Origin: Dyella sp. GSA-30
GTDB taxonomy: Bacteria; Pseudomonadota; Gammaproteobacteria; Xanthomonadales; Rhodanobacteraceae
Assembly (NCBI RefSeq): GCF_027924605.1
Contig: NZ_AP027042.1
Location: 4,751,524-4,815,523 of the forward strand
Reading direction: 5' to 3'
Length of the DNA stretch: 64,000 nucleotides
Shown: piece by piece, positions 1-64,000 of the stretch
How the letters are laid out: the number at the start of each line of letters is the position of its first letter
Numbering within the stretch: position 1 is the stretch's first letter
Notes under the pieces: generated by a model
Databases searched by the model: none
What the model saw: only the letters and a program-made list of their open reading frames with translations
Told to the model about the DNA's origin: nothing
Program-made: the position numbers and the translations under genes

Positions 1-2078
1 TTACCGTACAGGCTGAGCGCATGCGTCAAGGCATAGGTCGCTTCGAACTCCGCGCCCTTGTAGATGGCGCCGCCGCCGTTGACGTAGACGCTCTCGTTGC
101 CGTTATCCGTAGCCACCGTGGTCTCGGCCAACAGGTTGGAGAAACGGATGTAGTAGACATCCGCACCAAAGGTCAAAGCGCGCGAGGCATACGCGGTGCC
201 CAGCTGGAAGTTGGTGGTCAGCTCCGGCTTCAGGCTGTGCGAACCGTTGATTTCGATGACATCAATCGGCGGTGCCAGGAAGCCCTTGGCCGCCTGCGCA
301 TAGGCACTCCACGAATCGCTGATCTTCTGATGCAGGCTGAGCGACGGCAGTGTCGCGTGATAAGTTGCCTCTGCGTCCGACGGTACCGGCGGCGTGACCT
401 TGTTCAACGTGGCGTCCAGCGTGCGCGTGACTTCCGAATAGCGCACGCCCGGGCTCAAGGTGGTGGTGTCGGTGATCTTCCAGTCGTACTGCACATACGG
501 CTGCAGCGTGTCGGTGCGATCGTCCAGCATGTAGTTCTGCAGCGGGCCATACTTGGTACCGGTGAACTGTCCGGTATTCATGTCCAACGGCAACTGGTAA
601 CGCGCATCGAGTGAACGCTCCAGCCAGACACCGGTGCTGAACGTGCCCGGCCCCAGATCGTGTGCTAGGCGCAATACATCACCGAAGGAATGAAAACCCG
701 AATCGGCAAGCTTGCCCGGTACGTCGGTCTTTATCGTGGCGACCTTCTTGCCCTTGGCGTCGTAGAAGGTCACGCCGTTGTCGGCGGGACTGTTGTCCGA
801 AGCATCACTGGTCTTGCGCGACCAGTGATCGAAGGTATTGAGATAGACCTTGTTGTCGATATCCCAATCGCCGAGACGACTGCTCAAGCCCAGGTACGTG
901 AAGCTGGAGTAGTACGCCGCATTGTTGTAACCCTGGTACGACTGCACCGCCGGATTGTCTGTCAGGCCGTAACGCCAGCCGTACTGCGCGATCTCGCCCA
1001 GGGTCGCGCCCTGCACGGTGTTCTGGTGCTCGCGGTTGTAGCTGGTGACAAAGGTCAGCGCGGTCTGCTCACCCAGCTGGGTGATCGTCTTGATGAAAAT
1101 ATGCTCGCGGCGGTCGTCGGTACCTTTGAGATAGGTATCGCTGGCCTCCTTGGAGATATCGGCAAACAGCCTGGTGTGTTCGCCAATCGCTTCGTCGACA
1201 TTGACGCCGCCAGCACGCGTATCCCAACTGCCAAGCGTCAGGTAAGGCGTAATACCCGGCTCGTCGCTCGGGTCGCGCGAACGCAAGGCCACCGTGCCGC
1301 CGAACGTCGCATTACCGATGGTCGAACCGCCACCGGGACCGCGATCGATTTCCGCCTGACCCAGCACATGGTTGTTGAAATAGGCCGAGGTCGTATGGTG
1401 CAAATCGCTGGCGTCGCCGAACGGGATGCCGTCGAACGTGATATTGAACTGGCCGTCCTGAAAGCCGCGCAGGCTGATGCCCTCGTTCTTGCCCAGGCCC
1501 GGGCCTTCCGGCGAGGACACCGTGACGCTGGGCGCGTACTTGATGATGTCGTCGAAATTGGCATTGAAACGCAGGCCGTCGCGGATGAACCGCTCGTCGA
1601 TCACCGAGGTGGGCTGAGTCGCATCGAGCGGTGCCGCGCTGGGCGCCAGAGTATCGACGGCGTTGGCACTGACGCTGACCGGTGCCAGGTCCTTCATGCC
1701 GCTCGTCGGGTCGATGCTCGGCAGCGGCTTGTCGGCCGGCTTATTGCCGGCCGGTACGTTTCCCACCGTACTCACCGGCACGATGGTGTAGGTGCTGGGC
1801 GTAACGGCTCGATAATCCAGCCCCGTACCCTGCAGCAGTCGTTTGAGCTGCTGTTCGGGCGACAGGCCGGCCGGTGCGCCCTTGGAGCGCAGGCTATCGG
1901 GAATCTCGGCGCGATAGACGATCTGCAAGCCGGTCTGTCGTGCAAACATCTCCAACGCCTGATTGAGCGGCATGGCCCCGATGGCCGCCGTGCTGGTGGC
2001 GGCGCTGTTATCGGCGAACGCGAGCATCGGCATGGTGCCAAGCACCAGGGCGATATGCAGGAAAAGCGATTTACGCAT
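1..2078 (-). CDS. TonB-dependent outer-membrane receptor with N-terminal STN signalling domain (3' end outside window)
   Basis: This is an outer-membrane beta-barrel receptor that imports a ferric siderophore or similar ligand using TonB energy and can signal to FecR. The reverse strand reads open for 692 codons from ATG at 2078 and runs off the window. A signal peptide (MRKSLFLHIALVLG...) is followed by an STN domain at about residues 35-95, then a plug domain with the motifs GISLRGF and FDGIPFGD, then barrel strands. The STN domain is the part that contacts FecR in FecA-like transducers. The gene lies 111 bases downstream of fecR and fecI on the same strand, which fits a cell-surface signalling system. 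The substrate cannot be told from sequence. The last roughly 100 or more residues, including the C-terminal aromatic signature, are not visible. Confidence 0.9.
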   Translation of the reverse strand, partial: MRKSLFLHIALVLGTMPMLAFADNSAATSTAAIGAMPLNQALEMFARQTGLQIVYRAEIPDSLRSKGAPAGLSPEQQLKRLLQGTGLDYRAVTPSTYTIVPVSTVGNVPAGNKPADKPLPSIDPTSGMKDLAPVSVSANAVDTLAPSAAPLDATQPTSVIDERFIRDGLRFNANFDDIIKYAPSVTVSSPEGPGLGKNEGISLRGFQDGQFNITFDGIPFGDASDLHHTTSAYFNNHVLGQAEIDRGPGGGSTIGNATFGGTVALRSRDPSDEPGITPYLTLGSWDTRAGGVNVDEAIGEHTRLFADISKEASDTYLKGTDDRREHIFIKTITQLGEQTALTFVTSYNREHQNTVQGATLGEIAQYGWRYGLTDNPAVQSYQGYNNAAYYSSFTYLGLSSRLGDWDIDNKVYLNTFDHWSRKTSDASDNSPADNGVTFYDAKGKKVATIKTDVPGKLADSGFHSFGDVLRLAHDLGPGTFSTGVWLERSLDARYQLPLDMNTGQFTGTKYGPLQNYMLDDRTDTLQPYVQYDWKITDTTTLSPGVRYSEVTRTLDATLNKVTPPVPSDAEATYHATLPSLSLHQKISDSWSAYAQAAKGFLAPPIDVIEINGSHSLKPELTTNFQLGTAYASRALTFGADVYYIRFSNLLAETTVATDNGNESVYVNGGGAIYKGAEFEATYALTHALSLYG

Positions 2079-2189
2079 GGAGAACGAACCTGTGATGGGA
2101 TAGGAATCGGCAGGCAGGTTTTTGCCCGTTACCCCATCTACGAGTGCCCGGCGAAAAAATCGGGTACCGTTTTTTCGATGAATTTTTTC

Positions 2190-3302
2190 CTACAACCGCG
2201 TTGCACTTTGTGACGACTCGGCGCCAACGACGCGCACCCGATCCTTTTCGCGCTCGATCCGCACATGCGGCAATGTCTGCAGATAAGCGATAAAGGCATC
2301 GACGTCGCGCGCGTGAAACACACCGCTCAAACGCATGTTCGCCACGGCTGGATCTTCGATCAACAAGGGCCGGGTGGTGTAGGCATTAAAACGTCGCGCC
2401 ACATTCGCGACCGTATCGCGCTGAAAGCGAATTTCCGTCGGCAGCCATGCGGTGGCCGATGCAAGATCGGTCGATGTCGAACGACGCACGCTACCTTGCG
2501 CATCCATATGCGCCTGCTCGCCGCCCGTCAGATTGGCTAGTGAGGCGCCCGCTTCGTTGCGCCAGGCAGCCCAGCGCGAGCCGCGCTCCAGAACCTGCAC
2601 GCGGCCGCTGATGACGGCAACGTCCGCACCCTGCTCGGTACGCTGCACCGCGAATACCGTGCCGATGTCCCGCAAGAGATTCGCACCCACGGTGACGCTC
2701 AACGGGCGGGCCGCATCCTTGCCGACATCGAACAGGGCGTTGCCGCTTACGATCTCGATATGGCGCGCATGCTCATCGAAGCGCACCGCGATGGTGCTCT
2801 GCCGGTCGAGCTGTACCAGCGTTCCGTCAGACAGGGCGACGCTGCGCACGGCATCATTGCCCGAGCTATAGACGTCAGCGGGAGCTTCACGTCCAAACCA
2901 CCAACCGGAAGCGCCCAGCACAACGATGGCGAACATCGCCGCCGCAGTCAGCCACGCTGTGCGATGGCGGCGACGTGGTGCCGGTATCCGCACGGCCTCT
3001 TTTCGCGCTGGAAGAGCGGCTGGCTTGCGCAGGGCCACCACCGCACTTTCGGTGGCAGCCAGATCGACCAGCTGATCCGTGCTGAGTGCCTCCATCGTGG
3101 CGGCAACCTGCATATCGCCATGCATCTGCGCGATCGCCAGATACTCGCTCAAATGCGCCGGCGAGCGCCGCAGCCATGCCAGAAACTCGCGTTGCTGCGC
3201 TTCGGACATGCCCGCGCGCTGATCCAGATACCAGCTTGCCGCCTGCTCGGTAAGCCGCAGCGAGCTTTCTCCGGAGTGCTTGAAGCGCTGTGTCTCATTC
3301 AT
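2190..3302 (-). CDS. FecR-family anti-sigma factor / signal transducer
   Basis: This is an inner-membrane regulator that relays the occupancy of a TonB receptor to its sigma factor. The start chosen is ATG 3302 (MNETQRFKHSG), giving 370 residues. An open frame extends further upstream but would run through fecI. An N-terminal cytoplasmic domain (about residues 10-55, with FLAWLRRSPAHLSEY typical of FecR-like DUF4880) is followed by a membrane segment near residues 100-120 (WLTAAAMFAIVVLGASGWWFG). A periplasmic FecR domain and a C-terminal secretin/TonB-like region (FNAYTTRPLLIEDPA) complete it. Its start codon overlaps the end of the sigma gene by 8 bases (ATGAATGA), implying translational coupling. 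The receptor follows 111 bases downstream. Family assignment is firm; the inducing ligand is unknown. Confidence 0.9.
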   Translation of the reverse strand: MNETQRFKHSGESSLRLTEQAASWYLDQRAGMSEAQQREFLAWLRRSPAHLSEYLAIAQMHGDMQVAATMEALSTDQLVDLAATESAVVALRKPAALPARKEAVRIPAPRRRHRTAWLTAAAMFAIVVLGASGWWFGREAPADVYSSGNDAVRSVALSDGTLVQLDRQSTIAVRFDEHARHIEIVSGNALFDVGKDAARPLSVTVGANLLRDIGTVFAVQRTEQGADVAVISGRVQVLERGSRWAAWRNEAGASLANLTGGEQAHMDAQGSVRRSTSTDLASATAWLPTEIRFQRDTVANVARRFNAYTTRPLLIEDPAVANMRLSGVFHARDVDAFIAYLQTLPHVRIEREKDRVRVVGAESSQSATRL

Positions 3303-3813
3303 AGCGAAGCATCCCTTGCCGGCATGCTGCCAGTCCTTTGACGATGTACTTCTTGACCATGTTCGGCGAGATACCCAGACGTTCGCCGATCTCGCGATAA
3401 CCCAGTTCATCGCGATAATGCAGCACCAGCACCGCACGGCATTTGGGCGATAGCCGTCCAATCAATTGCCCCAGCCGCTGCCGTCGCAGCCCCTGATCGA
3501 CCTGAGCGTCGGCTTCGCAGGGTGCGCTCAGCCGGTCCAGCACTTCTTCCAGACCTTCGCTGCTTACCGGAGCGCGACGCTTCATCTGTGCGCGTTCCTT
3601 GATCAGGTTGGATGCTACCGTGACCAGATACGCCTCCGGGTTGCGGATGTCCTCCTGGCCGCCACGATCGCTGCGCAGCAGGCGCAGATAGACCTCCTGC
3701 ACAAGATCCTGCGCGTCCCAGGCGTGCGCGACCCGCCGCATGACATAGCTATTGAGCCATGCCCCTTGCTCGGCAAACAGCTTGGACCACGTGTTGTGCT
3801 TGTCGGCGCTCAC
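3295..3813 (-). CDS. FecI-like ECF RNA polymerase sigma factor
   Basis: This extracytoplasmic-function sigma factor of the iron-uptake class has 172 residues. Region 2 is seen at about residues 15-50 (AHAWDAQDLVQEVYLRLL) and its extension at NPEAYLVTVASNLIKERA. Region 4, the helix-turn-helix that binds the -35 element, ends the protein (LSPKCRAVLVLHYRDELGYREIGERLGIS). The frame opens at GTG 3813, and no better ATG is in register. It heads a fecI-fecR-receptor operon, overlapping fecR by 8 bases. By analogy with E. coli FecI it should transcribe the receptor gene once FecR is activated. The promoter of fecI itself must lie in 3814-3947, shared with the divergent cyclophilin gene. Confidence 0.9.
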   Translation of the reverse strand: MSADKHNTWSKLFAEQGAWLNSYVMRRVAHAWDAQDLVQEVYLRLLRSDRGGQEDIRNPEAYLVTVASNLIKERAQMKRRAPVSSEGLEEVLDRLSAPCEADAQVDQGLRRQRLGQLIGRLSPKCRAVLVLHYRDELGYREIGERLGISPNMVKKYIVKGLAACRQGMLRYE

Positions 3814-3947
3814 TACGGACCCGTACGGAACGGCCGGGGGCCGTCTGCAATGAACCGGCCACGCTAAAGGCGATATGTGACGGCACGATGAAAGCGCAAC
3901 CCGCCTCTGCTACCTTCACCGCTTCTTCGATCACCGCAAGGTCCGTC

Positions 3948-4877
3948 ATGCGCCGACTCGCTCCGTCCCTGCTTGGCCTCTCGTTGCTCTGCGCGCTGGC
4001 ATTGCCGGCAGCCATGGCCGCCGAATCCGGAAAGACCCCTTCGCCCAAGGAGTTACTGGATCACGCCAAGCCGGAAGAATGGCGCAGCCCCGATCCGCAG
4101 AACATCGTGGTAATGCAGTTGCCGCAGGGGCGCGTGGTGATCGAGCTGGCGCCGGACTTTACGCCGCGGCACGCGGAAAACATCCGCACCCTGGTGCGTG
4201 GCCACTATTTCGATGGCCTGGCGATCATCCGCGTGCAGGATAACTTCGTTACCCAATGGGGCGATCCGGAAGACGACGACAAGGGCGACAAGTCCAAGCT
4301 GCGTTCGCTGGGCAAGGCCAGCAAAACCCTGCCGCCCGAATACACCCGTCCGATCGATGACAAACTGCCATGGACTGCCCTGCCCGATGGCGACGTCTAT
4401 GCCCCCGAAGTCGGCTTCTCCGAGGGCTTCCCCGTGGCGCGCGACAAGACCACCGGCCAGGAGTGGCTGACCCATTGCTATGGCGCTGTCGGCGTGGCCC
4501 GCGATGTCGGTCCGGAAACCGGTAGCGGCAGTTCGCTTTACGCCATCATCGGCCAGGCACCGCGCGGTCTCGACCGCAACCTGGCCGTGGCCGGCCGCGT
4601 ACTGCAAGGCATGGAGTTCCTGTCGGCTTTCCCGCGCGGCACCGGGGCGCTGGGTTTCTACGAGAAGCCCGAACAGCGCACGACGATCCGCTCGGTCACC
4701 CTGCTCGCCGATATGCCCGCTGCGCAACGACCGAAGTTGCAGGTGCTACGCACCGATAGCCCGACCTTTGCCGCGCTGATCGAGGCGAAGCGCAATCGGC
4801 ATGATGATTTCTACACCGTACCGGCTGGCAAGATCGACTTGTGCAGCATCAATGTCCCCGTGCGTGATGCAAAGTAG
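3948..4877 (+). CDS. Cyclophilin-type peptidyl-prolyl cis-trans isomerase, secreted
   Basis: It catalyses proline isomerisation during protein folding, probably in the periplasm. The start is set at ATG 3948 because it begins a clean signal peptide (MRRLAPSLLGLSLLCALALPAAMA), giving 309 residues; an open frame upstream is only read-through of the promoter region. The cyclophilin fold starts at about residue 45 (VVMQLPQGRVVIELAPDFTP, RHAENIRTLVRGHYFDGLAIIRV, FVTQWGDPE). It is longer than single-domain cyclophilins because of an insertion after WGDPE (about residues 105-175) and an extended C-terminus. It is divergent from fecI with 134 bases between them. The isomerase assignment is good; the client proteins are unknown. 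Confidence 0.85.
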   Translation: MRRLAPSLLGLSLLCALALPAAMAAESGKTPSPKELLDHAKPEEWRSPDPQNIVVMQLPQGRVVIELAPDFTPRHAENIRTLVRGHYFDGLAIIRVQDNFVTQWGDPEDDDKGDKSKLRSLGKASKTLPPEYTRPIDDKLPWTALPDGDVYAPEVGFSEGFPVARDKTTGQEWLTHCYGAVGVARDVGPETGSGSSLYAIIGQAPRGLDRNLAVAGRVLQGMEFLSAFPRGTGALGFYEKPEQRTTIRSVTLLADMPAAQRPKLQVLRTDSPTFAALIEAKRNRHDDFYTVPAGKIDLCSINVPVRDAK

Positions 4878-4887
4878 CTAGCAGCCG

Positions 4888-5163
4888 CTAGACCGCCGTT
4901 TCGACAGAGCGCTCTCGCTCTGTCGATTCGCTGTTGCCTTCCGGATAGTGATACCAGGATTGATGCGGAGAAGACTGCTTGCACGAAAAGCATTGAGTCT
5001 TCTCCCAAAAATGGCCGCAGCCGGGACAGCAGCCGGCCGTCCAGAACGTATGCCAGCGCGTGCCGCAACCCGAACCGGGCTCGCCCGGCGCGCAATACCA
5101 GCGGCTGTCAATCTTGGGTTCCCACGAGCAAAGCGGGCAATGGATATGCGGCTGGGCTGACAT
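4888..5163 (-). CDS. Small cysteine-rich zinc-ribbon-like protein
   Basis: This 91-residue protein has nine cysteines at residues 9, 12, 24, 33, 45, 46, 49, 58 and 61, including three CxxC pairs. Aromatic residues sit between them (CSWEPK, RWHTFWTAG, GHFWEKTQC) and the motif SPHQSWYHYP ends the conserved part. The pattern suggests a double zinc ribbon; no catalytic motif is visible. The start is ATG 5163, preceded by AGGG at a good ribosome-binding distance. An upstream ATG in frame (5187) lacks such a site. It follows the ABC exporter gene by 36 bases on the same strand, so the two are probably co-transcribed. The function is unknown; binding of zinc or another soft metal is inferred from the cysteines only. 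Confidence 0.7.
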   Translation of the reverse strand: MSAQPHIHCPLCSWEPKIDSRWYCAPGEPGSGCGTRWHTFWTAGCCPGCGHFWEKTQCFSCKQSSPHQSWYHYPEGNSESTERERSVETAV

Positions 5164-5199
5164 TGGCTTCCCTGAGGTCCTGTCCACTCCATAGTGTAA

Positions 5200-7101
5200 T
5201 CAACGATACCCCGCCGCCTGCAACTCAAACAGCTCGGCATAGTGACCGCCGGCGGCAAGCAGGTCCGCATGACTGCCGATCTCCACGATGCTGCCGCCTT
5301 CGAGCACCATGATGCGGTCGGCCATGCGCACCGTCGAAAAGCGATGCGAGATCAGCACCGCGGTCTTGCCCTGCGACAGCTCCTTGAAACGCTGAAACAC
5401 CTCGAACTCCGAGCGCGCATCCAGCGCCGCGGTCGGCTCGTCCAGGATCAATAGCTGCGCATCGCGCATGTACGCACGAGCGATGGCGATCTTCTGCCAC
5501 TCGCCACCGGAAAGGTCCACGCCACCCTTGAACAGCTTGCCCAGCATCTGCTCATAACCCTTGGGCAGCTTGGCGATCACCTCGTCGGCAACGCTGCGGC
5601 GCGCTGCATCGGTGATGCGCTCGCGATCGTCGCGCGCCTCAATGCGGCCGACAGCAATATTGTCGGCAGCACTCAGGAAGTAGCGCACGAAGTCCTGAAA
5701 GATCACCCCGGTATTCGCACGCAACTCGTGCAGATCGTATTCGCTCAACGGATGACCATCGAGCAGAATGCGGCCCTCGTCCGGGTCGTAGAGTCGCGAA
5801 AGCAATTTGACCAACGTCGTCTTACCAGCGCCGTTTTCGCCCACCAGCGCCAGCACCTCACCCGCGCGCAACGTGAAGTTGAGGTTGCGCACCGCCCAAC
5901 GCTCGGCATCGGGGTAACGGAAACCCACGTCCTCAAATACGAAGCCTTCGCGGATAGGACTAGGAAACGGCCGTGGGTGTTCGGGCGTATAGATTTCCGG
6001 CTTGATCTGGAAGAACGAAAACAGATCATCGAGATAAAGCGCCTGGCCTGCCACCTGCGAGAAACCGATCAGCAGGTTCTCCAGCAAGCTGCGCAGTCGG
6101 CGGAACGAAGCGGACAGGAAGGTGAGGTCGCCGATGGTGAAATCGCCGCTTACCGTGCGAAACGCAATGATCGCGTAGGCAAGGTAATAGCCGATCGTGC
6201 CGATGGTGGTGAACAGACCGCCCCAGCCGGCGCGGCGCAGCGCGATGCTGCGGTTGGCGCGATAGATCGACTTGGACAGCACGCGATAACGGTCGATCAG
6301 GAAATCATTGAGGTTGAAGCTTTTGACTTCCTTGGCCGTTTGCGCGCTGGCGCCCACCATGCGCAGGTAGTCGAGCTCGCGTCGCTCCGGGGTCCATTGG
6401 TAATTAACCGCGTAACTCTGCGCATTGAAATGCAGCTCACCGACAAAGACCGGTACCAGCGCGATCAGCAACAGCAGAATCAACCAAGGCGCATAGACCG
6501 CCAGGCCCACCGCAAAGCTGACGATGGTGACGATGTCCTGCGCCTGCCCGAGCAACTGCGAAAGCAGTGAACTCCGCCCGGCTACCTGGCGTCGCGCGCG
6601 ATCCAGTCGATCCTGCAGATCGGCGTCTTCGAAATCTTCCAGATCGAGCGAAGCGGCATGCAGCATCAATTCGATACTGGTAGCGTTGCTGTAAAGCTCG
6701 GACAGCAGCGAATCGATCAGCGAGACGATACGACCCAGAATGTCCGCGGCGATCGCCAGCGAGAATTCCAGCGCAAGCAAGGCCCAAAGGCGATGCATCT
6801 GTGCGTCCGCCAACCAGTCGGACAGCCCACCATGGAAACCGCCCGCGCGAATCAGATGCGTGACTTCGTCGATGATCAGCTTGCCGACGTAGAGCGTCAC
6901 CACCGGCAGCAGTGCACGTGCCAGCCTCAGGACGATGGTCCAGATGCACAGCCAGGGGCTGGTTCGCCATATACCGAGCAGGAACGGCGGCAGGTTGCGC
7001 AAGGCGCTGAAGCGCTCGCGCAGGCTTTGCTTGGGCGGCGGCTCGCCGCGACTGGCCCCACCCTTACCTGCTCGCCCACCCATGCTGTATTCGCGCGGCA
7101 T
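5200..7101 (-). CDS. ABC transporter, fused permease and ATP-binding protein (exporter type)
   Basis: This half-transporter of the MsbA/LmrA exporter type probably works as a homodimer in the inner membrane. It has 633 residues from ATG 7101, which has GGAAG upstream; an in-frame ATG 45 bases earlier lacks a site. About six membrane segments occupy residues 40-360. The ATPase follows with Walker A GENGAGKTT, signature LSGGEWQKIAIARA, Walker B LLILDEPTAALD and H-loop VLISHRFS. The substrate is not evident. The gene is divergent from the YqjI-like regulator across 115 bases that contain a perfect palindrome. It could therefore be under that regulator and transport a metal chelate or related compound, but this is inference from position. 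Confidence 0.9.
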   Translation of the reverse strand: MPREYSMGGRAGKGGASRGEPPPKQSLRERFSALRNLPPFLLGIWRTSPWLCIWTIVLRLARALLPVVTLYVGKLIIDEVTHLIRAGGFHGGLSDWLADAQMHRLWALLALEFSLAIAADILGRIVSLIDSLLSELYSNATSIELMLHAASLDLEDFEDADLQDRLDRARRQVAGRSSLLSQLLGQAQDIVTIVSFAVGLAVYAPWLILLLLIALVPVFVGELHFNAQSYAVNYQWTPERRELDYLRMVGASAQTAKEVKSFNLNDFLIDRYRVLSKSIYRANRSIALRRAGWGGLFTTIGTIGYYLAYAIIAFRTVSGDFTIGDLTFLSASFRRLRSLLENLLIGFSQVAGQALYLDDLFSFFQIKPEIYTPEHPRPFPSPIREGFVFEDVGFRYPDAERWAVRNLNFTLRAGEVLALVGENGAGKTTLVKLLSRLYDPDEGRILLDGHPLSEYDLHELRANTGVIFQDFVRYFLSAADNIAVGRIEARDDRERITDAARRSVADEVIAKLPKGYEQMLGKLFKGGVDLSGGEWQKIAIARAYMRDAQLLILDEPTAALDARSEFEVFQRFKELSQGKTAVLISHRFSTVRMADRIMVLEGGSIVEIGSHADLLAAGGHYAELFELQAAGYR

Positions 7102-7166
7102 CGTTACTTCCGGGTCCGGCCTTAGCCGAAAGCCGGAGCATGCCATGGGGGCTTGTCTTTAGATAC

Positions 7167-7186
7167 ACTTACGATATATCGTAAGT
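7167..7186. promoter_or_regulatory. Perfect 20-bp palindrome, likely operator of the PadR/YqjI-like regulator
   Basis: The half-sites ACTTACGATA and TATCGTAAGT form an exact inverted repeat with no spacer. The element lies between the divergent ABC exporter (start 7101) and the PadR-family gene (start 7217), 30 bases upstream of the latter. PadR regulators commonly bind AT-rich palindromes in their own promoters. A possible -10 (GATACT, 7195-7200) for the regulator would place the palindrome across its -35 region, which suits autorepression. Binding is inferred. Confidence 0.75.
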
Positions 7187-7216
7187 ACATCTTAGATACT
7201 ACGAGAGAACCTGATC

Positions 7217-7861
7217 ATGCGCGGACACCATTCGTTATTTCATGCGATGCGCCATCGGTTCCGGGCCATGCACGAGGAACACCACGACCGGGCTTTTGAA
7301 CACCATGCCGCACGCCACGGCTTTCGCGGCGGCCCGGGCGGGGATTTCTTTGCCGACTGGAACGAGCTGCGTGGCGGCGGCCGGCGCGGCGGCGGCCGCA
7401 TGTTCGGTCACGGCGATCTGAAACTGCTGCTGCTCGCCCTGCTCGAACAACAGCCGCGTCACGGCTACGAGATGATTCGCATCATCGAAGAAATGTTTCA
7501 TGGCCACTACTCGCCCAGCCCCGGCGCCATCTACCCCACGCTGACCATGCTGGAAGAAATGGGACATGCGCAGGTGGAGAACGAACAGGGCGGACGCAAG
7601 CTCTATGCAATCACCGACGAGGGACGCCGCTTCCTCGACGAAAACCGTGCCGCGGTCGAAGCCATGACCGAACGCACCGAACACAGCGCGCGCATGGCTG
7701 CGAAGATGTCAGCGCCGCAGGCCATCCGCCAGGCCATGCATGCCCTCAAGCATGCCCTGCTGATGCGCGGTACGGAGTGGACCCGTGCGGAAACCCAACG
7801 CGTTGCGGCCATTCTCGAAAAAGCGGCCACCGACATCGCCACCGGGCAGCGCCGTGAATAG
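7217..7861 (+). CDS. PadR-family transcriptional regulator, YqjI-like with His-rich N-terminus
   Basis: This DNA-binding repressor is probably metal-responsive. It has 214 residues. The first 34 carry ten histidines in HH and HxxxH groups, followed by a Gly/Arg-rich linker. The PadR winged-helix domain is at about residues 65-150 (FGHGDLKLLLLALLEQQPRHGYEMI, SPSPGAIYPTLTMLEEMG, GGRKLYAITDEGRRFL), and helices for dimerisation end the protein. E. coli YqjI has the same plan, a metal-binding His/Cys-rich head plus PadR, responds to nickel and represses the ferric reductase gene yqjH. Here a YqjH-like gene lies downstream in the same operon. The gene overlaps the Fur-like gene by 8 bases. Nickel specificity is inferred from the homologue. 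Confidence 0.85.
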   Translation: MRGHHSLFHAMRHRFRAMHEEHHDRAFEHHAARHGFRGGPGGDFFADWNELRGGGRRGGGRMFGHGDLKLLLLALLEQQPRHGYEMIRIIEEMFHGHYSPSPGAIYPTLTMLEEMGHAQVENEQGGRKLYAITDEGRRFLDENRAAVEAMTERTEHSARMAAKMSAPQAIRQAMHALKHALLMRGTEWTRAETQRVAAILEKAATDIATGQRRE

Positions 7862-8237
7862 CCCCGGCGAGGATCTGGATCGCTGGCAGCAACGCTGCAA
7901 GGCCGCTGGCCTGCAAATGACCGCCCCCCGACGCGCCGTGCTGGCTGCCCTGGTGGCACGACAGGACGCCATGGATGCGGTGGCGTTGCTTGTACAGGCA
8001 CGCGAACACTATCCACGCGCCAGTATCGGCACGGTGTACCGCTTCATGCGCGAGCTGGAACAGCACGCCCTGGTGCAGGTACACAGCGAGGCTCATGGGC
8101 GCATCCATTGGCGACTTGCCGGCACGGCGCAACCCGTTGCGACACCACCGGACATGGATGCCCTGGCCGTCGTGCGGCAAATCGCCGAGCGCCTGGGCTA
8201 CCGCTTGATTCGCCGCAACGGCGACTTCATCTACTGA
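7854..8237 (+). CDS. Short Fur-like transcriptional regulator lacking the usual metal-binding segment
   Basis: This is a ferric-uptake-regulator homologue of about 127 residues, starting at GTG 7854. That codon overlaps the end of the PadR gene (GTGAATAG). The winged helix is recognisable: AAGLQMTAPRRAVLAALVA, then ASIGTVYRFMRELEQHALV, then GRIHWRLAG. The region that normally carries the HHDHxxC-type zinc and iron ligands is absent. After the wing the chain passes directly to a short C-terminal segment resembling the last helix and strand (VVRQIAERLGYRLIRRNGDFIY). It has no cysteine pairs. It may dimerise poorly, bind metal differently or be metal-independent. Its place between yqjI-like and yqjH-like genes suggests a role in iron or nickel control. 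An in-frame ATG at 7785 lies inside the PadR gene and was not used. Confidence 0.75.
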   Translation: MNSPGEDLDRWQQRCKAAGLQMTAPRRAVLAALVARQDAMDAVALLVQAREHYPRASIGTVYRFMRELEQHALVQVHSEAHGRIHWRLAGTAQPVATPPDMDALAVVRQIAERLGYRLIRRNGDFIY

Positions 8238-8303
8238 TTCCCCGCCACGCCATCGCTCATCCGAGCCAGTAGCCGGCTGCTTACTTTCCCCCAAGGAGCA
8301 TTC

Positions 8304-9092
8304 ATGGCAAGACATGAACCACGCATGGTTCGTCATACGGTGGTGATGCGCCAGCTCGATGTGCTGCGCGTAGAACGTCTGACCCCGCACATGCAACGCA
8401 TCGTACTCGGCGGCCCCGAGCTGGCCGGCTTTATCAGCGCCGCGCCGGACGATCACGTCAAGCTGTTCTTTCCCAACAGCCACGGCGAGATCGTACGCCC
8501 GACACTCGGCGCCAACGGCCTGGAGTATCCGCCCGGCAAGGAACCCTCGCCCATGCGCGACTACACGCCACGCAGCCACGACGAAACCCGCGGCGAACTG
8601 ACCGTGGACTTTGTCCTGCATGGCGACGGTCCCGCGGCGACGTGGGCGGCGCAAGCCACACCGGGGCAACAGCTTGGTGCGGGCGGCCCACGGGGCTCGT
8701 TTATCGTCGCCGATGATTTCGATCACTACGTCATGGCGGGCGATGAAACCGCCCTGCCCGCGATCGGTCGCTGGCTGGAAGAGCTGCCGTCGAATGCCAA
8801 GGCGACTGTGTTCATTGAGATTCCCGACTCGGCCGACCGGCAGAGCCTGAGCTCGAATGCGCATTTCGATGTGCAGTGGCTGGATCGCAAGGGTGGCGAT
8901 GCTGCGAGCAGCACATTGCTGGAGCAGGCCTTGCAGCGGTTTGTGCCAGCCGACGGCGATACGTTTTATTGGATCGCTACCGAGTCGAAGCGTGCACGCA
9001 ACATGCGCCAATGGTTAAGCGAGCATCGCGACCTGCCCAAGGAGCATGTGAAAGCTACGGGCTATTGGAAGTTTGGCGATAGCGACGATTGA
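8304..9092 (+). CDS. Siderophore-interacting protein, YqjH-like NADPH-dependent ferric-chelate reductase
   Basis: It reduces ferric siderophores in the cytoplasm to release iron, using FAD and NADPH. The protein has 262 residues, close to E. coli YqjH. The FAD-binding beta-barrel (about residues 15-135) contains the motif RDYTPR (85-90) and GPAATWA. The C-terminal siderophore-interacting domain (about 140-260) holds DETALPAIGRWLEELP and FYWIATESKRARNMRQWL. A strong ribosome-binding site (AAGGAG) precedes ATG 8304. It is 66 bases downstream of the Fur-like gene and likely in one operon with both regulators, completing a regulator-regulator-enzyme unit. Repeat A copy 1 follows its stop. Confidence 0.88.
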   Translation: MARHEPRMVRHTVVMRQLDVLRVERLTPHMQRIVLGGPELAGFISAAPDDHVKLFFPNSHGEIVRPTLGANGLEYPPGKEPSPMRDYTPRSHDETRGELTVDFVLHGDGPAATWAAQATPGQQLGAGGPRGSFIVADDFDHYVMAGDETALPAIGRWLEELPSNAKATVFIEIPDSADRQSLSSNAHFDVQWLDRKGGDAASSTLLEQALQRFVPADGDTFYWIATESKRARNMRQWLSEHRDLPKEHVKATGYWKFGDSDD

Positions 9093-9122
9093 TTGATTTG
9101 TGAGGCATGCCGCGAGCACCCG

Positions 9123-9257
9123 CCCCCTCACCCCAACCCTCTCCCCCGGCGGAGCCAGGGGAGAGGGAGCAGACTGCGCAAGTGCGAAACACTGAAGCAC
9201 CCTCAATAGATCCCCTCTCCCCTGGCTTTGCCGGGGGAGAGGGTTAGGGTGAGGGGG
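9123..9257. repeat. Intergenic repeat family A, copy 1 (paired GC-rich hairpins, REP/BIME-like)
   Basis: About 135 bases in which the left end (CCCCTCACCC...) and right end (...GGGTGAGGGG) are inverted copies. Each end is itself a stem-loop: CCCTCTCCCC paired to GGGGAGAGGG with short GC loops. A less structured middle (GCGCAAGTGCGAAACAC) joins them. Related copies are at 23901-24036 and 55319-55450. It begins 30 bases after the YqjH-like stop codon. The structure resembles REP or BIME elements, which can stabilise mRNA 3' ends; no RAYT transposase gene is in the window. Confidence 0.85.
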
Positions 9258-9375
9258 AGCTCTAAGTCCTGAGATTCACGTGAACACCCCGTGAGCAATC
9301 TCACCAACGACGACACTCTGTATGCATAGGACACGGTATCCATAACCCCATGCCAACGCATGGGAGAAGCAAGAA

Positions 9376-11511
9376 ATGAAGCGCGGCCGGAAAGTGCTGA
9401 GCTGGATCGGAGGCATCCTGGTCTTGCTGATCGCAATCGTCATCATCGTGATCGCCACCTTCGACTGGAACCGGGCCAAGCCTTTTATCAACGACAAGGT
9501 CAGCCAGGCGATCGGGCGACAGTTCGAGATTCAGGGTGACCTGAGCGTGCATTGGCAGCGCGAACCGGACCAGGGCGGTCTGTCGGCGATCGTGCCGTGG
9601 CCGGAATTCGTTGCGCAACAGATCCGCATAGCCAACCCGGACTGGGCCACGAACAAACAGTTCGCCACGCTCGATGCCTTGCGCTTCCGTCTCTCGCCGC
9701 TGGCCTTGCTGGCGCATCGCATCACCATACCTACCGTGCAGCTGGTGCAGCCGAACATCGACCTGCAGCGTGACAAGCAAGGGCGCGCTACCTGGGACTT
9801 CACCCTGCCGCAAAGCACCGGCCCGTCGACATGGAGCCTTGATCTGGGTGCGATCGGCTTCGATCGCGGCCATATTGCTCTCGACGACGCTGCCAGCAAA
9901 GTCCAGCTACAGGTGAATATCGAGCCGCTGCAAAAAGCCATCCCGTATGACGAGATCATGGCGCAGCAGTCGGCGCGCGCACGCGATGAGGCACAAAAAA
10001 CTGCCGGCGGCGACGCGAAGAAAACGCTAGCCAATACGCAAACGGAAAGCGAACCCAAGACGCGTCCCACCTCCGCCTACGCATTCGCCTGGCAAGCCAA
10101 GGGTAGTTATCAGGGTGCACCGCTATCGGGCGATGGCAAGACTGGCGGCGTGCTGGCCTTGCAGCGCAGCGACCAACCCTTCCCCGTACAGGCGGATGTG
10201 CATGCGGGCGATTCGCATATCGCCCTGGTCGGCACCTTGACCAATCCCATGCACCTGGCTGCGCTCGATCTGCGCCTGTGGTTTTCCGGCACCAGCATGG
10301 CAAAGCTCTACCCGCTTACTGGATTGACGCTGCCCGATACGCCGCCTTATGCCACCGAAGGCCACCTGATCGCCGAGCTGCACAAGCACAACAGCCATTT
10401 CAGCTACCAGAATTTCCGCGGCCGGGTCGGCGGCAGCGACCTGGGCGGCAGCCTCGATTTCAGCACGGCCGCCCCGCGCCCGAAACTGACCGGTAAATTG
10501 CACTCGCAATTGCTGCAGTTCTCCGACCTGGGTTCGCTGGTCGGCGCGGATTCGAAAGAACAAAAGCAGCAACGCGGTGACACTACCGCACAGCCTGCCG
10601 ACAAAGCGCTACCGGTCGAGCCTTTCCGTACGGATCGCTGGAAAGCCATGGATGCGGACGTCACGTTTACCGGCACGCGCATCATCCGCGATGCCAATCT
10701 GCCGATCGACAACTTGAGCACGCATATCGTGCTGGAGGACGGCAAACTGCATCTGGATCCACTCAGCTTCGGCATGGCCGGCGGCAACGTCACCGGGCTC
10801 ATCCACCTCGACGGCAGTCAGATACCGATGCGCGGACGGATGGATCTAAAAGCGCGCCATCTGAAACTGAAAGAGCTGTTCCCGACCGTTCAGGCGATGA
10901 ACACCAGCTTCGGCGAAATCAACGGCGACATGGCCATGAGCTCGAATGGCAACTCGGTGGCCGAACTGCTGGCCACCGCCGACGGCGAGGTCAAGCTGCT
11001 GATGAACGACGGGGCGATCAGCAAGACCTTGCTCGAAACCGCAGGCCTCAATATCGGCAACGTGGTCATCGGCAAGTTGTTCGGCGACAAGACGGTCAAT
11101 ATCAACTGCGCCGCTTCCGACCTGGTCGCCACCGACGGCGTATTCCAGACCAAGCTGTTCGTGCTCGACACGGAAGACGCGATCATCGACGTCGACGGCA
11201 ACGTCAACTTCGCCACCGAACGCCTGGACCTTGATGTCACACCGCATACCAAGGGCTTCCGGGTGTTCTCGCTGCGCTCGCCGCTGTACGTCAAGGGCAC
11301 GCTGAAGAACCCCGATGTCGGCGTGCATTCGGCCGGGCTGATCCTGCGCGGCGGCGGCGCCCTGGCCCTGGGGATATTCGCCGCGCCGGCGGCTGCCCTG
11401 GCGCCGCTCGTGGTCCCGAGTCGAGGCAACCAGGAAAATGCATGCCAGGGCGTGCTGGAGCAGATGCGCGGAACGAAGGTAAAGGCACCGGCGCAACCGA
11501 AGGCAAAGTGA
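9376..11511 (+). CDS. AsmA family protein
   Basis: This is an inner-membrane-anchored protein of the AsmA group, whose members (AsmA, TamB, YhdP relatives) are large periplasm-facing proteins linked to outer-membrane lipid and protein homeostasis. It has 711 residues. A single N-terminal membrane anchor at about residues 8-28 (SWIGGILVLLIAIVIIVIA) is followed by the AsmA N-terminal pattern (FDWNRAKPFINDKVSQAIGR). The conserved C-terminal AsmA-like beta region is around residues 500-660 (FGEINGDMAMSSNGNSVAELL, DTEDAIIDVDGNVNFATERLDL). ATG 9376 has a GGAG-type site upstream. An EamA transporter follows after 48 bases. The exact cargo is not predictable. Confidence 0.85.
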   Translation: MKRGRKVLSWIGGILVLLIAIVIIVIATFDWNRAKPFINDKVSQAIGRQFEIQGDLSVHWQREPDQGGLSAIVPWPEFVAQQIRIANPDWATNKQFATLDALRFRLSPLALLAHRITIPTVQLVQPNIDLQRDKQGRATWDFTLPQSTGPSTWSLDLGAIGFDRGHIALDDAASKVQLQVNIEPLQKAIPYDEIMAQQSARARDEAQKTAGGDAKKTLANTQTESEPKTRPTSAYAFAWQAKGSYQGAPLSGDGKTGGVLALQRSDQPFPVQADVHAGDSHIALVGTLTNPMHLAALDLRLWFSGTSMAKLYPLTGLTLPDTPPYATEGHLIAELHKHNSHFSYQNFRGRVGGSDLGGSLDFSTAAPRPKLTGKLHSQLLQFSDLGSLVGADSKEQKQQRGDTTAQPADKALPVEPFRTDRWKAMDADVTFTGTRIIRDANLPIDNLSTHIVLEDGKLHLDPLSFGMAGGNVTGLIHLDGSQIPMRGRMDLKARHLKLKELFPTVQAMNTSFGEINGDMAMSSNGNSVAELLATADGEVKLLMNDGAISKTLLETAGLNIGNVVIGKLFGDKTVNINCAASDLVATDGVFQTKLFVLDTEDAIIDVDGNVNFATERLDLDVTPHTKGFRVFSLRSPLYVKGTLKNPDVGVHSAGLILRGGGALALGIFAAPAAALAPLVVPSRGNQENACQGVLEQMRGTKVKAPAQPKAK

Positions 11512-11559
11512 TCGGCTCACACCACGTACAATGCGGGACCGCCACGACGACCCCGCACC

Positions 11560-12489
11560 GTGCAGCCCGCCGCCAAAGCCCGCCTACAAATCCACTTCTG
11601 CGTCCTGCTCTGGGGATTCACGGCCATTCTCGGCAAGCAGATCACCCTGCAGGCGCTGCCGCTGGTCTGGTGGCGTACTTTGCTGGTGACCTCGGCGCTG
11701 TTGCTGGTGCCCAGGGTATGGCGCGGGCTCAAGGCCATGCCGGCCAGATTGCGCTGGGCGTATGCCGGTATCGGTGCAATCGTGTCGCTGCACTGGCTGA
11801 CGTTTTATGCGGCGATCAAATTATCGAACGCATCGGTCGGCGCAACCTGTATTGCCCTGGGCCCGGTCTTTCTCGCTTTTATCGAGCCATGGATCGCGCG
11901 CCGTCGCTTTGATCCGCGCGAGCTGCTGATCGGTCTCCTGGTCATTCCCGGCGTCGCCATGGTGGTGGGTGGCGTGCCGGTGGAAATGCGGCTGGGTATT
12001 GCGGTGGGCGCGCTATCTGCGCTGCTGGTGGCCATCTTCGGCTCGCTCAACAAGCGCCTGGTCGAGCATGGCGATCCACTGACCGTCACCTGCATCGAAC
12101 TGGGTTCGGGCACGCTTTTTCTCACCTTGCTCGCACCGTTTCTTCCGCATGCGGGCCCGGCTTTCATGCTGCCCGGTGCGCATGATGCAACGCTGCTGCT
12201 CCTGCTGTCATTCGGCTGCACCTTGCTGCCCTTCGCCTTGGCGCTGGTCGCACTGCGTCAGATGAGCGCCTTCGAAACGCAGATGGTGACCAATCTCGAA
12301 CCGGTGTATGCGATCGTGCTGGCTATCGTATTGCTGGGCGAACAACGTCAGCTCGACACCTGGTTCTATCTTGGCGTCGCGGTCATCCTGACTGCCGTGT
12401 TCGCCCATCCTTTCCTGCACCGCCGCGATAGCCAGCCGGCGAAGACCGAGCTGCTGGCTACCGCGGAGAGCCACAACATCGTCGATTAG
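11560..12489 (+). CDS. EamA/DMT-family inner-membrane transporter
   Basis: This drug/metabolite transporter superfamily permease has 309 residues. Ten hydrophobic segments form two EamA repeats, the first from about residue 8 (LQIHFCVLLWGFTAILGK) and the second from about residue 150 (LGIAVGALSALLVAIFGSLNKRL). The typical end of repeat two is present (FETQMVTNLEPVYAIVLAIVLLGEQ). The frame begins at GTG 11560; the nearby ATG at 11531 is out of frame. The family exports amino acids, nucleosides or other metabolites, and the substrate here cannot be assigned. It lies 48 bases after the AsmA gene and converges on the copper-operon cytochrome gene, whose stop is 11 bases away. Confidence 0.85.
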   Translation: MQPAAKARLQIHFCVLLWGFTAILGKQITLQALPLVWWRTLLVTSALLLVPRVWRGLKAMPARLRWAYAGIGAIVSLHWLTFYAAIKLSNASVGATCIALGPVFLAFIEPWIARRRFDPRELLIGLLVIPGVAMVVGGVPVEMRLGIAVGALSALLVAIFGSLNKRLVEHGDPLTVTCIELGSGTLFLTLLAPFLPHAGPAFMLPGAHDATLLLLLSFGCTLLPFALALVALRQMSAFETQMVTNLEPVYAIVLAIVLLGEQRQLDTWFYLGVAVILTAVFAHPFLHRRDSQPAKTELLATAESHNIVD

Positions 12490-12500
12490 TGCAGCGTCGA

Positions 12501-13118
12501 TTAATGCGCGGCCGAGGCCGGTGATGCCGGATGCTCGTCGTGGTCGTGATCGTGGTCATGATCGCCATCATGATCGTCATGCCCTTCGTCATGATGATGG
12601 TGTCCGCCACCGTGCCCGTCGTCACCGTGCGTACCGGCCAACGCAACAAAGCCATCTTCATCGAGCTTGGGCAACTGGCGGATAAAGGCCACCATGTCCC
12701 AGATGGCATCATCGCTATGGCTGACACCCCATGCCGGCATGGCCGTCATCTTGACGCCGTGTTTGATCACCCAGAACGCCTTGGCCGGATCGGCGATGCC
12801 GAGCTTGGCCAGATCCGGCGGCTGCGGATAAAGCCCCTGCCGCAACTCGGTGCTGCGCATGCCGGGCGTCAAATGACATGCGGCGCACATCTGCGCGTAA
12901 TGTTCGGCACCCGAGTGAATGCGTGTCTGGGCATCCAGGTCCGTAGGCACCGTTACACCGGCCGACTCTCGTGCAATCGATCGCTCGCGCAGTGTCTCGA
13001 CGATCTGCGTGGTTACGCCCCAATGGGGTCTGTCCGCGCCGATGTCATAAACGCCGGAATATACAAAGGCGGCGACAGCCACCGCGAGTATCACCAAAAC
13101 AACAAACAATGTTTTCAA
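12501..13118 (-). CDS. Membrane-anchored c-type cytochrome with His/Asp-rich C-terminal tail (last gene of copper operon)
   Basis: This haem protein of about 205 residues faces the periplasm. A single anchor opens the protein (KTLFVVLVILAVAVAAFVYSG). The haem-binding motif CAACH is at residues 78-82 and a likely axial methionine is in TAMPAWG (Met127). From about residue 163 the tail holds 13 histidines in some 34 residues, alternating with Asp (DHDHDHDHDEH), a plausible copper or nickel sink. The start is TTG 13118, preceded by AGGGGA; the open frame continues upstream but no better start with a ribosome site is seen. It begins 22 bases after the copB stop, so it is the third structural gene of the copper operon. 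Its redox partner is unknown; CopA is an obvious candidate. Confidence 0.8.
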   Translation of the reverse strand: MKTLFVVLVILAVAVAAFVYSGVYDIGADRPHWGVTTQIVETLRERSIARESAGVTVPTDLDAQTRIHSGAEHYAQMCAACHLTPGMRSTELRQGLYPQPPDLAKLGIADPAKAFWVIKHGVKMTAMPAWGVSHSDDAIWDMVAFIRQLPKLDEDGFVALAGTHGDDGHGGGHHHHDEGHDDHDGDHDHDHDHDEHPASPASAAH

Positions 13119-13140
13119 GATCGTTCCCCTCGTTGAGTAT

Positions 13141-14031
13141 CTAGAACCAGAAACGGATGCCGGCGACCCAGGTCGTTTCGTGCGCGGCGGTATCAAGCAG
13201 GACATCGGTGGGTGCGTTGGCGGTGCGCCGGTAAGCCCACGACACGCCGACATAGGGCGCAAGGCGTCGGCTGAATTCATAGCGCAAACGCAAACCGGCT
13301 TCGGCTTCGGACAGACCGGCGCGAATCGCACGCTGCGGATCGTTGCGGCTATAAAGGTTCAGCTCGATCTTCGGCGTCAATATCAGCCGCTGGGTAAACA
13401 GCACGTCATAGCTGCTTTCCAGGCGCAGAGTCGTACGTCCTTGCTCTCCTGCATAGAATGTTGCCTGTGTCTCGAACCAGTACGGCGCGAGACCTTGCAC
13501 ACCGAAGGCCAGCCATTGCCGCTTGGGCCCGTTACCGATGTCCTGGCGCAGACCAAGCTGACCATCCCAATAAGTCGTCCAGGCATGACCCCATTGCACG
13601 TCAACGCGTCCATCTTGCGTTACGCCACGCTGGCGCTCGCCCTCGCTGCGTATCCACAGACGATCGATATCGCTGCCCCACCAGCCCTCGCCCTCCCAGG
13701 CTGTGGCGTTGTCGCCGCCTGTGGTGCGCGTACGCTCCAGGCGGTCGATCAACAGCATGCCGCGCGTGCTGGTGTCGTGCATATCCATCGCGTCGGACAT
13801 GGCATGCTGTGCCATGACATGCTGCGGCGGCGGTGGCGGAACGTGATCGTTCGGCGGCAATGGCAACGATGAAGCGGCGGCCGGAGGCGCGTCGTGATGC
13901 TGATGCGGCATGGACATGCCGGGCATATCGTCCATCGGCATATCCTGCATGTTGTCCATGGGCTTCGCCTGTTGCGCATACGCCAGGCCCGAAACACCGC
14001 ATAGCAGAAGAAACATCAAAAGCCGCTTCAT
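13141..14031 (-). CDS. copB: Copper resistance protein B (outer membrane)
   Basis: This outer-membrane beta-barrel protein is part of periplasmic and outer-membrane copper sequestration or export. It has 296 residues from ATG 14031, overlapping the copA stop by 4 bases (ATGA). A signal peptide (MKRLLMFLLLCGVSGLAYA) precedes a Met/His/Pro-rich copper-binding segment at about residues 22-90 (MDNMQDMPMDDMPGMSMPHQ and further MHDT, HAMSDAMDM). The CopB domain follows from about residue 110 (WWGSDIDRLWIRSEGE) and ends in a typical barrel C-terminus (WVAGIRFWF). An in-frame start at 14208 would lie inside copA and was rejected. Confidence 0.93.
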   Translation of the reverse strand: MKRLLMFLLLCGVSGLAYAQQAKPMDNMQDMPMDDMPGMSMPHQHHDAPPAAASSLPLPPNDHVPPPPPQHVMAQHAMSDAMDMHDTSTRGMLLIDRLERTRTTGGDNATAWEGEGWWGSDIDRLWIRSEGERQRGVTQDGRVDVQWGHAWTTYWDGQLGLRQDIGNGPKRQWLAFGVQGLAPYWFETQATFYAGEQGRTTLRLESSYDVLFTQRLILTPKIELNLYSRNDPQRAIRAGLSEAEAGLRLRYEFSRRLAPYVGVSWAYRRTANAPTDVLLDTAAHETTWVAGIRFWF

Positions 14032-15743
14032 GCCACCACCACTTCGCGCATCATGCCCGCTTCCATGTGATAGAGCAGATGACAGTGGTAGGCCCAGCGG
14101 CCGATCGCATCGGCGCTGACGCGATAGGCCACGCGTTGTGCCGGCTGCACCACCACGGTGTGCTTGCGTACCTGGAACGCGCCATCGGGAGACTCCAGCT
14201 CGCTCCACATGCCGTGCAAATGGATCGGGTGAGTCATCATGGTGTCGTTGATCAGCACCACGCGCACGTGTTCACCGTAGCGCAACTGGATAGGGCCGGT
14301 GTCGGAGAAGCGCTTGCCGTCGAACGACCAGAGATAACGTTCCATGTTGCCGGTGAGATGCAACGTCATCTCTCGATCGACCCTGGGTGAAATCGGCGCA
14401 TCGACCGCATGCAGGTCGGCATAACTGAGCACGCGCCGGCCGTTGTCGCGCAAGCCCACACCAGGATCATCCAGGTTGCTGCGCGGCTGCGGTACGCGCA
14501 TGTCGATCTCCGGACCATGGCCGCGCATCGACATGTCGCCCATATCGCCGTGGTCCATGGCCATCCCGGGCATGCCATGCATGTCGTGGCTCATGCCACC
14601 GTGCTGCATCTGTCCCATCATGTCGCTCATGGCGAGCAAGGGACGAGAATCGAGCGTCGGCACATCGGCCACCATGCCGGCTCGCGGTGCCAGCGTGGCA
14701 CGGGCAAAACCGGAACGATCCATGCTCTGCGCAAAGATCGTCCAGGCGCGGTCGGCCGCCGGCTCGACGATCACATCGTAGGTCTCCGCGTTGGCGATGC
14801 GAAACTCGTCGACGGTCACCGGTTCGATCGACTGCCCGTCGGCGGCCACCACGGTCATTTTGAGACCGGGGATACGCACATCGAAAAAAGTCATCGACGA
14901 GCCATTGATAAAACGCAGCCGTACTTTTTCGCCCGCATCGAACAAACCGGTCCAGTTGCCCGCTGGCGTGCTGCCGTTGATCAGATAGGTATAGGTCATG
15001 GCCGACACATCGGCCAGATCGGTGGGATCCATGCGCATCTGGTTCCACATGCGCCGTTCGCACAACGCCTGCGACAGACCTTGCCGGCTGGCGTCGCGCA
15101 GAAAGTCGCCCATCGTGCGCTTGCCGATGTTGTAGTAATCGCTTTGCTTTTTCAGGTTGGCGAAGATCCGTTCCGGATCGGTATCGGTCCAATCGCTAAG
15201 CAGGATCACGTGCTCGCGTTGCACCGCGTGACGTTCCTGGCGCGGCTCGATCACGATCGGCCCATACAGACCGGTCTGTTCCTGGAAACGCGAATGGCTG
15301 TGATACCAGTACGTGCCTGCCTGGTTCACCGTGAAGCGATAGACGTATTCACCGCCCGGCGGGATGCCGTCGAAACTCAAGCCCGGCACGCCGTCCATAT
15401 CGGCCGGCAGGACGATGCCATGCCAGTGAATCGAACTGGTAACGGTTAGACGGTTGCGCACGCGAATAGTCACTGTGTCGCCCTGGCGCCAGCGCAATAA
15501 GGGCGCCGGCAACTGGCCGTTGACCACGGTGGCTACACGCTTGCTCCCAGTGAAATCCACCGGCAGCTCACCGATTTCCAACTCGAAATGGGTGCCGCTC
15601 AGTTCGGTGCGCGGCGTGTCAATGGCGGCAAAAACATCGCCGCCGCGAAACAGCCCGAGCCCGGCGGCGACACCGCCCAGGGTCAGACCTTGAACGAAGC
15701 GCCGACGCGGCAGCGAAAGGCCGCGCGGATCCTGCTTACTCAT
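14028..15743 (-). CDS. copA: Copper resistance multicopper oxidase CopA
   Basis: This periplasmic laccase-like oxidase binds and probably oxidises Cu(I). It has 571 residues. A Tat signal is present (LPRRRFVQGLTLGG), so it is exported folded with its cofactor. The cupredoxin copper-site motifs are intact: IHWHGIVLP and YWYHSHSRFQEQTG near the N-terminus, HPIHLHGMW and HCHLLYHMEAGMM near the C-terminus. Between them a Met/His-rich stretch at about residues 370-405 (MSDMMGQMQHGGMSHDMHG and following) supplies extra copper sites. It is the second gene of the copL-copA-copB-cytochrome unit, 110 bases after copL, and overlaps copB by 4 bases. Confidence 0.95.
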   Translation of the reverse strand: MSKQDPRGLSLPRRRFVQGLTLGGVAAGLGLFRGGDVFAAIDTPRTELSGTHFELEIGELPVDFTGSKRVATVVNGQLPAPLLRWRQGDTVTIRVRNRLTVTSSIHWHGIVLPADMDGVPGLSFDGIPPGGEYVYRFTVNQAGTYWYHSHSRFQEQTGLYGPIVIEPRQERHAVQREHVILLSDWTDTDPERIFANLKKQSDYYNIGKRTMGDFLRDASRQGLSQALCERRMWNQMRMDPTDLADVSAMTYTYLINGSTPAGNWTGLFDAGEKVRLRFINGSSMTFFDVRIPGLKMTVVAADGQSIEPVTVDEFRIANAETYDVIVEPAADRAWTIFAQSMDRSGFARATLAPRAGMVADVPTLDSRPLLAMSDMMGQMQHGGMSHDMHGMPGMAMDHGDMGDMSMRGHGPEIDMRVPQPRSNLDDPGVGLRDNGRRVLSYADLHAVDAPISPRVDREMTLHLTGNMERYLWSFDGKRFSDTGPIQLRYGEHVRVVLINDTMMTHPIHLHGMWSELESPDGAFQVRKHTVVVQPAQRVAYRVSADAIGRWAYHCHLLYHMEAGMMREVVVA

Positions 15744-15853
15744 GATGTCGACTCCAACGGCCGTCCGTCCGGCTATGCGAAAGCGGACGCTCGGCCAAAA
15801 CGATGCTCATCTGTGGCAGCACCACAAACATCTGCTGCCATGAATACCGTTAT

Positions 15854-16204
15854 TCAGGCGAAGTCATTCGCCGGTGGCCGTAATGGAGGGGATTGCGCGC
15901 GCTGTGGCGCGGAGCGGTGTCCCTGCACTGCCAGCGGATGGGCTGGTAGCCGGGAGATCATGCCCAGTGCCACGGTCGGTGGCAGCGTGGCCGGGGCGTG
16001 CACGCAGGCACAGTCGGCGGTAGCCATCGGACCCTGGCCATGCGCATGTCCGGTATCGTGCATGCCCGCGCTGTCGGGCATATGCATGCCGGTACAACAA
16101 TCGGTCTGCGCCCAGGCCATGCTCACCAGCGCCAGCCACGCACACAGCGCCCAGGCCAACACATGGCGGGAACGGCGGAAGGGCTGGAGTGAGCGACGGG
16201 GCAT
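15854..16204 (-). CDS. copL: CopL-like metal-binding protein heading the copper operon
   Basis: This small secreted protein of 116 residues starts at ATG 16204. A hydrophobic export signal spans residues 12-34 (HVLAWALCAWLALVSMAWA). A short metal-binding cluster of Cys, His and Met follows (TDCCTGMHMPDSAGMHDTGH, then ATADCACVH), and the rest is low-complexity and Pro-rich. In xanthomonads copL lies directly upstream of copAB and is needed for copper-inducible expression. The same position here, 110 bases before copA, supports the name. It could act as a sensing or buffering peptide. An upstream in-frame ATG (16348) lies in the rlmJ promoter region and was not used. Confidence 0.8.
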   Translation of the reverse strand: MPRRSLQPFRRSRHVLAWALCAWLALVSMAWAQTDCCTGMHMPDSAGMHDTGHAHGQGPMATADCACVHAPATLPPTVALGMISRLPAHPLAVQGHRSAPQRAQSPPLRPPANDFA

Positions 16205-16242
16205 AGGGCGAGGATAGCCAGCATATACAGGGCGCTCAACTC

Positions 16243-16256
16243 TGGAGCAGGCTCCA
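16243..16256. promoter_or_regulatory. Short palindrome upstream of copL, candidate copper-responsive operator
   Basis: TGGAGC and GCTCCA are separated by AG, centred about 45 bases upstream of the copL start and about 115 bases upstream of the divergent rlmJ. A dyad in this place is what a copper regulator would need, but no sensor gene is in the window and the motif is short. Treat it as a candidate only. Confidence 0.35.
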
Positions 16257-16365
16257 AGCCCCTTCCATCGGGCTTTGCCGCGTATCGACGCCCCCGCGGT
16301 CACCGAAGTCCAGCGGCTCCAGGGCACTCCCTCTATACTGCAGATCACATCAAAGCGCCGACACC

Positions 16366-17241
16366 ATGAATTATCGCCACGCCTTCCACGCCGGCAATTT
16401 TGCCGACGTTCTCAAGCACGCCGTGCTTTTTGCGCTGATCGAGGCGCTCAAGGCCAAACCGTCGCCATTCTGCTTTGTCGACACGCACGCCGGCAGCGGT
16501 TGCTACGCGCTCGATGGCATGCAGGCCGGCAAGACCGGCGAATACAAGGATGGCATCGCGCGCCTGCTCTTTCCCGACATGCATGGCGACGGCAGCGCAC
16601 CGGCGCTGCCCAACCTGCTTCAGCGTTGGCTGCAGACCATTCTCGACCTGCCCGGCAACGAGGACGGCCTGAAGCTCTACCCCGGCTCGCCGCTGCAGGT
16701 AGCCCGCGCGATGCGCGCCAGCGACAGTGCACAGCTATGCGAATTGCACACAGAAGAAGCCACGCGCCTGCGCGACTTGTTTCATCGCGATGCACGCGTA
16801 CATGTGCATCAGCGCGATGGCTACGAGGCGCTCAAGGGCTTCGTGCCGCCGCAGGAAAAGCGTGGCCTGGTCCTGATCGACCCGCCCTTCGAAGCCCAGG
16901 AAGACGAATACCGCACGATCGAGAAAACCATCAAGAACGCCTTGCTGCGCTGGCCTGGCGGCGTCTATGCCGTGTGGTATCCGATCAAGCGCCGCAGCCA
17001 GGTGCAACCGTTCCACCGCTGGCTGCAACACAGCGGCGTGAAGCGCGTGCTGCGTGCGGAGCTGCTGATTCGCCCGGACGATTCACCGCTCCGTCTCAAC
17101 GGCTCGGGCATGGTCATACTCAACGCGCCCTGGAAACTCGACGAGGTCTTGCGCGAGCCGATGCAGGCGCTGGGGCGATTGCTCTCGCAGGATCGCCCGG
17201 CCCAGACGCGGCTCGACTGGCTGGTCGAGGAAGCGCCCTGA
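16366..17241 (+). CDS. rlmJ: 23S rRNA (adenine(2030)-N6)-methyltransferase
   Basis: It methylates A2030 of 23S rRNA using S-adenosylmethionine. The 291-residue length matches E. coli RlmJ (280). The signature N-terminus MNYRHAFHAGNFADVLKHAV is present, followed by the SAM-binding FVDTHAGSGCYAL (about residues 37-49) and the catalytic DPPF motif in VLIDPPFEAQ (about 170). A likely -10 (TATACT, 16334-16339) lies about 27 bases before ATG 16366. The gene is divergent from copL and precedes an slp-like lipoprotein gene by 46 bases. Confidence 0.95.
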   Translation: MNYRHAFHAGNFADVLKHAVLFALIEALKAKPSPFCFVDTHAGSGCYALDGMQAGKTGEYKDGIARLLFPDMHGDGSAPALPNLLQRWLQTILDLPGNEDGLKLYPGSPLQVARAMRASDSAQLCELHTEEATRLRDLFHRDARVHVHQRDGYEALKGFVPPQEKRGLVLIDPPFEAQEDEYRTIEKTIKNALLRWPGGVYAVWYPIKRRSQVQPFHRWLQHSGVKRVLRAELLIRPDDSPLRLNGSGMVILNAPWKLDEVLREPMQALGRLLSQDRPAQTRLDWLVEEAP

Positions 17242-17287
17242 ACGCTAAGCTTGGTTATCTCCAGCCCACTTCCTGAGGAGTACGGTC

Positions 17288-17791
17288 ATGCGTTTTGCCC
17301 CGCTACTGATCCGCCTGGCCGCTCCGGCTGCGCTGCTGGCCCTGAGTGCCTGCGCCCCGGCACCGATCTACAAGCCTACCGCGGCCAACGTGGTCGTCGC
17401 GCCGGCGCAAGTCTCGCAGACGCCGGAACAGTACAGCGGCCACGACGTGATCTGGGGTGGCCGTATCGTGCAAGTGAACAACCTCGCCGACCATAGCGAA
17501 ATCGAGATCCTCGCCTATCCTTTGGACAGCTCTCAGCGACCCAAGCTGAGCGGCAATGGCATGGGACGATTTATTGCGACCATGCCCGGCTATGTGGAAT
17601 CGATCGATTACCCGCAAGGCGCCCCGATTACCGTCACCGGCCATCTCAGCGGCAACCGCTCGGGCAAGGTGGGTGAAGCCGATTACGCCTTTCCCCTGGT
17701 CGGCGTGACGCAATCGCATATCTGGTCGACATCGGAGATGCAGGGCGGCAAGGTCAATTTCGGTGTAGGCGTGGGCGTCGGTATCCGCTAA
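17288..17791 (+). CDS. Slp-family outer-membrane lipoprotein
   Basis: This lipoprotein of 167 residues is anchored by lipid at a lipobox cysteine (LLALSAC, Cys22). The Slp domain fills the rest (PAQVSQTPEQYSGHDVIWGGRIVQVNN, FIATMPGYVESIDYPQGAPITVTGHL, YAFPLVGV). E. coli Slp is a starvation- and acid-induced outer-membrane lipoprotein of unclear biochemical role. ATG 17288 has a GAGGAG-type site. A cation transporter gene follows after 30 bases, so the two may be co-transcribed. The protein ends with an unusual Gly/Val-alternating tail (FGVGVGVGIR). Confidence 0.88.
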   Translation: MRFAPLLIRLAAPAALLALSACAPAPIYKPTAANVVVAPAQVSQTPEQYSGHDVIWGGRIVQVNNLADHSEIEILAYPLDSSQRPKLSGNGMGRFIATMPGYVESIDYPQGAPITVTGHLSGNRSGKVGEADYAFPLVGVTQSHIWSTSEMQGGKVNFGVGVGVGIR

Positions 17792-17821
17792 ATCCAACGC
17801 GATTCGTTCAAGGAAAGCTCG

Positions 17822-18730
17822 ATGTCCGGACACGCCAACTCGCTCAGAGCGATCCTGCTCGCTCTGGGTGCTAATTTCGCGATCTTTATCGCCAAGCTGA
17901 TCGCCGCCGTCATGACCGGCTCCGGCGCCATGCTGGCCGAAGCAGTGCATTCGCTGGCCGACTGCGCCAACCAGGGTTTGCTCCTGGTGGGCATAAGGCA
18001 GGCCAAGCGGCCACCCTCGGCGGAATACCCGCTCGGCTGGGGCCGCGTGATGTATTTCTGGTCGTTTCTGGTGGCAATGCTGCTGTTCAGCGTTGGCGGC
18101 ATGTTTTCGATCTATGAGGGCGTGCACAAGCTCAGCCATCCCGAGCCATTGAGCTGGCCGTGGCTTGCCGTGGGCGTGCTGGGTTTCAGCATCGTGGTCG
18201 AAGGCATCTCGATGCACGGCTGCCTGCAGGAAGTAAACAAGGCACGTGGATCGCGCAGCCTGTGGCGCTGGTTCCGCGAAACGCGCTCGAGCGAACTGCT
18301 GGTGATCTTTGGCGAAGACCTCGCCGCCCTGCTTGGCTTGACGCTCGCGTTTATTGCTGTGGTCGCCACGATGATCACCGGCAACCTGCTGTTCGACGCC
18401 ACCGGCACCATCGCCATCGGCATCCTGCTCGTCATCGTTGCCGTTGCCGTCGCCAACGAAGTGAAGGCGCTGCTGATCGGCCAGGGCGTCGAGCCGGAAC
18501 AGCGCGAGGCATTGATCGCCTTCTTGAACGCACGCCCCGAGGTCGACGCCGTACTCAACCTGCTGACCTTGCAAATGGGACCGGACGTGATGGTCGCCGT
18601 GAAGGCACGCATGGCGCCGGCGCCGGATCAGCGCAGCTTTATCGAGGCGATCAACCGTACCGAGAAGGCGATGAAAGAGGCTTTCCCGGATGTTCGGTGG
18701 AGTTTTTTTGAGCCGGATATTGCGGACTAG
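17822..18730 (+). CDS. Cation diffusion facilitator family transporter (SLC30A9-like)
   Basis: This inner-membrane proton/metal antiporter has 302 residues and about six membrane segments. The family signature metal site is seen in segment two (AEAVHSLADCANQ, about residues 40-52) and in segment five (IFGEDLAALLGL, with E and D in place of the usual HxxxD). The PLGWGRVMYFWSF motif is typical of the SLC30A9/YbdO-like branch rather than classical ZitB. A short cytoplasmic domain (residues 215-300) ends the protein. The substrate could be zinc, manganese or iron; the changed segment-five site makes this uncertain. It follows the slp-like gene and converges on the VOC gene with only 4 bases between stops. 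Confidence 0.85.
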   Translation: MSGHANSLRAILLALGANFAIFIAKLIAAVMTGSGAMLAEAVHSLADCANQGLLLVGIRQAKRPPSAEYPLGWGRVMYFWSFLVAMLLFSVGGMFSIYEGVHKLSHPEPLSWPWLAVGVLGFSIVVEGISMHGCLQEVNKARGSRSLWRWFRETRSSELLVIFGEDLAALLGLTLAFIAVVATMITGNLLFDATGTIAIGILLVIVAVAVANEVKALLIGQGVEPEQREALIAFLNARPEVDAVLNLLTLQMGPDVMVAVKARMAPAPDQRSFIEAINRTEKAMKEAFPDVRWSFFEPDIAD

Positions 18731-18734
18731 CGCG

Positions 18735-19127
18735 TCAACGTTTCAACTCAAGCAAGTCCCAGGCATTCCCATAAAGATCCTCAAACACCGCCACCGTGCC
18801 ATACGGCTCGTGTCGCGGCTCTTCGCGAAAATGCACGCCTTGTGTGCGCATGCGACGCCAATCCCGATCAAAGTCGTCCGTGTGCAGAAATAACCAGACG
18901 CGACCGCCTGCCTGGTCGCCGATACGCACGGTCTGTGCGTCGCCGACTGCCTGAGCCAGCAGGATGCGGGTTTCCTTTGCGCCTGGCGGTGTCAGGAGGA
19001 CCCAGCGCTTGCCGCCGCCCAGGTCGGTGTCCTCGACCAGTTCGAAGCCCAGTGCGCGGGTGTACCAGGCGATCGCTTCGTCGTAGTCGGCGACCAGCAG
19101 CGCAAAGCTGCCGATATGTTGCTTCAT
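18735..19127 (-). CDS. VOC-family (glyoxalase/bleomycin-resistance-fold) protein
   Basis: This 130-residue protein has the paired beta-alpha-beta-beta-beta modules of the vicinal oxygen chelate fold: IGSFALLVADYDEAIAWYTRALGFELVED in the first half and RVWLFLHTDDFDRDWRRMRTQGVHF plus YGTVAVFEDLYGNAWDLLEL in the second. The C-terminal FEDLYGNAWDLLE carries the acidic metal-ligand position; the matching first ligand is the His in QHIGSF. Members include lyases, dioxygenases and resistance proteins, so the reaction cannot be named. It lies 6 bases after the MmcQ/YjbR gene and is surely in its operon. Confidence 0.8.
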   Translation of the reverse strand: MKQHIGSFALLVADYDEAIAWYTRALGFELVEDTDLGGGKRWVLLTPPGAKETRILLAQAVGDAQTVRIGDQAGGRVWLFLHTDDFDRDWRRMRTQGVHFREEPRHEPYGTVAVFEDLYGNAWDLLELKR

Positions 19128-19133
19128 GCTTGC

Positions 19134-19511
19134 TTATTCCTTGAAGGGTGCGGGGCCGATCGCCGCCTGCAGTTTCTTGGTGAGTTTGGAGCGTACCTGG
19201 AGATAGGCGCCGCGGATCAGCTTTTCCAGCGCCGCCGTGGTGAAGCGACGACGATCGGTGACGGCGATCCAATGCGCCCGCGCCAGATAAGGCGCCGGTG
19301 CCATGCCCTCCTGGTCGGTCAGCTCCAGAAAGCGCTCGTCCGGCACCTTGAACATCAGGCGCCCTTCCTGACCGCGCTCACTCGAAGCCACCACGAACAT
19401 CTTGCCGCCAACGCTGAAGACCAGCGCGTCGCCCCATTTGATGTCGCGGGTCACGCCGGGCCACCCGCTGCAAAGCTGCTCCAGCCGCTCGGTACTCAGG
19501 CCTTTGCTCAT
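19134..19511 (-). CDS. MmcQ/YjbR family protein
   Basis: This small protein of 125 residues belongs to the YjbR fold, a double-wing CyaY-like domain often called MmcQ. Recognisable parts are GWPGVTRDIKWGDALVFSVGGKMF, LMFKVPDERFLELTDQEGM and WIAVTDRRRFTTAALEKLI. Some members bind DNA, but no enzymatic role is established. ATG 19511 opens a two-gene unit with the VOC gene. The surroundings do not narrow its job. Confidence 0.8.
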   Translation of the reverse strand: MSKGLSTERLEQLCSGWPGVTRDIKWGDALVFSVGGKMFVVASSERGQEGRLMFKVPDERFLELTDQEGMAPAPYLARAHWIAVTDRRRFTTAALEKLIRGAYLQVRSKLTKKLQAAIGPAPFKE

Positions 19512-19702
19512 GCGTCCGCCTCGTCAGTAGGGTCAGCCTTGCATTCTGAGGCGAGGGGCCGGCACCACGCCAGCTCAACGCGGCGTGCCGCAAGATCGGG
19601 TATGCCGGCCCACCGGGATGCCGCACTTGCGGCAAAACGCCATCTTCAAAGCCTCATTTCAAGCTTTCCGTTCATGTTGCAGTGCACACAATACGGTAAA
19701 GT

Positions 19703-20317
19703 ATGGATATGTCCCTCCCCGCCATCCAGCTCACCGACACGCTCCACCAGGCACCGCTGCCTCCGCGCGGCCGCGAACGCTTCGCGCGCCTGCAGCTGGT
19801 ACGGCAGGCCCAGGGCGAACTGGTGCGCATCCACGATGGGCGGGAGCTGCGCCTGCGCGATATCGACGGGAACGACGTCGCGGCGATCAAGCGCTGCTTC
19901 CAGCGACTGTCGCCGGAGGACATCCGTCGCCGCTTCCTGCATTCCATGTCCGAGCTGCCCGAGCCGATGGCGCAGCGCCTTTGCCGCATCGATCCGGCGA
20001 TAGAGCGGGCCTATGTGCTGGAAGACGAAAATGTCGTGCCCGGCGAGATCCGCGGCGTAGGCCGTATCTACGTGGACGAAGCCGCGAACAGCGCCGAATT
20101 CTCGATCGTGGTCGAACAGGATTGGACCCGGCTCGGCCTGGGCGCCATGCTGATGCAACACCTGGTTGACGAATGCCGCGGTCGCGAGCTGAGCGAGATC
20201 TGGGGCTATGTGCTGCTGGAAAACCGCCCCATGTTGCAGCTGTGCCGCGAACTGGGCTTCGTCCAGCGATTGCTGCCAGATGAGCCGGGGACGGCGCAGA
20301 TTTCGCTGGCACTCTGA
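19703..20317 (+). CDS. GNAT-family N-acetyltransferase
   Basis: This 204-residue acetyl-CoA-dependent transferase has its GNAT core at about residues 55-195. The first strand and helix are LRLRDIDGNDVAAIKRCFQRLSPEDIRRRFL, similar to acetyltransferases fused to acyl-CoA synthetases (the Pat/YfiQ C-terminal domain). The acetyl-CoA binding segment DWTRLGLGAMLMQHLVD corresponds to motif A, in the pattern xxRxGxG with L in place of one glycine position. Stand-alone relatives may acetylate lysines or small molecules; the substrate is unknown. An alternative ATG two codons later is possible. mfd starts 96 bases downstream. Confidence 0.85.
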   Translation: MDMSLPAIQLTDTLHQAPLPPRGRERFARLQLVRQAQGELVRIHDGRELRLRDIDGNDVAAIKRCFQRLSPEDIRRRFLHSMSELPEPMAQRLCRIDPAIERAYVLEDENVVPGEIRGVGRIYVDEAANSAEFSIVVEQDWTRLGLGAMLMQHLVDECRGRELSEIWGYVLLENRPMLQLCRELGFVQRLLPDEPGTAQISLAL

Positions 20318-20413
20318 TCCCAACCCCGCTGTACCTCCCTCCCAGGCGTTAAACTAGCCCGCTTCCCTGACGCGGCAGCTCGCGGCGTCCCGAGCGATCT
20401 CATACGCGTCCTC

Positions 20414-23400
20414 ATGCCAAGTATTCTTTCGCACCCGCCCCTCCCCACCACGCCCAAGCAACGCCGTTACTGGACCCCGCCGCACGGGTCGGCACGGGCA
20501 TTACTGGTGGCGGAGGCTGCGCGCTCGCATGGCGGCCTGCTGGTAGCGGTCACGCGCGACACTCAACGCGCCCATGCCCTGGAAGATGAACTACGGATCT
20601 TCGCCGGTGGCCTGCCGGTGCTGCATTTCCCCGACTGGGAAACCCTGCCGTACGACGTCTTCAGTCCGCACCCGGAAATCGTTTCGCAGCGCATCGCCAC
20701 GCTCTATCAGCTGCCCTCGGTCGAGCGCGGCGTGCTGGTGGTACCGATGGCCACGCTGATGCAACGCATCGCGCCGCGCAGCCATATCACCGGCTCGGGC
20801 CTGATGCTGAAAAAGGGCCAGAAATTCGATCTGAGCGCCGAACAGCGCCGCCTGGAAGCGGCAGGCTATCGCAATGTGCCGCAAGTGGCCGAACCGGGCG
20901 ATTTCGCCATACGCGGTGCGCTGATCGATATCTTTCCGATGGGCACGGCCGAGCCGTATCGCGTCGAACTGTTCGATGACGAGGTCGAATCGATTCGCAG
21001 CTTCGATCCGGAAAGTCAGCGCTCCCATCAGCAAGTGGAACGCGTCGAGCTGTTGCCGGCGCGCGAGTTTCCGCTTACCGACACGGCGGCCAAGGATTTT
21101 CGCGGCAAGCTGCGCGAGCGCTTCCCTATCGACGTGCGTCGCTGCCCGCTTTACCAGGACATGAAAGAAGGCGTGACACCGGGCGGCATCGAGTACTACC
21201 TGCCGTTGTTCTTCGAGCAGACCGCGACGCTGTTCGATTACCTCTCCGAAACGGCCGTGTTCCTGCTCGCCGAGGGCGCGCTCGACGCCGCCCAACAGTT
21301 CTGGCAACAGACGGGCGAACGCTACGACCAGCGCGCACATGACATCGAACGCCCGGTGCTGCCGCCGGCGGAGCTGTACCTGTCACCGGAACAATTGCGC
21401 GAGCAGCTCAACAAGCGCCTGCGCGTGGAAGTCGTACCCAGCGGGCACGAGCACGCCGTCGACACCGGCACGCAGCCGGCGCCGGAACTGCCGATCAACC
21501 GCAAGGGCGAAGAGCCCGGCACGTCGTTACGCCACTTCATGGCGAGCTATCCCGGCCGCCTGCTGATTGCCGCCGATTCGGCCGGCCGCCGCGAAGCGCT
21601 GATCGAAACGCTGGCCGCCGCCGGGATGAAACCCGACAGCGTCGAGAACTGGCATAGCTTCGCCCCTGCAACCGGTGCAGCGCCCAAGTTCGCCATCACC
21701 ACGGCCGCGCTGGAACAGGGTTTTGCGATCACCCGGCCGGCGCTTACCGTACTGACCGAGCGCGAACTCTACGGTGAGCGCGTGCGCACCGAACGCAAGC
21801 GTCGCCGTGGTGCGGAGCGTGATCCGGAAAGCATCATCCGCGATCTCACCGAGCTGACGATCGGCGCGCCGATCGTGCATGTCGATCACGGTGTCGGGCG
21901 TTATCAGGGCCTGATCTCGATGGATGTCGGCGGCATGGCCGGCGAATTTCTCACCATCGAATACGCCAAGGGCGACAAGCTGTATGTGCCCGTGGCGCAA
22001 TTGGGCCTGGTCAGCCGCTACTCCGGTACCGCGCCCGAACTGGCGCCGCTGCATTCGCTGGGTGGCGATGCGTGGGAACGCGCGCGCAAGAAAGCCGCCG
22101 AAAAAGTGCGCGATGTCGCGGCCGAACTGCTGGCGATCTATGCACAGCGCGAAGCACGCGGCGGCCAGTCGCTTTCGATCGATCGCCAGTTGATCGAAGA
22201 GTTCGGCGCCAGCTTCCCCTTCGAGGAAACACCGGACCAGGAACATGCCATCGGCGCCGTCCTCAGCGATCTTGTCGCACCGCGCGCCATGGATCGCGTG
22301 ATCTGTGGCGATGTCGGCTTCGGCAAGACGGAGGTCGCACTGCGCGCCGCGTTCGCTGCGGCCACCGCCGGCAAGCAGGTCGCGGTCCTGGTACCGACCA
22401 CATTGCTGGCGCAGCAGCATTACCGCAACTTCGCCGACCGTTTCGCCGATTGGCCGGTTCGCGTCGATGTGCTTTCGCGTTTCAAATCCACCAAGGAAGT
22501 CAACGAGGCGCTCAAGCGCCTCGCCGAGGGGCAGATCGACGTCATCATCGGCACGCACAAGCTTCTGCAGCCGGACATCAAGTTCAAGGATCTCGGCCTG
22601 GTCATCGTCGACGAAGAACAGCGTTTCGGCGTACGCCAGAAAGAGCAGCTGAAAAAGCTGCGCGCGGAAGTCGACCTGCTGACCATGACCGCGACGCCAA
22701 TCCCGCGCACGCTGAACATGGCGATGAGCGGTCTACGCGACCTGTCGCTGATCGCCACGCCGCCCGCGCATCGCATGGCGGTGCGCACGTTTATTTCGGC
22801 ATGGGAGCCCGCGCTGATCCGAGAGGCGTTCCAGCGCGAGCTGCAACGCGGCGGCCAGGTGTACTTCCTGCATAACGAGGTCAACACCATCGAACGTACC
22901 GCGCGCGAGATCGAGGAGCTGATCCCCGAGGCGCGTATCGGTATCGCCCACGGCCAGATGCCCGAGCGCGAGCTGGAACGGGTGATGGCGGACTTCCATC
23001 GCCAGCGCTTCAACGTGCTGGTGTGCACGACGATTATCGAAACCGGTATCGATATCCCGACGGCCAACACCATCATCATCGACCGCGCGGACCGCTTCGG
23101 ACTGGCCCAGCTGCATCAGCTGCGTGGGCGCGTCGGCCGCTCGCATCACCGCGCTTATGCCTATCTGGTCGTGCCCGATCGCAAGGCCATGACCGCCGAT
23201 GCCGAGAAGCGCCTGGAAGCTTTGGCCTCGCTGGAGGAATTAGGCGCAGGCTTTACTCTGGCCACGCACGACCTGGAAATTCGCGGTGCTGGCGAACTGC
23301 TTGGCGACGAACAATCCGGCCAGATCCAGGAGATCGGCTTCGGTCTCTACACCGAGCTGTTGGAGCGAGCCGTGCGCGCGCTCAAATCAGGCAAGGTGCC

Positions 23401-23872
23401 GGACTTCGATCTCACCAGCGAGCACGAGACCGAGGTCGAGCTGCATCTGCCTGCGCTGATACCCGACGATTACCTGCCGGACGTGCATACGCGCCTGACG
23501 CTGTACAAGCGCATCGCCAGTGCGCGCAATGAAGATTCGCTGCGCGACCTGCAGGTGGAAATGATCGACCGCTTCGGCTTGCTGCCCGACCCGACCAAGC
23601 AACTGTTTGCCATCGCCGGGTTGAAGCTGATGGCCACGCCGCTGGGTATTCGCAAGCTCGACTTCGGTCCCAATGGCGGTCGCATCGTTTTCCGCGACAA
23701 GCCAGAAGTCGATCCGATGACCATCATCAAGCTGGTTCAGCGCCTGCCGCGCGTCTACAAACTGGAGGGGCAGGACAAGCTGCGCGTGACGTTGGAGCTG
23801 CTTGGTGCGTCGGAGCGTATTCGCAGTGCCCAGGATGTGCTGATCGCGCTGGGTGCTCGGCGGCCCGGCTAA
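20414..23872 (+). CDS. mfd: Transcription-repair coupling factor Mfd
   Basis: This ATP-driven DNA translocase pushes stalled RNA polymerase off DNA and recruits UvrA. The length (1152 residues) matches E. coli Mfd (1148). Order of domains: UvrB-like damage-recognition region (residues 1-330), RNA-polymerase interaction domain (about 470-545, with PIVHVDHGVGRYQGL), RecG-like helicase with Walker A GDVGFGKTEVALRA and DEEQ box (VIVDEEQRFG), motif III TATPIPRTLNMAMSG, motif VI QLRGRVGRS, and the C-terminal UvrA-binding inhibitory domain. All catalytic motifs are intact. Repeat A copy 2 begins 28 bases after the stop. Confidence 0.97.
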   Translation: MPSILSHPPLPTTPKQRRYWTPPHGSARALLVAEAARSHGGLLVAVTRDTQRAHALEDELRIFAGGLPVLHFPDWETLPYDVFSPHPEIVSQRIATLYQLPSVERGVLVVPMATLMQRIAPRSHITGSGLMLKKGQKFDLSAEQRRLEAAGYRNVPQVAEPGDFAIRGALIDIFPMGTAEPYRVELFDDEVESIRSFDPESQRSHQQVERVELLPAREFPLTDTAAKDFRGKLRERFPIDVRRCPLYQDMKEGVTPGGIEYYLPLFFEQTATLFDYLSETAVFLLAEGALDAAQQFWQQTGERYDQRAHDIERPVLPPAELYLSPEQLREQLNKRLRVEVVPSGHEHAVDTGTQPAPELPINRKGEEPGTSLRHFMASYPGRLLIAADSAGRREALIETLAAAGMKPDSVENWHSFAPATGAAPKFAITTAALEQGFAITRPALTVLTERELYGERVRTERKRRRGAERDPESIIRDLTELTIGAPIVHVDHGVGRYQGLISMDVGGMAGEFLTIEYAKGDKLYVPVAQLGLVSRYSGTAPELAPLHSLGGDAWERARKKAAEKVRDVAAELLAIYAQREARGGQSLSIDRQLIEEFGASFPFEETPDQEHAIGAVLSDLVAPRAMDRVICGDVGFGKTEVALRAAFAAATAGKQVAVLVPTTLLAQQHYRNFADRFADWPVRVDVLSRFKSTKEVNEALKRLAEGQIDVIIGTHKLLQPDIKFKDLGLVIVDEEQRFGVRQKEQLKKLRAEVDLLTMTATPIPRTLNMAMSGLRDLSLIATPPAHRMAVRTFISAWEPALIREAFQRELQRGGQVYFLHNEVNTIERTAREIEELIPEARIGIAHGQMPERELERVMADFHRQRFNVLVCTTIIETGIDIPTANTIIIDRADRFGLAQLHQLRGRVGRSHHRAYAYLVVPDRKAMTADAEKRLEALASLEELGAGFTLATHDLEIRGAGELLGDEQSGQIQEIGFGLYTELLERAVRALKSGKVPDFDLTSEHETEVELHLPALIPDDYLPDVHTRLTLYKRIASARNEDSLRDLQVEMIDRFGLLPDPTKQLFAIAGLKLMATPLGIRKLDFGPNGGRIVFRDKPEVDPMTIIKLVQRLPRVYKLEGQDKLRVTLELLGASERIRSAQDVLIALGARRPG

Positions 23873-23900
23873 AGATAGGGAAGCTCTCGCGAGCACCCGG

Positions 23901-24036
23901 CCCCTCACCCCACCCCTCTCCCCTGGCTTTGCCAGGGGAGAGGGAGCTGAGCTGCGCAAGTACGAAACACCGAGGCACCCTCGGCGGATTCCCTCTCCCC
24001 TGGCTTTGCCGGGGGAGAGGGCTAGGGAGAGGGGGG
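23901..24036. repeat. Intergenic repeat family A, copy 2
   Basis: It has the same architecture as the copy at 9123-9257: two GC-rich stem-loops (CCCTCTCCCC with GGGGAGAGGG) at the ends, mutually inverted, around a middle carrying GCGCAAGTACGAAACACCGAGGC. It sits between the convergent 3' ends of mfd and egtD, only 10 bases from the egtD stop, and could act as a transcript-end structure for both. Confidence 0.85.
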
Positions 24037-24046
24037 CTCTAGGTCC

Positions 24047-25018
24047 TCAAGCGCGCACAAGAAACTGCACACTGAAAAGCTGCTGCGGATCCAGCCATAC
24101 ATGCTGCACTTTCAATCCGGCATGCGCGGCCAGTGTGGCAAAGTCGCTCAGCGAATACTTGCAGCTGTATTCCACCTGCATCGCCTCGCCGTCGCCAAAG
24201 GCAACCCGCATCCGCCCCACTCTTACCTCCTGGCTACGCGCACTGACAATATGCGTCTCGATGCGCCCGGCCATCGGGTTGTAATGCGCGCGGTGGCGAA
24301 AGGCGGAGAGATCGAAATCGCTGCCGATCTCCCGGTTGAGCCGCACCAGCATATTGAGCGTGAACTCTGCGGTGACACCGGCCTTATCGTTGTAAGCCGC
24401 CTCGATCACCGTTGGGTCTTTCTTCAAATCCACGCCGATCAGGACACCGCCGCCCTCGCCCATTTCGTTGCGCATCTTGCGCAGCAGATCGATCGCATCG
24501 CGCGCCTCGAAATTGCCGATGGTCGATCCCGGGAAATAGATGACGTTGCGGCGCGGTGCACGCGGCGGAACCGGCAAGCGCAACGGACGAGTAAAGTCCG
24601 CGCAGAACGGCTGGATCGTCAGTTCCGGAAACAACTCGCTGAAGCTCTGCACGCTCTGACGCAGTGGCTCGGGCGAAATCTCCACCGGCATATACGATAC
24701 CGGCGAGCGCAACTGCTCTAACAGCATGCGCGTCTTGATGGCGCTGCCGCTGCCATATTCGATCAGGCGCACGTCCTCGCCCAACACCTCGGCGATGTCA
24801 CCGGCGTGCACATTGAGCAGATCGATTTCCGCGCGAGTGAGGTAATACTCCGGCTGATCGCAAATGTCCTCGAACAACTGCGAGCCCCGCTCGTCGTAAA
24901 ACAGCCACGATGGCAGGCGTTTGGGCTGCAAGCGCAAGCCGCGCTGCACCACTTCCAGGACATCGTTGATCGGGGGGCGACGATCGTCGTCGCGAAGTTC
25001 ATACGCCTGCATGCTCAT
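24047..25018 (-). CDS. egtD: L-histidine N-alpha-methyltransferase (ergothioneine biosynthesis)
   Basis: It trimethylates the alpha-amino group of histidine to hercynine with three SAM molecules, the first step to ergothioneine. It has 323 residues, the usual length. Family signatures are present: LPSWLFYDERGSQLFEDI, PEYYLTRAEIDLL, the SAM loop IEYGSGSAIKTRMLL (about residues 85-100), and VIYFPGSTIGNF (about 175). The C-terminal histidine-pocket segment (DFDLSAFRHRAHYNP and MRVAFGDGEAMQVEYSCKYS) is intact. It lies 12 bases after egtB. No egtA, egtC or egtE homologue is nearby. Confidence 0.95.
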   Translation of the reverse strand: MSMQAYELRDDDRRPPINDVLEVVQRGLRLQPKRLPSWLFYDERGSQLFEDICDQPEYYLTRAEIDLLNVHAGDIAEVLGEDVRLIEYGSGSAIKTRMLLEQLRSPVSYMPVEISPEPLRQSVQSFSELFPELTIQPFCADFTRPLRLPVPPRAPRRNVIYFPGSTIGNFEARDAIDLLRKMRNEMGEGGGVLIGVDLKKDPTVIEAAYNDKAGVTAEFTLNMLVRLNREIGSDFDLSAFRHRAHYNPMAGRIETHIVSARSQEVRVGRMRVAFGDGEAMQVEYSCKYSLSDFATLAAHAGLKVQHVWLDPQQLFSVQFLVRA

Positions 25019-25030
25019 GCATCGGTACTC

Positions 25031-26275
25031 TTATCGGTCCTGCGCCAGACGAAGCCCCATGAACTGCCAACGCGCATCGGGCGGGAAAAAATTGCGATAA
25101 CTGCTACGGATATGATCGCGCGGTGTCGCAAGCGAACCGCCGCGCAATACCATCTGTCCGCTCATGAATTTACCGTTGTATTCGCCCAGTGCGCCGGGAA
25201 GCGTCTTGAAGCCCGGATAGCTACTATAGGCCGACGAGGTCCACTCCCAGACATCGCCATACATGTGCAGCAGGCCGTCGCCGCTGGCGGCGCGCGGCAG
25301 CCGCGGCGCGCGATCGAGCAGATTGCCATCGATCGGCACATGCTCGGCGGCATGTTCCCATTCCGCTTCGGTCGGCAGGCGTGCACCCGCCCAGCGGGCA
25401 AATGCATCGGCCTCGTAGTAGCTCAGGTGACACACCGGCGCATGCGGATCGAGCGGACGCACGCCGTGCAGCGTAAACGCGCTGGCAAGATCATCCTGCC
25501 AATACATCGGATGCTGCCACTGTTCGCGCTGTACCGTCGCCCAGCCTTCGGAAAGCCACAGCGTTGGCTCGCGATAACCGCCATCGTGAATAAACGACGC
25601 GTACTCGGCATTGCTCACCGGACGATTGGCTAGCGCGTGCGGCTCCAGCCACACGCGATGACGCGGGCCTTCGTTATCGAAGGCAAAGCCGTCGCCTGCA
25701 TGCCCGATATGAACCAGGCCCTCGTGGCCCGGTATAAACGTCATAGGAACCGAGGTTGTCGATGGTGCGTCGATGGCGGCGCTGTAAGCCGGCTTCAGCG
25801 GATTGCACGAAAGCGCATGCTGAATGTCGGTAAGCAGCAACTCCTGATGCTGCTGCTCATGGTGCAGGCCAAGCTCGATAGTCGCCAGCACGGCAGCGGG
25901 AACATCACCGGTCAACAGCTCTTGCAGCGCGTCATCGACATATCGCCGATAAGCCAGCACATCAGCCAACGCTGGGCGCGACAGCAATCCACGCTGCGGC
26001 CGCGCGTGCATCGGTCCGACCGATTGATAGTAGGAGTTGAACAGATAATGCCAATCCGCGTTGTAAGGCCGATAACGACTGTCCTGCCCCAACACGAATT
26101 GTTCGAAGAACCAGGTGGTATGCGCGAGGTTCCATTTACCCGGACTTGCATCGGGCATGGACTGGATCTGCATATCTTCGGCACTGAGGCCCGCGGTGAG
26201 CGCGATGCTGCACCCGCGTACCCGGGTGTAGCGCTCGGACAGCTCGGTGGCAACCTGTATGGAGGCCGGGCTCAT
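25031..26275 (-). CDS. egtB: Ergothioneine biosynthesis iron-dependent sulfoxide synthase
   Basis: This non-haem iron enzyme joins a thiol (cysteine or gamma-glutamylcysteine) to hercynine using oxygen. It has 414 residues. The DinB-like N-terminal domain supplies the iron-binding three-histidine site: one His in WNLAHTTWFFEQF (about residue 51) and two in LHHEQQHQELLLTD (about 138-142). The FGE-sulfatase-like C-terminal domain holds the substrate pocket (RPVSNAEYASFIHDGGYREP, ARLPTEAEWEHAA, DVWEWTSSAYSSYPGF, MVLRGGSLATPRDHIRSSYRNFF). It is the first gene of the egtB-egtD unit. The lack of egtA and egtC suggests either direct use of cysteine or genes elsewhere. Confidence 0.95.
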   Translation of the reverse strand: MSPASIQVATELSERYTRVRGCSIALTAGLSAEDMQIQSMPDASPGKWNLAHTTWFFEQFVLGQDSRYRPYNADWHYLFNSYYQSVGPMHARPQRGLLSRPALADVLAYRRYVDDALQELLTGDVPAAVLATIELGLHHEQQHQELLLTDIQHALSCNPLKPAYSAAIDAPSTTSVPMTFIPGHEGLVHIGHAGDGFAFDNEGPRHRVWLEPHALANRPVSNAEYASFIHDGGYREPTLWLSEGWATVQREQWQHPMYWQDDLASAFTLHGVRPLDPHAPVCHLSYYEADAFARWAGARLPTEAEWEHAAEHVPIDGNLLDRAPRLPRAASGDGLLHMYGDVWEWTSSAYSSYPGFKTLPGALGEYNGKFMSGQMVLRGGSLATPRDHIRSSYRNFFPPDARWQFMGLRLAQDR

Positions 26276-26493
26276 GAGGTTCTCCCCGAGGGGCGCTGAC
26301 AGCGGCTCGATCGCGCCCTGCCATCCGTCCCTGCCAGACCGTCATCGTTGTAAAAAGACATGCCTATCACCATGCCCGAGGCCCCGTTTATATCGTGTGA
26401 TGCACCGATGGCGGATGGTTTACAGTGCCGCTTGCAGTAGTTGATCGGGCCGGCTCTCCCGGCCCTGGGTATCCCTATCCATGAGGTGATTCG

Positions 26494-26943
26494 ATGAACG
26501 CCTTGAAACCCACCCTGCTCTCCCTGCTTCTCGTTGCCGTTACCGCGGCCGCACATGCCGCCGACACGCCCGCTCCACTGTTCAAACCCTTGCGGCCCGT
26601 CAGTTCGTGCATCCGCACCGATCGCATCGACGAATGGCATATCGTCGACGCGCGCACGGCCATCGTTCGTACCGGACCACAGCGCTATGTCGTGAAACTT
26701 CAAAACGATTGCCCCCGCCTCGGCGTCGGCCGTCAAGGTTTGATCTTCCGCGCCAACGAAGCGAACCAGCTCAACTCGCTCGGCCGCATCTGCGGCGAAG
26801 CCGGGGAATCGGTGCGCTCACGCGATCAGCCGCCTTGCGCGCTCCACTCCGTTCGAATCATCGACAAGCCGACGTTCGACAAGCTGAGCGCGAAAGCGAC
26901 TCGCCACGGTAATGGTGCCGAACCGAACGGAAACAAGCCCTAG
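26494..26943 (+). CDS. Small secreted protein, DUF6491-like
   Basis: This 149-residue protein has a Sec signal peptide (MNALKPTLLSLLLVAVTAAAHA). The mature part has four cysteines that could form two disulphides: one in SSCIRTDRIDEWHIVD, one in LQNDCPRL, one in GRICGEAG and one in QPPCALHSV. The pattern C-I-x-x-x-x-I-x-x-W-x-V-x-D followed by a Y-V-V-x-L segment fits the DUF6491 family, common in xanthomonads and without known function. Its leader contains a short GC hairpin (about 26446-26466). A strong terminator lies 17 bases after the stop. Confidence 0.75.
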   Translation: MNALKPTLLSLLLVAVTAAAHAADTPAPLFKPLRPVSSCIRTDRIDEWHIVDARTAIVRTGPQRYVVKLQNDCPRLGVGRQGLIFRANEANQLNSLGRICGEAGESVRSRDQPPCALHSVRIIDKPTFDKLSAKATRHGNGAEPNGNKP

Positions 26944-26960
26944 GCACGTTCCGATCAGAC

Positions 26961-26993
26961 AAAAAAAAGCCCGGCCGAAGCCGGGCTTTTTTT
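26961..26993. terminator. Bidirectional rho-independent terminator
   Basis: The hairpin AGCCCGGC/GCCGGGCT has a short CGAA-type loop and is flanked by eight A on the left and seven T on the right, so it can end transcripts from both sides. It stands between the convergent DUF6491 gene (stop 26943) and the Gly/Tyr/His-rich gene (stop 27016). Confidence 0.93.
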
Positions 26994-27015
26994 GCTTTCT
27001 ATTCAACGCTCGCGA

Positions 27016-27417
27016 TCAATAACCGTCATCGCGAACATAACGGGTGTAACCCGGGTCTTCGTAAACCGTGCGGGTTTCAACCACGCGACGGGTCACGACA
27101 GGCGCGTCCTCATACACCACCGTCGGCTGCGTGTAGACCACACGCGGGGCATAGTACGGATCCGGGCGCAGCGCGTCCGCAACCACACCTGCGGCAACCC
27201 CGGTAAGGATTGCACCCGCTACCCAACGACCGCCACTCCAGTAACCACCGCCGCGGTGATAACCGCCGTAGTAACCACCGTGATAGCCGCCGTGGTAACC
27301 GTAGCCGCCACGATAACCGCCCCAGCCGTGCGCCGATGCGGTGAGCGGTGCTGCCACCATTCCCGCCAAGGCAAGGCTAACGGCAAGGATCTTTGCACCA
27401 CTGAAACGCTTGGTCAT
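27016..27417 (-). CDS. Secreted Gly/Tyr/His-rich repeat protein
   Basis: This 133-residue protein has a signal peptide (MTKRFSGAKILAVSLALAGM... ending near ASA). The mature N-terminus is a low-complexity run of GGYHGG/GGYYGG-type units at about residues 31-60. A short hydrophobic glycine-zipper-like segment follows (RWVAGAILTGVAAGVVADAL). The C-terminal part is rich in Val, Tyr and acidic residues (YYAPRVVYTQPTVVYEDAPV and RTVYEDPGYTRYV). An excellent ribosome site (GGAGGTGTGTC) precedes ATG 27417. Such proteins may associate with the outer membrane or bind metal by histidine; no function is established. Confidence 0.75.
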   Translation of the reverse strand: MTKRFSGAKILAVSLALAGMVAAPLTASAHGWGGYRGGYGYHGGYHGGYYGGYHRGGGYWSGGRWVAGAILTGVAAGVVADALRPDPYYAPRVVYTQPTVVYEDAPVVTRRVVETRTVYEDPGYTRYVRDDGY

Positions 27418-27479
27418 GACACACCTCCGTGAATACGATGCCTATGCTAATCCCGCGGGATTAATGTGAACTGAAGGGT

Positions 27480-29666
27480 TTACTTTTTGATACGGGCGGT
27501 GTCCCAGGGGTTAATCGACGCGTCAGCTTGGCGTGAACGCAACAGCCAGCAACCGTGAATATCGTTGCGGCGCGCAAAGTCGAACGGGATGCTGACCTGG
27601 CTGACATCCTCGATGATGAAACGTTGCTCCAGCGCCTCACGATCCAGCTTGAACTTCCTGAAATTATTTGAAAAAACGATGACGCCGTCGCGACCCAGGC
27701 GGTCGCCGCATGCTTCCAGCAGCTTGACGTGATCGCGCTGTACGTCGAAATCGTCGGCCCGTTTGGAGTTGGAAAACGTCGGCGGATCAACGTAGATGAG
27801 ACCGAAATGGTCGCGCTCGCGCTGCAGGAATTCCAGCGTGTCCGCCTGGATCAGACGGTGGCGCGCGCCGGTGAATCCGTTAAGCGCAAGATTGCGCGAC
27901 GCCCACTCCAGGTAGGTCCCGGACAGGTCCACGCTGGTGGTATCGCGCGCTCCACCGGCCGCCGCATAGACGCTGGCCGTGGCGGTATAGGCAAACAGAT
28001 TCAGGAACCGGCGCCCTTCAGCCAGTTCGCGCAGACGTCCGCGCACCCAGCGGTGATCCAGGAACAGACCGGTATCGAGGTAATCGGTCAGGTTGATCAG
28101 GAAATTCAGCCCGCCTTCTTCCACTTCGACAAATTCGCCGCGCTGGTCGAACTGGCCGTACTTGGAGCCGCCCTTGCCGCGTTCGCGCGTCTTCAACGCG
28201 ATACGTTCGCGCGATACGCCGAATACTTCACCGGCGACGCGGACAATTTCGCGCAAACGCTGACGCGTGGTTTCCACCGGTATTTCCGCCGGCGCACGAT
28301 ATTCCTGTACATGCAGCCACTGGTTGCCCTCGGCATCGCCATATACGTCGATCGCTGCAGCGTATTCGGGCAGATCCTGATCGTAAGCGCGCCAGCAGTG
28401 AATGCCTTCGCGCTCCAGTTGCTTGCGCAGATGGCGCAGGTTTTTCTCCAGCCGGTTCTTCAGCATCTGCGCGCCGGCCGATAGCGGCTTCGCTTCGCGC
28501 GGTGTCTCGTCGCGCGCATGCAGTTCGAACAACAACAGCACCGTTTCCAACGCGCCGTTGTAAAGCGCATAGCGTTTTTCGGCGCGCAGCGGCATGGCAC
28601 GACCGAGTTCCTCATCGCCCGCGAGTACGGCGGCGCGCCAGCCGGCAAAACGGGCACGCAGCATTTCACCGAGTGCGCGATACAACGCCGGCATCTGGCC
28701 ACGTTCGCCCAGGCGCTCGCCATAAGGCGGATTGGTGATGACCAGACCACGCTCGACGCCCGGCGGTGGCGAGACATGCAAGGCGTCGTGCTTGTCCAGC
28801 GTAAAGAAGCCGGCGACGCCAGCTTCCTGCGCGTTGCGCTTGGCCGTCTGCACCATGCGTGCATCGGAGTCGGAACCAAAGAAGCAGCTACGCAAGGCGC
28901 GCAGGCCGTTGTCGGCACGCTCGCGCGCCTCATCGAGCAGGCGACGCCACAGCGCGATATCGTGCTTGTGCCAGCCGAGAAAACCGAAGTAATCACGGCG
29001 AAGGCCCGGTGCGACATCGGCGGCCATCAAGGCGCCTTCGATCAACAAGGTACCCGAACCGCACATCGGGTCGAGCAAGGCGCCACCTTCCTTGTACATC
29101 TCCGGCCAGCGCGCGCGCAGCAGCATCGCAGCAGCGAGGTTTTCCTTCAGTGGCGCTTCACCCTGCAGCTCGCGCCAGCCGCGGCGATGCAGCGGCGAGC
29201 CGGCAAGATCGATCGAGATCGTTGCGCGATCGCGACGCAGGCGCAGATTGATGCGTACGTCCGGCTCATCGGTATCGACATCCGGGCGAGTGCCATCGCG
29301 CTGGCGGAACTGATCGACGATGGCGTCCTTCGCTTTCAAGGCGATGAACTGGCTATGCGTCAGCTTGCTTTGCCCGGTCACCGCGTCGATCGCCAGGGTG
29401 GCATGCGAGGCAAGATGCTCGGACCAGTCGATCGATTGCACGCCGGCATACAACGCATCGCCATCGGCCGCGTCGAACTCCGCCAATGGCAGCAGGATGC
29501 GACTGGCCAGCCTCGACCACAGGCAGGCGCGATAGGCGATTTCCAGCTCGCCGGCAAAATACACACCGGCCAGTGCCTCGCGCACATCGGACGCACCCAG
29601 CGCAATCAGCTCGTCGCGCAGCAGGTATTCCAGGCCCTTGGGGCAGGTAGCGAAATACGCGCTCAC
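27480..29666 (-). CDS. rlmKL: Bifunctional 23S rRNA methyltransferase RlmK/RlmL
   Basis: The N-terminal half (RlmL) makes m2G2445 and the C-terminal half (RlmK) makes m7G2069 in 23S rRNA. It has 728 residues, close to the 702 of E. coli. Order: THUMP RNA-binding domain (about residues 45-160), first Rossmann domain with DPMCGSGTLLIEGAL and catalytic NPPYGERLG, then the second with FLNLFAYTATASVYAA and YVDPPTFSNSKR. All key motifs are present. The start overlaps the stop of the upstream hydrolase by 4 bases (ATGA), so the two are coupled. Confidence 0.96.
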   Translation of the reverse strand: MSAYFATCPKGLEYLLRDELIALGASDVREALAGVYFAGELEIAYRACLWSRLASRILLPLAEFDAADGDALYAGVQSIDWSEHLASHATLAIDAVTGQSKLTHSQFIALKAKDAIVDQFRQRDGTRPDVDTDEPDVRINLRLRRDRATISIDLAGSPLHRRGWRELQGEAPLKENLAAAMLLRARWPEMYKEGGALLDPMCGSGTLLIEGALMAADVAPGLRRDYFGFLGWHKHDIALWRRLLDEARERADNGLRALRSCFFGSDSDARMVQTAKRNAQEAGVAGFFTLDKHDALHVSPPPGVERGLVITNPPYGERLGERGQMPALYRALGEMLRARFAGWRAAVLAGDEELGRAMPLRAEKRYALYNGALETVLLLFELHARDETPREAKPLSAGAQMLKNRLEKNLRHLRKQLEREGIHCWRAYDQDLPEYAAAIDVYGDAEGNQWLHVQEYRAPAEIPVETTRQRLREIVRVAGEVFGVSRERIALKTRERGKGGSKYGQFDQRGEFVEVEEGGLNFLINLTDYLDTGLFLDHRWVRGRLRELAEGRRFLNLFAYTATASVYAAAGGARDTTSVDLSGTYLEWASRNLALNGFTGARHRLIQADTLEFLQRERDHFGLIYVDPPTFSNSKRADDFDVQRDHVKLLEACGDRLGRDGVIVFSNNFRKFKLDREALEQRFIIEDVSQVSIPFDFARRNDIHGCWLLRSRQADASINPWDTARIKK

Positions 29667-30190
29667 GATGCTTTCGCCACGCGGTCGAGGAACAGCTGAA
29701 ACTGCGACGCGATCGTATCGATGCAGTCGCTGAGCCGATGATCGTCGTCCAGCACCAGCAGCGGCACACGACGCTCACCGGCAAAACGGAAGATCGGCTC
29801 GAGCGGGCAGATGTCGTCGCGCCAGCCGTGGATCAGCTCCGTTGGCACATCACGACGCATATCGAAACCTTCGGCAAAGCCCGGAATCTCTGGCGGCGTC
29901 GCCAGCAGAAACAGACCGGCGACCGGCATATCGCGCGAGACCAGCCCAGACACGAAGGCGCCCATGCTCGAACCCACCAGGATCGGCGGCGTGGACTGGG
30001 CCTGGACGGCCGCGCGCAGCCGGGCGATACGCGGCGCCACCGAGCCGACATGGCCGAGTGCGTCGTCTTCGCGGTAATCGGGGCGCTGGGTCTGCCAGCC
30101 GAGCGATTCGGCGAGCGCGGCCAGCGTGCTGACCTTGGTGGCGTCCGGACTGGAGTCCGAACCGTGGGAAAGGATGATCTGGCCGCGCAT
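29663..30190 (-). CDS. Alpha/beta-hydrolase fold protein (YcfP/RBBP9-like size)
   Basis: This 175-residue protein starts at ATG 30190, which has GGAG 6 bases upstream; earlier in-frame starts lack a site. The fold is recognisable by the N-terminal strand and oxyanion loop (IILSHGSDSSPDATKV), the nucleophile elbow GSSMGAFVS with the catalytic Ser, a C-terminal acid (HGWRDDICP) and the His in DDDHRLSDCID. This makes a complete Ser-Asp-His triad in a small esterase-like protein. The substrate is unknown. It is the first gene of a two-gene unit with rlmKL and is divergent from the AmpD-like amidase with 82 bases between starts. Confidence 0.8.
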   Translation of the reverse strand: MRGQIILSHGSDSSPDATKVSTLAALAESLGWQTQRPDYREDDALGHVGSVAPRIARLRAAVQAQSTPPILVGSSMGAFVSGLVSRDMPVAGLFLLATPPEIPGFAEGFDMRRDVPTELIHGWRDDICPLEPIFRFAGERRVPLLVLDDDHRLSDCIDTIASQFQLFLDRVAKAS

Positions 30191-30272
30191 CGCGGTCTCC
30201 ATAAGCTTTTCGGGTATCCCCGCCATGATACCGGCAACACGCGCCCTACCTGCCTCGGATACGCTATGGGCC

Positions 30273-30833
30273 ATGCTGACCATTCACGATCAACCGCTGC
30301 CCTATGTCGAAAAGCTGCCCGAACGTCCCGCCTCGGCGGTGACGCTGGTGGTGATTCACTGCACCGAGCTGCCGGATCTGGCGACCGCACGCGAGTACGG
30401 CGAGCGTGTGCTCTACGACAACGGCACCGGGGCGAGCGGCCATTACTACGTCGACCGCGACGGCTCGATCTATCGTTATGTGCCGGGTACGCGTGTGGCC
30501 AATCATGTGCGCGGGCAAAACCCCCACTCGATCGGCATCGAACTGGTCAACCTGGGCCGCTATCCGAACTGGTGGGACTCGCATCACCAGACCATGACCG
30601 AGCCCTATACCGCCGCCCAGATCGCCGCCCTGCGCGCGCTGCTGGCCCAGCTCCGACAGGATTTCCCCCAGCTTCGGCAGATTGCCGGCCACGAGGACCT
30701 GGATCTGGCGCGGATGCCCGCCAGCGACGACCCGTCCAAAGAGGTACCGCGCAAGCTGGACCCGGGCCCGCAGTTCCCGTGGGACGCCGTGCTGAAGGGC
30801 AGCGGGCTGGAACGGATCAGCCATCGCCCGTGA
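30273..30833 (+). CDS. N-acetylmuramoyl-L-alanine amidase, AmpD-like
   Basis: This zinc amidase of the amidase_2 family has 186 residues and no signal peptide, so it is probably cytoplasmic like AmpD, cleaving anhydro-muropeptides during cell-wall recycling. The zinc ligands are visible: His in VVIHCTELPD (about residue 29), His in AGHEDLDLARMP (about 134) and Asp in KLDPGPQFPWD (about 154). The catalytic-site segments GASGHYYVDRDG and SIGIELVNLG are also present. The start is ATG 30273; the longer upstream frame overlaps the divergent promoter. tesB follows after 67 bases. Confidence 0.85.
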   Translation: MLTIHDQPLPYVEKLPERPASAVTLVVIHCTELPDLATAREYGERVLYDNGTGASGHYYVDRDGSIYRYVPGTRVANHVRGQNPHSIGIELVNLGRYPNWWDSHHQTMTEPYTAAQIAALRALLAQLRQDFPQLRQIAGHEDLDLARMPASDDPSKEVPRKLDPGPQFPWDAVLKGSGLERISHRP

Positions 30834-30900
30834 CAGCTGGGAACAGGGGCCACACCGCTATACTTCCCGTTTTGCAACAACCGGCAAGGGCCGAATCGTC

Positions 30901-31764
30901 ATGAAACAAGCGCACGTCAGCGAGCTGGTCGACCTGCTCGATCTGGAACGTCTGGAAGACAACCTGTTTCGCGGCCAAAGCCGCGATATCGGCACGCAAT
31001 TCGTCTTCGGCGGCCAGGTGCTCGGCCAGGCCCTCTCGGCGGCGCAGCAGACGGTCGATGCGTCGCGCACGGCCCATTCGCTGCATGCGTATTTCCTGCG
31101 TGCCGGCGATATCGACGCGCCGATCGTCTACAGCGTGGAACGCACGCGCGACGGCGGTACGTTCTCGTCCCGGCGAGTGGTGGCGATTCAGCACGGCCAG
31201 CCGATCTTGAATGGCTCGATCTCGTTCCAGATCGAGGAAGGCGGCTTCGAGCATCAATCGTCGATGCCCGAGGTGCCCATGCCCGAGGACATCGAGCCGA
31301 TGCAGCCGCTGTCGCCCGAGCAGATGGCCAAGCTGCCGGAAAAGATCCAGCGCTGGCTCGGCGTCGATGCCCCGATCGAGTTCCGCCATGTCTGGCCGCA
31401 GGACAAGCTCAAGCCGGTCAAGCGCCCGCCGATCCAGCACATCTGGTTTCGTGCCGCGGCTCCCGTAGGCGACTCGCCTGCCCTGCACCGCGCCCTGCTC
31501 GCCTATGCCTCGGATTTCAACCTGATCGGCACGGCGACGCTGCCGCACGGCATCTCCTACTACACGCACAACGTGCAGATGGCGAGCCTGGACCACGCGC
31601 TGTGGTTCCACCGCCCGTTCCGCATGGACGACTGGCTGCTCTACTCCTTTGACAGCCCCACCGCCCAGGGCGCCCGCGGTCTGGCCCGTGGCCAGATCTT
31701 CAGCCGTGACGGCCGCCTGATCGCTTCGAGCGCGCAGGAAGGGCTGATCCGGCTGCGGGAATAA
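30901..31764 (+). CDS. tesB: Acyl-CoA thioesterase II
   Basis: It hydrolyses medium- to long-chain acyl-CoA to free fatty acid and CoA. The 287-residue length matches E. coli TesB (286). Two hotdog domains are seen: the first with FGGQVLGQALSAAQQTV and HSLHAYFLRAGD, the second with SLDHALWFHRPFRMDDWLLY. The catalytic triad positions known from E. coli (Asp, Thr/Ser, Gln) map to the Asp of SLDHAL, the Ser of YSFDSPTAQGARGL and the Gln of SAQEGLIRLR. A possible -10 (TATACT) is at about 30857. The DUF2007-like gene follows by 33 bases. Confidence 0.94.
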   Translation: MKQAHVSELVDLLDLERLEDNLFRGQSRDIGTQFVFGGQVLGQALSAAQQTVDASRTAHSLHAYFLRAGDIDAPIVYSVERTRDGGTFSSRRVVAIQHGQPILNGSISFQIEEGGFEHQSSMPEVPMPEDIEPMQPLSPEQMAKLPEKIQRWLGVDAPIEFRHVWPQDKLKPVKRPPIQHIWFRAAAPVGDSPALHRALLAYASDFNLIGTATLPHGISYYTHNVQMASLDHALWFHRPFRMDDWLLYSFDSPTAQGARGLARGQIFSRDGRLIASSAQEGLIRLRE

Positions 31765-31797
31765 CCTTGCCACGCAGCTCCGGGTAAACTCAGCACC

Positions 31798-32190
31798 ATG
31801 CGCCAGATCTATACCTCTCCCCGCCCGGAAAACATCGATAAAGTCGTCGAATTGCTCAAGGAACAGGGCATCGAGACCACGGTGAACAACCGTTCCAACT
31901 GGAACAAGCCCAACTACGAGCGCTTCAGCTATTCCCAGCGCCGGGAAAACCGCGACAGCTGGCCCCAGGTCTGGGTCAACCACGCCGATGACTACACGCG
32001 TGCCCGCAGCGCGCTGCGCGAAGTCGGTATCGAGCCGGTAATCCGCCACGGCGAGGAGCTGGCCGCTGCCCGTAATCCGGCGCCGGAAGCGAAACGCCGC
32101 GATGTGGCCACCCGCATTCGCCGGATCGTCCTGCTGGCAGTCGCCGGGGCCTTCGTCATTACCATGCTCCGCTACATGGGCGTGATCTGA
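31798..32190 (+). CDS. DUF2007-like small membrane-anchored protein
   Basis: This 130-residue protein has a compact N-terminal alpha/beta domain (MRQIYTSPRPENIDKVVELLKEQGIETTVNN, then DSWPQVWVNHADDYTRARSALREVGIEP) resembling the DUF2007 putative signal-transducing fold. A basic linker (EAKRRDVATRIRR) leads to one C-terminal membrane segment (IVLLAVAGAFVITMLRYMGVI). The plan suggests a cytoplasmic ligand- or protein-binding domain tethered to the inner membrane. The function is unknown. It is in the same run as tesB and bpt. Confidence 0.65.
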   Translation: MRQIYTSPRPENIDKVVELLKEQGIETTVNNRSNWNKPNYERFSYSQRRENRDSWPQVWVNHADDYTRARSALREVGIEPVIRHGEELAAARNPAPEAKRRDVATRIRRIVLLAVAGAFVITMLRYMGVI

Positions 32191-32276
32191 ATGGCCGGCA
32201 AAGCGCCGTCCCTGTAAGTTTCTACGGGCGCAAATCGACTAGCCAAAGCGCCCCAAAGCAGGCATAGAATCGGGCC

Positions 32277-32981
32277 ATGCGCTCCGATAACGTCCGCCTG
32301 TTCCAGACCCTGCCGCACAGTTGCGGCTATTTTGCCGAGCGCACGGCACAGAATCTGGTGATCGATCCGGCTGCCCCGCAGCTGGACCAGTTGTACGGCG
32401 CGGCGCTGGAACGTGGTTTTCGTCGTGCCGGCGGGCATCTGTATCTACCCCATTGTGGGCAGTGTCGCGCCTGCACGCCCTGCCGCATTGACGTGGAGCA
32501 TTTCGCGCCCGATCGTGCGCAAAAGCGCTGCGCGAAACGCAACGCCGATATCGTGATCAGCGAATCGATGGCCGGCTACAACGCCGAGCGCCACACCTTG
32601 TACGAGCGCTATCTGCGCCAGCGTCATCCCGGCGGCGGCATGGACGAGGCCGATGCCAGTGATTTTCGCCGGTTTCTCACCGCGCCGTGGAGCCCGACGC
32701 TGTTTCTCGAAATGCGTCTGGCCAAACGCCTTGTCGGTGTCGCGGTTACCGACGTGTGTACCAACGGTCTCTCGGCCGTCTATACGTTCTTCGATCCCGA
32801 CGAACATGCGCGCAGCCTCGGGACGTTCGCGATCTTGCAACAGGTTGCCCTGGCCAGGCGGCGTGGTTTGCCCTGGGTCTATCTCGGCTTCTGGATCGAG
32901 GGGCATCCGAAGATGGATTACAAGCGACGGTTCCGCCCGCTGCAGGTCCGCGGGACAGCCGGCTGGGCGGCGATGGAATAG
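32277..32981 (+). CDS. bpt: Aspartate/glutamate leucyl-tRNA-protein transferase
   Basis: It adds leucine from Leu-tRNA to N-terminal Asp or Glu, marking proteins for ClpS/ClpAP degradation by the N-end rule. It has 234 residues. The ATE fold is complete: N-terminal CGYFAERTAQNLV, the Cys cluster HCGQCRACTPCRI (about residues 60-73), FRRFLTAPWSPT and the C-terminal ARSLGTFAILQQVALARRRGLPWVYLGFWIEG with PKMDYKRRFRPLQ. Bpt and the arginyl-transferase Ate are alike; bacteria of this group normally have Bpt. Confidence 0.93.
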   Translation: MRSDNVRLFQTLPHSCGYFAERTAQNLVIDPAAPQLDQLYGAALERGFRRAGGHLYLPHCGQCRACTPCRIDVEHFAPDRAQKRCAKRNADIVISESMAGYNAERHTLYERYLRQRHPGGGMDEADASDFRRFLTAPWSPTLFLEMRLAKRLVGVAVTDVCTNGLSAVYTFFDPDEHARSLGTFAILQQVALARRRGLPWVYLGFWIEGHPKMDYKRRFRPLQVRGTAGWAAME

Positions 32982-33102
32982 CCAGCAACCCTGCCACACC
33001 GCAAGTACTTTCTACCCAGCACTTTGGAGATTGCCCCCGAAGGCGTCAGCGCAGTAGTCTCGTCCAGAGGACGTCAGGCGTTTCTGTCAGGGGGTATTCG
33101 CG

Positions 33103-34929
33103 ATGCAAACGACCACGGGCACCGCCCCGGGGTTGCACGCGGCCGGGCTTCAGGATTCTCCGTCCGCAGCCACTCCCTTATCCGCAGGCAGCACCGCTGC
33201 GGAAGGTTTTGCCGTGCCTGGATTCGATGCAGTCGTGCGTCTGGCTTCGCACTCGCTCGGCGTTCCGCTGGTGTCGCTGGTGCTCAGCAGCGGTGAAACC
33301 TATTGGTATACGAGCGGCGGCACCACGCCTATCCACAGTCCGCAAGCGCTGCATCCGTTTTATAACGAAGCGGCGCGGCATCAGGCCGGACAATTGATTC
33401 TGGATACGCGCCTGGACGAACGCTTCGGCGATACCGATCTTGGCTTCGCAGCGACGCCTGAGCCGATCCGCTTTTTCGCCAGCGAACCGGTTTTTACGCT
33501 GACCGGCCAACACATCGGCGCACTGTGCGCGATGGACATCCATCCGCGTGCGAACTTGAGCGAAAGCGAACGCAGCGCATTACGCGATGCCGCCGCACTC
33601 GCCGGCGCAGGCGTGGTGTTGCGCAGCTACCTGGGCCGCACCGATCCGGTCACGCAACTGCCGCATCGCAATGCGTTCTTCGAGGATATGCGCGCCCACA
33701 TGCGCGACGTGCCGCATGCCTGGGTGATTGCCATCGACGTGGCACCGGTGCAACGTTTCAATGCTTTCATTCGCGCCATGGGGCACACCTACGCCGACGA
33801 GCTGATCCGGCTGGTGGCGCAGCGCACGCAGAGCTGGATGTCTACCGATGTCCACCTGTACCAAGTCGGGGTAACACGTTTTGCGGCGCTGCTTCCCGAT
33901 CGCAACATGCTGATCGATCCGGCGCGCCTGGACGCGCTGGTGGCGCTGCTTCGCCGTCCCTTCGACTGCCTGGGCATACCGCTGACCATCCAGCCGGGTG
34001 TGGGCCTGCTGAAGATTCAAGCCAGCGAATTGCGCGGCGGCGATCCGCTGCGCCTGGTGATGAGCGCCTCGTATGCGGCGCAATCGAGTGCACGCGGCTG
34101 GGCCGTCTACGACCACGCGCAGGATGAGCAGCAGCGCCAGGAGTTTTTCCTGGTTACCGAACTTGCCGCGGCGCTCGCCGATCACACCGAGCTGGATCTG
34201 CACTATCAGCCACGCGTCGATCTCGATAGCGGCCGCTGCGTCGGCGTCGAAGCCCTCGCCCGCTGGAAACATCCGACACTCGGTCCGATCCCGCCAACCC
34301 AGTTCATCGGTCTGGCCGAACGCGCCGGACTGATGCATTCGCTGACCCAATGGGTACTCGATCGCAGCCTCGCGCAACTGGCCGTGTGGCGAAACCAGGG
34401 ACATCAGATCCATCTGTCGATCAATGTCTCCAACACCGATCTGAGTACCGGCCTGGTCGATCGTCTTCGCCAGGCTGCCGAACGTCACTCGGTCGATCTG
34501 GCCACGCTCGAACTGGAGTTCACCGAAAGTACCTTGATGGAACACAGCATCACCACGCGCCGCTATCTCAGCGCGATTCGCCGACTGGGTACCGGCATTG
34601 CCATCGACGATTTCGGCACCGGCTACAGCAACCTGGCCGCCTTGCGGCAGATGCCGGCGACCAGCCTCAAGATCGATCAATCCTTTGTACGCGGCATGAC
34701 GACCAGCCGCCACGACGAAGCGATCGTGCGCTCGGTGGCGGAGCTGGCGCGCAGCATGGATTTTCGCGTGGTCGTGGAAGGCGTCGAAACCGAGCACATC
34801 TACGACAGCGTGCTCGGCATGGCCTGCGATGAAGCGCAGGGCTTTCACGTGGCCTATCCGATGCCGGCGGACGAGGTGTCCGTCTGGCTGGACGCTTACC
34901 GCGGCATGCGTTCGCGGCAAGCGCCCTGA
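33103..34929 (+). CDS. GAF - degenerate GGDEF - EAL protein, probable cyclic-di-GMP phosphodiesterase
   Basis: This 608-residue cytoplasmic signalling protein has three parts: an N-terminal GAF-like sensor (about residues 38-175), a diguanylate-cyclase-like domain (about 180-345) and an EAL domain (about 355-600). The GGDEF signature is lost: at residues 254-260 the sequence reads QVGVTRF. The EAL domain looks active, with EAL at 383-385, the Asn of INVSNTD, the Glu of LEFTES, DDFGTG from residue 502, LKIDQSF and VVEGVETE. It should therefore hydrolyse c-di-GMP and use the cyclase-like part for regulation. ATG 33103 has AGGGGG upstream. It converges closely with the FMN protein gene (6 bases). 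Confidence 0.9.
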   Translation: MQTTTGTAPGLHAAGLQDSPSAATPLSAGSTAAEGFAVPGFDAVVRLASHSLGVPLVSLVLSSGETYWYTSGGTTPIHSPQALHPFYNEAARHQAGQLILDTRLDERFGDTDLGFAATPEPIRFFASEPVFTLTGQHIGALCAMDIHPRANLSESERSALRDAAALAGAGVVLRSYLGRTDPVTQLPHRNAFFEDMRAHMRDVPHAWVIAIDVAPVQRFNAFIRAMGHTYADELIRLVAQRTQSWMSTDVHLYQVGVTRFAALLPDRNMLIDPARLDALVALLRRPFDCLGIPLTIQPGVGLLKIQASELRGGDPLRLVMSASYAAQSSARGWAVYDHAQDEQQRQEFFLVTELAAALADHTELDLHYQPRVDLDSGRCVGVEALARWKHPTLGPIPPTQFIGLAERAGLMHSLTQWVLDRSLAQLAVWRNQGHQIHLSINVSNTDLSTGLVDRLRQAAERHSVDLATLELEFTESTLMEHSITTRRYLSAIRRLGTGIAIDDFGTGYSNLAALRQMPATSLKIDQSFVRGMTTSRHDEAIVRSVAELARSMDFRVVVEGVETEHIYDSVLGMACDEAQGFHVAYPMPADEVSVWLDAYRGMRSRQAP

Positions 34930-34935
34930 TACGCC

Positions 34936-36465
34936 TTACTGGATTTCCGCCGTTTTCTCTGCTGACGCATTGGCCGGCAGCTTCGGATACGGAAACAGTT
35001 TGATCAACGGCACCGACAAGCCATCGTCGCCGACGACACGGCAGTGCGTACGATCGAGCTGACGTGGTTCGTCCACGCCGCAGCTGTGCGCAATGATGCC
35101 CACTTCCTGCATCACATTACGTGCGTAGTGGAATACGCGCTCGCTCTTGTCGGTGACGACCAGGCCACGCTGCAACTTGGGATTTTGCGTGGTGATACCG
35201 GTAGGACAGGTATTGCGATTGCACTGCAGCGACTGGATGCACCCCAGTGCCAGCATGAAGCCGCGTGCCGAATTGACGAAGTCGGCGCCGATCGAGATGG
35301 CCCAGGCCACATCGTAGGCCGTGATGCACTTGCCCGAGCAGATCACCTTGACGCGATCACGCAGGCCCTTTTCGATCAGCACGTTGATCACCGCCGGTAG
35401 CGCTTCGTGAAGCGGCAGGCCGACACCTTCCATCAAGGTCTGCGGTGCCGCACCGGTGCCACCTTCGGAACCGTCGATGATGATGAAATCAGGCGCGCTT
35501 TCGATGCCGCGGCGATGGATTTCATCGCACAGCTCGACGATCCATTCGACTCCGCCAAAGACCGCCTTGAAGCCGGTCGGCTTGCCGGTCAGGTCGCGGA
35601 TGTGCGCGACCTTGTCGAGCAGCTCGTAGATGTTGCCGATGTCGGTATGGCGATTCGGGCTCTGCGAATCCTCTCCCACCGCAATGCCACGGATGGCGGC
35701 GATTTCCGGCGTCACCTTCGCGCCCGGCAACAAGCCGCCCATGCCGGGCTTGGCGCCCTGACCGAGCTTGATGCTGACCATCTTGACCTGCTTGTGCGCG
35801 CAGATCGCCTTCAACTTGTCGTCGTCGAGTTTGCCATCCGCTGTGCGTACACCGTACTTGGCCGTGCCGATCTCGAACACGATGTCGCAACCGCCTTCGA
35901 GGTGATACGGCGCCAGACCGCCCTCACCCGTATCCATCCAGATGCCGGCCTTCGCCGCACCATGCGATAGCGCGCGCACCGCCGGTGCCGACAGGGCGCC
36001 GAAGCTCATCGCGGAGATATTGAAGAACGCCGAATGGCTGTATGGCTCGCGTGCGTACGGCCCGATCGTCACTGGCTTGGGCTCGACCGCCTGCTCGCCC
36101 AGCGCCGGAAATGGTGCATTGACGAAGAACGGCACGCCTTCGCCGCGCAGGTCGCGACTGGAGCCGAAGGCGTTAGTGTTGTCGACGTTCTTGGCGGCGC
36201 GATAAACCCAGGTGCGCTGCGCGCGATTGAACGGCATTTCTTCGCGGTCGCTGGAATACAGGTACTGGCGGAAGAACTCGCCCAGGTGCAAAAACCAGTA
36301 ACGGAAGTGGCCGATCACCGGGAAGTTGCGCAAGACCGAATTGGCCTCCTGATTGCGGTCGACCATCCAGACCACGGCGATGACCGCCACCAGGATCACC
36401 AACAGCAGAATGAACAGGGCCGCGAAAGTCTCGACAACCACGATCAACCAATGTGCAAATCCCAT
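34936..36465 (-). CDS. Membrane-anchored FMN-binding glutamate synthase-like protein
   Basis: This 509-residue protein has an N-terminal membrane segment at about residues 6-34 (IVVVETFAALFILLLVILVAV). The rest is the central FMN/Fe-S domain of glutamate synthase: FNISAMSFGALSAPAVRALSHGA, DGSEGGTGAAPQTLMEG, IGADFVNSARGFMLALGC and the cysteines in CIQSLQCNRNTCPTG that ligate a [3Fe-4S] cluster. It lacks the glutamine amidotransferase domain and the GltB C-terminal helix, so it is not a standard GOGAT large subunit. Such proteins are widespread and their reaction is unproven. It is a single-gene unit, with repeat B between it and purT. Confidence 0.85.
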   Translation of the reverse strand: MGFAHWLIVVVETFAALFILLLVILVAVIAVVWMVDRNQEANSVLRNFPVIGHFRYWFLHLGEFFRQYLYSSDREEMPFNRAQRTWVYRAAKNVDNTNAFGSSRDLRGEGVPFFVNAPFPALGEQAVEPKPVTIGPYAREPYSHSAFFNISAMSFGALSAPAVRALSHGAAKAGIWMDTGEGGLAPYHLEGGCDIVFEIGTAKYGVRTADGKLDDDKLKAICAHKQVKMVSIKLGQGAKPGMGGLLPGAKVTPEIAAIRGIAVGEDSQSPNRHTDIGNIYELLDKVAHIRDLTGKPTGFKAVFGGVEWIVELCDEIHRRGIESAPDFIIIDGSEGGTGAAPQTLMEGVGLPLHEALPAVINVLIEKGLRDRVKVICSGKCITAYDVAWAISIGADFVNSARGFMLALGCIQSLQCNRNTCPTGITTQNPKLQRGLVVTDKSERVFHYARNVMQEVGIIAHSCGVDEPRQLDRTHCRVVGDDGLSVPLIKLFPYPKLPANASAEKTAEIQ

Positions 36466-36570
36466 ACTGCGCTCCGTTGCGGTGATTCGAATCGGGCTAG
36501 CGTATACCCGACTGCATGCTTGATGCTTTCGAGGCGATGAAAGAGAACCTCAACAACCCTCACCCTTCAT

Positions 36571-36680
36571 CGTCGTCCCGGCGAAGGCTAAGGACCCATC
36601 CCTCAGTTTTCGCCTGTCAGACAGCGTGAGGCAAGCCTCTACGCTGAAGGGTAGATCCCGGCCTTCGCCGGGATGACGGA
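36571..36680. repeat. Intergenic repeat family B, copy 1 (paired CCGGCG hairpins)
   Basis: The left arm is CGTCCCGGCGAAGG; the right arm GATCCCGGCCTTCGCCGGGAT is a strong hairpin, and the arms are inverted copies enclosing a variable middle (CCTCAG...GTCTGACA-like in both copies). The element ends 12 bases from the stop of purT. A second copy is at 43565-43673. Confidence 0.8.
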
Positions 36681-36691
36681 TAGGAGAGGCT

Positions 36692-37873
36692 TTAGATTTC
36701 TACGCGTAATTTCCTGGCGGCGCGAATCGCCTTGGCCTTGGCCGCCTCGATGTCCTCGTCGCGGGCCAGGGTGACCGCCATGCGGCGGCGGCCTTTTACC
36801 GTCGGCTTACCGAAGATGCGCAGCTGCGTGTCCGCCTCGACCAGCGCTTCGGCCACCCCCTGGTAACGCGGCGCCTCACCGTCGCCTTCCACCAGCACCG
36901 CGCAGGACGCCGAGGGGCCGAGCTGACGAATGACTGGAATCGGCAGGCCGAGGATGGCGCGCGCGTGCAAGGCGAATTCGGATAGCTCCTGCGATACCAG
37001 GGTCACCAGGCCGGTGTCGTGCGGACGCGGGCTGACCTCCGAGAAAATCACCGCGTCGCCCTTGACGAAAAACTCCACGCCAAAGACACCCCAGCCACCC
37101 AGTGCGCCGGTGATCGCCTCCGCCTGGCGCTGCGCGTCGGCCAAGGCCAGCTCGCTCATCGGCTGCGGTTGCCAGGACTCGCGGTAGTCGCCATCTTCCT
37201 GGCGATGCCCGATCGGCGCGCAGAAACTGACCCCGTCCTTGTGGCGCACGGTCAACAGGGTAATTTCGTAATCGAAGTCGATAAACCCCTCGACGATCAC
37301 CCGCCCCTTGCCGGCACGGCCGCCGGATTGGGCATAGTCCCAGGCGGCATCGAGCTGGTCCTCGCGCTTGACCACGCTCTGGCCCTTGCCGGAGGAGCTC
37401 ATCACCGGCTTGATCACGAACGGCAGGCCGAGCGTGGCGGCAGCCTCGCGGTATTCGCCCACGCTGTCGCAGAAGCGGTACGGTGAAGTCGGCAACTTCA
37501 ACTCTTCGGCGGCTAGGCGGCGAATGCCTTCGCGGTCCATGGTGAGCAGTGCGGCACGCGCGGTCGGGATCACCTTCAGACCGGTCTTTTCCAGTTCGAC
37601 CAGGGTCGGTGTGTGGATGGCCTCGATTTCTGGCACAACCAGATCGGGCTTTTCCTGCTCGATCAGCGCGCGCAAAGCAGCCCCATCGAGCATGTCGATC
37701 ACGTGGCTGCGATGCGCCACCTGCATGGCCGGTGCGTGTGCGTAGCGATCGACGGCAATGACCTCGACGGCATAACGCTGCAGCTCGATGGCCACTTCCT
37801 TGCCAAGCTCGCCGGAGCCGAGCAGCAGGACGCGCAGGGCATGGTCGGAATGCGGGGTGCCGAAAGGCTTCAT
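36692..37873 (-). CDS. purT: Formate-dependent phosphoribosylglycinamide formyltransferase
   Basis: This ATP-grasp enzyme makes formyl-GAR from GAR, formate and ATP in purine synthesis, an alternative to the folate-dependent PurN. The 393-residue length equals E. coli PurT (392). Motifs: N-terminal [30 protein letters not shown], the phosphate-binding loop [10 protein letters not shown] (about residues 160-169) and [29 protein letters not shown], which holds the Mg-binding glutamates. The start, ATG 37873, follows a divergent promoter region shared with the transglutaminase-like gene. Confidence 0.95.
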
Positions 37874-38019
37874 TGGGATCTCCGGTGGTCCAATTGGCTA
37901 TTGTAAGTGGAGCGCAATTGGCCATGGAAACGCCTATCCATCAGATTACGCTGCATGGCAGATTGACGCCGGGCTTTTCCAGGCGTTCACTGTAGCTGTC
38001 CCACCCCAGGACACTCATC

Positions 38020-39510
38020 ATGCGTAGCCGTACGACCGCCCTGCTCTTGCTGGTGCTGTTATGGTGCGTACCCGCCTGGCTGCCAGCCCAGGCCAATGTC
38101 GGCACATCCGACGAAACCTGGATGAGTGTGCGCCTGGCCGGGCGCAAGATCGGCCATCTGCTGATCGAGCATGAGCGCGACAGCGACCGGATCGTCACTA
38201 CCCAGTCGCTGACGATCCTGCTTAACCGCAATGGCAAGAGCATCCCGATGAGCAATATGACCCGCAGCGTGGAAACGCTGGGCGGGGAACCACTGGCTTT
38301 CGCCTCTCGCACTTCGATGTCGGCCATCGACAGCACTGTCAATGGCAGCCGCCAGGCGGATGGTTCGTACAAGGTCGTGAGCAATGTCGGCGGCATGGAA
38401 CAGCTATCGAGTATCGACTGGCCGCAGGGCTCGCTGATGGCCGAAGGCCTGCGCCGAACGATGCTGGCCCAGGCCGGGCACACCGGCCAGCGTTACCAGG
38501 TACACGTGTTCGATCAGGCCACCCAGCAGGCGGTGCCGATCCAGGTCGACGTGTTGGGTTACGAACCGGTGGAGCTGCCGGGCAGCACGGAAATGCTCAA
38601 TCACCAACGGCAAACCTTGCAGACATCCAGGGGCCTGCAGACCATCGACCTGTGGCTCGACCGCGATGGGCAGGTTCGCAAGGGTGTCTTGACGATGATG
38701 GGGCGCCAGCTGGAAATGCTGGCCTGCGACCGTAGTTGTGCGCTGGCGCCGGAGCAGGACCTGGACATGTTTCGTGCAGCCATGATCGACTCGCCGCGCC
38801 CGCTGCCGGTGTATATGCGCGATGCCTTCCTGCGCTATCGCATTCGCGTCAGCGGAGATTCCCCGCAACCGGTGATCAATACTGACGAACAGCGCGTATT
38901 GCGCCTGCCTAGCGGTGATTGGCAAGTCGATGTCGGCGTGTCGCACCCTGGTGGGCAGCCGCCGCCGACCGACGCCGATCGCAAGGCGAATCTCTGGGTG
39001 CAATCGGATGCACCGGCCATCCGGGAGCTGTCCGCCGTGGCCGTGGGCAGCGCCAGCAGCGACCAGGAAAAAATGCGCCGGATGCGCGTCTTCGTCAGCA
39101 ACTACATTACCGAGCACGGCCTGGATGTGGGCTATGCCTCGGCGCTGGAGGTGGTGGGCAGCCACCAGGGCGACTGCACCGAATACGCGATCCTGCTGAC
39201 CGCACTGGCCCGCGCGCAGGGCATCCCGGCACGCATGGTCACGGGCATGGTCTATGCCGATCGCTACGCCGGTGCCTCGCGTGTCTTCCTGCCGCATGCC
39301 TGGGTGCAGGCCTGGGTCAATGGACGCTGGCAGAGCTACGACGCGGCCCTGCGCCGTTTCGATACCACCCATATCGCAATTGATTCGGGCGACGGCGATC
39401 CCTGGCATTTCTTCAATGCCAGCAATGTGTTCGCCACCCTGCACATCGAGGATGCGAGCGCTTATTGGGAGCTGTTCTCTTCCCCACCGCCGGCCGGGCC
39501 GTCGATCTGA
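38020..39510 (+). CDS. Secreted transglutaminase-like cysteine protease-fold protein
   Basis: This 496-residue protein has a signal peptide (MRSRTTALLLLVLLWCVPAWLPAQA). The N-terminal 300 residues form a beta-rich region without a recognised family (WMSVRLAGRKIGHLLIEHERD, and LFV-type strands). The C-terminal transglutaminase-core domain holds a full triad: Cys386 in GDCTEYA, His426 in LPHAWVQAWV and Asp441 in SYDAAL. Bacterial members of this core are peptidases or cross-linking enzymes acting in the periplasm. Divergent from purT. The SPFH gene follows by 66 bases. The substrate is unknown. Confidence 0.85.
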   Translation: MRSRTTALLLLVLLWCVPAWLPAQANVGTSDETWMSVRLAGRKIGHLLIEHERDSDRIVTTQSLTILLNRNGKSIPMSNMTRSVETLGGEPLAFASRTSMSAIDSTVNGSRQADGSYKVVSNVGGMEQLSSIDWPQGSLMAEGLRRTMLAQAGHTGQRYQVHVFDQATQQAVPIQVDVLGYEPVELPGSTEMLNHQRQTLQTSRGLQTIDLWLDRDGQVRKGVLTMMGRQLEMLACDRSCALAPEQDLDMFRAAMIDSPRPLPVYMRDAFLRYRIRVSGDSPQPVINTDEQRVLRLPSGDWQVDVGVSHPGGQPPPTDADRKANLWVQSDAPAIRELSAVAVGSASSDQEKMRRMRVFVSNYITEHGLDVGYASALEVVGSHQGDCTEYAILLTALARAQGIPARMVTGMVYADRYAGASRVFLPHAWVQAWVNGRWQSYDAALRRFDTTHIAIDSGDGDPWHFFNASNVFATLHIEDASAYWELFSSPPPAGPSI

Positions 39511-39531
39511 ATCCGGCAGCACTTGCAATCT

Positions 39532-39548
39532 GATATCTTTTTGATATC
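39532..39548. promoter_or_regulatory. Two GATATC boxes 11 bp apart upstream of the SPFH/RHH genes
   Basis: GATATC at 39532-39537 and 39543-39548 are separated by five T, so the two sites repeat with an 11-bp period, about one helical turn. They lie 29 bases upstream of the SPFH start (39577). Ribbon-helix-helix dimers bind such short tandem sites cooperatively, and an RHH gene follows in the same operon. Autoregulation is inferred only. Confidence 0.4.
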
Positions 39549-39576
39549 TACTTCTCCCACCTAAGGGAGGGTAGTC

Positions 39577-40437
39577 ATGAACGAGCGTGAAGGGTTTTCC
39601 GTCGCCGGCATTCCAATGGTGCTGTTCTGCATCGTGCTGGCGATCGTCGGCGCAGCTTTTTACCTGAATGCCGATCACGATGCGCGCGCGGTATTGCTGG
39701 GCGTACCGTTTCATATCCTCGCCGCTTTCCTGGCCAAGGGTTTCTTCCAGGTCGCGCCGAACGAGGGGCAGGTATTGCAGCTGTTCGGCAAGTACTCCGG
39801 TACGGTACGGCTGGAGGGTCTACGCTGGACCAACCCGTTCTACAGCCGCCGTCGCATCTCGTTGCGCGTGCGCAATTTCGAAAGCAGCAAGTTGAAGGTC
39901 AACGACGCGGACGGCAATCCGATCGAGATCGCCGCCATCGTGGTCTGGCAGGTTGTGGATACGGCCGAGGCCGTGTTCTGTGTGGACGATTACGAAAACT
40001 TCGTGCATATCCAGAGCGAATCGGCGCTGCGCCAGATGGCGCAAAACTATCCTTACGACGCGCATGACGATGGCAAACCATCGCTGCGCAGTCACGGCGA
40101 GGTGATCAACAATCACCTGCGCGACGAGATTCAGGCACGCCTTGAAAAAGCCGGCGTCAGCGTCATCGAAGCACGCATCAGCCACCTTGCCTACGCACAG
40201 GAAATTGCCCAGGCGATGCTGCAACGGCAGCAGGCGAACGCGATCGTGGCGGCACGCGAACGCATCGTCGAAGGTGCAGTCGGTATGGTCGCTATGGCGC
40301 TGGAAAAATTGCGTCAGCAAGGCGTGGTGGAACTGGACGAAGAGCGCAAGGCCGCCATGGTCAGCAACCTGCTGGTCGTGCTGTGCGGTGATCGTTCGAC
40401 GCAACCGGTCGTCAATGCCGGCACCATCTACAGCTGA
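39577..40437 (+). CDS. SPFH-domain (band 7 / stomatin-like) membrane protein
   Basis: This 286-residue protein has two N-terminal membrane segments (about residues 9-29 IPMVLFCIVLAIVGAAFYL and about 38-58). An SPFH domain (about 65-230) follows, containing NEGQVLQLFGKYSGTVRLEGLRWTNPF, VVWQVVDTAEAVFCVDDYE and SVIEARISHLAYAQEIAQAML. Scaffold proteins of this family organise membrane microdomains, often with protease or regulatory partners. A stop-to-start gap of 3 bases leads to the RHH gene and then a CPBP protease gene, so the three appear to be one operon. AAGGGAGGGT precedes ATG 39577. Confidence 0.88.
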   Translation: MNEREGFSVAGIPMVLFCIVLAIVGAAFYLNADHDARAVLLGVPFHILAAFLAKGFFQVAPNEGQVLQLFGKYSGTVRLEGLRWTNPFYSRRRISLRVRNFESSKLKVNDADGNPIEIAAIVVWQVVDTAEAVFCVDDYENFVHIQSESALRQMAQNYPYDAHDDGKPSLRSHGEVINNHLRDEIQARLEKAGVSVIEARISHLAYAQEIAQAMLQRQQANAIVAARERIVEGAVGMVAMALEKLRQQGVVELDEERKAAMVSNLLVVLCGDRSTQPVVNAGTIYS

Positions 40438-40440
40438 CGA

Positions 40441-40653
40441 ATGGCAGCCGATAAAAAAGCTTATCCGCTGCGCATAAGCGCCACCGTGCTCGACGCCATG
40501 CAGCGTTGGGCCGACGACGACCTGCGCAGCGTCAACGCCCAGATCGAATTCGTGCTGCGCGATGCCCTGCGCAAGCACGGCAGGCTCAAACCCGGCGGCA
40601 TCACGCCGGTCATAGACGACGCCATCGACGAAAGCAACGATACCGATAGCTGA
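40441..40653 (+). CDS. Arc-type ribbon-helix-helix DNA-binding protein
   Basis: This 70-residue protein begins 3 bases after the SPFH stop. The ribbon strand (AYPLRISATVLDAM) and the two helices (QRWADDDLRSVNAQIEFVLRDALRKHG) give the Arc/CopG-like fold. The basic/acidic alternation and the short acidic tail (DDAIDESNDTDS) are typical. It could repress its own operon; see the GATATC boxes at 39532-39548. A toxin partner is not seen, so it is not an obvious antitoxin. Confidence 0.75.
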   Translation: MAADKKAYPLRISATVLDAMQRWADDDLRSVNAQIEFVLRDALRKHGRLKPGGITPVIDDAIDESNDTDS

Positions 40654-40667
40654 TCGGAGTCACTTCC

Positions 40668-41447
40668 ATGAATACGCTTCCTCCCGCACTCCCGCAACGG
40701 CGTGCTCACCTTCGGCTTGCCTTGTATCTGGGTCTCGCCGCCATCGTCGCGAACCTGCTGGTGCAACCGTATCAAATGGCCTTGATGCCGCACGCATACG
40801 CGCGAGTGACACTTCCGTTGTGGCAGGTCATGGCCTTGCAGGCGCTGCAATCGGGCGTCATGTGTTTCCTGTTGGGCTGGGCGGGTCTGACCCTGGGCGC
40901 ACGTCACGGTCTTGGCGCACCCTGGCTGCAAGCGTGGATCGAGCACCGCCGTCTCGCCAGGCAAGGACATTGGCTGTTGGCGATCGGCCTGGGTGTGATG
41001 GGCGCATTGATCGTGATCGCGTTGACACACGCCGGCGCAGGCGCTGTCGCTCATCATGCCGGCAACGCCGGAACCGGCATGGCCTGGCGCGGTGCACTGG
41101 CCTCGTTCTATGGCGGTATCGTCGAGGAGACACTGTGCCGGCTGTTCCTGGTCGGCCTGTTCGTCTGGTTGCTGGCGCTGCTTAATCATCGGCAGGCCTC
41201 TCGCTGGATGTATGTCGTCGCAATCATCCTTGCCGCCGTGCTCTTCGGTGCGGGGCACCTGCCCGCCATGATCGCCAGCGGCATACATCCGACCGCATTC
41301 GCCGTAACGCGCGTCATCGGTCTCAATGCCGTCATCGGCATTTTCTTCGGGGGCGTGTATTGGAAATACGGGCTGGAACACGCGATGGTCGCGCACTTTT
41401 CCGCCGACCTTGTGCTGCATGTGCTGCTGCCCTTGCTGATGGGTTGA
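40668..41447 (+). CDS. CPBP-family intramembrane metalloprotease (Abi/CAAX type)
   Basis: This 259-residue protein has about seven to eight membrane segments. The conserved family motifs are visible: EETLCR (EExxxR motif, about residue 152), HLP in VLFGAGHLPAMI (about 199) and a final His in YGLEHAMVAHFSADL. These form the glutamate/histidine active site of Rce1-like intramembrane proteases. The gene follows the RHH gene by 14 bases, suggesting a link to the SPFH membrane protein. The substrate is unknown. Confidence 0.85.
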   Translation: MNTLPPALPQRRAHLRLALYLGLAAIVANLLVQPYQMALMPHAYARVTLPLWQVMALQALQSGVMCFLLGWAGLTLGARHGLGAPWLQAWIEHRRLARQGHWLLAIGLGVMGALIVIALTHAGAGAVAHHAGNAGTGMAWRGALASFYGGIVEETLCRLFLVGLFVWLLALLNHRQASRWMYVVAIILAAVLFGAGHLPAMIASGIHPTAFAVTRVIGLNAVIGIFFGGVYWKYGLEHAMVAHFSADLVLHVLLPLLMG

Positions 41448-41522
41448 TCCGAGCAAGAAGCGGATGGCCGGCCCTGGGCATCGGACGGAAGATGGCCACA
41501 CCCGATACTCAGGAGCCTTCTC

Positions 41523-41984
41523 ATGTCCTTTCGCATCACCGGTCTGCCGGCCGAACCGTTCCAGGATCTGTTCGCGCTATCGGATAGCGAGCTGGCCGCG
41601 CGCAAGGCGCGACGCTTCATCGCCGATTCGCATGGCTTTCCCTGCCGGATCAGCCTGACCGACGCCGAGATCGGTCAGGAGGTTATTCTGGTCAACTACG
41701 AGCATCAGCCGGCCGACTCGCCGTTTCGCTCCACGCATGCGATTTTTGTTCGCGCCGGCGAACAGCAATACGACGCCATCGACAGTATTCCGGAACAATT
41801 GCGTCGCCGCCTGTTGTCGGTACGCGGCTTCGATCATCAAGGCATGATGCATGACGCGGACGTGATCGAAGGCAAGCAACTCGAGTCGCTGATCGAACGG
41901 TTATTGGACAACCCGTCGATCGACTATCTGCACATTCACATGGCACGCCCGGGTTGCTACGCCGCGCGAGTGGAGCGCGCCTGA
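41523..41984 (+). CDS. DUF1203-family protein
   Basis: This 153-residue protein matches the DUF1203 pattern: FRITGLPAEPFQDLFALSDSEL, HGFPCRISLTDAEIGQEVILVNYEHQPADSPFRSTHAIFV, and the end YLHIHMARPGCYAARV. No biochemical role is known. It lacks a signal peptide and is probably cytoplasmic. AGGAG precedes ATG 41523. It converges with the DUF423 gene, their stops 4 bases apart. Confidence 0.85.
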   Translation: MSFRITGLPAEPFQDLFALSDSELAARKARRFIADSHGFPCRISLTDAEIGQEVILVNYEHQPADSPFRSTHAIFVRAGEQQYDAIDSIPEQLRRRLLSVRGFDHQGMMHDADVIEGKQLESLIERLLDNPSIDYLHIHMARPGCYAARVERA

Positions 41985-41988
41985 GCGG

Positions 41989-42375
41989 TCAGGTCCGACG
42001 GCGTACCGCAAGACCCAACGCGATCCAGCCGACAATGAAGGCCACGCCGCCCAGCGGCGTGATCGCACCGCACCAACGCGGCGCACCCAGCGCAAGCGCA
42101 TACAGGCTCCCGCTGAAAAGCACGATACCGATCGCAAAGGCAATTACCGCCCAACGTGCGCCGCGACCGCCGAGGAAAACGGCAAGGCCCAGGGCCAGGG
42201 CGTGCCAGAAGTGATATTGCACCGCGGTATGCCAAAGCTCGCTACCGCGTGCATCGAGCACATCTCGCAACGCATGCGCGCCGAACGCTCCAAGAAGTAC
42301 TGCACTGGCACCGGCCAGGCCCAATAGCCAGGCTGCCCATGTGCTATCGATGGAAGATGAGACAGTTTGTCGCAT
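41989..42375 (-). CDS. DUF423-family small membrane protein
   Basis: This 128-residue protein has four membrane segments, including WLLGLAGASAVLLGAFGAHALRD, HFWHALALGLAVFLG and AITPLGGVAFIVGWIALGLAV. GAFGAHALRD and YHFWHALAL are the DUF423 hallmarks (YgdD-like in E. coli). The start used is ATG 42375; a longer open frame upstream lacks support. It may share promoter space with the divergent SCO gene (80 bases). Confidence 0.85.
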   Translation of the reverse strand: MRQTVSSSIDSTWAAWLLGLAGASAVLLGAFGAHALRDVLDARGSELWHTAVQYHFWHALALGLAVFLGGRGARWAVIAFAIGIVLFSGSLYALALGAPRWCGAITPLGGVAFIVGWIALGLAVRRRT

Positions 42376-42455
42376 GACAGGAAATCTCTTGGGAATGACG
42401 CGGCGACCAGTCGCGTGTCGTATGCTCACGTATCACGACCGCTGCCGATGTTCTC

Positions 42456-43085
42456 ATGATTGATGTTCGCATGAAGCTCCCTTTCGCGCGCCTCGCCCTG
42501 CTGATACCGCTCGCGCTGGCCAGCCTCGGTCTGGCTGCCTGCCATCAGCAGGACGATGCGGTCTGGCGACTGGTCCAGGTGGCCGGCCATATGCCGGATC
42601 TCGATTTCCACCTGACCGATGACCAGGGCAAACCGGTCAGCGGCAAAGACTATCGCGGCAAGGTGGTGCTGCTCTATTTCGGCTATACCCACTGCCCTGA
42701 CGTGTGCCCGTTGACGCTCGCGCAACTGCATGTGGTGATGCAACGTCTCGGCCCTCTGGCCGATAACGTACGCATCCTTTTCGTCAGCGTCGATCCGGCA
42801 CGCGACACGCCCGAGATCATGCACGCCTATGTCAATGCCTTCGATCCGCGCGCCATTGGCCTGACCGGTTCGGCTGGCGACATCGAGGCGTTGAGCAAAC
42901 GTTATCGCTCGGCCTTCACGCGCGAACCGGACAAGGGCGACGGCAACTACGAGGTCAGCCATAGCTCGGCGATCTATGTGTTCGACCGGGAAGGCAAGGC
43001 ACGTTTGTTGTCCACGCCCAACAATCCGCAAAGCGATATGGTGCATGACCTGCATCTGTTGATCGAACCGGGAACCACACCATGA
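42456..43085 (+). CDS. SCO-family copper chaperone lipoprotein
   Basis: This 209-residue periplasm-facing protein delivers copper to the CuA site of cytochrome oxidase or serves as a thiol redox factor. A lipobox (LASLGLAAC) anchors it to the inner membrane. The thioredoxin-like fold has the copper-binding CPDVC at residues 80-84 and the third ligand His in SHSSAIYVFD (about 169). An alternative ATG is at 42471 and would remove five residues; no strong ribosome site decides between them. It overlaps the PCu(A)C gene by 4 bases (ATGA). Confidence 0.88.
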   Translation: MIDVRMKLPFARLALLIPLALASLGLAACHQQDDAVWRLVQVAGHMPDLDFHLTDDQGKPVSGKDYRGKVVLLYFGYTHCPDVCPLTLAQLHVVMQRLGPLADNVRILFVSVDPARDTPEIMHAYVNAFDPRAIGLTGSAGDIEALSKRYRSAFTREPDKGDGNYEVSHSSAIYVFDREGKARLLSTPNNPQSDMVHDLHLLIEPGTTP

Positions 43086-43525
43086 AGCTGCAGTTGCTGT
43101 TGTTTGTCGCTTTATTGATGCCCACACTCGGCAGCGCCACCGAGGCGCAACACGTCAAGGCCGATAACGCCTGGATTCGCCTGTTGCCCGCCAATCTTCC
43201 CGCCGGTGGTTTTGTTACGTTGCAGAACGACAGTGACCAGGCCGTTACGCTGCGCAGTGCCAGCAGTACCGCTTACGCTAGCGTCATGCTGCACAAGAGC
43301 AGCACCGACGGCGGCATGGGTCGCATGGAGATGGTCGATAGCCTGACTGTTCCCGCGCACGGTAAGGCGGAACTGTCGCCGGGTGGTTATCACCTGATGT
43401 TGATGGATGCGCCCAAGCCGTTGGCGGTGGGCGACAAGGTCGTCGTGACGCTGGTGTTCGGGGATGGCAGTTCGTCGGAAGTGGGGTTTGTTGTTCGGCC
43501 GGCGAATGCGGTGAATGGTGGGTGA
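43082..43525 (+). CDS. Periplasmic copper chaperone PCu(A)C
   Basis: This 147-residue secreted Cu(I) chaperone has a signal peptide (MKLQLLLFVALLMPTLGSA). The copper motif HxnMx21-22HxM is present: His and Met of MLHKSSTDGGMGRMEM and then GGYHLMLM, ligands for Cu(I). Members pass copper to the CuA subunit of cytochrome oxidase, usually beside SCO, which is so here with a 4-base overlap. It ends convergent to the CtaG-type gene on the other side of repeat B copy 2. Confidence 0.92.
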   Translation: MKLQLLLFVALLMPTLGSATEAQHVKADNAWIRLLPANLPAGGFVTLQNDSDQAVTLRSASSTAYASVMLHKSSTDGGMGRMEMVDSLTVPAHGKAELSPGGYHLMLMDAPKPLAVGDKVVVTLVFGDGSSSEVGFVVRPANAVNGG

Positions 43526-43564
43526 TGTCTTTCGCTGTTGTGCGAGAGGCAGACTCCCCTACTT

Positions 43565-43673
43565 CGTCATTCCGGCGGAGGCCGGAATCCATGCCTCAGC
43601 GTAGTTGCTTGCGAAAGGTTGTCTGACAAGCGAAGGCTGAGGAATAGATTCCGGCCTACGCCGGAATGACGGA
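43565..43673. repeat. Intergenic repeat family B, copy 2
   Basis: Inverted hairpin arms TCATTCCGGCGGAGGCCGGAAT and ATTCCGGCCTACGCCGGAAT flank a variable middle containing CTGACA. Same design as 36571-36680. Lies between the convergent PCu(A)C and CtaG-type genes, about 40 bases past the first stop. Confidence 0.8.
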
Positions 43674-43732
43674 TAGATAGGAATGGGCAAGGAGTGACGT
43701 AGCCCCTTCCGCTCGTTACCGCCTCTTCGCAA

Positions 43733-44599
43733 TCACACCTGGCTCCCAACTCTCGCCCGCCTCGTCACCACACGCGGCTTACGCCGAATCCGCCCACTGC
43801 GCGACAACCGCACCCATTGCCGCATTGCCAGCAATCCACCAATCGATTCGATAATCGCGGCGGGCACCCACATGATCACGCCGCCGGCGAGTTGCCCGGT
43901 CAGCACATTAAAAGTAAACGCGCGCCCGCAGATTTCGAAGATCGGATAAAGATCCGACTTGGAAAAGGTAACGATGGCTCCGGCGAGAATTTGCGGGCTC
44001 ATCGTGAGGCCCGGCGACAACACACGTATGCCCGCGATCATGCGCCCCGGCGGATGCGGGCGGTGATCGAGTACCAGCCACCAATAGATAAAGCCGCTGA
44101 CGATCATCGACCAGTTCATGAAGCGGTAGATGCGCCAGTCGAGCATCGCCAGCGTCTGCATCGATGGGATCAGCCATACGATGATGAAGGCGACAAACAA
44201 TAGCGTCGCCACCGCGGGATTGAGAAACACCGCGCTGAAAAAACGCCATGGCCAGGAGCGCAGCACCGGGCGCAGGATACGAATGCGCCAGCGCAACGGC
44301 ATGCCTGCTCGTAATACCGAACCGGGGTAGGACGCAATGATCAGCAATGGCGCGAGGTGGTGCAGCAACACCTGCTGGATGCGATGCATGAAGAATTCAT
44401 GCTCCGCGAAGTAATCCAGATAGGTATGCAGCGACAGATACACGATCGCCATGCCGATCCAGAAGGCGAGACGCCGCCCGAGGCTGACATCAAGCCGCCG
44501 GCAACCGCGCACATAAAGTACGCAGGCGACCAGAAAAGTCAGCAGGAAGACCCAGGAGAATTCCCAGGGCACGATCCATTTGAGCAGGCTGGACGTCAT
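43733..44599 (-). CDS. CtaG (caa3-type cytochrome oxidase assembly) membrane protein
   Basis: This 288-residue inner-membrane protein has about seven membrane segments. Family motifs: HTYLDYFAEHEFFMHRIQQVLLHHLAPLL (conserved histidines thought to bind copper), NPAVATLLFVAFIIVWLIP and FIYWWLVLDHRPHPPGR. CtaG of the caa3 type is needed for CuB or haem-copper assembly in Bacillus. Its convergent neighbours are SCO and PCu(A)C, so the three probably serve one oxidase whose structural genes are elsewhere. A very basic C-terminal tail (RRKPRVVTRRAR) is cytoplasmic. Confidence 0.85.
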   Translation of the reverse strand: MTSSLLKWIVPWEFSWVFLLTFLVACVLYVRGCRRLDVSLGRRLAFWIGMAIVYLSLHTYLDYFAEHEFFMHRIQQVLLHHLAPLLIIASYPGSVLRAGMPLRWRIRILRPVLRSWPWRFFSAVFLNPAVATLLFVAFIIVWLIPSMQTLAMLDWRIYRFMNWSMIVSGFIYWWLVLDHRPHPPGRMIAGIRVLSPGLTMSPQILAGAIVTFSKSDLYPIFEICGRAFTFNVLTGQLAGGVIMWVPAAIIESIGGLLAMRQWVRLSRSGRIRRKPRVVTRRARVGSQV

Positions 44600-44678
44600 C
44601 GATCAGGCCAGGGCCGGGCAATAGCGCAGCATAGTCGTTCGCATGTCGTTACCCCACTGCGACACATTGCCGCCGCGC

Positions 44679-46577
44679 TTACGTGGCGCGACGGCGGTTG
44701 CGACGCGAGCGCCGCCAGCCATAGAGCAGCCCGAAGATGGCGATCAAGGCCGGGGCCAGCACGATATTGATGAACTTCAGGCGCAGCCCCAGTGCATCGA
44801 TTTCGGCATTGAGCTGATGCTGCACGTTACGCAGCTCCTTGTTGATTTCCAGCTGCCGTTGCAGGAACTGTTCGACCTCGGCCTTCTGTTCGGCCGTGCC
44901 CGCTTCGGCACGGCCCGATTTTGCCGGCTGCAGTTCGGACAGGCGGCTGCGTGTTTCGGCGAGCTCACGCTGCAGCTCCTGCTTCTTCGCAAGAAATTTC
45001 TGATCGGCCGCGCTTTGCAACGCCTGCACGCGTGTGAATGGCCGCTGCGACGTGGAGTGACCATGAATCGACAACAGCGCCGACGAGCCGCTCAGGTTAT
45101 CGGCAATGTTGGTAATGAAGTCGCCATTGTTGGCGATCGCGCTCAGCTGCGTCTGGCCCAGCAGGTTCTGCGCGTAGGACACCCATAGCCGGTCGGTCAG
45201 CAGATCGGTGTCGGCGACCAGGATCACCTCGGCGTTGTCGCCGGACCGGGCCAGATGTCCCGGCGCCTTGGAGCGCTCGGGAAACGCGCTGGGGAACCCG
45301 CCATAGAGGCGGGCGGCTATCACGTAATGCTGGTTGTCGCCCTTGTAGTCATCCAGCAGGGTCGCCGGATCGCGGCTCGATTCGCGCACACGCTGCGCTG
45401 GCACCACCTCGGCGTCGCTCGTACTCTGCAGCAATGGCACCAGGCGCGCGTGCGCATCGGCAGCCAGATCGAAATAGCCGACGCTGGCGACGTTGACGCG
45501 TTGCAAGCTGGCGGTCACCACGTCATCGTGGTTCAGCTCCTGCCCGGTCAGGCCCAGCATCGCCGGGTGATTGAGCGCACTGCTATCGGCCAGTTCGATG
45601 CGCAATGCGCGTGAGCGATCCAGCACGACCTTCTGCGGGTCGTACTGCACGCCCCAGGCCTTGAACAACCGCGGCAAGTCGGAGTTGTGGTCATCCATCA
45701 CGCCGTTGCTGTCGACGAAAGGCGTGTTGTCCAGCTCGGCGTCGGGATCGACGAACACCACCAGGCGACCGCCGCGCAGCACGTACTGGTCGATGGCATA
45801 TTGCGCATCGTCAGGCAGGTGCTTGGGATGGATCAGCAGCAGCACCTGGATGTCATCGCCTATGCGCTGCAACTTGGACGGGTCGATCGTCTTGAGATCG
45901 AACAGCTGGCCGATCTGGCGCATCACCGTCCAGGGCTCTTCGCCGATCAGCGGATTGCCCTGCACCGGCAGGCTGCTGATCACGCCGATATGCGGTTTGG
46001 ACGGCTGATTGAGCTCGTACAACAGCTTGGCGATGTCGTACTCGAGGAAGGTTTCGCGCGACGGATCGAACACCGGAATCGACAAGGTCTTGCCACCCGG
46101 TCGCGTGTCGCTGTCCGCTTCGTTATCGGCGCCCGGCGCCAGCGTACTTCCGACCAGACCGAAGAAAACACGCTCGCCATTGTTGCCGACATTGACCGGG
46201 CTCAGACCGTAGCCTTCCGCGCTGGCCTCCTCGTCCGAATACGGCACCGGATCGACGATCTGCAGCCGGATCCGGCCATGCGAGCGCGCAACCATTTCCT
46301 GCAGCATCTCCCGCACGCGTTGTTCGTAACTGCGCAGCTGCGCCGAATCAGCGGTGGCGTGATCGGAGAAATACAGCGTCAGCTTGAGCGGTGCACGCAG
46401 CGAATCGACGATCTGTTCGGTGCCGCCGGTCAGCGTGTAGAGCTTGTCGGAGGTCAGGTCGATGCGATCGGCGCGCATCCAGCGACTGCCCACCAGCGCC
46501 AGCAGGATGAACACGATCACCAGCAGCACGAGTGCGGCGGTCAGCCTGGCGCGGCGACTGAAACGATAAATCACCAT
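44679..46577 (-). CDS. GldG-like ABC-system substrate-binding/auxiliary membrane protein
   Basis: This 632-residue protein is anchored at the N-terminus (LTAALVLLVIVFILLALVGS) and C-terminus (FINIVLAPALIAIFGLLYGW). It carries the GldG/IFT52-like ABC-type domain (KPHIGVISSLPVQGN, VLLLIHPKHLPDDAQYAIDQYVLRGGRLVVFVDP). A coiled-coil-like helical stretch (about residues 530-600) precedes the last membrane segment. Homologues occur with ABC permease and ATPase in Bacteroidetes gliding and also in many Proteobacteria of unknown role. It is the last gene of an ATPase-permease-GldG unit, 4 bases after the permease. Confidence 0.88.
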   Translation of the reverse strand: MVIYRFSRRARLTAALVLLVIVFILLALVGSRWMRADRIDLTSDKLYTLTGGTEQIVDSLRAPLKLTLYFSDHATADSAQLRSYEQRVREMLQEMVARSHGRIRLQIVDPVPYSDEEASAEGYGLSPVNVGNNGERVFFGLVGSTLAPGADNEADSDTRPGGKTLSIPVFDPSRETFLEYDIAKLLYELNQPSKPHIGVISSLPVQGNPLIGEEPWTVMRQIGQLFDLKTIDPSKLQRIGDDIQVLLLIHPKHLPDDAQYAIDQYVLRGGRLVVFVDPDAELDNTPFVDSNGVMDDHNSDLPRLFKAWGVQYDPQKVVLDRSRALRIELADSSALNHPAMLGLTGQELNHDDVVTASLQRVNVASVGYFDLAADAHARLVPLLQSTSDAEVVPAQRVRESSRDPATLLDDYKGDNQHYVIAARLYGGFPSAFPERSKAPGHLARSGDNAEVILVADTDLLTDRLWVSYAQNLLGQTQLSAIANNGDFITNIADNLSGSSALLSIHGHSTSQRPFTRVQALQSAADQKFLAKKQELQRELAETRSRLSELQPAKSGRAEAGTAEQKAEVEQFLQRQLEINKELRNVQHQLNAEIDALGLRLKFINIVLAPALIAIFGLLYGWRRSRRNRRRAT

Positions 46578-46581
46578 CGCG

Positions 46582-47316
46582 CTACGACGTCCGCTTGAGG
46601 TCGAGCACCAGCACGCCAGCCGTCAACCAGGCGGCAATGCTGAGTACGAAATAGAAGATGTCGCGCACGTCGAGCACGCCCCGCGCGATCGCTTCGAAAT
46701 GTCGCAGCATGCTCAGGTGCGCCACCCCGTTGATCAGCTTGCGCGGCAGCGTTCCCTGCAGGAAATCCAGTACCTGCGGCTGCCCGGCAAGAATCAATAG
46801 AAAGCACACCACGACCGTCAGGATGAAGGCGACGACCTGACTGCGCGTCAAGGCAGACAGACAGGCGCCGACGGCCAGCAAGGCACCCGCCATCAGCCAG
46901 CTACCGAAGTAGCCGGCAACGATCACGCCGTTGTCCGGTGAGCCGAGATAGTTGACGGTGATCCAGATCGGAAACGTCAGCAACAGCGCCAGGCCGATAA
47001 AAAGCCAGGCGGCGAAGAACTTGGCCAGCATCGCCTGCACCAGCGTGACCGGCAGCGTCAGCAGCAGTTCGAGCGTGCCGCCCTTGGCCTCCTCCGCCCA
47101 CATGCGCATCGATAGTGCGGGGACCAGGATCAGGTACAACCAAGGATGCATGGCAAAGAACGGTTGCAGGTCCGCCTGTCCGCGCTCATAGAAATCGCCA
47201 CTATAGAAAGTCAGAATGCCCGACAGCACCAGAAAAATGACCAGGAACACATAGGCCATCGGGGTAACGAAGTAGCTGCGCAGCTCACGCCGCGCGATGG
47301 CGCCGATCGCGGTCAT
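46582..47316 (-). CDS. ABC transporter permease (GldF-like, ABC-2 type)
   Basis: This 244-residue protein has six membrane segments, including MAYVFLVIFLVLSGILTFYSG, FAAWLFIGLALLLTFPIWIT and VVAFILTVVVCFLLILAG. The family signature RELRSYFVTPMAYVFL and AEEAKGGTLELLLTLPVT fits ABC-2 type permeases of the GldF/NosY group. Its start overlaps the ATPase stop by 4 bases. Together with the ATPase and GldG-like protein it forms one transporter of unknown substrate. Confidence 0.88.
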   Translation of the reverse strand: MTAIGAIARRELRSYFVTPMAYVFLVIFLVLSGILTFYSGDFYERGQADLQPFFAMHPWLYLILVPALSMRMWAEEAKGGTLELLLTLPVTLVQAMLAKFFAAWLFIGLALLLTFPIWITVNYLGSPDNGVIVAGYFGSWLMAGALLAVGACLSALTRSQVVAFILTVVVCFLLILAGQPQVLDFLQGTLPRKLINGVAHLSMLRHFEAIARGVLDVRDIFYFVLSIAAWLTAGVLVLDLKRTS

Positions 47317-48251
47317 TGGCGCGCCCCCTGGTGAGTGCCGGTCGTGATCTGCCGAAATACTTCATCGAGACGTCCACGCTCGAGTTGTATCTCCGATACC
47401 TCCAGACCCTGCTGGCGCAGCAGGCTTTCGACTGGCTCGAGAATGCGCTCGCCGGCTCGCGGAAACACCGTGATGCGCCCATCGAGGGGATCGACCTCGA
47501 TAGAGGCAACCTGCGGCAAACGTCCAAGCATTTCTTGCGACACGCCACTGCCCGGGGCGCTGAACGAGACAGCGCCGTGGTAGCGCGAACGTTCTTCCAG
47601 CTCGGCAGGCGTCGCATCAGCCAGCAGGCGGCCATCGGCAATGATCACCACGCGATTGCACAGCGCGTGCACTTCTTCGAGCAGGTGCGTGGAGATGAGA
47701 ATCGTGCGCTCGCGCGCCATCGCGTCGATCAGCTGACGCACGGTGTGTTTCTGGTTGGGGTCGAGGCCGTCGGTAGGTTCGTCCAGCATCAGTACCGGCG
47801 GATCGTGAATGATCGCCTGAGCCAGACCGACGCGGCGACGCAAACCCTTGGACAAGGTATCGATGCAGGTGTCGAGCACACTTTCCAATTGCAGCCGGCC
47901 GACCACTTCGTCGAAACGACGGTATCCCTGATCCGCGCCCATGCCACGCACGCGCATGATGAAGACAAGAAACTCGCGCACGGTCATTTCGCCATAGCTC
48001 GGCGCGCCTTCGGGTAGATAGCCCAGGGCACGCTTGGCCTTCACCGGCTCCTTGACGACGTCATGCCCGCATACGCGTGCGGTACCGCCGCTAGGCGCGA
48101 GAAAACCGGCGACCATGCGCATCACGGTGGTCTTGCCCGCGCCATTGGGGCCGAGCAGGCCCAGCACCTGACCGGGTTCGGCACGAATGCTGAGTGCATC
48201 GACCGCAGTAAGGTTGCCGTAGCGTCGGGTGAGGTTGTCGGTCTCGATCAT
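47313..48251 (-). CDS. ABC transporter ATP-binding protein (GldA-like)
   Basis: This 312-residue ATPase starts at ATG 48251; a longer frame to 48338 lacks a ribosome site. All motifs are intact: Walker A GLLGPNGAGKTTVMR (about residues 34-47), signature LSKGLRRRVGLAQ, Walker B VLMLDEPTDGLDP and H-loop ILISTHLLEEV. A C-terminal extension of about 90 residues (FSAPGSGVSQEMLG and following) is common in this subgroup. First gene of the three-gene operon. Confidence 0.9.
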   Translation of the reverse strand: MIETDNLTRRYGNLTAVDALSIRAEPGQVLGLLGPNGAGKTTVMRMVAGFLAPSGGTARVCGHDVVKEPVKAKRALGYLPEGAPSYGEMTVREFLVFIMRVRGMGADQGYRRFDEVVGRLQLESVLDTCIDTLSKGLRRRVGLAQAIIHDPPVLMLDEPTDGLDPNQKHTVRQLIDAMARERTILISTHLLEEVHALCNRVVIIADGRLLADATPAELEERSRYHGAVSFSAPGSGVSQEMLGRLPQVASIEVDPLDGRITVFPRAGERILEPVESLLRQQGLEVSEIQLERGRLDEVFRQITTGTHQGARQ

Positions 48252-48345
48252 GTCCGTACGGAAAGCCAAAAGCGTGACGGCGCGAGGGCTCGCAACCACA
48301 CTGCAATGTACCCCAAGAGCGGGCGAAAGTTCTCTCAACTCAAAA

Positions 48346-48372
48346 GAAAGCCCCTCGCTAGGAGGGGCTTTC
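48346..48372 (-). terminator. Rho-independent terminator after the SRPBCC-like gene
   Basis: Perfect 11-bp stem GAAAGCCCCTC/GAGGGGCTTTC with a 5-base loop. Read on the minus strand it is followed by TTTTG. It lies between the SRPBCC-like gene (stop 48395) and the ATPase start (48251), isolating the ABC operon from it. Confidence 0.88.
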
Positions 48373-48394
48373 GGGTATTGCTGTGCCAGGCGGC

Positions 48395-49735
48395 TTACTT
48401 GGCGGGCTGGGCCGCCGTGCTGGCCGGGGCCGGCGAGCTACCGGACGAAGCCGGTGCGTCATCCAGTGTCGGCGGCTTGATACCAGCTTCCTGCTCCGGG
48501 GTCTGCTCCGGTGCATTGGTGACCGGCAGGTAGACATCGTAACGAGCGTAGCTGGTGACTTCGTCGCCCTTCTTCTCTTCCGGCTTGGCCAGGATGTCGT
48601 ACGACGGGTTGGTGACGTCGTCGAACTTGTAGCCGTGCGTCTGCGAGTAGGCCTTGAGCATGTCGCGGGTCTGCGGCACGCCGGCGAAGGTGCCGTTCCA
48701 CTCGCCCTTCAATGCCGGGCCGCCGAAAGCGAGCATGCCACGCACATTGTTGTCGACGATCAGACGGCCATAACGGTCGGTGCTGCCCGGCGTAGCCGAA
48801 TCGGCAGGAGCGGCCGCGGTGCTGTCGCTTGCCGGAGCTGCGCCGTCGGCGAGCTGCGGCGGCTTCGGTGCGGTCAGGTCGTGGCTCTGGCCACCGACGT
48901 TCAGGCTGGTTGCGCTGATCGGCAGGGCCACATCGAAGTTGTAGGTCTGGTCGCCGTAGTTCGTGGTGAACAGAATGCGCGGACCGGTGACGTTGACGTT
49001 GAGCTTCTTGGCCGCAGCCTGGATCTCGCTCGTGGCCTTGTCGACCGCGTCGTTCAACGCGTCCAGACCGCCCTTGCGCTCGATCGAGGTCGAGACCAGC
49101 AGCACAGCCGTCGGCTGGGTCTGTTCGACGTACGGAATCAACTTGCTGTAGTCGATGTTCGGCACCTGGGCCAACACGTTCTGCAAGTTGTTCAGGCTGA
49201 ACTGGATGAAGGCATCCGGATCGCCATGAATGTACAGGTTCGAATAACGGTTGATCAGGTTGAAGCCGTAATCGACGTCATAGGACCAGGTGACCTTGGT
49301 CAGCTGATTGCGGCTGCCCTGGCGGTCGAGCTGCAGGGTGAAATGCTTGTCGTTGCCGCGCCAGCTGCTGTCCAGGTTCCAGACGATCTTGGCGGACTTG
49401 GTCTGCGTATCGAGCTTGTCGAAGCTCGGATCGTTGCTGGCGATGGTCATCTTGCCCGTGCCGACCTTGTCGTCGTCACTGGACCAGCTCATCTCGGCGC
49501 CCGGGCCATAGGCCTTGCCGCTGAAATCGTATTTGGTGTTGCGATCGTACTGACGCTGGACCGAGAAATCGGGGAAGCGACGGAAATTGTTCAGCACGTC
49601 ATACACTTGACGCATGTCCTTGCCAACTACCAGCGACCGTTCCACGTGGCCACTGCCAGGCATCACAAAGCCCACCACGACGCCAACGATGGCGACGATG
49701 ATTAGGGCAACAATAAATTCTAGAACACGCATCAT
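48395..49735 (-). CDS. SRPBCC (START/polyketide-cyclase-like) membrane-anchored protein
   Basis: This 446-residue protein starts at ATG 49735 with GGAG upstream; the next codon is also ATG. One N-terminal membrane segment (VLEFIVALIIVAIVGVVVGFVM) is followed by a SRPBCC-type lipid-binding module at about residues 30-175 (ERSLVVGKDMRQVYDVLNNFRRFPDFSV, GKMTIASNDPSFDKL, KVTWSYDVDYGFNLINRYSN). A second region (about 200-330) has a GyrI-like appearance (DGAAPASDSTAAAPADSAT linker, then RYGRLIVDNNVRGMLAFGG), and a low-complexity Pro/Ala/Ser tail ends it. No catalytic residues are evident. Function unknown. Confidence 0.7.
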   Translation of the reverse strand: MMRVLEFIVALIIVAIVGVVVGFVMPGSGHVERSLVVGKDMRQVYDVLNNFRRFPDFSVQRQYDRNTKYDFSGKAYGPGAEMSWSSDDDKVGTGKMTIASNDPSFDKLDTQTKSAKIVWNLDSSWRGNDKHFTLQLDRQGSRNQLTKVTWSYDVDYGFNLINRYSNLYIHGDPDAFIQFSLNNLQNVLAQVPNIDYSKLIPYVEQTQPTAVLLVSTSIERKGGLDALNDAVDKATSEIQAAAKKLNVNVTGPRILFTTNYGDQTYNFDVALPISATSLNVGGQSHDLTAPKPPQLADGAAPASDSTAAAPADSATPGSTDRYGRLIVDNNVRGMLAFGGPALKGEWNGTFAGVPQTRDMLKAYSQTHGYKFDDVTNPSYDILAKPEEKKGDEVTSYARYDVYLPVTNAPEQTPEQEAGIKPPTLDDAPASSGSSPAPASTAAQPAK

Positions 49736-49961
49736 TCCAGGGTTCTCCGAACATCTCTCTAGGCGGCACAAGGACGTCGCCGGAGACCTGATCCGCCACG
49801 GTTTAATCCCCAAAAAATCGCGTCGTGACGGGGGTCGGCCAGCGCCTAAGCCCTCGATGGTACTTGCTTGCGGGCGGGAACGCTATTGGGACGTAGGCAC
49901 GAGATGACGCCCAATTTCTGTGCTGCGTCGCGCCATTCTGGTGCATGGCGAGGGAGCGACG

Positions 49962-49995
49962 GCGCCATGGCGGGCCGCGAAGGCCGCCATGGCGC
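49962..49995. repeat. Inverted repeat GCGCCATGGCGG/CCGCCATGGCGC
   Basis: Twelve-base perfect arms with a 10-base GC loop, 11 bases downstream of the response-regulator stop (50006, minus strand). There is no T-tract on that strand, so it is not a standard terminator, but a stable 3' stem-loop is likely. The rest of the 270-base gap (49736-49961) shows no gene. Confidence 0.6.
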
Positions 49996-50005
49996 AATCA
50001 AGACG

Positions 50006-50647
50006 TCAGACGATGCCTAATTCGAGTGCCTTGAGCACCGCGCGCGTACGGTCGCGTACGCCGAGCTTGGAGAGAATGTTGGACACGTGATTTTTCACCG
50101 TGCCCTCCGCCACCTTCAACGAGTTGGCAATTTCCTTGTTGCTGTAGCCGCCGGACAGCAGACGCAGGATCTCCGTCTCGCGCTCGGTCAACGGATCGGG
50201 CTGTTCCAGGCTGGTGAACTGGTTCTGCATGCGCCCCACCCCGGCCAGAAGGCGCTGGGTGACCATCGGTGCCACCAGCGAGCCACCGGCGGAAACGGTA
50301 CGTACCGCCTCGACCAGTTGCTCCAGCGACACGTCCTTGAGCAGATAACCGCGTGCACCGGCCTTGAGGCCCTGCAGCACGAGCTGGTCGTCGTCGAAGG
50401 TGGTGAGAATGATGGTCGGCGGCAATTCGTTGCGTGCCGATAATGCCTGCAGTACTTCAAGCCCGCTCATATTGGGCATGCGCAGATCGAGCAATACCAC
50501 GTCGGGCTTGACCCGAGGGATGTCCTGCACCGCCTGCGCACCATCGGCGCACTCGGCTACCACCCGAATATCTTCGGCCAGATCAAGCAGGGAGCGGACG
50601 CCCTGGCGGACAAGGTTCTGGTCGTCAACGAGACAAACGGAAATCAT
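50006..50647 (-). CDS. NarL/FixJ-family response regulator
   Basis: This 213-residue DNA-binding response regulator has an N-terminal receiver with the acidic pair DD (8-9), phospho-acceptor Asp54 in VVLLDLRMPNMSG, Thr in IILTTFDDD and Lys in GYLLKDVS. The C-terminal LuxR-type helix-turn-helix is at about residues 150-205 (LTERETEILRLLSGGYSNKEIANSLKVAEGTVKNHVSNIL). It is paired with the sensor kinase 109 bases upstream on the same strand. Targets are unknown. Confidence 0.94.
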   Translation of the reverse strand: MISVCLVDDQNLVRQGVRSLLDLAEDIRVVAECADGAQAVQDIPRVKPDVVLLDLRMPNMSGLEVLQALSARNELPPTIILTTFDDDQLVLQGLKAGARGYLLKDVSLEQLVEAVRTVSAGGSLVAPMVTQRLLAGVGRMQNQFTSLEQPDPLTERETEILRLLSGGYSNKEIANSLKVAEGTVKNHVSNILSKLGVRDRTRAVLKALELGIV

Positions 50648-50756
50648 CGCGAATCCTCGAAACGTAAGTAGCCCACACGATCATGGACGACGGGGAGAAC
50701 GATGCTGCATCCGGGTCGCACATTCTGACACGACACGGCAATTTCTAGCGATCCCC

Positions 50757-51992
50757 TCACGGGACCCACCCCTGGGGCACCGATAGCGCCGGTGGCTCGA
50801 AGCGAGCCGGGGCGTGCGCCAGCGACGACTCCTCGCCCAGCGGCAGGCGGATATTGAGGGCAAAACCACGGGTCATGCCGGTGGCGTCCACGGTGACGCT
50901 GCCGCCGAACTCCGCCAGGCGCTCGCGCATGCCCGACATGCCATTGCCCGGCTCGAACTGCGCCGCGCCACGGCCGTCGTCACGCGCGTACAGCCCTAGC
51001 AGGTTGTCCTCGGCGTAGGCGAAATTCAGCCAGAGATTGCGCGCATCCGCATGCTTGGCGGTATTGGTGATGATCTCCTGCGCGCAGCGCAGCAGCACCT
51101 GGGCGCGACGCGGGTCCTCGACGCTGAAGCGAGGCGGCGTCTCGAGATGGACCTTGAGCCCGGGCACGCCTTCGACCAGGCTGCGCAAAGCATGGGTCAG
51201 GTCGATCGCATCGTCCTGGCGCAATTCGCTGACCGCCTCGCGCACATCCGACAACAGATGCTTGGCGGTCGCCTGCGCCTTGCGTACATGCTCGGAGGCC
51301 TCCGTGTTGCTCAAATGGCTGGCCACCTCGAGATTGAGCGTCAACGCGGTGAGGTGGTGGCCGATCAGGTCATGCAATTCGCGCGCGATGCGCATGCGCT
51401 CGGCGATACGAGTCGACTCGGCCAACAGCGCGCGAGTGGCTCTCAGTTCGGAGTTGAGCCGCCGCTGCACCTCGCGCTCCTCGACCAGCTGGCTAGCGAT
51501 GGCCGAGGTGAAGAAAGCCAGTACCGACATGCCCATGTAAACGCAGACCTGCAGCACCGCGCCCGTCCAGGTCCAGGTCGGGTAGTAGGCGATGATCGGA
51601 ATCAGCAGCAGGTGCTGGGCCAGCATCCAGGCCAGGCCCGAGACCATCGGCAGCTGCCAGGGCAGCACCATGGCGATCACCGTCATCAGCATCGCCGACA
51701 GGCCGCTCTGACTGAACCAGCCCACCGCGATCGCCGAGCCGGTCAGCAAGACCAGGCCGACCACTTTGGTCAGGCGGATGCCCGAATCGAGCCGGCTGGT
51801 CAGCAGCAGGTAGTTGGCACCGAACACCAGATAGCTGATGACCCAGCCCAGGATGATCGGGCTCTTGCTCCACGAAGCGTTGACCAGGGCCAGGCCCCAG
51901 GTGCTCTGCAGCAACGGCACCCCTACGCACAGGTAGGTGAACAGCCCGATGTAGCGCAGTACGCGCTGATGATTGAATGAGTGCCATGGCAT
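50757..51992 (-). CDS. DesK/NarX-type sensor histidine kinase
   Basis: This 411-residue kinase has about five membrane segments in the first 165 residues with almost no periplasmic loop, as in DesK-like membrane sensors. The HisKA_3 dimerisation helix carries the phospho-acceptor His207 in RIARELHDLIGHHLTAL. The ATPase domain has CAQEIITNTAKHADARNLW (N box), ARDDGRGAAQ (G1) and GNGMSGMRERLAEFGG (G2). The signal could be membrane state or an intramembrane ligand. It is transcribed before the response regulator and divergently from the acetyltransferase-min operon. Confidence 0.92.
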   Translation of the reverse strand: MPWHSFNHQRVLRYIGLFTYLCVGVPLLQSTWGLALVNASWSKSPIILGWVISYLVFGANYLLLTSRLDSGIRLTKVVGLVLLTGSAIAVGWFSQSGLSAMLMTVIAMVLPWQLPMVSGLAWMLAQHLLLIPIIAYYPTWTWTGAVLQVCVYMGMSVLAFFTSAIASQLVEEREVQRRLNSELRATRALLAESTRIAERMRIARELHDLIGHHLTALTLNLEVASHLSNTEASEHVRKAQATAKHLLSDVREAVSELRQDDAIDLTHALRSLVEGVPGLKVHLETPPRFSVEDPRRAQVLLRCAQEIITNTAKHADARNLWLNFAYAEDNLLGLYARDDGRGAAQFEPGNGMSGMRERLAEFGGSVTVDATGMTRGFALNIRLPLGEESSLAHAPARFEPPALSVPQGWVP

Positions 51993-52200
51993 ACCGGCAT
52001 CATAGGCACAGTACGGCGTGGTGCAATGCGCGAGAAGTCATTGCCCAAAGGGGGCAAATGGCCCTGCAGTCCGGCACTTTACAAACGTTTTACATGGTGC
52101 ATCGTGATATGTGTCGCTGTGCGCACCGTGTCATAATGGCTCAACACGCGGGCTGCCCAAACGGGCTCGTCCTGGATCACCCTAGATTGCGGAGCAACGA

Positions 52201-52821
52201 ATGGCCCTAGCCATCCGCGACGTGCGCGAGCACGACCTGGATGCCGTACTGGCGCTCAACAACGCCGCCGGCCGCTCCATCCTCGCCCTGGACGCCACAA
52301 GGCTGCGCTTCTTCTTCGAGCATGCGGACTATTTCCGTGTGGCCGAGATCGACGGACACCTGGCAGGCTTCCTGATCGCCATGCGCGAGGGCCGTTCGTA
52401 CGACAGTCCCAATTACGTGTGGTTTGGCGAGCACTATCAGCAATTCGTGTATATCGACCGCATCGTGATCGCCAATGCCTATCGGCGTCATGGTCTGGGG
52501 CGCATTTTCTATTGCGACGTCAACAGCTACGCCGAAGTGCGCGTGCCGTTGCTGACCTGCGAAGTATTCCTGGAGCCCCGCGACGACGTGGTGGTGCTGT
52601 TCCACGGCACCTATGGCTTCCAGGAAGTCGGCCAGCAGCGCATGGGCGAAGACGGCCCGCAAGTCAGCCTGCTGGCCAAGGACCTGCCCAGTTACGCCTA
52701 TGTGCGCGACACTTACCTGGAGCACGGCGGCCTGCCCGACGTGCCGTGGCTTGCCGAACGCACACCCTTTCACTCTCCCGACTCCAACCAGCGCCGCCTC
52801 GCCGGAGAGCGGCGCCAATGA
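52201..52821 (+). CDS. GNAT-family N-acetyltransferase upstream of minC
   Basis: This 206-residue acetyltransferase has a GNAT core: LAIRDVREHDLDAVLALNNAAG, YFRVAEIDGHLAGFLIAMREG, YIDRIVIANAYRRHGLGRIFYCDV (acetyl-CoA loop RRHGLG) and VVVLFHGTYGFQEVGQQRM. The gene is translationally coupled to minC by a 4-base overlap. A link to division is thus suggested only by position. Substrate unknown. Confidence 0.88.
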   Translation: MALAIRDVREHDLDAVLALNNAAGRSILALDATRLRFFFEHADYFRVAEIDGHLAGFLIAMREGRSYDSPNYVWFGEHYQQFVYIDRIVIANAYRRHGLGRIFYCDVNSYAEVRVPLLTCEVFLEPRDDVVVLFHGTYGFQEVGQQRMGEDGPQVSLLAKDLPSYAYVRDTYLEHGGLPDVPWLAERTPFHSPDSNQRRLAGERRQ

Positions 52822-53597
52822 ATGCAAGAATGGATCAAACAACTTCAGACGCCTGCGATCTGCGCTTCGGCCAGGTCGGTATTGCCTGTGTACGTGTCAA
52901 GCGTGTCGATGCCGCCGCACTTTGCGACGAGCTGGAACGCCGTGTTCGCTCCGCCCCGCAGCTGTTTTCCCGCGCCGCGGTAGTGCTGGACCTCAGCCAT
53001 CTGCTCGACCTGCCCGACGACGGCACGGTCGACGCCCTGCTCGAAGCCGTGCGCAGCGCCGGCATGCTGCCGGTGGGCCTGGCCTATGGGACCAGCGAAA
53101 CCGAGGCGCTGTCCAAGCGCATGGGCCTGCCGCTGATCGCCAAGTTCCGCGCAGCTTACGAGCCGGCCAATGGCGGCAGCATCGCCCATCCGGCGGCCGA
53201 ACCGGCCGCTACGTCCGTTGCAGCACCTGCGCCACAGCAGCCACCGGCGGTGGAATCTGCCGGCCCCGTGCTTGGGGCGCAGAGCCATGATGGCGCCGTG
53301 CGCTCAGGCCAGCAGATCTATGCACGCGACCGCGATCTGGTGGTGACCGGCGCGATCGCCAACGGCGCCGAAGTGATTGCCGACGGCAGCATCCATATCT
53401 ACGGCGGCCTGCGCGGTCGCGCGATGGCTGGCGCGCAAGGCGATGAGAAGGCACGCATCTTCGTTTCCAACTTTCATGCGGAGCTGGTGGCCATCGCCGG
53501 GCACTATCGCGTATTTGAACAGATCCCGAAGGACCTTGAGGGCAAGGCCGTGCAATGCTGGCTCGATGGTGAAAAACTGCTGATCGCCAAACTTTGA
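52818..53597 (+). CDS. minC: Septum site-determining protein MinC
   Basis: It inhibits FtsZ assembly away from midcell as part of the Min oscillator. It has 259 residues from ATG 52818, overlapping the acetyltransferase stop. The N-terminal MinC domain (about residues 10-115: CDLRFGQVGIACVRVKRVDAAAL) is joined by an Ala/Pro linker (AAEPAATSVAAPAPQQPPA) to the C-terminal beta-helix that binds MinD (about 155-255), with GQQIYARDRDLVVTGAIANGAEVIADGSIHIYG. minD follows after 57 bases. Confidence 0.95.
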   Translation: MNARMDQTTSDACDLRFGQVGIACVRVKRVDAAALCDELERRVRSAPQLFSRAAVVLDLSHLLDLPDDGTVDALLEAVRSAGMLPVGLAYGTSETEALSKRMGLPLIAKFRAAYEPANGGSIAHPAAEPAATSVAAPAPQQPPAVESAGPVLGAQSHDGAVRSGQQIYARDRDLVVTGAIANGAEVIADGSIHIYGGLRGRAMAGAQGDEKARIFVSNFHAELVAIAGHYRVFEQIPKDLEGKAVQCWLDGEKLLIAKL

Positions 53598-53654
53598 CGC
53601 TCTTCAACCCATTACGTATTCAACTACTACAAGAAATATAAGCGGAGATGACCC

Positions 53655-54470
53655 TTGACTGCTGAGATTATCGTTGTCACTTCAGGCAAAGGCGGCGTCG
53701 GCAAGACCACCACCAGCGCCTCCCTTGCCACTGGCCTGGCCATGGCCGGCAAGAAAGTCGCGGTGATCGATTTCGACGTCGGCCTGCGCAACCTGGACCT
53801 GATCATGGGTTGCGAGCGCCGTGTGGTGTATGACTTCGTCAACGTCGTGCAGGGCGAAGCCACGCTCAAGCAGGCGTTGATCAAGGACAAGCGCTACGAA
53901 ACCCTGTACGTGCTCGCCGCCAGCCAGACGCGCGACAAGGATGCATTGACCCAGGAAGGGGTGGAAAAGGTGCTCGACGGCCTGTCCGAAGAAGGTTTCG
54001 AATACGTCGTCTGCGATTCGCCCGCCGGTATCGAAAAAGGCGCGCATCTGGCGATGTACTTCGCCGACCAGGCCGTGGTCGTGGTCAACCCCGAGGTCTC
54101 CTCGGTGCGCGACTCGGACCGCATTCTGGGCCTGCTTGCCAGCAAGACCCGCCGCGCCGAACGCGGCGACGGTCCGATCAAGCAGAACCTGCTGTTGACC
54201 CGCTATAACCCGACCCGTGTCGCTGCCGGCGAAATGCTCAGCGTCAAGGACGTGGAAGAAATCCTCGGCATCAGTGTCGTCGGCGTGATTCCCGAATCGG
54301 AAAACGTGCTGGCCGCCTCCAACTCGGGCGTGCCGGTCATCCTCAACAACGATTCGTTCGCCGGCCAGGCCTATAGCGACACCGTCGCGCGCGTGCTCGG
54401 CGAAGAACGTCCGCTGCGTTTCATCGACGTGCAGAAGAAGGGCTTTCTCCAGCGGGTATTCGGAGGTTGA
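53655..54470 (+). CDS. minD: Septum site-determining ATPase MinD
   Basis: This membrane-associated ATPase drives Min oscillation and activates MinC. It has 271 residues starting at TTG 53655, with GGAG 8 bases upstream. The deviant Walker A is GKGGVGKTT (residues 11-19). VIDFDVGLRNLDLIMG and VCDSPAGIEKGAHLA mark the switch regions. The C-terminal amphipathic membrane helix is KKGFLQRVFGG. minE begins 5 bases later. Confidence 0.97.
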   Translation: MTAEIIVVTSGKGGVGKTTTSASLATGLAMAGKKVAVIDFDVGLRNLDLIMGCERRVVYDFVNVVQGEATLKQALIKDKRYETLYVLAASQTRDKDALTQEGVEKVLDGLSEEGFEYVVCDSPAGIEKGAHLAMYFADQAVVVVNPEVSSVRDSDRILGLLASKTRRAERGDGPIKQNLLLTRYNPTRVAAGEMLSVKDVEEILGISVVGVIPESENVLAASNSGVPVILNNDSFAGQAYSDTVARVLGEERPLRFIDVQKKGFLQRVFGG

Positions 54471-54475
54471 TCGCG

Positions 54476-54751
54476 ATGGGTATTCTTGATTTTCTCAAGC
54501 GCAAGCAGGAGCCGACCGCCACGGTGGCAAAGGAACGCCTGCGCATCATCGTCGCGCAGGAACGTTCCACCCGCGGCGCTCCCGACTACCTGCCGCTGCT
54601 ACGCAACGAGCTGCTGGAAGTCATCAAGAAATATGTCCATGTCGATCTCGAAGCCATCAACATCAATGTCGAGCGCGATAGCGGCCACGAAATCCTGGAA
54701 TTGTCCGTCGCCCTGCCCGATGGCAAGGTCGAGGCCAAGCCAGCGGGTTGA
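54476..54751 (+). CDS. minE: Cell division topological specificity factor MinE
   Basis: It stimulates MinD ATPase and gives pole-to-pole oscillation. It has 91 residues. The start chosen is ATG 54476 (MGILDFLKRK, the usual membrane-targeting start) with GGAGG 9 bases upstream; an in-frame TTG nine bases earlier is less likely. The MinD-interacting helix contains KERLRIIVAQERS and the dimerisation beta domain LLRNELLEVIKKYVHV and INVERDSGHEILELSV. A hairpin follows the stop. Confidence 0.96.
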   Translation: MGILDFLKRKQEPTATVAKERLRIIVAQERSTRGAPDYLPLLRNELLEVIKKYVHVDLEAININVERDSGHEILELSVALPDGKVEAKPAG

Positions 54752-54758
54752 TGTTCAA

Positions 54759-54781
54759 CGCCGGGTGCGCAACACCCGGCG
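54759..54781 (+). terminator. Hairpin after minE, possible weak terminator
   Basis: Nine-base stem CGCCGGGTG/CACCCGGCG with a 5-base loop, 7 bases after the minE stop. Only a short T-containing tail follows, so termination may be partial and read-through to the HExxH gene possible. Confidence 0.55.
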
Positions 54782-54796
54782 ATTCCTTGCACCACG

Positions 54797-55297
54797 ATGA
54801 CCGATCCATCGCCCATACCCGATGTCATGCGCCTGGGCGAGCTGGGCTTTTCACCAGCAGCCTCCCTGTTGTCCCGCTTCGGCCTGACACTCGTATCCAT
54901 AGCCGACGGCGAGCCGATTCCCGGCAGTTTCTGGGGCGACGACGAAGCCGGCATCATCGGCCACACCGTTTATGCACGTGCCGACACACCGGTGCATTCG
55001 CTGCTGCATGAAGCGGGGCACTTGCTCGTACTGCCGGCGGAACGACGCGGTGCGGTGCATACCGATGCCACCGACTCGATCGAAGAGGAAGACGCCACCT
55101 GCTATCTGCAAGTGGTGATGGGCGATGTGCTACCCGGGGTCGGGTCGGCGCGGATCATGGTGGATATGGATCGCTGGGGGTACTCGTTCCGGCTGGGATC
55201 GACGCGGGCGTGGTTCGAGGGGGACGCGGAGAATGCCCGGCAGTGGTTGATTGAGCGTGGGTTGCTCGATGGCTACGGCTCGCTGGTTTTTCCTTGA
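54797..55297 (+). CDS. HExxH-motif protein, probable metalloprotease-like hypothetical
   Basis: This 166-residue cytoplasmic protein carries HEAGH at residues 71-75 in HSLLHEAGHLLVLPAER, the pattern of a zinc-binding gluzincin-like helix. A cluster of glutamates (DSIEEEDATCYLQVVMGD, about residues 93-110) is placed well for a third ligand. No signal peptide or membrane segment. The family is not one I can name. It lies 45 bases after minE in the same direction, so it may be transcribed with the min operon. Peptidase activity is inferred from the motif. Confidence 0.65.
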   Translation: MTDPSPIPDVMRLGELGFSPAASLLSRFGLTLVSIADGEPIPGSFWGDDEAGIIGHTVYARADTPVHSLLHEAGHLLVLPAERRGAVHTDATDSIEEEDATCYLQVVMGDVLPGVGSARIMVDMDRWGYSFRLGSTRAWFEGDAENARQWLIERGLLDGYGSLVFP

Positions 55298-55318
55298 TGT
55301 TGTGCTGAGAACTTAGAG

Positions 55319-55450
55319 CCCCCCCTCACCCCAACCCTCTCCCCCGGCAGAGCCGGGAGAGAGGGAGCAAAAAGCGCGCAAGATTCAAACTCACCTCAAT
55401 GTGCCCCCTCTCCCCTGGCTTCGCCGGGGGAGAGGGTTGGGGTGAGGGGG
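55319..55450. repeat. Intergenic repeat family A, copy 3
   Basis: Inverted ends CCCCCTCACCCCAACCCTC and GAGGGTTGGGGTGAGGGG, each part of a stem-loop (CCCTCTCCC/GGGAGAGGG). The middle is shorter and more diverged than in copies 1 and 2 (GCGCAAGATTCAAACTCACC). Starts 21 bases after the HExxH gene stop. The remaining bases to 55534 hold no other clear feature. Confidence 0.85.
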
Positions 55451-55534
55451 CGCTCTTGCTCACACCCCATCATTTACCCCAACTCGCCCCCATGCCACGA
55501 TTGCATAGCTAACCGCACCACTTCAGGCTCCGAC

Positions 55535-56620
55535 GTGCTCAAACTCCTGCGCTCCTCCACCCGCGTCAACGACCAGCGCCGCCGTGCCGCGCAGAGCCTG
55601 ATGCGTCTGTTGTTCGGCAAACCGGTGACGCAGAGCAACGAGCCGTTGCCCACGACTGGTATCTACAGAATCCTCGTGTGCCATTACAGCCATACGCTGG
55701 GCAATGCGCTGCTGCTGACGCCGCTAATCCAGGAGCTCGAGGCCACCTACCCGGGCGCGACGATCGATATCGTCACGCGCAGCCAGATCGCCGATGCCAT
55801 CTACGGGCGTTATTTCTCGGTGGACCGGCTGTTCAAGCTGCCCTCGCACAGCGCACGCCATCCACGCACGCTGATGCGCCAATGGCGCGCCATTCGCAAG
55901 AACCACTACGACCTGGTGATCGACCCCGATCCGCAATCGCAGACCGGGCGCCTGTTGCTGCTGCGTGCACAAGGCACGTACAAGCTGGGTTTCGATAGCC
56001 CGAAAAAAAGCGGTAACGTCACCCATGCGGTACCGGTCGCCGATGCACCGACCAGCAAAGGCAAACGCCCGGTATTTCTGCTGCGCGCGGCACTGGGCAA
56101 ACCGCTCGACGCGCCCTACCCCGTTCCGGATATTCGCCTCAACGACGAGGAACGCTCTCAAGGTCGTGAAGCGCTGCAACGCGTCCTGGGTACCAAAGGC
56201 AACGGTAAGCGCATCATCGGCGTGTTCGCCAACGCCACCGGACCGAAGCTGTTGCGCAAAGACTGGTGGACACCGTTCCTGGAAGCTTTCGAAGCCGCGG
56301 CGCCGGCATATCAATGCGTGGAGGTCATCCCGGCGTTCGGGCGCTCCTTGTTGGATTCGCGCTATCCGGCCTACTTTTCCAACGACCTGCGCAAGCTGGC
56401 CAGCGTACTTTCCGCGCTCGACGCCTATACCAGCGCCGACTGCGGCATCATGCATCTGTCCTGCGCATCGCGCACACCCACGCTGGGTATCTTCAATACC
56501 ACCAGCGCGGAGGAATGGGGACCGTACGGCGGACACAACCATATCGTCTACGGCTATGACCTGACGCCGGCCGACGTGGGGCGCAAGCTCGCCGCCATGC
56601 TCGCCGCCGACGGGGGCTGA
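55535..56620 (+). CDS. Glycosyltransferase family 9 (heptosyltransferase-like)
   Basis: This 361-residue protein has a GT-B fold. Start GTG 55535 (VLKLLRSSTRVNDQRRR) is chosen because the longer frame runs into the repeat; there is no strong ribosome site, so this is uncertain. Family motifs: YRILVCHYSHTLGNALLLTPLIQELEATYPGATIDIV, YDLVIDPDPQSQTGRLLLL, IIGVFANATGPKLLRKDWW and a C-terminal ADCGIMHLSCASRTPTLGIFNTT, the sugar-nucleotide binding segment. Related enzymes add heptose to LPS core. The acceptor here is unknown. Confidence 0.85.
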   Translation: MLKLLRSSTRVNDQRRRAAQSLMRLLFGKPVTQSNEPLPTTGIYRILVCHYSHTLGNALLLTPLIQELEATYPGATIDIVTRSQIADAIYGRYFSVDRLFKLPSHSARHPRTLMRQWRAIRKNHYDLVIDPDPQSQTGRLLLLRAQGTYKLGFDSPKKSGNVTHAVPVADAPTSKGKRPVFLLRAALGKPLDAPYPVPDIRLNDEERSQGREALQRVLGTKGNGKRIIGVFANATGPKLLRKDWWTPFLEAFEAAAPAYQCVEVIPAFGRSLLDSRYPAYFSNDLRKLASVLSALDAYTSADCGIMHLSCASRTPTLGIFNTTSAEEWGPYGGHNHIVYGYDLTPADVGRKLAAMLAADGG

Positions 56621-56654
56621 AAAAAGCCCGAAACATCGGCTAGCATGAGCAAAA

Positions 56655-56718
56655 GGGAGATGGCATGCCTCCCGCTTCGCCAGAAGCGAACCACCCCCAA
56701 GGGTTGATGATGCCTGCA
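56655..56718 (+). promoter_or_regulatory. Fluoride riboswitch (crcB motif)
   Basis: The order of conserved elements matches the crcB RNA: a 5' stem GGGAGATGGCATGCCTCCC, then a small extra hairpin (GCTTC-GCCA-GAAGC), then AACC...GGGTTGATGATGCCT at the 3' side, which corresponds to the consensus TGATGATGCCTAC with one A-to-G change. It lies about 75 bases before the crcB start, in the right orientation. A possible expression platform: GCCTGC (56712-56717) can pair with GCAGGC downstream (about 56740-56745). Confidence 0.85.
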
Positions 56719-56794
56719 CGACCGGACTTTCCGGGAGCGCAGGCGTGTGCCTGTTTCCATGGAAGTCCGCAGACCTTGCCAGGAGACATGTGAC

Positions 56795-57181
56795 GTGAGT
56801 TATAGCGGCTTTTTAGCAGTAGGCATCGGCGGCGTCCTGGGATGCTGGTTGCGCTGGGTGCTTGCGATCCTGTTGAACCCCCTGTTTCCGACGATCCCCC
56901 TTGGCACACTCGCCGCCAACCTGATCGGCGGCCTGTTGATGGGTTGCGTGCTGGGCATCTTCGATCACTTCCAGACCTTGCCACTGGAACTCAGGCTGTT
57001 CGTCGCCACCGGCTTTCTTGGCGGCCTCACCACGTTTTCGACGTTCTCCGCCGAATCAACGTCGCTACTGCTACGTCAACAGTACCTTTGGTTCGCCGGC
57101 CACGTCGCCATACACCTGATCGGCTCGATCACGCTTACCATCGCAGGCATTGCCCTGGTAAGGATGTTTCTGCGTGCTTGA
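56795..57181 (+). CDS. crcB: Fluoride ion channel CrcB/Fluc
   Basis: This fluoride exporter of 128 residues has four membrane segments and works as a dual-topology dimer. Signatures: VGIGGVLGCWLRWVLA, GTLAANLIGGLLMGCVLG (Asn of the pore) and TGFLGGLTTFSTFSAES (the FxxTTFSTF filter). The start is GTG 56795 with AGGAG 9 bases upstream; an upstream in-frame ATG (56747) is less supported. The fluoride riboswitch is in its leader, so fluoride should induce it. Confidence 0.94.
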   Translation: MSYSGFLAVGIGGVLGCWLRWVLAILLNPLFPTIPLGTLAANLIGGLLMGCVLGIFDHFQTLPLELRLFVATGFLGGLTTFSTFSAESTSLLLRQQYLWFAGHVAIHLIGSITLTIAGIALVRMFLRA

Positions 57182-57301
57182 GGAGCACAGCATGGCGTCG
57201 ACGCCGTCTTTGCTTTTGCCCCGGTAGAGTTCGCCTCGTTGAAGTGAGTGACGCAGATAGCGCTGCGCCGGCCCGAAGCGATCTTTCGATATGAGGCAAG
57301 C

Positions 57302-58420
57302 ATGCGTAAGGACTCCCTCAAGCAACGCGCGGCAGCCCTGCTTGAAATCGCCGGTATCACGGTCGACGGCCCTGCACCGACCGACATGCAGGTACATGAC
57401 GATCGGTTATATGCACGCGTCTTCGCTCACGGCTCCCTGGGCCTGGGCGAGGCGTATATGGATGGATGGTGGGATGTGGGCGATCTCTCGGGGATGTTTA
57501 CCCGTCTGCTTGCCTCCCATATCGACGAAGAACTCAAGACACTCGACACCTTGCTGGCGCACTTCAAGGCGCGATTTATCAATCTGCAGCGCGGGCCGCA
57601 TGCTTTCGAGATCGGCCGGGTCCACTACGACCTGGGCAACGACCTGTTTCACGCCATGCTCGGCAAGCGCCTGGTCTATTCCTGCGGCTATTGGGCCGAG
57701 GCAACCACACTCGATGACGCACAAGCGGCCAAACTCGACCTGATCTGCCGCAAGCTGCGGCTCAAACCCGGCCAACGTGTGCTCGACATCGGTTGCGGTT
57801 GGGGCGAAGCGCTGAAGTTCGCGGCGGAGCATTACGGCATCGAAGGCGTCGGTGTAACGGTCTCGCAAGAGCAGGCTGAATTTGCGCGCGAGTTGTGCAA
57901 GGGCCTGCCCATAGAGATCCGCCTGCAGGATTATCGCGAGCTCGACGAGACCTTCGACGCGGTCTTCTCGATCGGCATGTTCGAACATGTCGGTGCACTC
58001 AACTACCGCACCTATTTCGAAGTGGCACGACGAGCGCTGAAAGAAGATGGTTTGTTCCTGCTGCATTCGATCGGCAGCAACGGCTCGCCCTCGCGCCCCG
58101 ATCCATGGATCGAGAAATACATTTTCCCCAATTCGATGATTCCGGCGGCAAGCCAGGTGACCGAGGCGCTGCAGAATCTTTTCGTGGTGGAGGACTGGCA
58201 CAATTTCGGCGCGGATTACGATCGCACGCTCACCGCATGGCGGCAGAACTTCGATGCCGCGTGGCCAGTGCTGTCGGCCAACTACGACGATCGCTTCAGG
58301 CGCATGTGGCATTTCTATCTGGGCGTTTCCGCGGCAGTATTTCGCAGCCGCCGCGATCAATTGTGGCAACTCACGCTAAGTCCACATGGCGTGCCCGATG
58401 GTTATCGCGTACCGCGCTGA
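57302..58420 (+). CDS. cfa: Cyclopropane-fatty-acyl-phospholipid synthase
   Basis: It adds a methylene from SAM across the double bond of membrane unsaturated fatty acids. It has 372 residues from ATG 57302 (E. coli Cfa is 382). Motifs: FAHGSLGLGEAYMDGWWDVGDL, HYDLGNDLFHAMLGKRLVYSCGYW, the SAM loop VLDIGCGWGEALKFAAE, VSIGMFEHVG-like FSIGMFEHVGALNYRTYF and YIFPNSMIPAASQVTEA. An upstream frame start (57248) is unlikely. An MFS gene follows after 55 bases. Confidence 0.95.
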   Translation: MRKDSLKQRAAALLEIAGITVDGPAPTDMQVHDDRLYARVFAHGSLGLGEAYMDGWWDVGDLSGMFTRLLASHIDEELKTLDTLLAHFKARFINLQRGPHAFEIGRVHYDLGNDLFHAMLGKRLVYSCGYWAEATTLDDAQAAKLDLICRKLRLKPGQRVLDIGCGWGEALKFAAEHYGIEGVGVTVSQEQAEFARELCKGLPIEIRLQDYRELDETFDAVFSIGMFEHVGALNYRTYFEVARRALKEDGLFLLHSIGSNGSPSRPDPWIEKYIFPNSMIPAASQVTEALQNLFVVEDWHNFGADYDRTLTAWRQNFDAAWPVLSANYDDRFRRMWHFYLGVSAAVFRSRRDQLWQLTLSPHGVPDGYRVPR

Positions 58421-58475
58421 TAGCGCTTCGTGAACGAGGGTCGACGTGCCCGACCAGTCCGGTTAGCCTCGAACG

Positions 58476-59906
58476 ATGTCCCATCCACAAGCGGACATCG
58501 TCATCACCGACGTACCTGCGCGGCTCGACCGACTGCGCTGGGGCCGTTTTCATAGCCTGGTCGTCGTGGCGCTCGGCATCACCTGGATACTCGACGGGCT
58601 CGAAGTTACGGTTACCGGCTCGATCGCCGGCGCGTTGAAATCCAGTCCCGTGCTTCATCTGACCGACGAACAGGTCGGCCTCGCTGCCAGTTGCTATTTG
58701 ATCGGCGCGGTGGGTGGCGCATTCGGCTTCGGCTGGCTTACCGACAAACTCGGCCGCAAGAAGCTTTTCAACATCACGCTCGGGCTGTATCTGACCGCGA
58801 CCGCCTTGACCGCTTTCAGCTGGAATTTCTGGGCCTTTGTGCTGTTTCGCGCACTGACCGGCGCCGGCATCGGCGGTGAGTACGCAGCAATCAATTCGGC
58901 AATCCAGGAGCTGATTCCCGCGCGCTATCGCGGCCACACCGATCTTGTGATCAACGGAAGCTTCTGGATCGGTGCCGCGCTTGGCGCACTGGGTGCGGTG
59001 GTATTGCTCGACTCGCACTGGCTCCCGGCCGAACTGGGCTGGCGACTCGCGTTTGGCCTGGGCGCCGCGCTCGGCCTGGTGATCCTGCTGTTGCGGCGCT
59101 ACATACCGGAAAGTCCGCGCTGGTTGATGCTGCACGGTCGCGTCGATGAAGCCGAGCGCATCATGACCGGCATCGAGGCGCGGCTTGGCGTGACGCTGCC
59201 GGATGAACCGCTACCGACACTGCGCCTGCGTCCGCGTGAACTGCGCCTGCCCGATGTCGCACGCACGCTGTTTCGCGACTACCCGCAACGCACCCTGGTC
59301 ACGCTGGTGCTGATGGCTTGTCAGGCGTTTTTCTACAACGCGATCTTCTTTACCTATGCGCTGGTCTTGAGCCGCTTCTACGGTATCGCCGACGATCGCA
59401 TGGGCTGGTTCCTGCTGCCCTTCGCGGCCGGCAATTTCCTCGGACCACTGTTGCTCGGCCGCTGGTTCGACACGATCGGACGCCGGCCGATGATCGCCAT
59501 CACGTACGCCATGTCGGGGGTGTTGCTTGCGCTGACGGCGTGGCTGTTCGGGCAAGGCGTGCTTACCGCGCAGACCCAGACGCTTGCGTGGAGCGTGGTG
59601 TTTTTCTTCGCCTCCGCCGCCGCCAGCTCGGCGTACCTGACCGCCAGCGAAAGTTTCCCGCTGGAATTGCGCGCTCTGGCCATCGCCTTGTTCTATGCGC
59701 TGGGCACGGCCATCGGCGGCGTAATCGGGCCGTGGCTGTTCGGCGTACTGATCGGTAGCGGCCAGCGTATCGCCATTGTCTGGGGCTACCTCGGCGGGGC
59801 CGCGCTGATGCTGATCGCGGCACTGGTGGTCTGGCTCTGGGGTGTGGCCGCCGAGCGGCGTGCGCTGGAAGACATTGCCGCGCCGTTGTCGCTGGACGAA
59901 TCGTAA
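58476..59906 (+). CDS. Major facilitator superfamily transporter
   Basis: This 476-residue inner-membrane permease has twelve predicted segments. Motifs: GFGWLTDKLGRKKLFN (MFS loop 2-3), RALTGAGIGGEYAAINSAIQELIPARYRG in segments four to five, and the second-half loop GRWFDTIGRRPM. The GGEYAA motif and gap fit the metabolite:H+ symporter / sugar porter-like groups (for example aromatic acid or shikimate transporters). The substrate is not determinable. Confidence 0.88.
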   Translation: MSHPQADIVITDVPARLDRLRWGRFHSLVVVALGITWILDGLEVTVTGSIAGALKSSPVLHLTDEQVGLAASCYLIGAVGGAFGFGWLTDKLGRKKLFNITLGLYLTATALTAFSWNFWAFVLFRALTGAGIGGEYAAINSAIQELIPARYRGHTDLVINGSFWIGAALGALGAVVLLDSHWLPAELGWRLAFGLGAALGLVILLLRRYIPESPRWLMLHGRVDEAERIMTGIEARLGVTLPDEPLPTLRLRPRELRLPDVARTLFRDYPQRTLVTLVLMACQAFFYNAIFFTYALVLSRFYGIADDRMGWFLLPFAAGNFLGPLLLGRWFDTIGRRPMIAITYAMSGVLLALTAWLFGQGVLTAQTQTLAWSVVFFFASAAASSAYLTASESFPLELRALAIALFYALGTAIGGVIGPWLFGVLIGSGQRIAIVWGYLGGAALMLIAALVVWLWGVAAERRALEDIAAPLSLDES

Positions 59907-59969
59907 GGCTTGTCGCGACAACCGACCGCTCCACGATATAGTCCCGGCATGGTCGATAAGGGGAAATCC

Positions 59970-61004
59970 ATGAAGCGCTATGTCGTTGCCTTGGTCGCCT
60001 TGCTGGGCGCCTGTTTCAGCCTTGCTACACAGGCCGTGGAGAGCTCGCCCAAACCGGGCAGCTATTTCGATCAGACCGGTCGCGACGACGTGCTCGCCGG
60101 CGGCGTGAAGATGATCGAAATCACCACGCCCAAGGGCAAGTTTCACGTCTGGACCAAACGGGTTGGCAACAATCCCAAGCTCAAGGTGCTACTGCTGCAC
60201 GGCGGCCCGGGCGCCACGCACGAATACTTCGAAGCGTTCGACAGCTATTTCCCCGGTGCCGGCATCGAGTATTACTACTACGACCAGCTCGGCTCGGCCT
60301 ATAGCGATCAACCCAAGGACGACGCGTTGTGGACCACCGATCGCTTTGTCGAAGAAGTGGAACAGGTACGCCAGGCGCTGCACCTGGACCGCGACAACTT
60401 CTGCCTGCTCGGCCATTCCTGGGGTGGCGTGTTGGCGATCGAATACGCGCTGAAATATCAGCAGCACCTCAAGTGCCTGGTCATTTCCGACATGGTCGAT
60501 TCGATCCCGGCCTATAACGAATACGCCACCAAGGTCCTTATGCCGAAGATGGACCAGGCCAAGCTGGCTGAAGTGAAAAAGCTCGAAGCCGAACACAAGA
60601 CCGACGATCCGCGTTACATGGATATCCTGATTCCTATGCACTATGAGCAGCATCTGCTGCGCATGCCGCACGATCAGTGGCCCGACCCGGTGAACCGCGC
60701 CTTCGGCCATCTCAACGAGCACCTCTATCAGCTGATGCAGGGCCCCAGCGAACTGGGTGCCAGCGGGCGCTTGCTCAACTGGGACCGCAGCAAGGATCTG
60801 CATCGCATCGATGTGCCGACACTCGTGATCGCTGCGCAATACGACACGATGGATCCCGCCTACATGGCACAGATGGCAAAGCGCCTGCCCAAGGGACAGT
60901 TTCTGCTCTGCCCCAAAGGCAGCCATATGGCGATGTATGACGACCAGCAAACCTACTTCAACGGCCTGATCGGCTTTTTGAAGAACGTCGAGCAACACGA
61001 CTGA
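59970..61004 (+). CDS. Secreted proline iminopeptidase-family alpha/beta hydrolase
   Basis: This 344-residue protein starts at ATG 59970 (AAGGGG upstream), opening a signal peptide (MKRYVVALVALLGACFSLATQA). The catalytic features of the S33 peptidase family are intact: HGGPG (oxyanion), GHSWGG with the nucleophile Ser, Asp in AAQYDTMDP and His in PKGSHMAMYDD. It should release N-terminal proline (or another residue) from peptides in the periplasm or outside the cell. TraB/GumN gene follows by 12 bases. Confidence 0.9.
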   Translation: MKRYVVALVALLGACFSLATQAVESSPKPGSYFDQTGRDDVLAGGVKMIEITTPKGKFHVWTKRVGNNPKLKVLLLHGGPGATHEYFEAFDSYFPGAGIEYYYYDQLGSAYSDQPKDDALWTTDRFVEEVEQVRQALHLDRDNFCLLGHSWGGVLAIEYALKYQQHLKCLVISDMVDSIPAYNEYATKVLMPKMDQAKLAEVKKLEAEHKTDDPRYMDILIPMHYEQHLLRMPHDQWPDPVNRAFGHLNEHLYQLMQGPSELGASGRLLNWDRSKDLHRIDVPTLVIAAQYDTMDPAYMAQMAKRLPKGQFLLCPKGSHMAMYDDQQTYFNGLIGFLKNVEQHD

Positions 61005-61016
61005 TCCGAGGTTCAA

Positions 61017-61892
61017 GTGCAAAGGTTTTATCGCTTTCTCGCTGTTATCACGCTGTCGTTCCTGCTAGTCACCACAGCGTCGGCCAAGCCGCTGCTGTGG
61101 TCGGTCAAGCAGGGCAACACCACGATCTATCTGTTCGGCACCGTGCATCTGCTGCCGTCCGATACCGACTGGATGTCGACCAAGCTCGACGATGCACTCC
61201 ATCGCAGCCAGCGCCTGAGCATCGAGCTGATCGATGACGATCCGGTCACCATGCAGTTGCTGGTGATGAAATACGGCCTGGACCCTGCGCATCCGCTATC
61301 GCAGAAGCTCCCTGCCGCCGACCGGGAAAAGCTCAAGCTGGCCGCGGTCGAAGCGAAGCTACCCCGTGGCGAGCAGTCGCTCGAACCGATGCGACCCTGG
61401 TTGGCGGCCCTGGTGCTTACGGTGACGCCGCTGGTTCAAGCGGGCATGGATCCGAGTCAAGGTGTCGACAAGCAACTGAAAGCGCGCATGACGAAGGATG
61501 GCAAGCCGGTCGACGGCCTCGAAACGGCCGATCAGCAGTTGCGCATCCTGGCCGGCATGCCCGAGCCGCTGCAGTTGGACATGCTGCGCCAGACCTTCCG
61601 CGAAATCGAAGAAGGCCCGAAGAAACTGCGTGAGCTGATCGATGCCTGGAAGAACGGCGACACCCAGGTCATCGCCAGGCTGGAAAGCACCGAGCTTCAG
61701 CAGGAAAGCCCCGAGCTCTACAAACAGCTGATCGTCGATCGCAACAAGGCCTGGGCGCAGACCATCGCCAAGCGTCTGCGCGATCCGGCCGGGGGCACCA
61801 GCATCATCGCGGTGGGTGCCGGGCATCTGGCCGGTCCCGACAGCTTGCAGAAGCAGTTGGAAGGGATGGGGTTTACGGTGGTGAAGGAGTGA
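61017..61892 (+). CDS. TraB/GumN-family secreted protein
   Basis: This 291-residue protein starts at GTG 61017 with GAGG upstream. It has a signal peptide (MQRFYRFLAVITLSFLLVTTASA). Family motifs: LWSVKQGNTTIYLFGTVHLLPSD (GTxH) and the C-terminal IIAVGAGHLAGPDSL, with an ERxxL-type segment (DRNKAWAQTIAKRL). TraB/Tiki proteins are proposed metalloproteases; activity of GumN-type members is unproven. It forms a pair with the peptidase gene. Confidence 0.88.
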   Translation: MQRFYRFLAVITLSFLLVTTASAKPLLWSVKQGNTTIYLFGTVHLLPSDTDWMSTKLDDALHRSQRLSIELIDDDPVTMQLLVMKYGLDPAHPLSQKLPAADREKLKLAAVEAKLPRGEQSLEPMRPWLAALVLTVTPLVQAGMDPSQGVDKQLKARMTKDGKPVDGLETADQQLRILAGMPEPLQLDMLRQTFREIEEGPKKLRELIDAWKNGDTQVIARLESTELQQESPELYKQLIVDRNKAWAQTIAKRLRDPAGGTSIIAVGAGHLAGPDSLQKQLEGMGFTVVKE

Positions 61893-61997
61893 GCACCGGC
61901 GCATCCGGTGAGACCTGGGCAAGCCAAAATCCCCTCGATCTGGCACCATCTCCCGGTTAAGGCCGCCCCGCGGCAACCCTATAGCTGACGTAACTTC

Positions 61998-64000
61998 ATG
62001 AATCTGCAAGCCAATTACGAACAGATCCCGCTCAAGGAATACGCCGAGAACGCCTACCTCGATTATTCGATGTATGTCGTGCTCGACCGCGCCCTGCCCT
62101 CCGTCCGCGACGGCTTGAAGCCGGTCCAGCGCCGCATCATCTACGCCATGAGCGAGCTCGGACTGCCGGCGAGCGCCAAGCCGAAGAAATCGGCGCGCAC
62201 CGTCGGTGATGTCATCGGTAAATTCCATCCGCATGGCGACAGCGCCTGCTACGAAGCGATGGTGTTGATGGCGCAGCCGTTCTCCTATCGCTATCCGCTG
62301 ATCGACGGCCAGGGCAACTTCGGTTCGCCCGACGATCCGAAGAGCTTCGCGGCGATGCGTTACACCGAATCGAAGCTGCGGCCGATCGCCGATGTACTGC
62401 TGGGCGAACTGGGGCTGGGCACCGTGGACTGGGTCGCCAACTTCGACGGCACCATGGAAGAACCGAGCTGGCTGCCCGCGCGCCTGCCGCACGTGCTGCT
62501 CAATGGCTCGATGGGTATCGCCGTGGGCATGGCCACGGATATCCCGCCGCACAACCTGCGTGAAATCACCAGCGCCTGCATCCGCCTGCTGGACGATCCG
62601 GATGCCACCGTCGCCGACCTGTGCGAACACGTGCGCGGCCCGGACTACCCGACCGCCGCGGAAATCATCACGCCGCGCAGCGAACTGCTGGCGATGTACA
62701 AGACCGGCAACGGCTCGGCGCGTGCACGCGCGGTGTATGAACGCGAAGACGGCAACATCGTCATCACCGCATTGCCGCACCAGGTCAGCCCGTCGAAGAT
62801 CCTCGAGCAGATCGCCGCGCAGATGCGCGCGAAAAAGCTGCCGATGATCGAAGACCTGCGCGACGAGTCCGATCACGAGAACCCGATCCGCCTGGTGATC
62901 GTGCCGCGCTCGAACCGCGTCGACGCCGACGAGATGATGCAGCATCTGTTCGCTACCACGGACCTGGAAAAGAGCTTCCGCATCAACCTCAACATGATCG
63001 GCCTGGACGGCCGTCCGCAGGTGAAGGATCTCAAGCGCATCCTCAGCGAGTGGCTGGTCTTCCGTACCGATACGGTCATGCGCCGACTCAACCATCGCCT
63101 GGCCAAGGTCGAGCGCCGACTGCACTTGTTGGAAGGCTTGCGCATCGCCTACCTCAATCTGGACGAAGTGATCCGCATCGTTCGCACCGAGGAAGAACCC
63201 AAGCCGGTGCTGATGGCGCGCTTCAAGCTGTCCGACGAACAGACCGACTACATCCTCGAAACCAAGCTGCGCCAGCTGGCCCGCCTGGAAGAGATGAAGA
63301 TCAACGCCGAGCGCGACCAGCTCGAAGAAGAGCGCGCGCGCATCAACGTGTTGCTGAAGTCGCCGGCCAAGCTCAAGAGCCTGATCAAGGACGAACTGCG
63401 CGCCGATGCCGCCAAGTACGGCGACGACCGTCGCTCGCCGCTGGTCGAACGTGAAGTGGCGCAGGCACTGGACGAGAGCGCGTTAGTCGCCAGCGAACCG
63501 GTAACCGTGGTGCTCAGCCAGAAGGGTTGGATCCGCGCCGCCAAGGGGCACGATATCGATGCCGACGGCCTGTCCTATCGCGAAGGCGACAGTCTACTTG
63601 CCGCGGTGAAGGCCCGTACCACGCAACAAATAGCCGTGATCGACTCCACCGGTCGCAGCTATTCCACGCCGGCGCACACGTTGCCTTCCGCGCGCGGCAA
63701 CGGCGATCCGCTGACCGGCCGCTTCACGCCACCATCAGGCGCCAGCTTCGATGCCCTGGTCGCCGGAGACAACGACACGCGTCTGATCCTCGCGACCAAT
63801 TTCGGCTATGGCTTCGTCACCCGCTTCGAGGCGCTGACCGGCCGCAACAAGGCCGGCAAGCAGATCATCAGCCTGAGTGACGGCTCCAAAGTGCTGCAGC
63901 CGCAGATCAGCACCGATCCGTCGCGCGACCGCATCGTGGTGGTGACGACCGAAGGCCATCTGCTGATGTTCTCGGTCGCCGAGCTGCCGGAACTCGACAA
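61998..64000 (+). CDS. parC: DNA topoisomerase IV subunit A (3' end outside window)
   Basis: This is the breakage-reunion subunit that decatenates chromosomes with ParE. 667 codons are visible from ATG 61998. The sequence aligns throughout with E. coli Par[53 protein letters not shown] and the catalytic Tyr122 in [10 protein letters not shown]. The quinolone-resistance positions are wild-type (Ser82 and Glu86, equivalent to E. coli Ser80 and Glu84). The C-terminal beta-pinwheel has begun ([24 protein letters not shown]). No stop is reached before 64000. Confidence 0.97.

Follow-up and report, generated by a model that had tools for sequence, protein, structure and literature searches.

A 205-amino-acid cytochrome c is encoded at 12501-13118, on the minus strand of the window (the whole 64,000-nucleotide stretch of DNA that was analysed), and its TTG-started gene is the last of a copL-copA-copB row. 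The features of the locus, all of which lie on the minus strand, are as follows.

12501..13118, minus strand: almost certainly the copM orthologue, a membrane-anchored monohaem cytochrome c with a His/Asp-rich C-terminal tail; TTG start
12504..12662, minus strand: His/Asp-rich tail of 53 residues (14 His, 16 Asp/Glu), predicted to be disordered (AlphaFold)
12738..12740, minus strand: codon of Met127 in the MPAW motif, the probable sixth (axial) haem ligand; the residue is invariant, and the ligand role is inferred
12873..12887, minus strand: CAACH (residues 78-82), the haem-binding motif, with its two Cys and its His invariant in the family alignment
13141..14031, minus strand: copB, copper resistance protein B with a Met/His-rich N-terminal part (PF05275, E=3e-77)
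14028..15743, minus strand: copA, multicopper oxidase with a Met-rich insert (TIGR01480, 892 bits against a cut-off of 479)
15854..16204, minus strand: copL-like gene, small Cys/His-containing protein; start MPRRSLQ chosen

The copA and copB genes overlap by 4 bp (ATGA, 14028-14031), and 22 bp separate the copB stop from the cytochrome start. The TTG at 13118 fits as a start codon, lying 7 nt after a ribosome-binding-like GAGGGG. Next comes a convergent gene for an EamA transporter, whose end at 12489 lies 11 bp past copM; the cytochrome is therefore the last gene of the operon. The CopL-like product matched Xanthomonas CopL weakly (35% identity over 80 amino acids, E=2e-5 without composition correction) and, like Xanthomonas CopL, drew no Pfam hit at a threshold as lax as E=1. 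The gene occupies the same location in Dyella relatives, and may be a leader gene that senses copper ahead of copA.

No copG, copC, copD or copF was found downstream of copM in the window, and the DUF411 (CopG) model gave no matches genome-wide, while the same model matched two plasmid controls. The genome carries one copy each of copA, copB and copM; the sole candidate for a second copM, a 32% match within another protein, was rejected. The operon of this genome is thus a shortened, chromosomal version, copLABM. A scan for promoters and terminators gave results at chance level. Elsewhere in the window, at 7217-9092 on the plus strand, a row comprising a His/Arg-rich PadR-like regulator, a Fur-like ORF and a siderophore-interacting-protein-like ORF was seen by eye.

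Identity of the cytochrome as CopM

A tblastn search against plasmids led to Xanthomonas copper-resistance plasmids on which an annotated cytochrome c lies directly 3' of copB, with the DUF411 gene (copG) next after it or one gene later. The gene copM is named in published Xanthomonas and Stenotrophomonas copLABMG(CD)F operons (PMC10924375, PMC11651105, PMC10667641, PMC2643945), which are spelled copLABMGF or copLABMGCDF, and its slot matches the position of the cytochrome. The window protein was 47% identical to CopM of X. citri pXAS220 over 195 amino acids (E=6e-59), with the similarity extending beyond the haem domain into the N-terminal region; the CopA pair from the window and the Xanthomonas plasmid was 56% identical, and the CopB pair 40%. 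The gene order of the window, copL-copA-copB followed by a cytochrome, was seen at L113 and L117. Given this identity, the shared slot after copB and the published gene, there is little room for doubt that the window cytochrome is the known CopM and that its gene is the copM orthologue in a Dyella-like bacterium whose copLABM copper-resistance operon is chromosomal. The sequence-only reading had correctly described a membrane-anchored cytochrome c at the end of a copLAB row, as confirmed by the ORF, its Pfam domains, its helix and the CopA, CopB and CopL-like neighbors. Its further claim that this combination lay outside known Cop systems was wrong, and novelty of the operon slot was rejected on the strength of the plasmid annotations and the papers.

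CopM of Xanthomonas and Stenotrophomonas (X. citri pXAS220, X. vesicatoria pLMG911.1) shares with the window protein the slot after copB, an N-terminal anchor, the conserved pre-haem region, the haem domain and a His-rich tail. The tail of the window protein is shorter (53 amino acids versus 98-122 residues with 16-17 His in Xanthomonas) and more Asp-rich, and the operon stops at copM, whereas the complete copLABMG(CD)F operon continues with copG and copF. Pseudomonas plasmids carry copA-x-copB-cytochrome c clusters. The cluster of P. luteola (NZ_CP044084) likewise has a cytochrome c right after copB, with a 113-amino-acid His-rich tail, but differs in that one additional small gene separates copA from copB, genes of a two-component regulator lie nearby and no copL is annotated. 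CopM of Synechocystis (copMRS) shares the name and an involvement in copper resistance; it is set apart by description only, as titles and abstracts (PMC4335983) present it as a copper-binding protein or metallochaperone and do not describe it as a cytochrome. No CopM biochemistry was found in the literature searched, and a paper on the two Cop systems of P. putida made no useful mention of a cytochrome. Neither the gene nor its place in the operon is unusual.

Domain structure and haem site

The protein begins with a membrane helix (residues 2-21), which is followed by a helical stretch ahead of the haem, by the haem-c domain and by the tail. Both Cytochrome_CBB3 (PF13442, E=1.5e-14) and Cytochrom_C (PF00034, E=7.5e-5) matched above their Pfam cut-offs. 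Residues C78, C81, H82, Met127 and Trp140 were invariant across 50 aligned sequences, and a GxYxxAADxPH region preceding the haem, outside the Pfam haem domain, was also conserved. Among proteins of solved structure, the haem domain matched 6f0k_E (E=6.5e-12) and 3mk7_C (E=2.7e-10) best in sequence; these closest relatives are the alternative complex III monohaem subunit and CcoP of the cbb3 oxidase. Foldseek with the predicted CopM, a model without haem whose haem loop was of low confidence (mean pLDDT 58-68, residues 81-100), gave no matches below E=0.001; the weak matches obtained were alternative complex III cytochrome (the best, E=0.046), cytochrome c552 and cytochrome c6. CcoP and the alternative complex III cytochrome belong to the same haem-c fold family and are subunits of respiratory complexes, outside cop operons. 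CcoP/FixP of cbb3 oxidases has two haem-c domains and is encoded with oxidase subunits, whereas CopM has one CxxCH and is encoded in a cop operon. As judged from its sequence, single-haem CopM does not support an oxidase reading.

Linkage of copM to copB

The family of the host was sampled with 147 genomes from 26 genera, and absence on a short contig was scored as absence, so that the counts are lower bounds. A homologue was present in 98 of the 147 genomes. Most homologues (84 of 118, in 74 genomes) lay directly 3' of a CopB domain, on the same strand and with a gap of 16-214 bp. Homologues mostly away from cop genes would have told against the sequence-only reading, and within the family this was not the case. 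Counted from copB, 84 of 141 genes were followed by the cytochrome and 57 were without it. Across the class, only 18 of 185 genomes, the window's own included, carried a homologue; where coordinates were read, one besides the window's own lay directly 3' of copB (G171) and two lay 2-2.5 kb away on its other side (G317, G296). The fixed slot after copB is therefore mainly a trait of the host's family and of Xanthomonas and Pseudomonas plasmids. On a tree of 153 homologues, in which few alignment columns leave the deep branches weak, copB linkage required 22 changes compared to 51 in shuffles. The linkage is therefore clustered on the tree, yet it has been gained or lost often.

Homologues without copB often kept copper or metal neighbors. 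P1B-type ATPases were found near the cytochrome at three loci (L043, L051, L079), such ATPases carrying HMBD, YHS or HMA metal domains, and copC/copD lay near it in Novosphingobium. At two loci an outer-membrane efflux protein and a two-domain multicopper oxidase lie beside the CopM-like cytochrome, forming a recurring module without copB in which the cytochrome comes last (L040:3106-6615, L066:2988-6546). No recognizable copper neighbors were present at the Nitrosomonas (L102) and Ferrovum loci examined. In the Nitrosomonas group (L102-L112) the CopM-like cytochromes form a clade whose His-rich tails are short, and at L102 the neighbors are a nitrite/sulphite reductase gene and one for a LysR-like regulator.

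The respiratory nature of the closest solved relatives and of the weak structural matches, together with the few lineages in which a CopM-like cytochrome lies away from copper genes, would suit a respiratory backup, that is, a carrier made under copper stress that keeps electrons reaching the oxidases when copper damages other cytochromes, its tail just shielding its own haem. Such a role is unlikely, as the association with copB and with other genes of metal resistance is strong and recurs, which a general carrier would not require. Alternatively, the haem could take electrons from the CopA multicopper oxidase or supply them to it, the two proteins forming a relay. The presence of copA in the same operon neighborhood points this way, as do the copies at L040 and L066 that directly follow a two-domain multicopper oxidase. 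Multicopper oxidases deliver electrons to O2 unaided, however, and with 57 of the 141 copB loci lacking CopM, a relay of this kind is quite improbable.

Variation of the tail

The richest 34-residue stretch of the tail contains exactly 13 His, the number given by the sequence-only reading. The tail includes an HDHDHDHD run, and its pLDDT is near 50. Codons are mixed for both His (8 CAT, 6 CAC) and Asp (7 GAC, 6 GAT). In the clade of the window, Dyella and its sister genera, all 13 members have a tail of 29-66 residues with 6-14 His and many Asp; together with the Xanthomonas tails, this recurrence takes the His-rich tail beyond a single strain, so that the second outcome that would have told against the sequence-only reading did not arise either. 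The HDHDHDHD run, the use of both codons for each residue and the recurrence in all close relatives indicate that the tail is more than chance. An origin as a slippage artefact was rejected, since the tandem repeat (TRF) array is weak (12-bp unit, 3.3 copies, score 52) and the tail recurs in relatives, which likewise argues against a sequencing or strain accident.

Many other lineages have a short Met/Asp-rich tail (KAPPDEDMDM...) with 0-5 His, and the His count ranges from 0 to 20 over the family. The tail was complete in 72 distinct copB-linked copies, of which 39 had 5 or more His and 23 had 10 or more; among 80 scored as unlinked, some at loci too short to show copB, the corresponding numbers were 36 and 5. 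Both sets are raw counts that ignore kinship. Several relatives have an NTF2-like (DUF4440/SnoaL) domain fused at the C-terminus, directly after the His-rich tail (L116:5920-7032, E=1.5e-11; L129:628-1450 and L016:900-1737, both weaker; about 10 others), a gene fusion that hints at a possible functional partner. X. vesicatoria pLMG911.1 has a separate NTF2-family gene after copM (L117:6707-7216).

The 13 His in 34 residues, interspersed with Asp in a stretch predicted to be disordered, and the Met/His-rich stretches that CopA and CopB also possess would fit a tail that serves as a copper metallochaperone or sponge, with the haem domain merely its folded carrier. Strict conservation of the haem core (CxxCH, Met127, Trp140) beside so variable a tail makes this reading quite improbable. 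Copies adjacent to copB have a median of 5.5 His in the tail and several have 0-2, which precludes copper binding by the tail as the central function of the family. Since the tail varies freely while the haem core is fixed, the comparison argues that the function kept across the family lies in the haem, to which the tail adds an optional boost.

Discussion

The best explanation as a whole, to which we give an even chance, is that the copM orthologue acts as an auxiliary periplasmic copper handler. CopM would be a periplasmic protein held at the inner membrane by its anchor, and so would bring a redox centre and a copper-binding segment together on the outer side of that membrane. The tail may gather excess copper close to the membrane, while the haem would shuttle electrons to or from periplasmic copper or a partner, the likeliest direction being oxidation of Cu(I) to Cu(II) with the electron passed to the respiratory chain. 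This combination of electron transfer and buffering by a tethered periplasmic protein is a tentative proposal, somewhat less probable than not. CopM would supplement the work of the CopA oxidase, and a protein that adds to the action of CopA would be an auxiliary rather than a core resistance factor. The auxiliary role agrees with the statement in PMC10924375, in the passage citing Behlau 2011, that the Xanthomonas cytochrome c CopM is needed for full copper resistance. The 57 copB genes without a cytochrome indicate that CopA and CopB do not need CopM. Copper redox chemistry and contact with CopA are putative, and the Nitrosomonas and Ferrovum loci count against this explanation.

It is very unlikely that CopM is a self-contained redox copper sponge, in which Cu(I)/Cu(II) would be loaded by the tail and oxidised into the respiratory chain by the haem on its tether; if so, copper could be detoxified without the need for O2 at the CopA oxidase. 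CopM is named in the copper operons of plant-associated and clinical bacteria, and the comparative pattern of a fixed haem core, a variable tail and a common slot after copB shows which part of the protein to test first.
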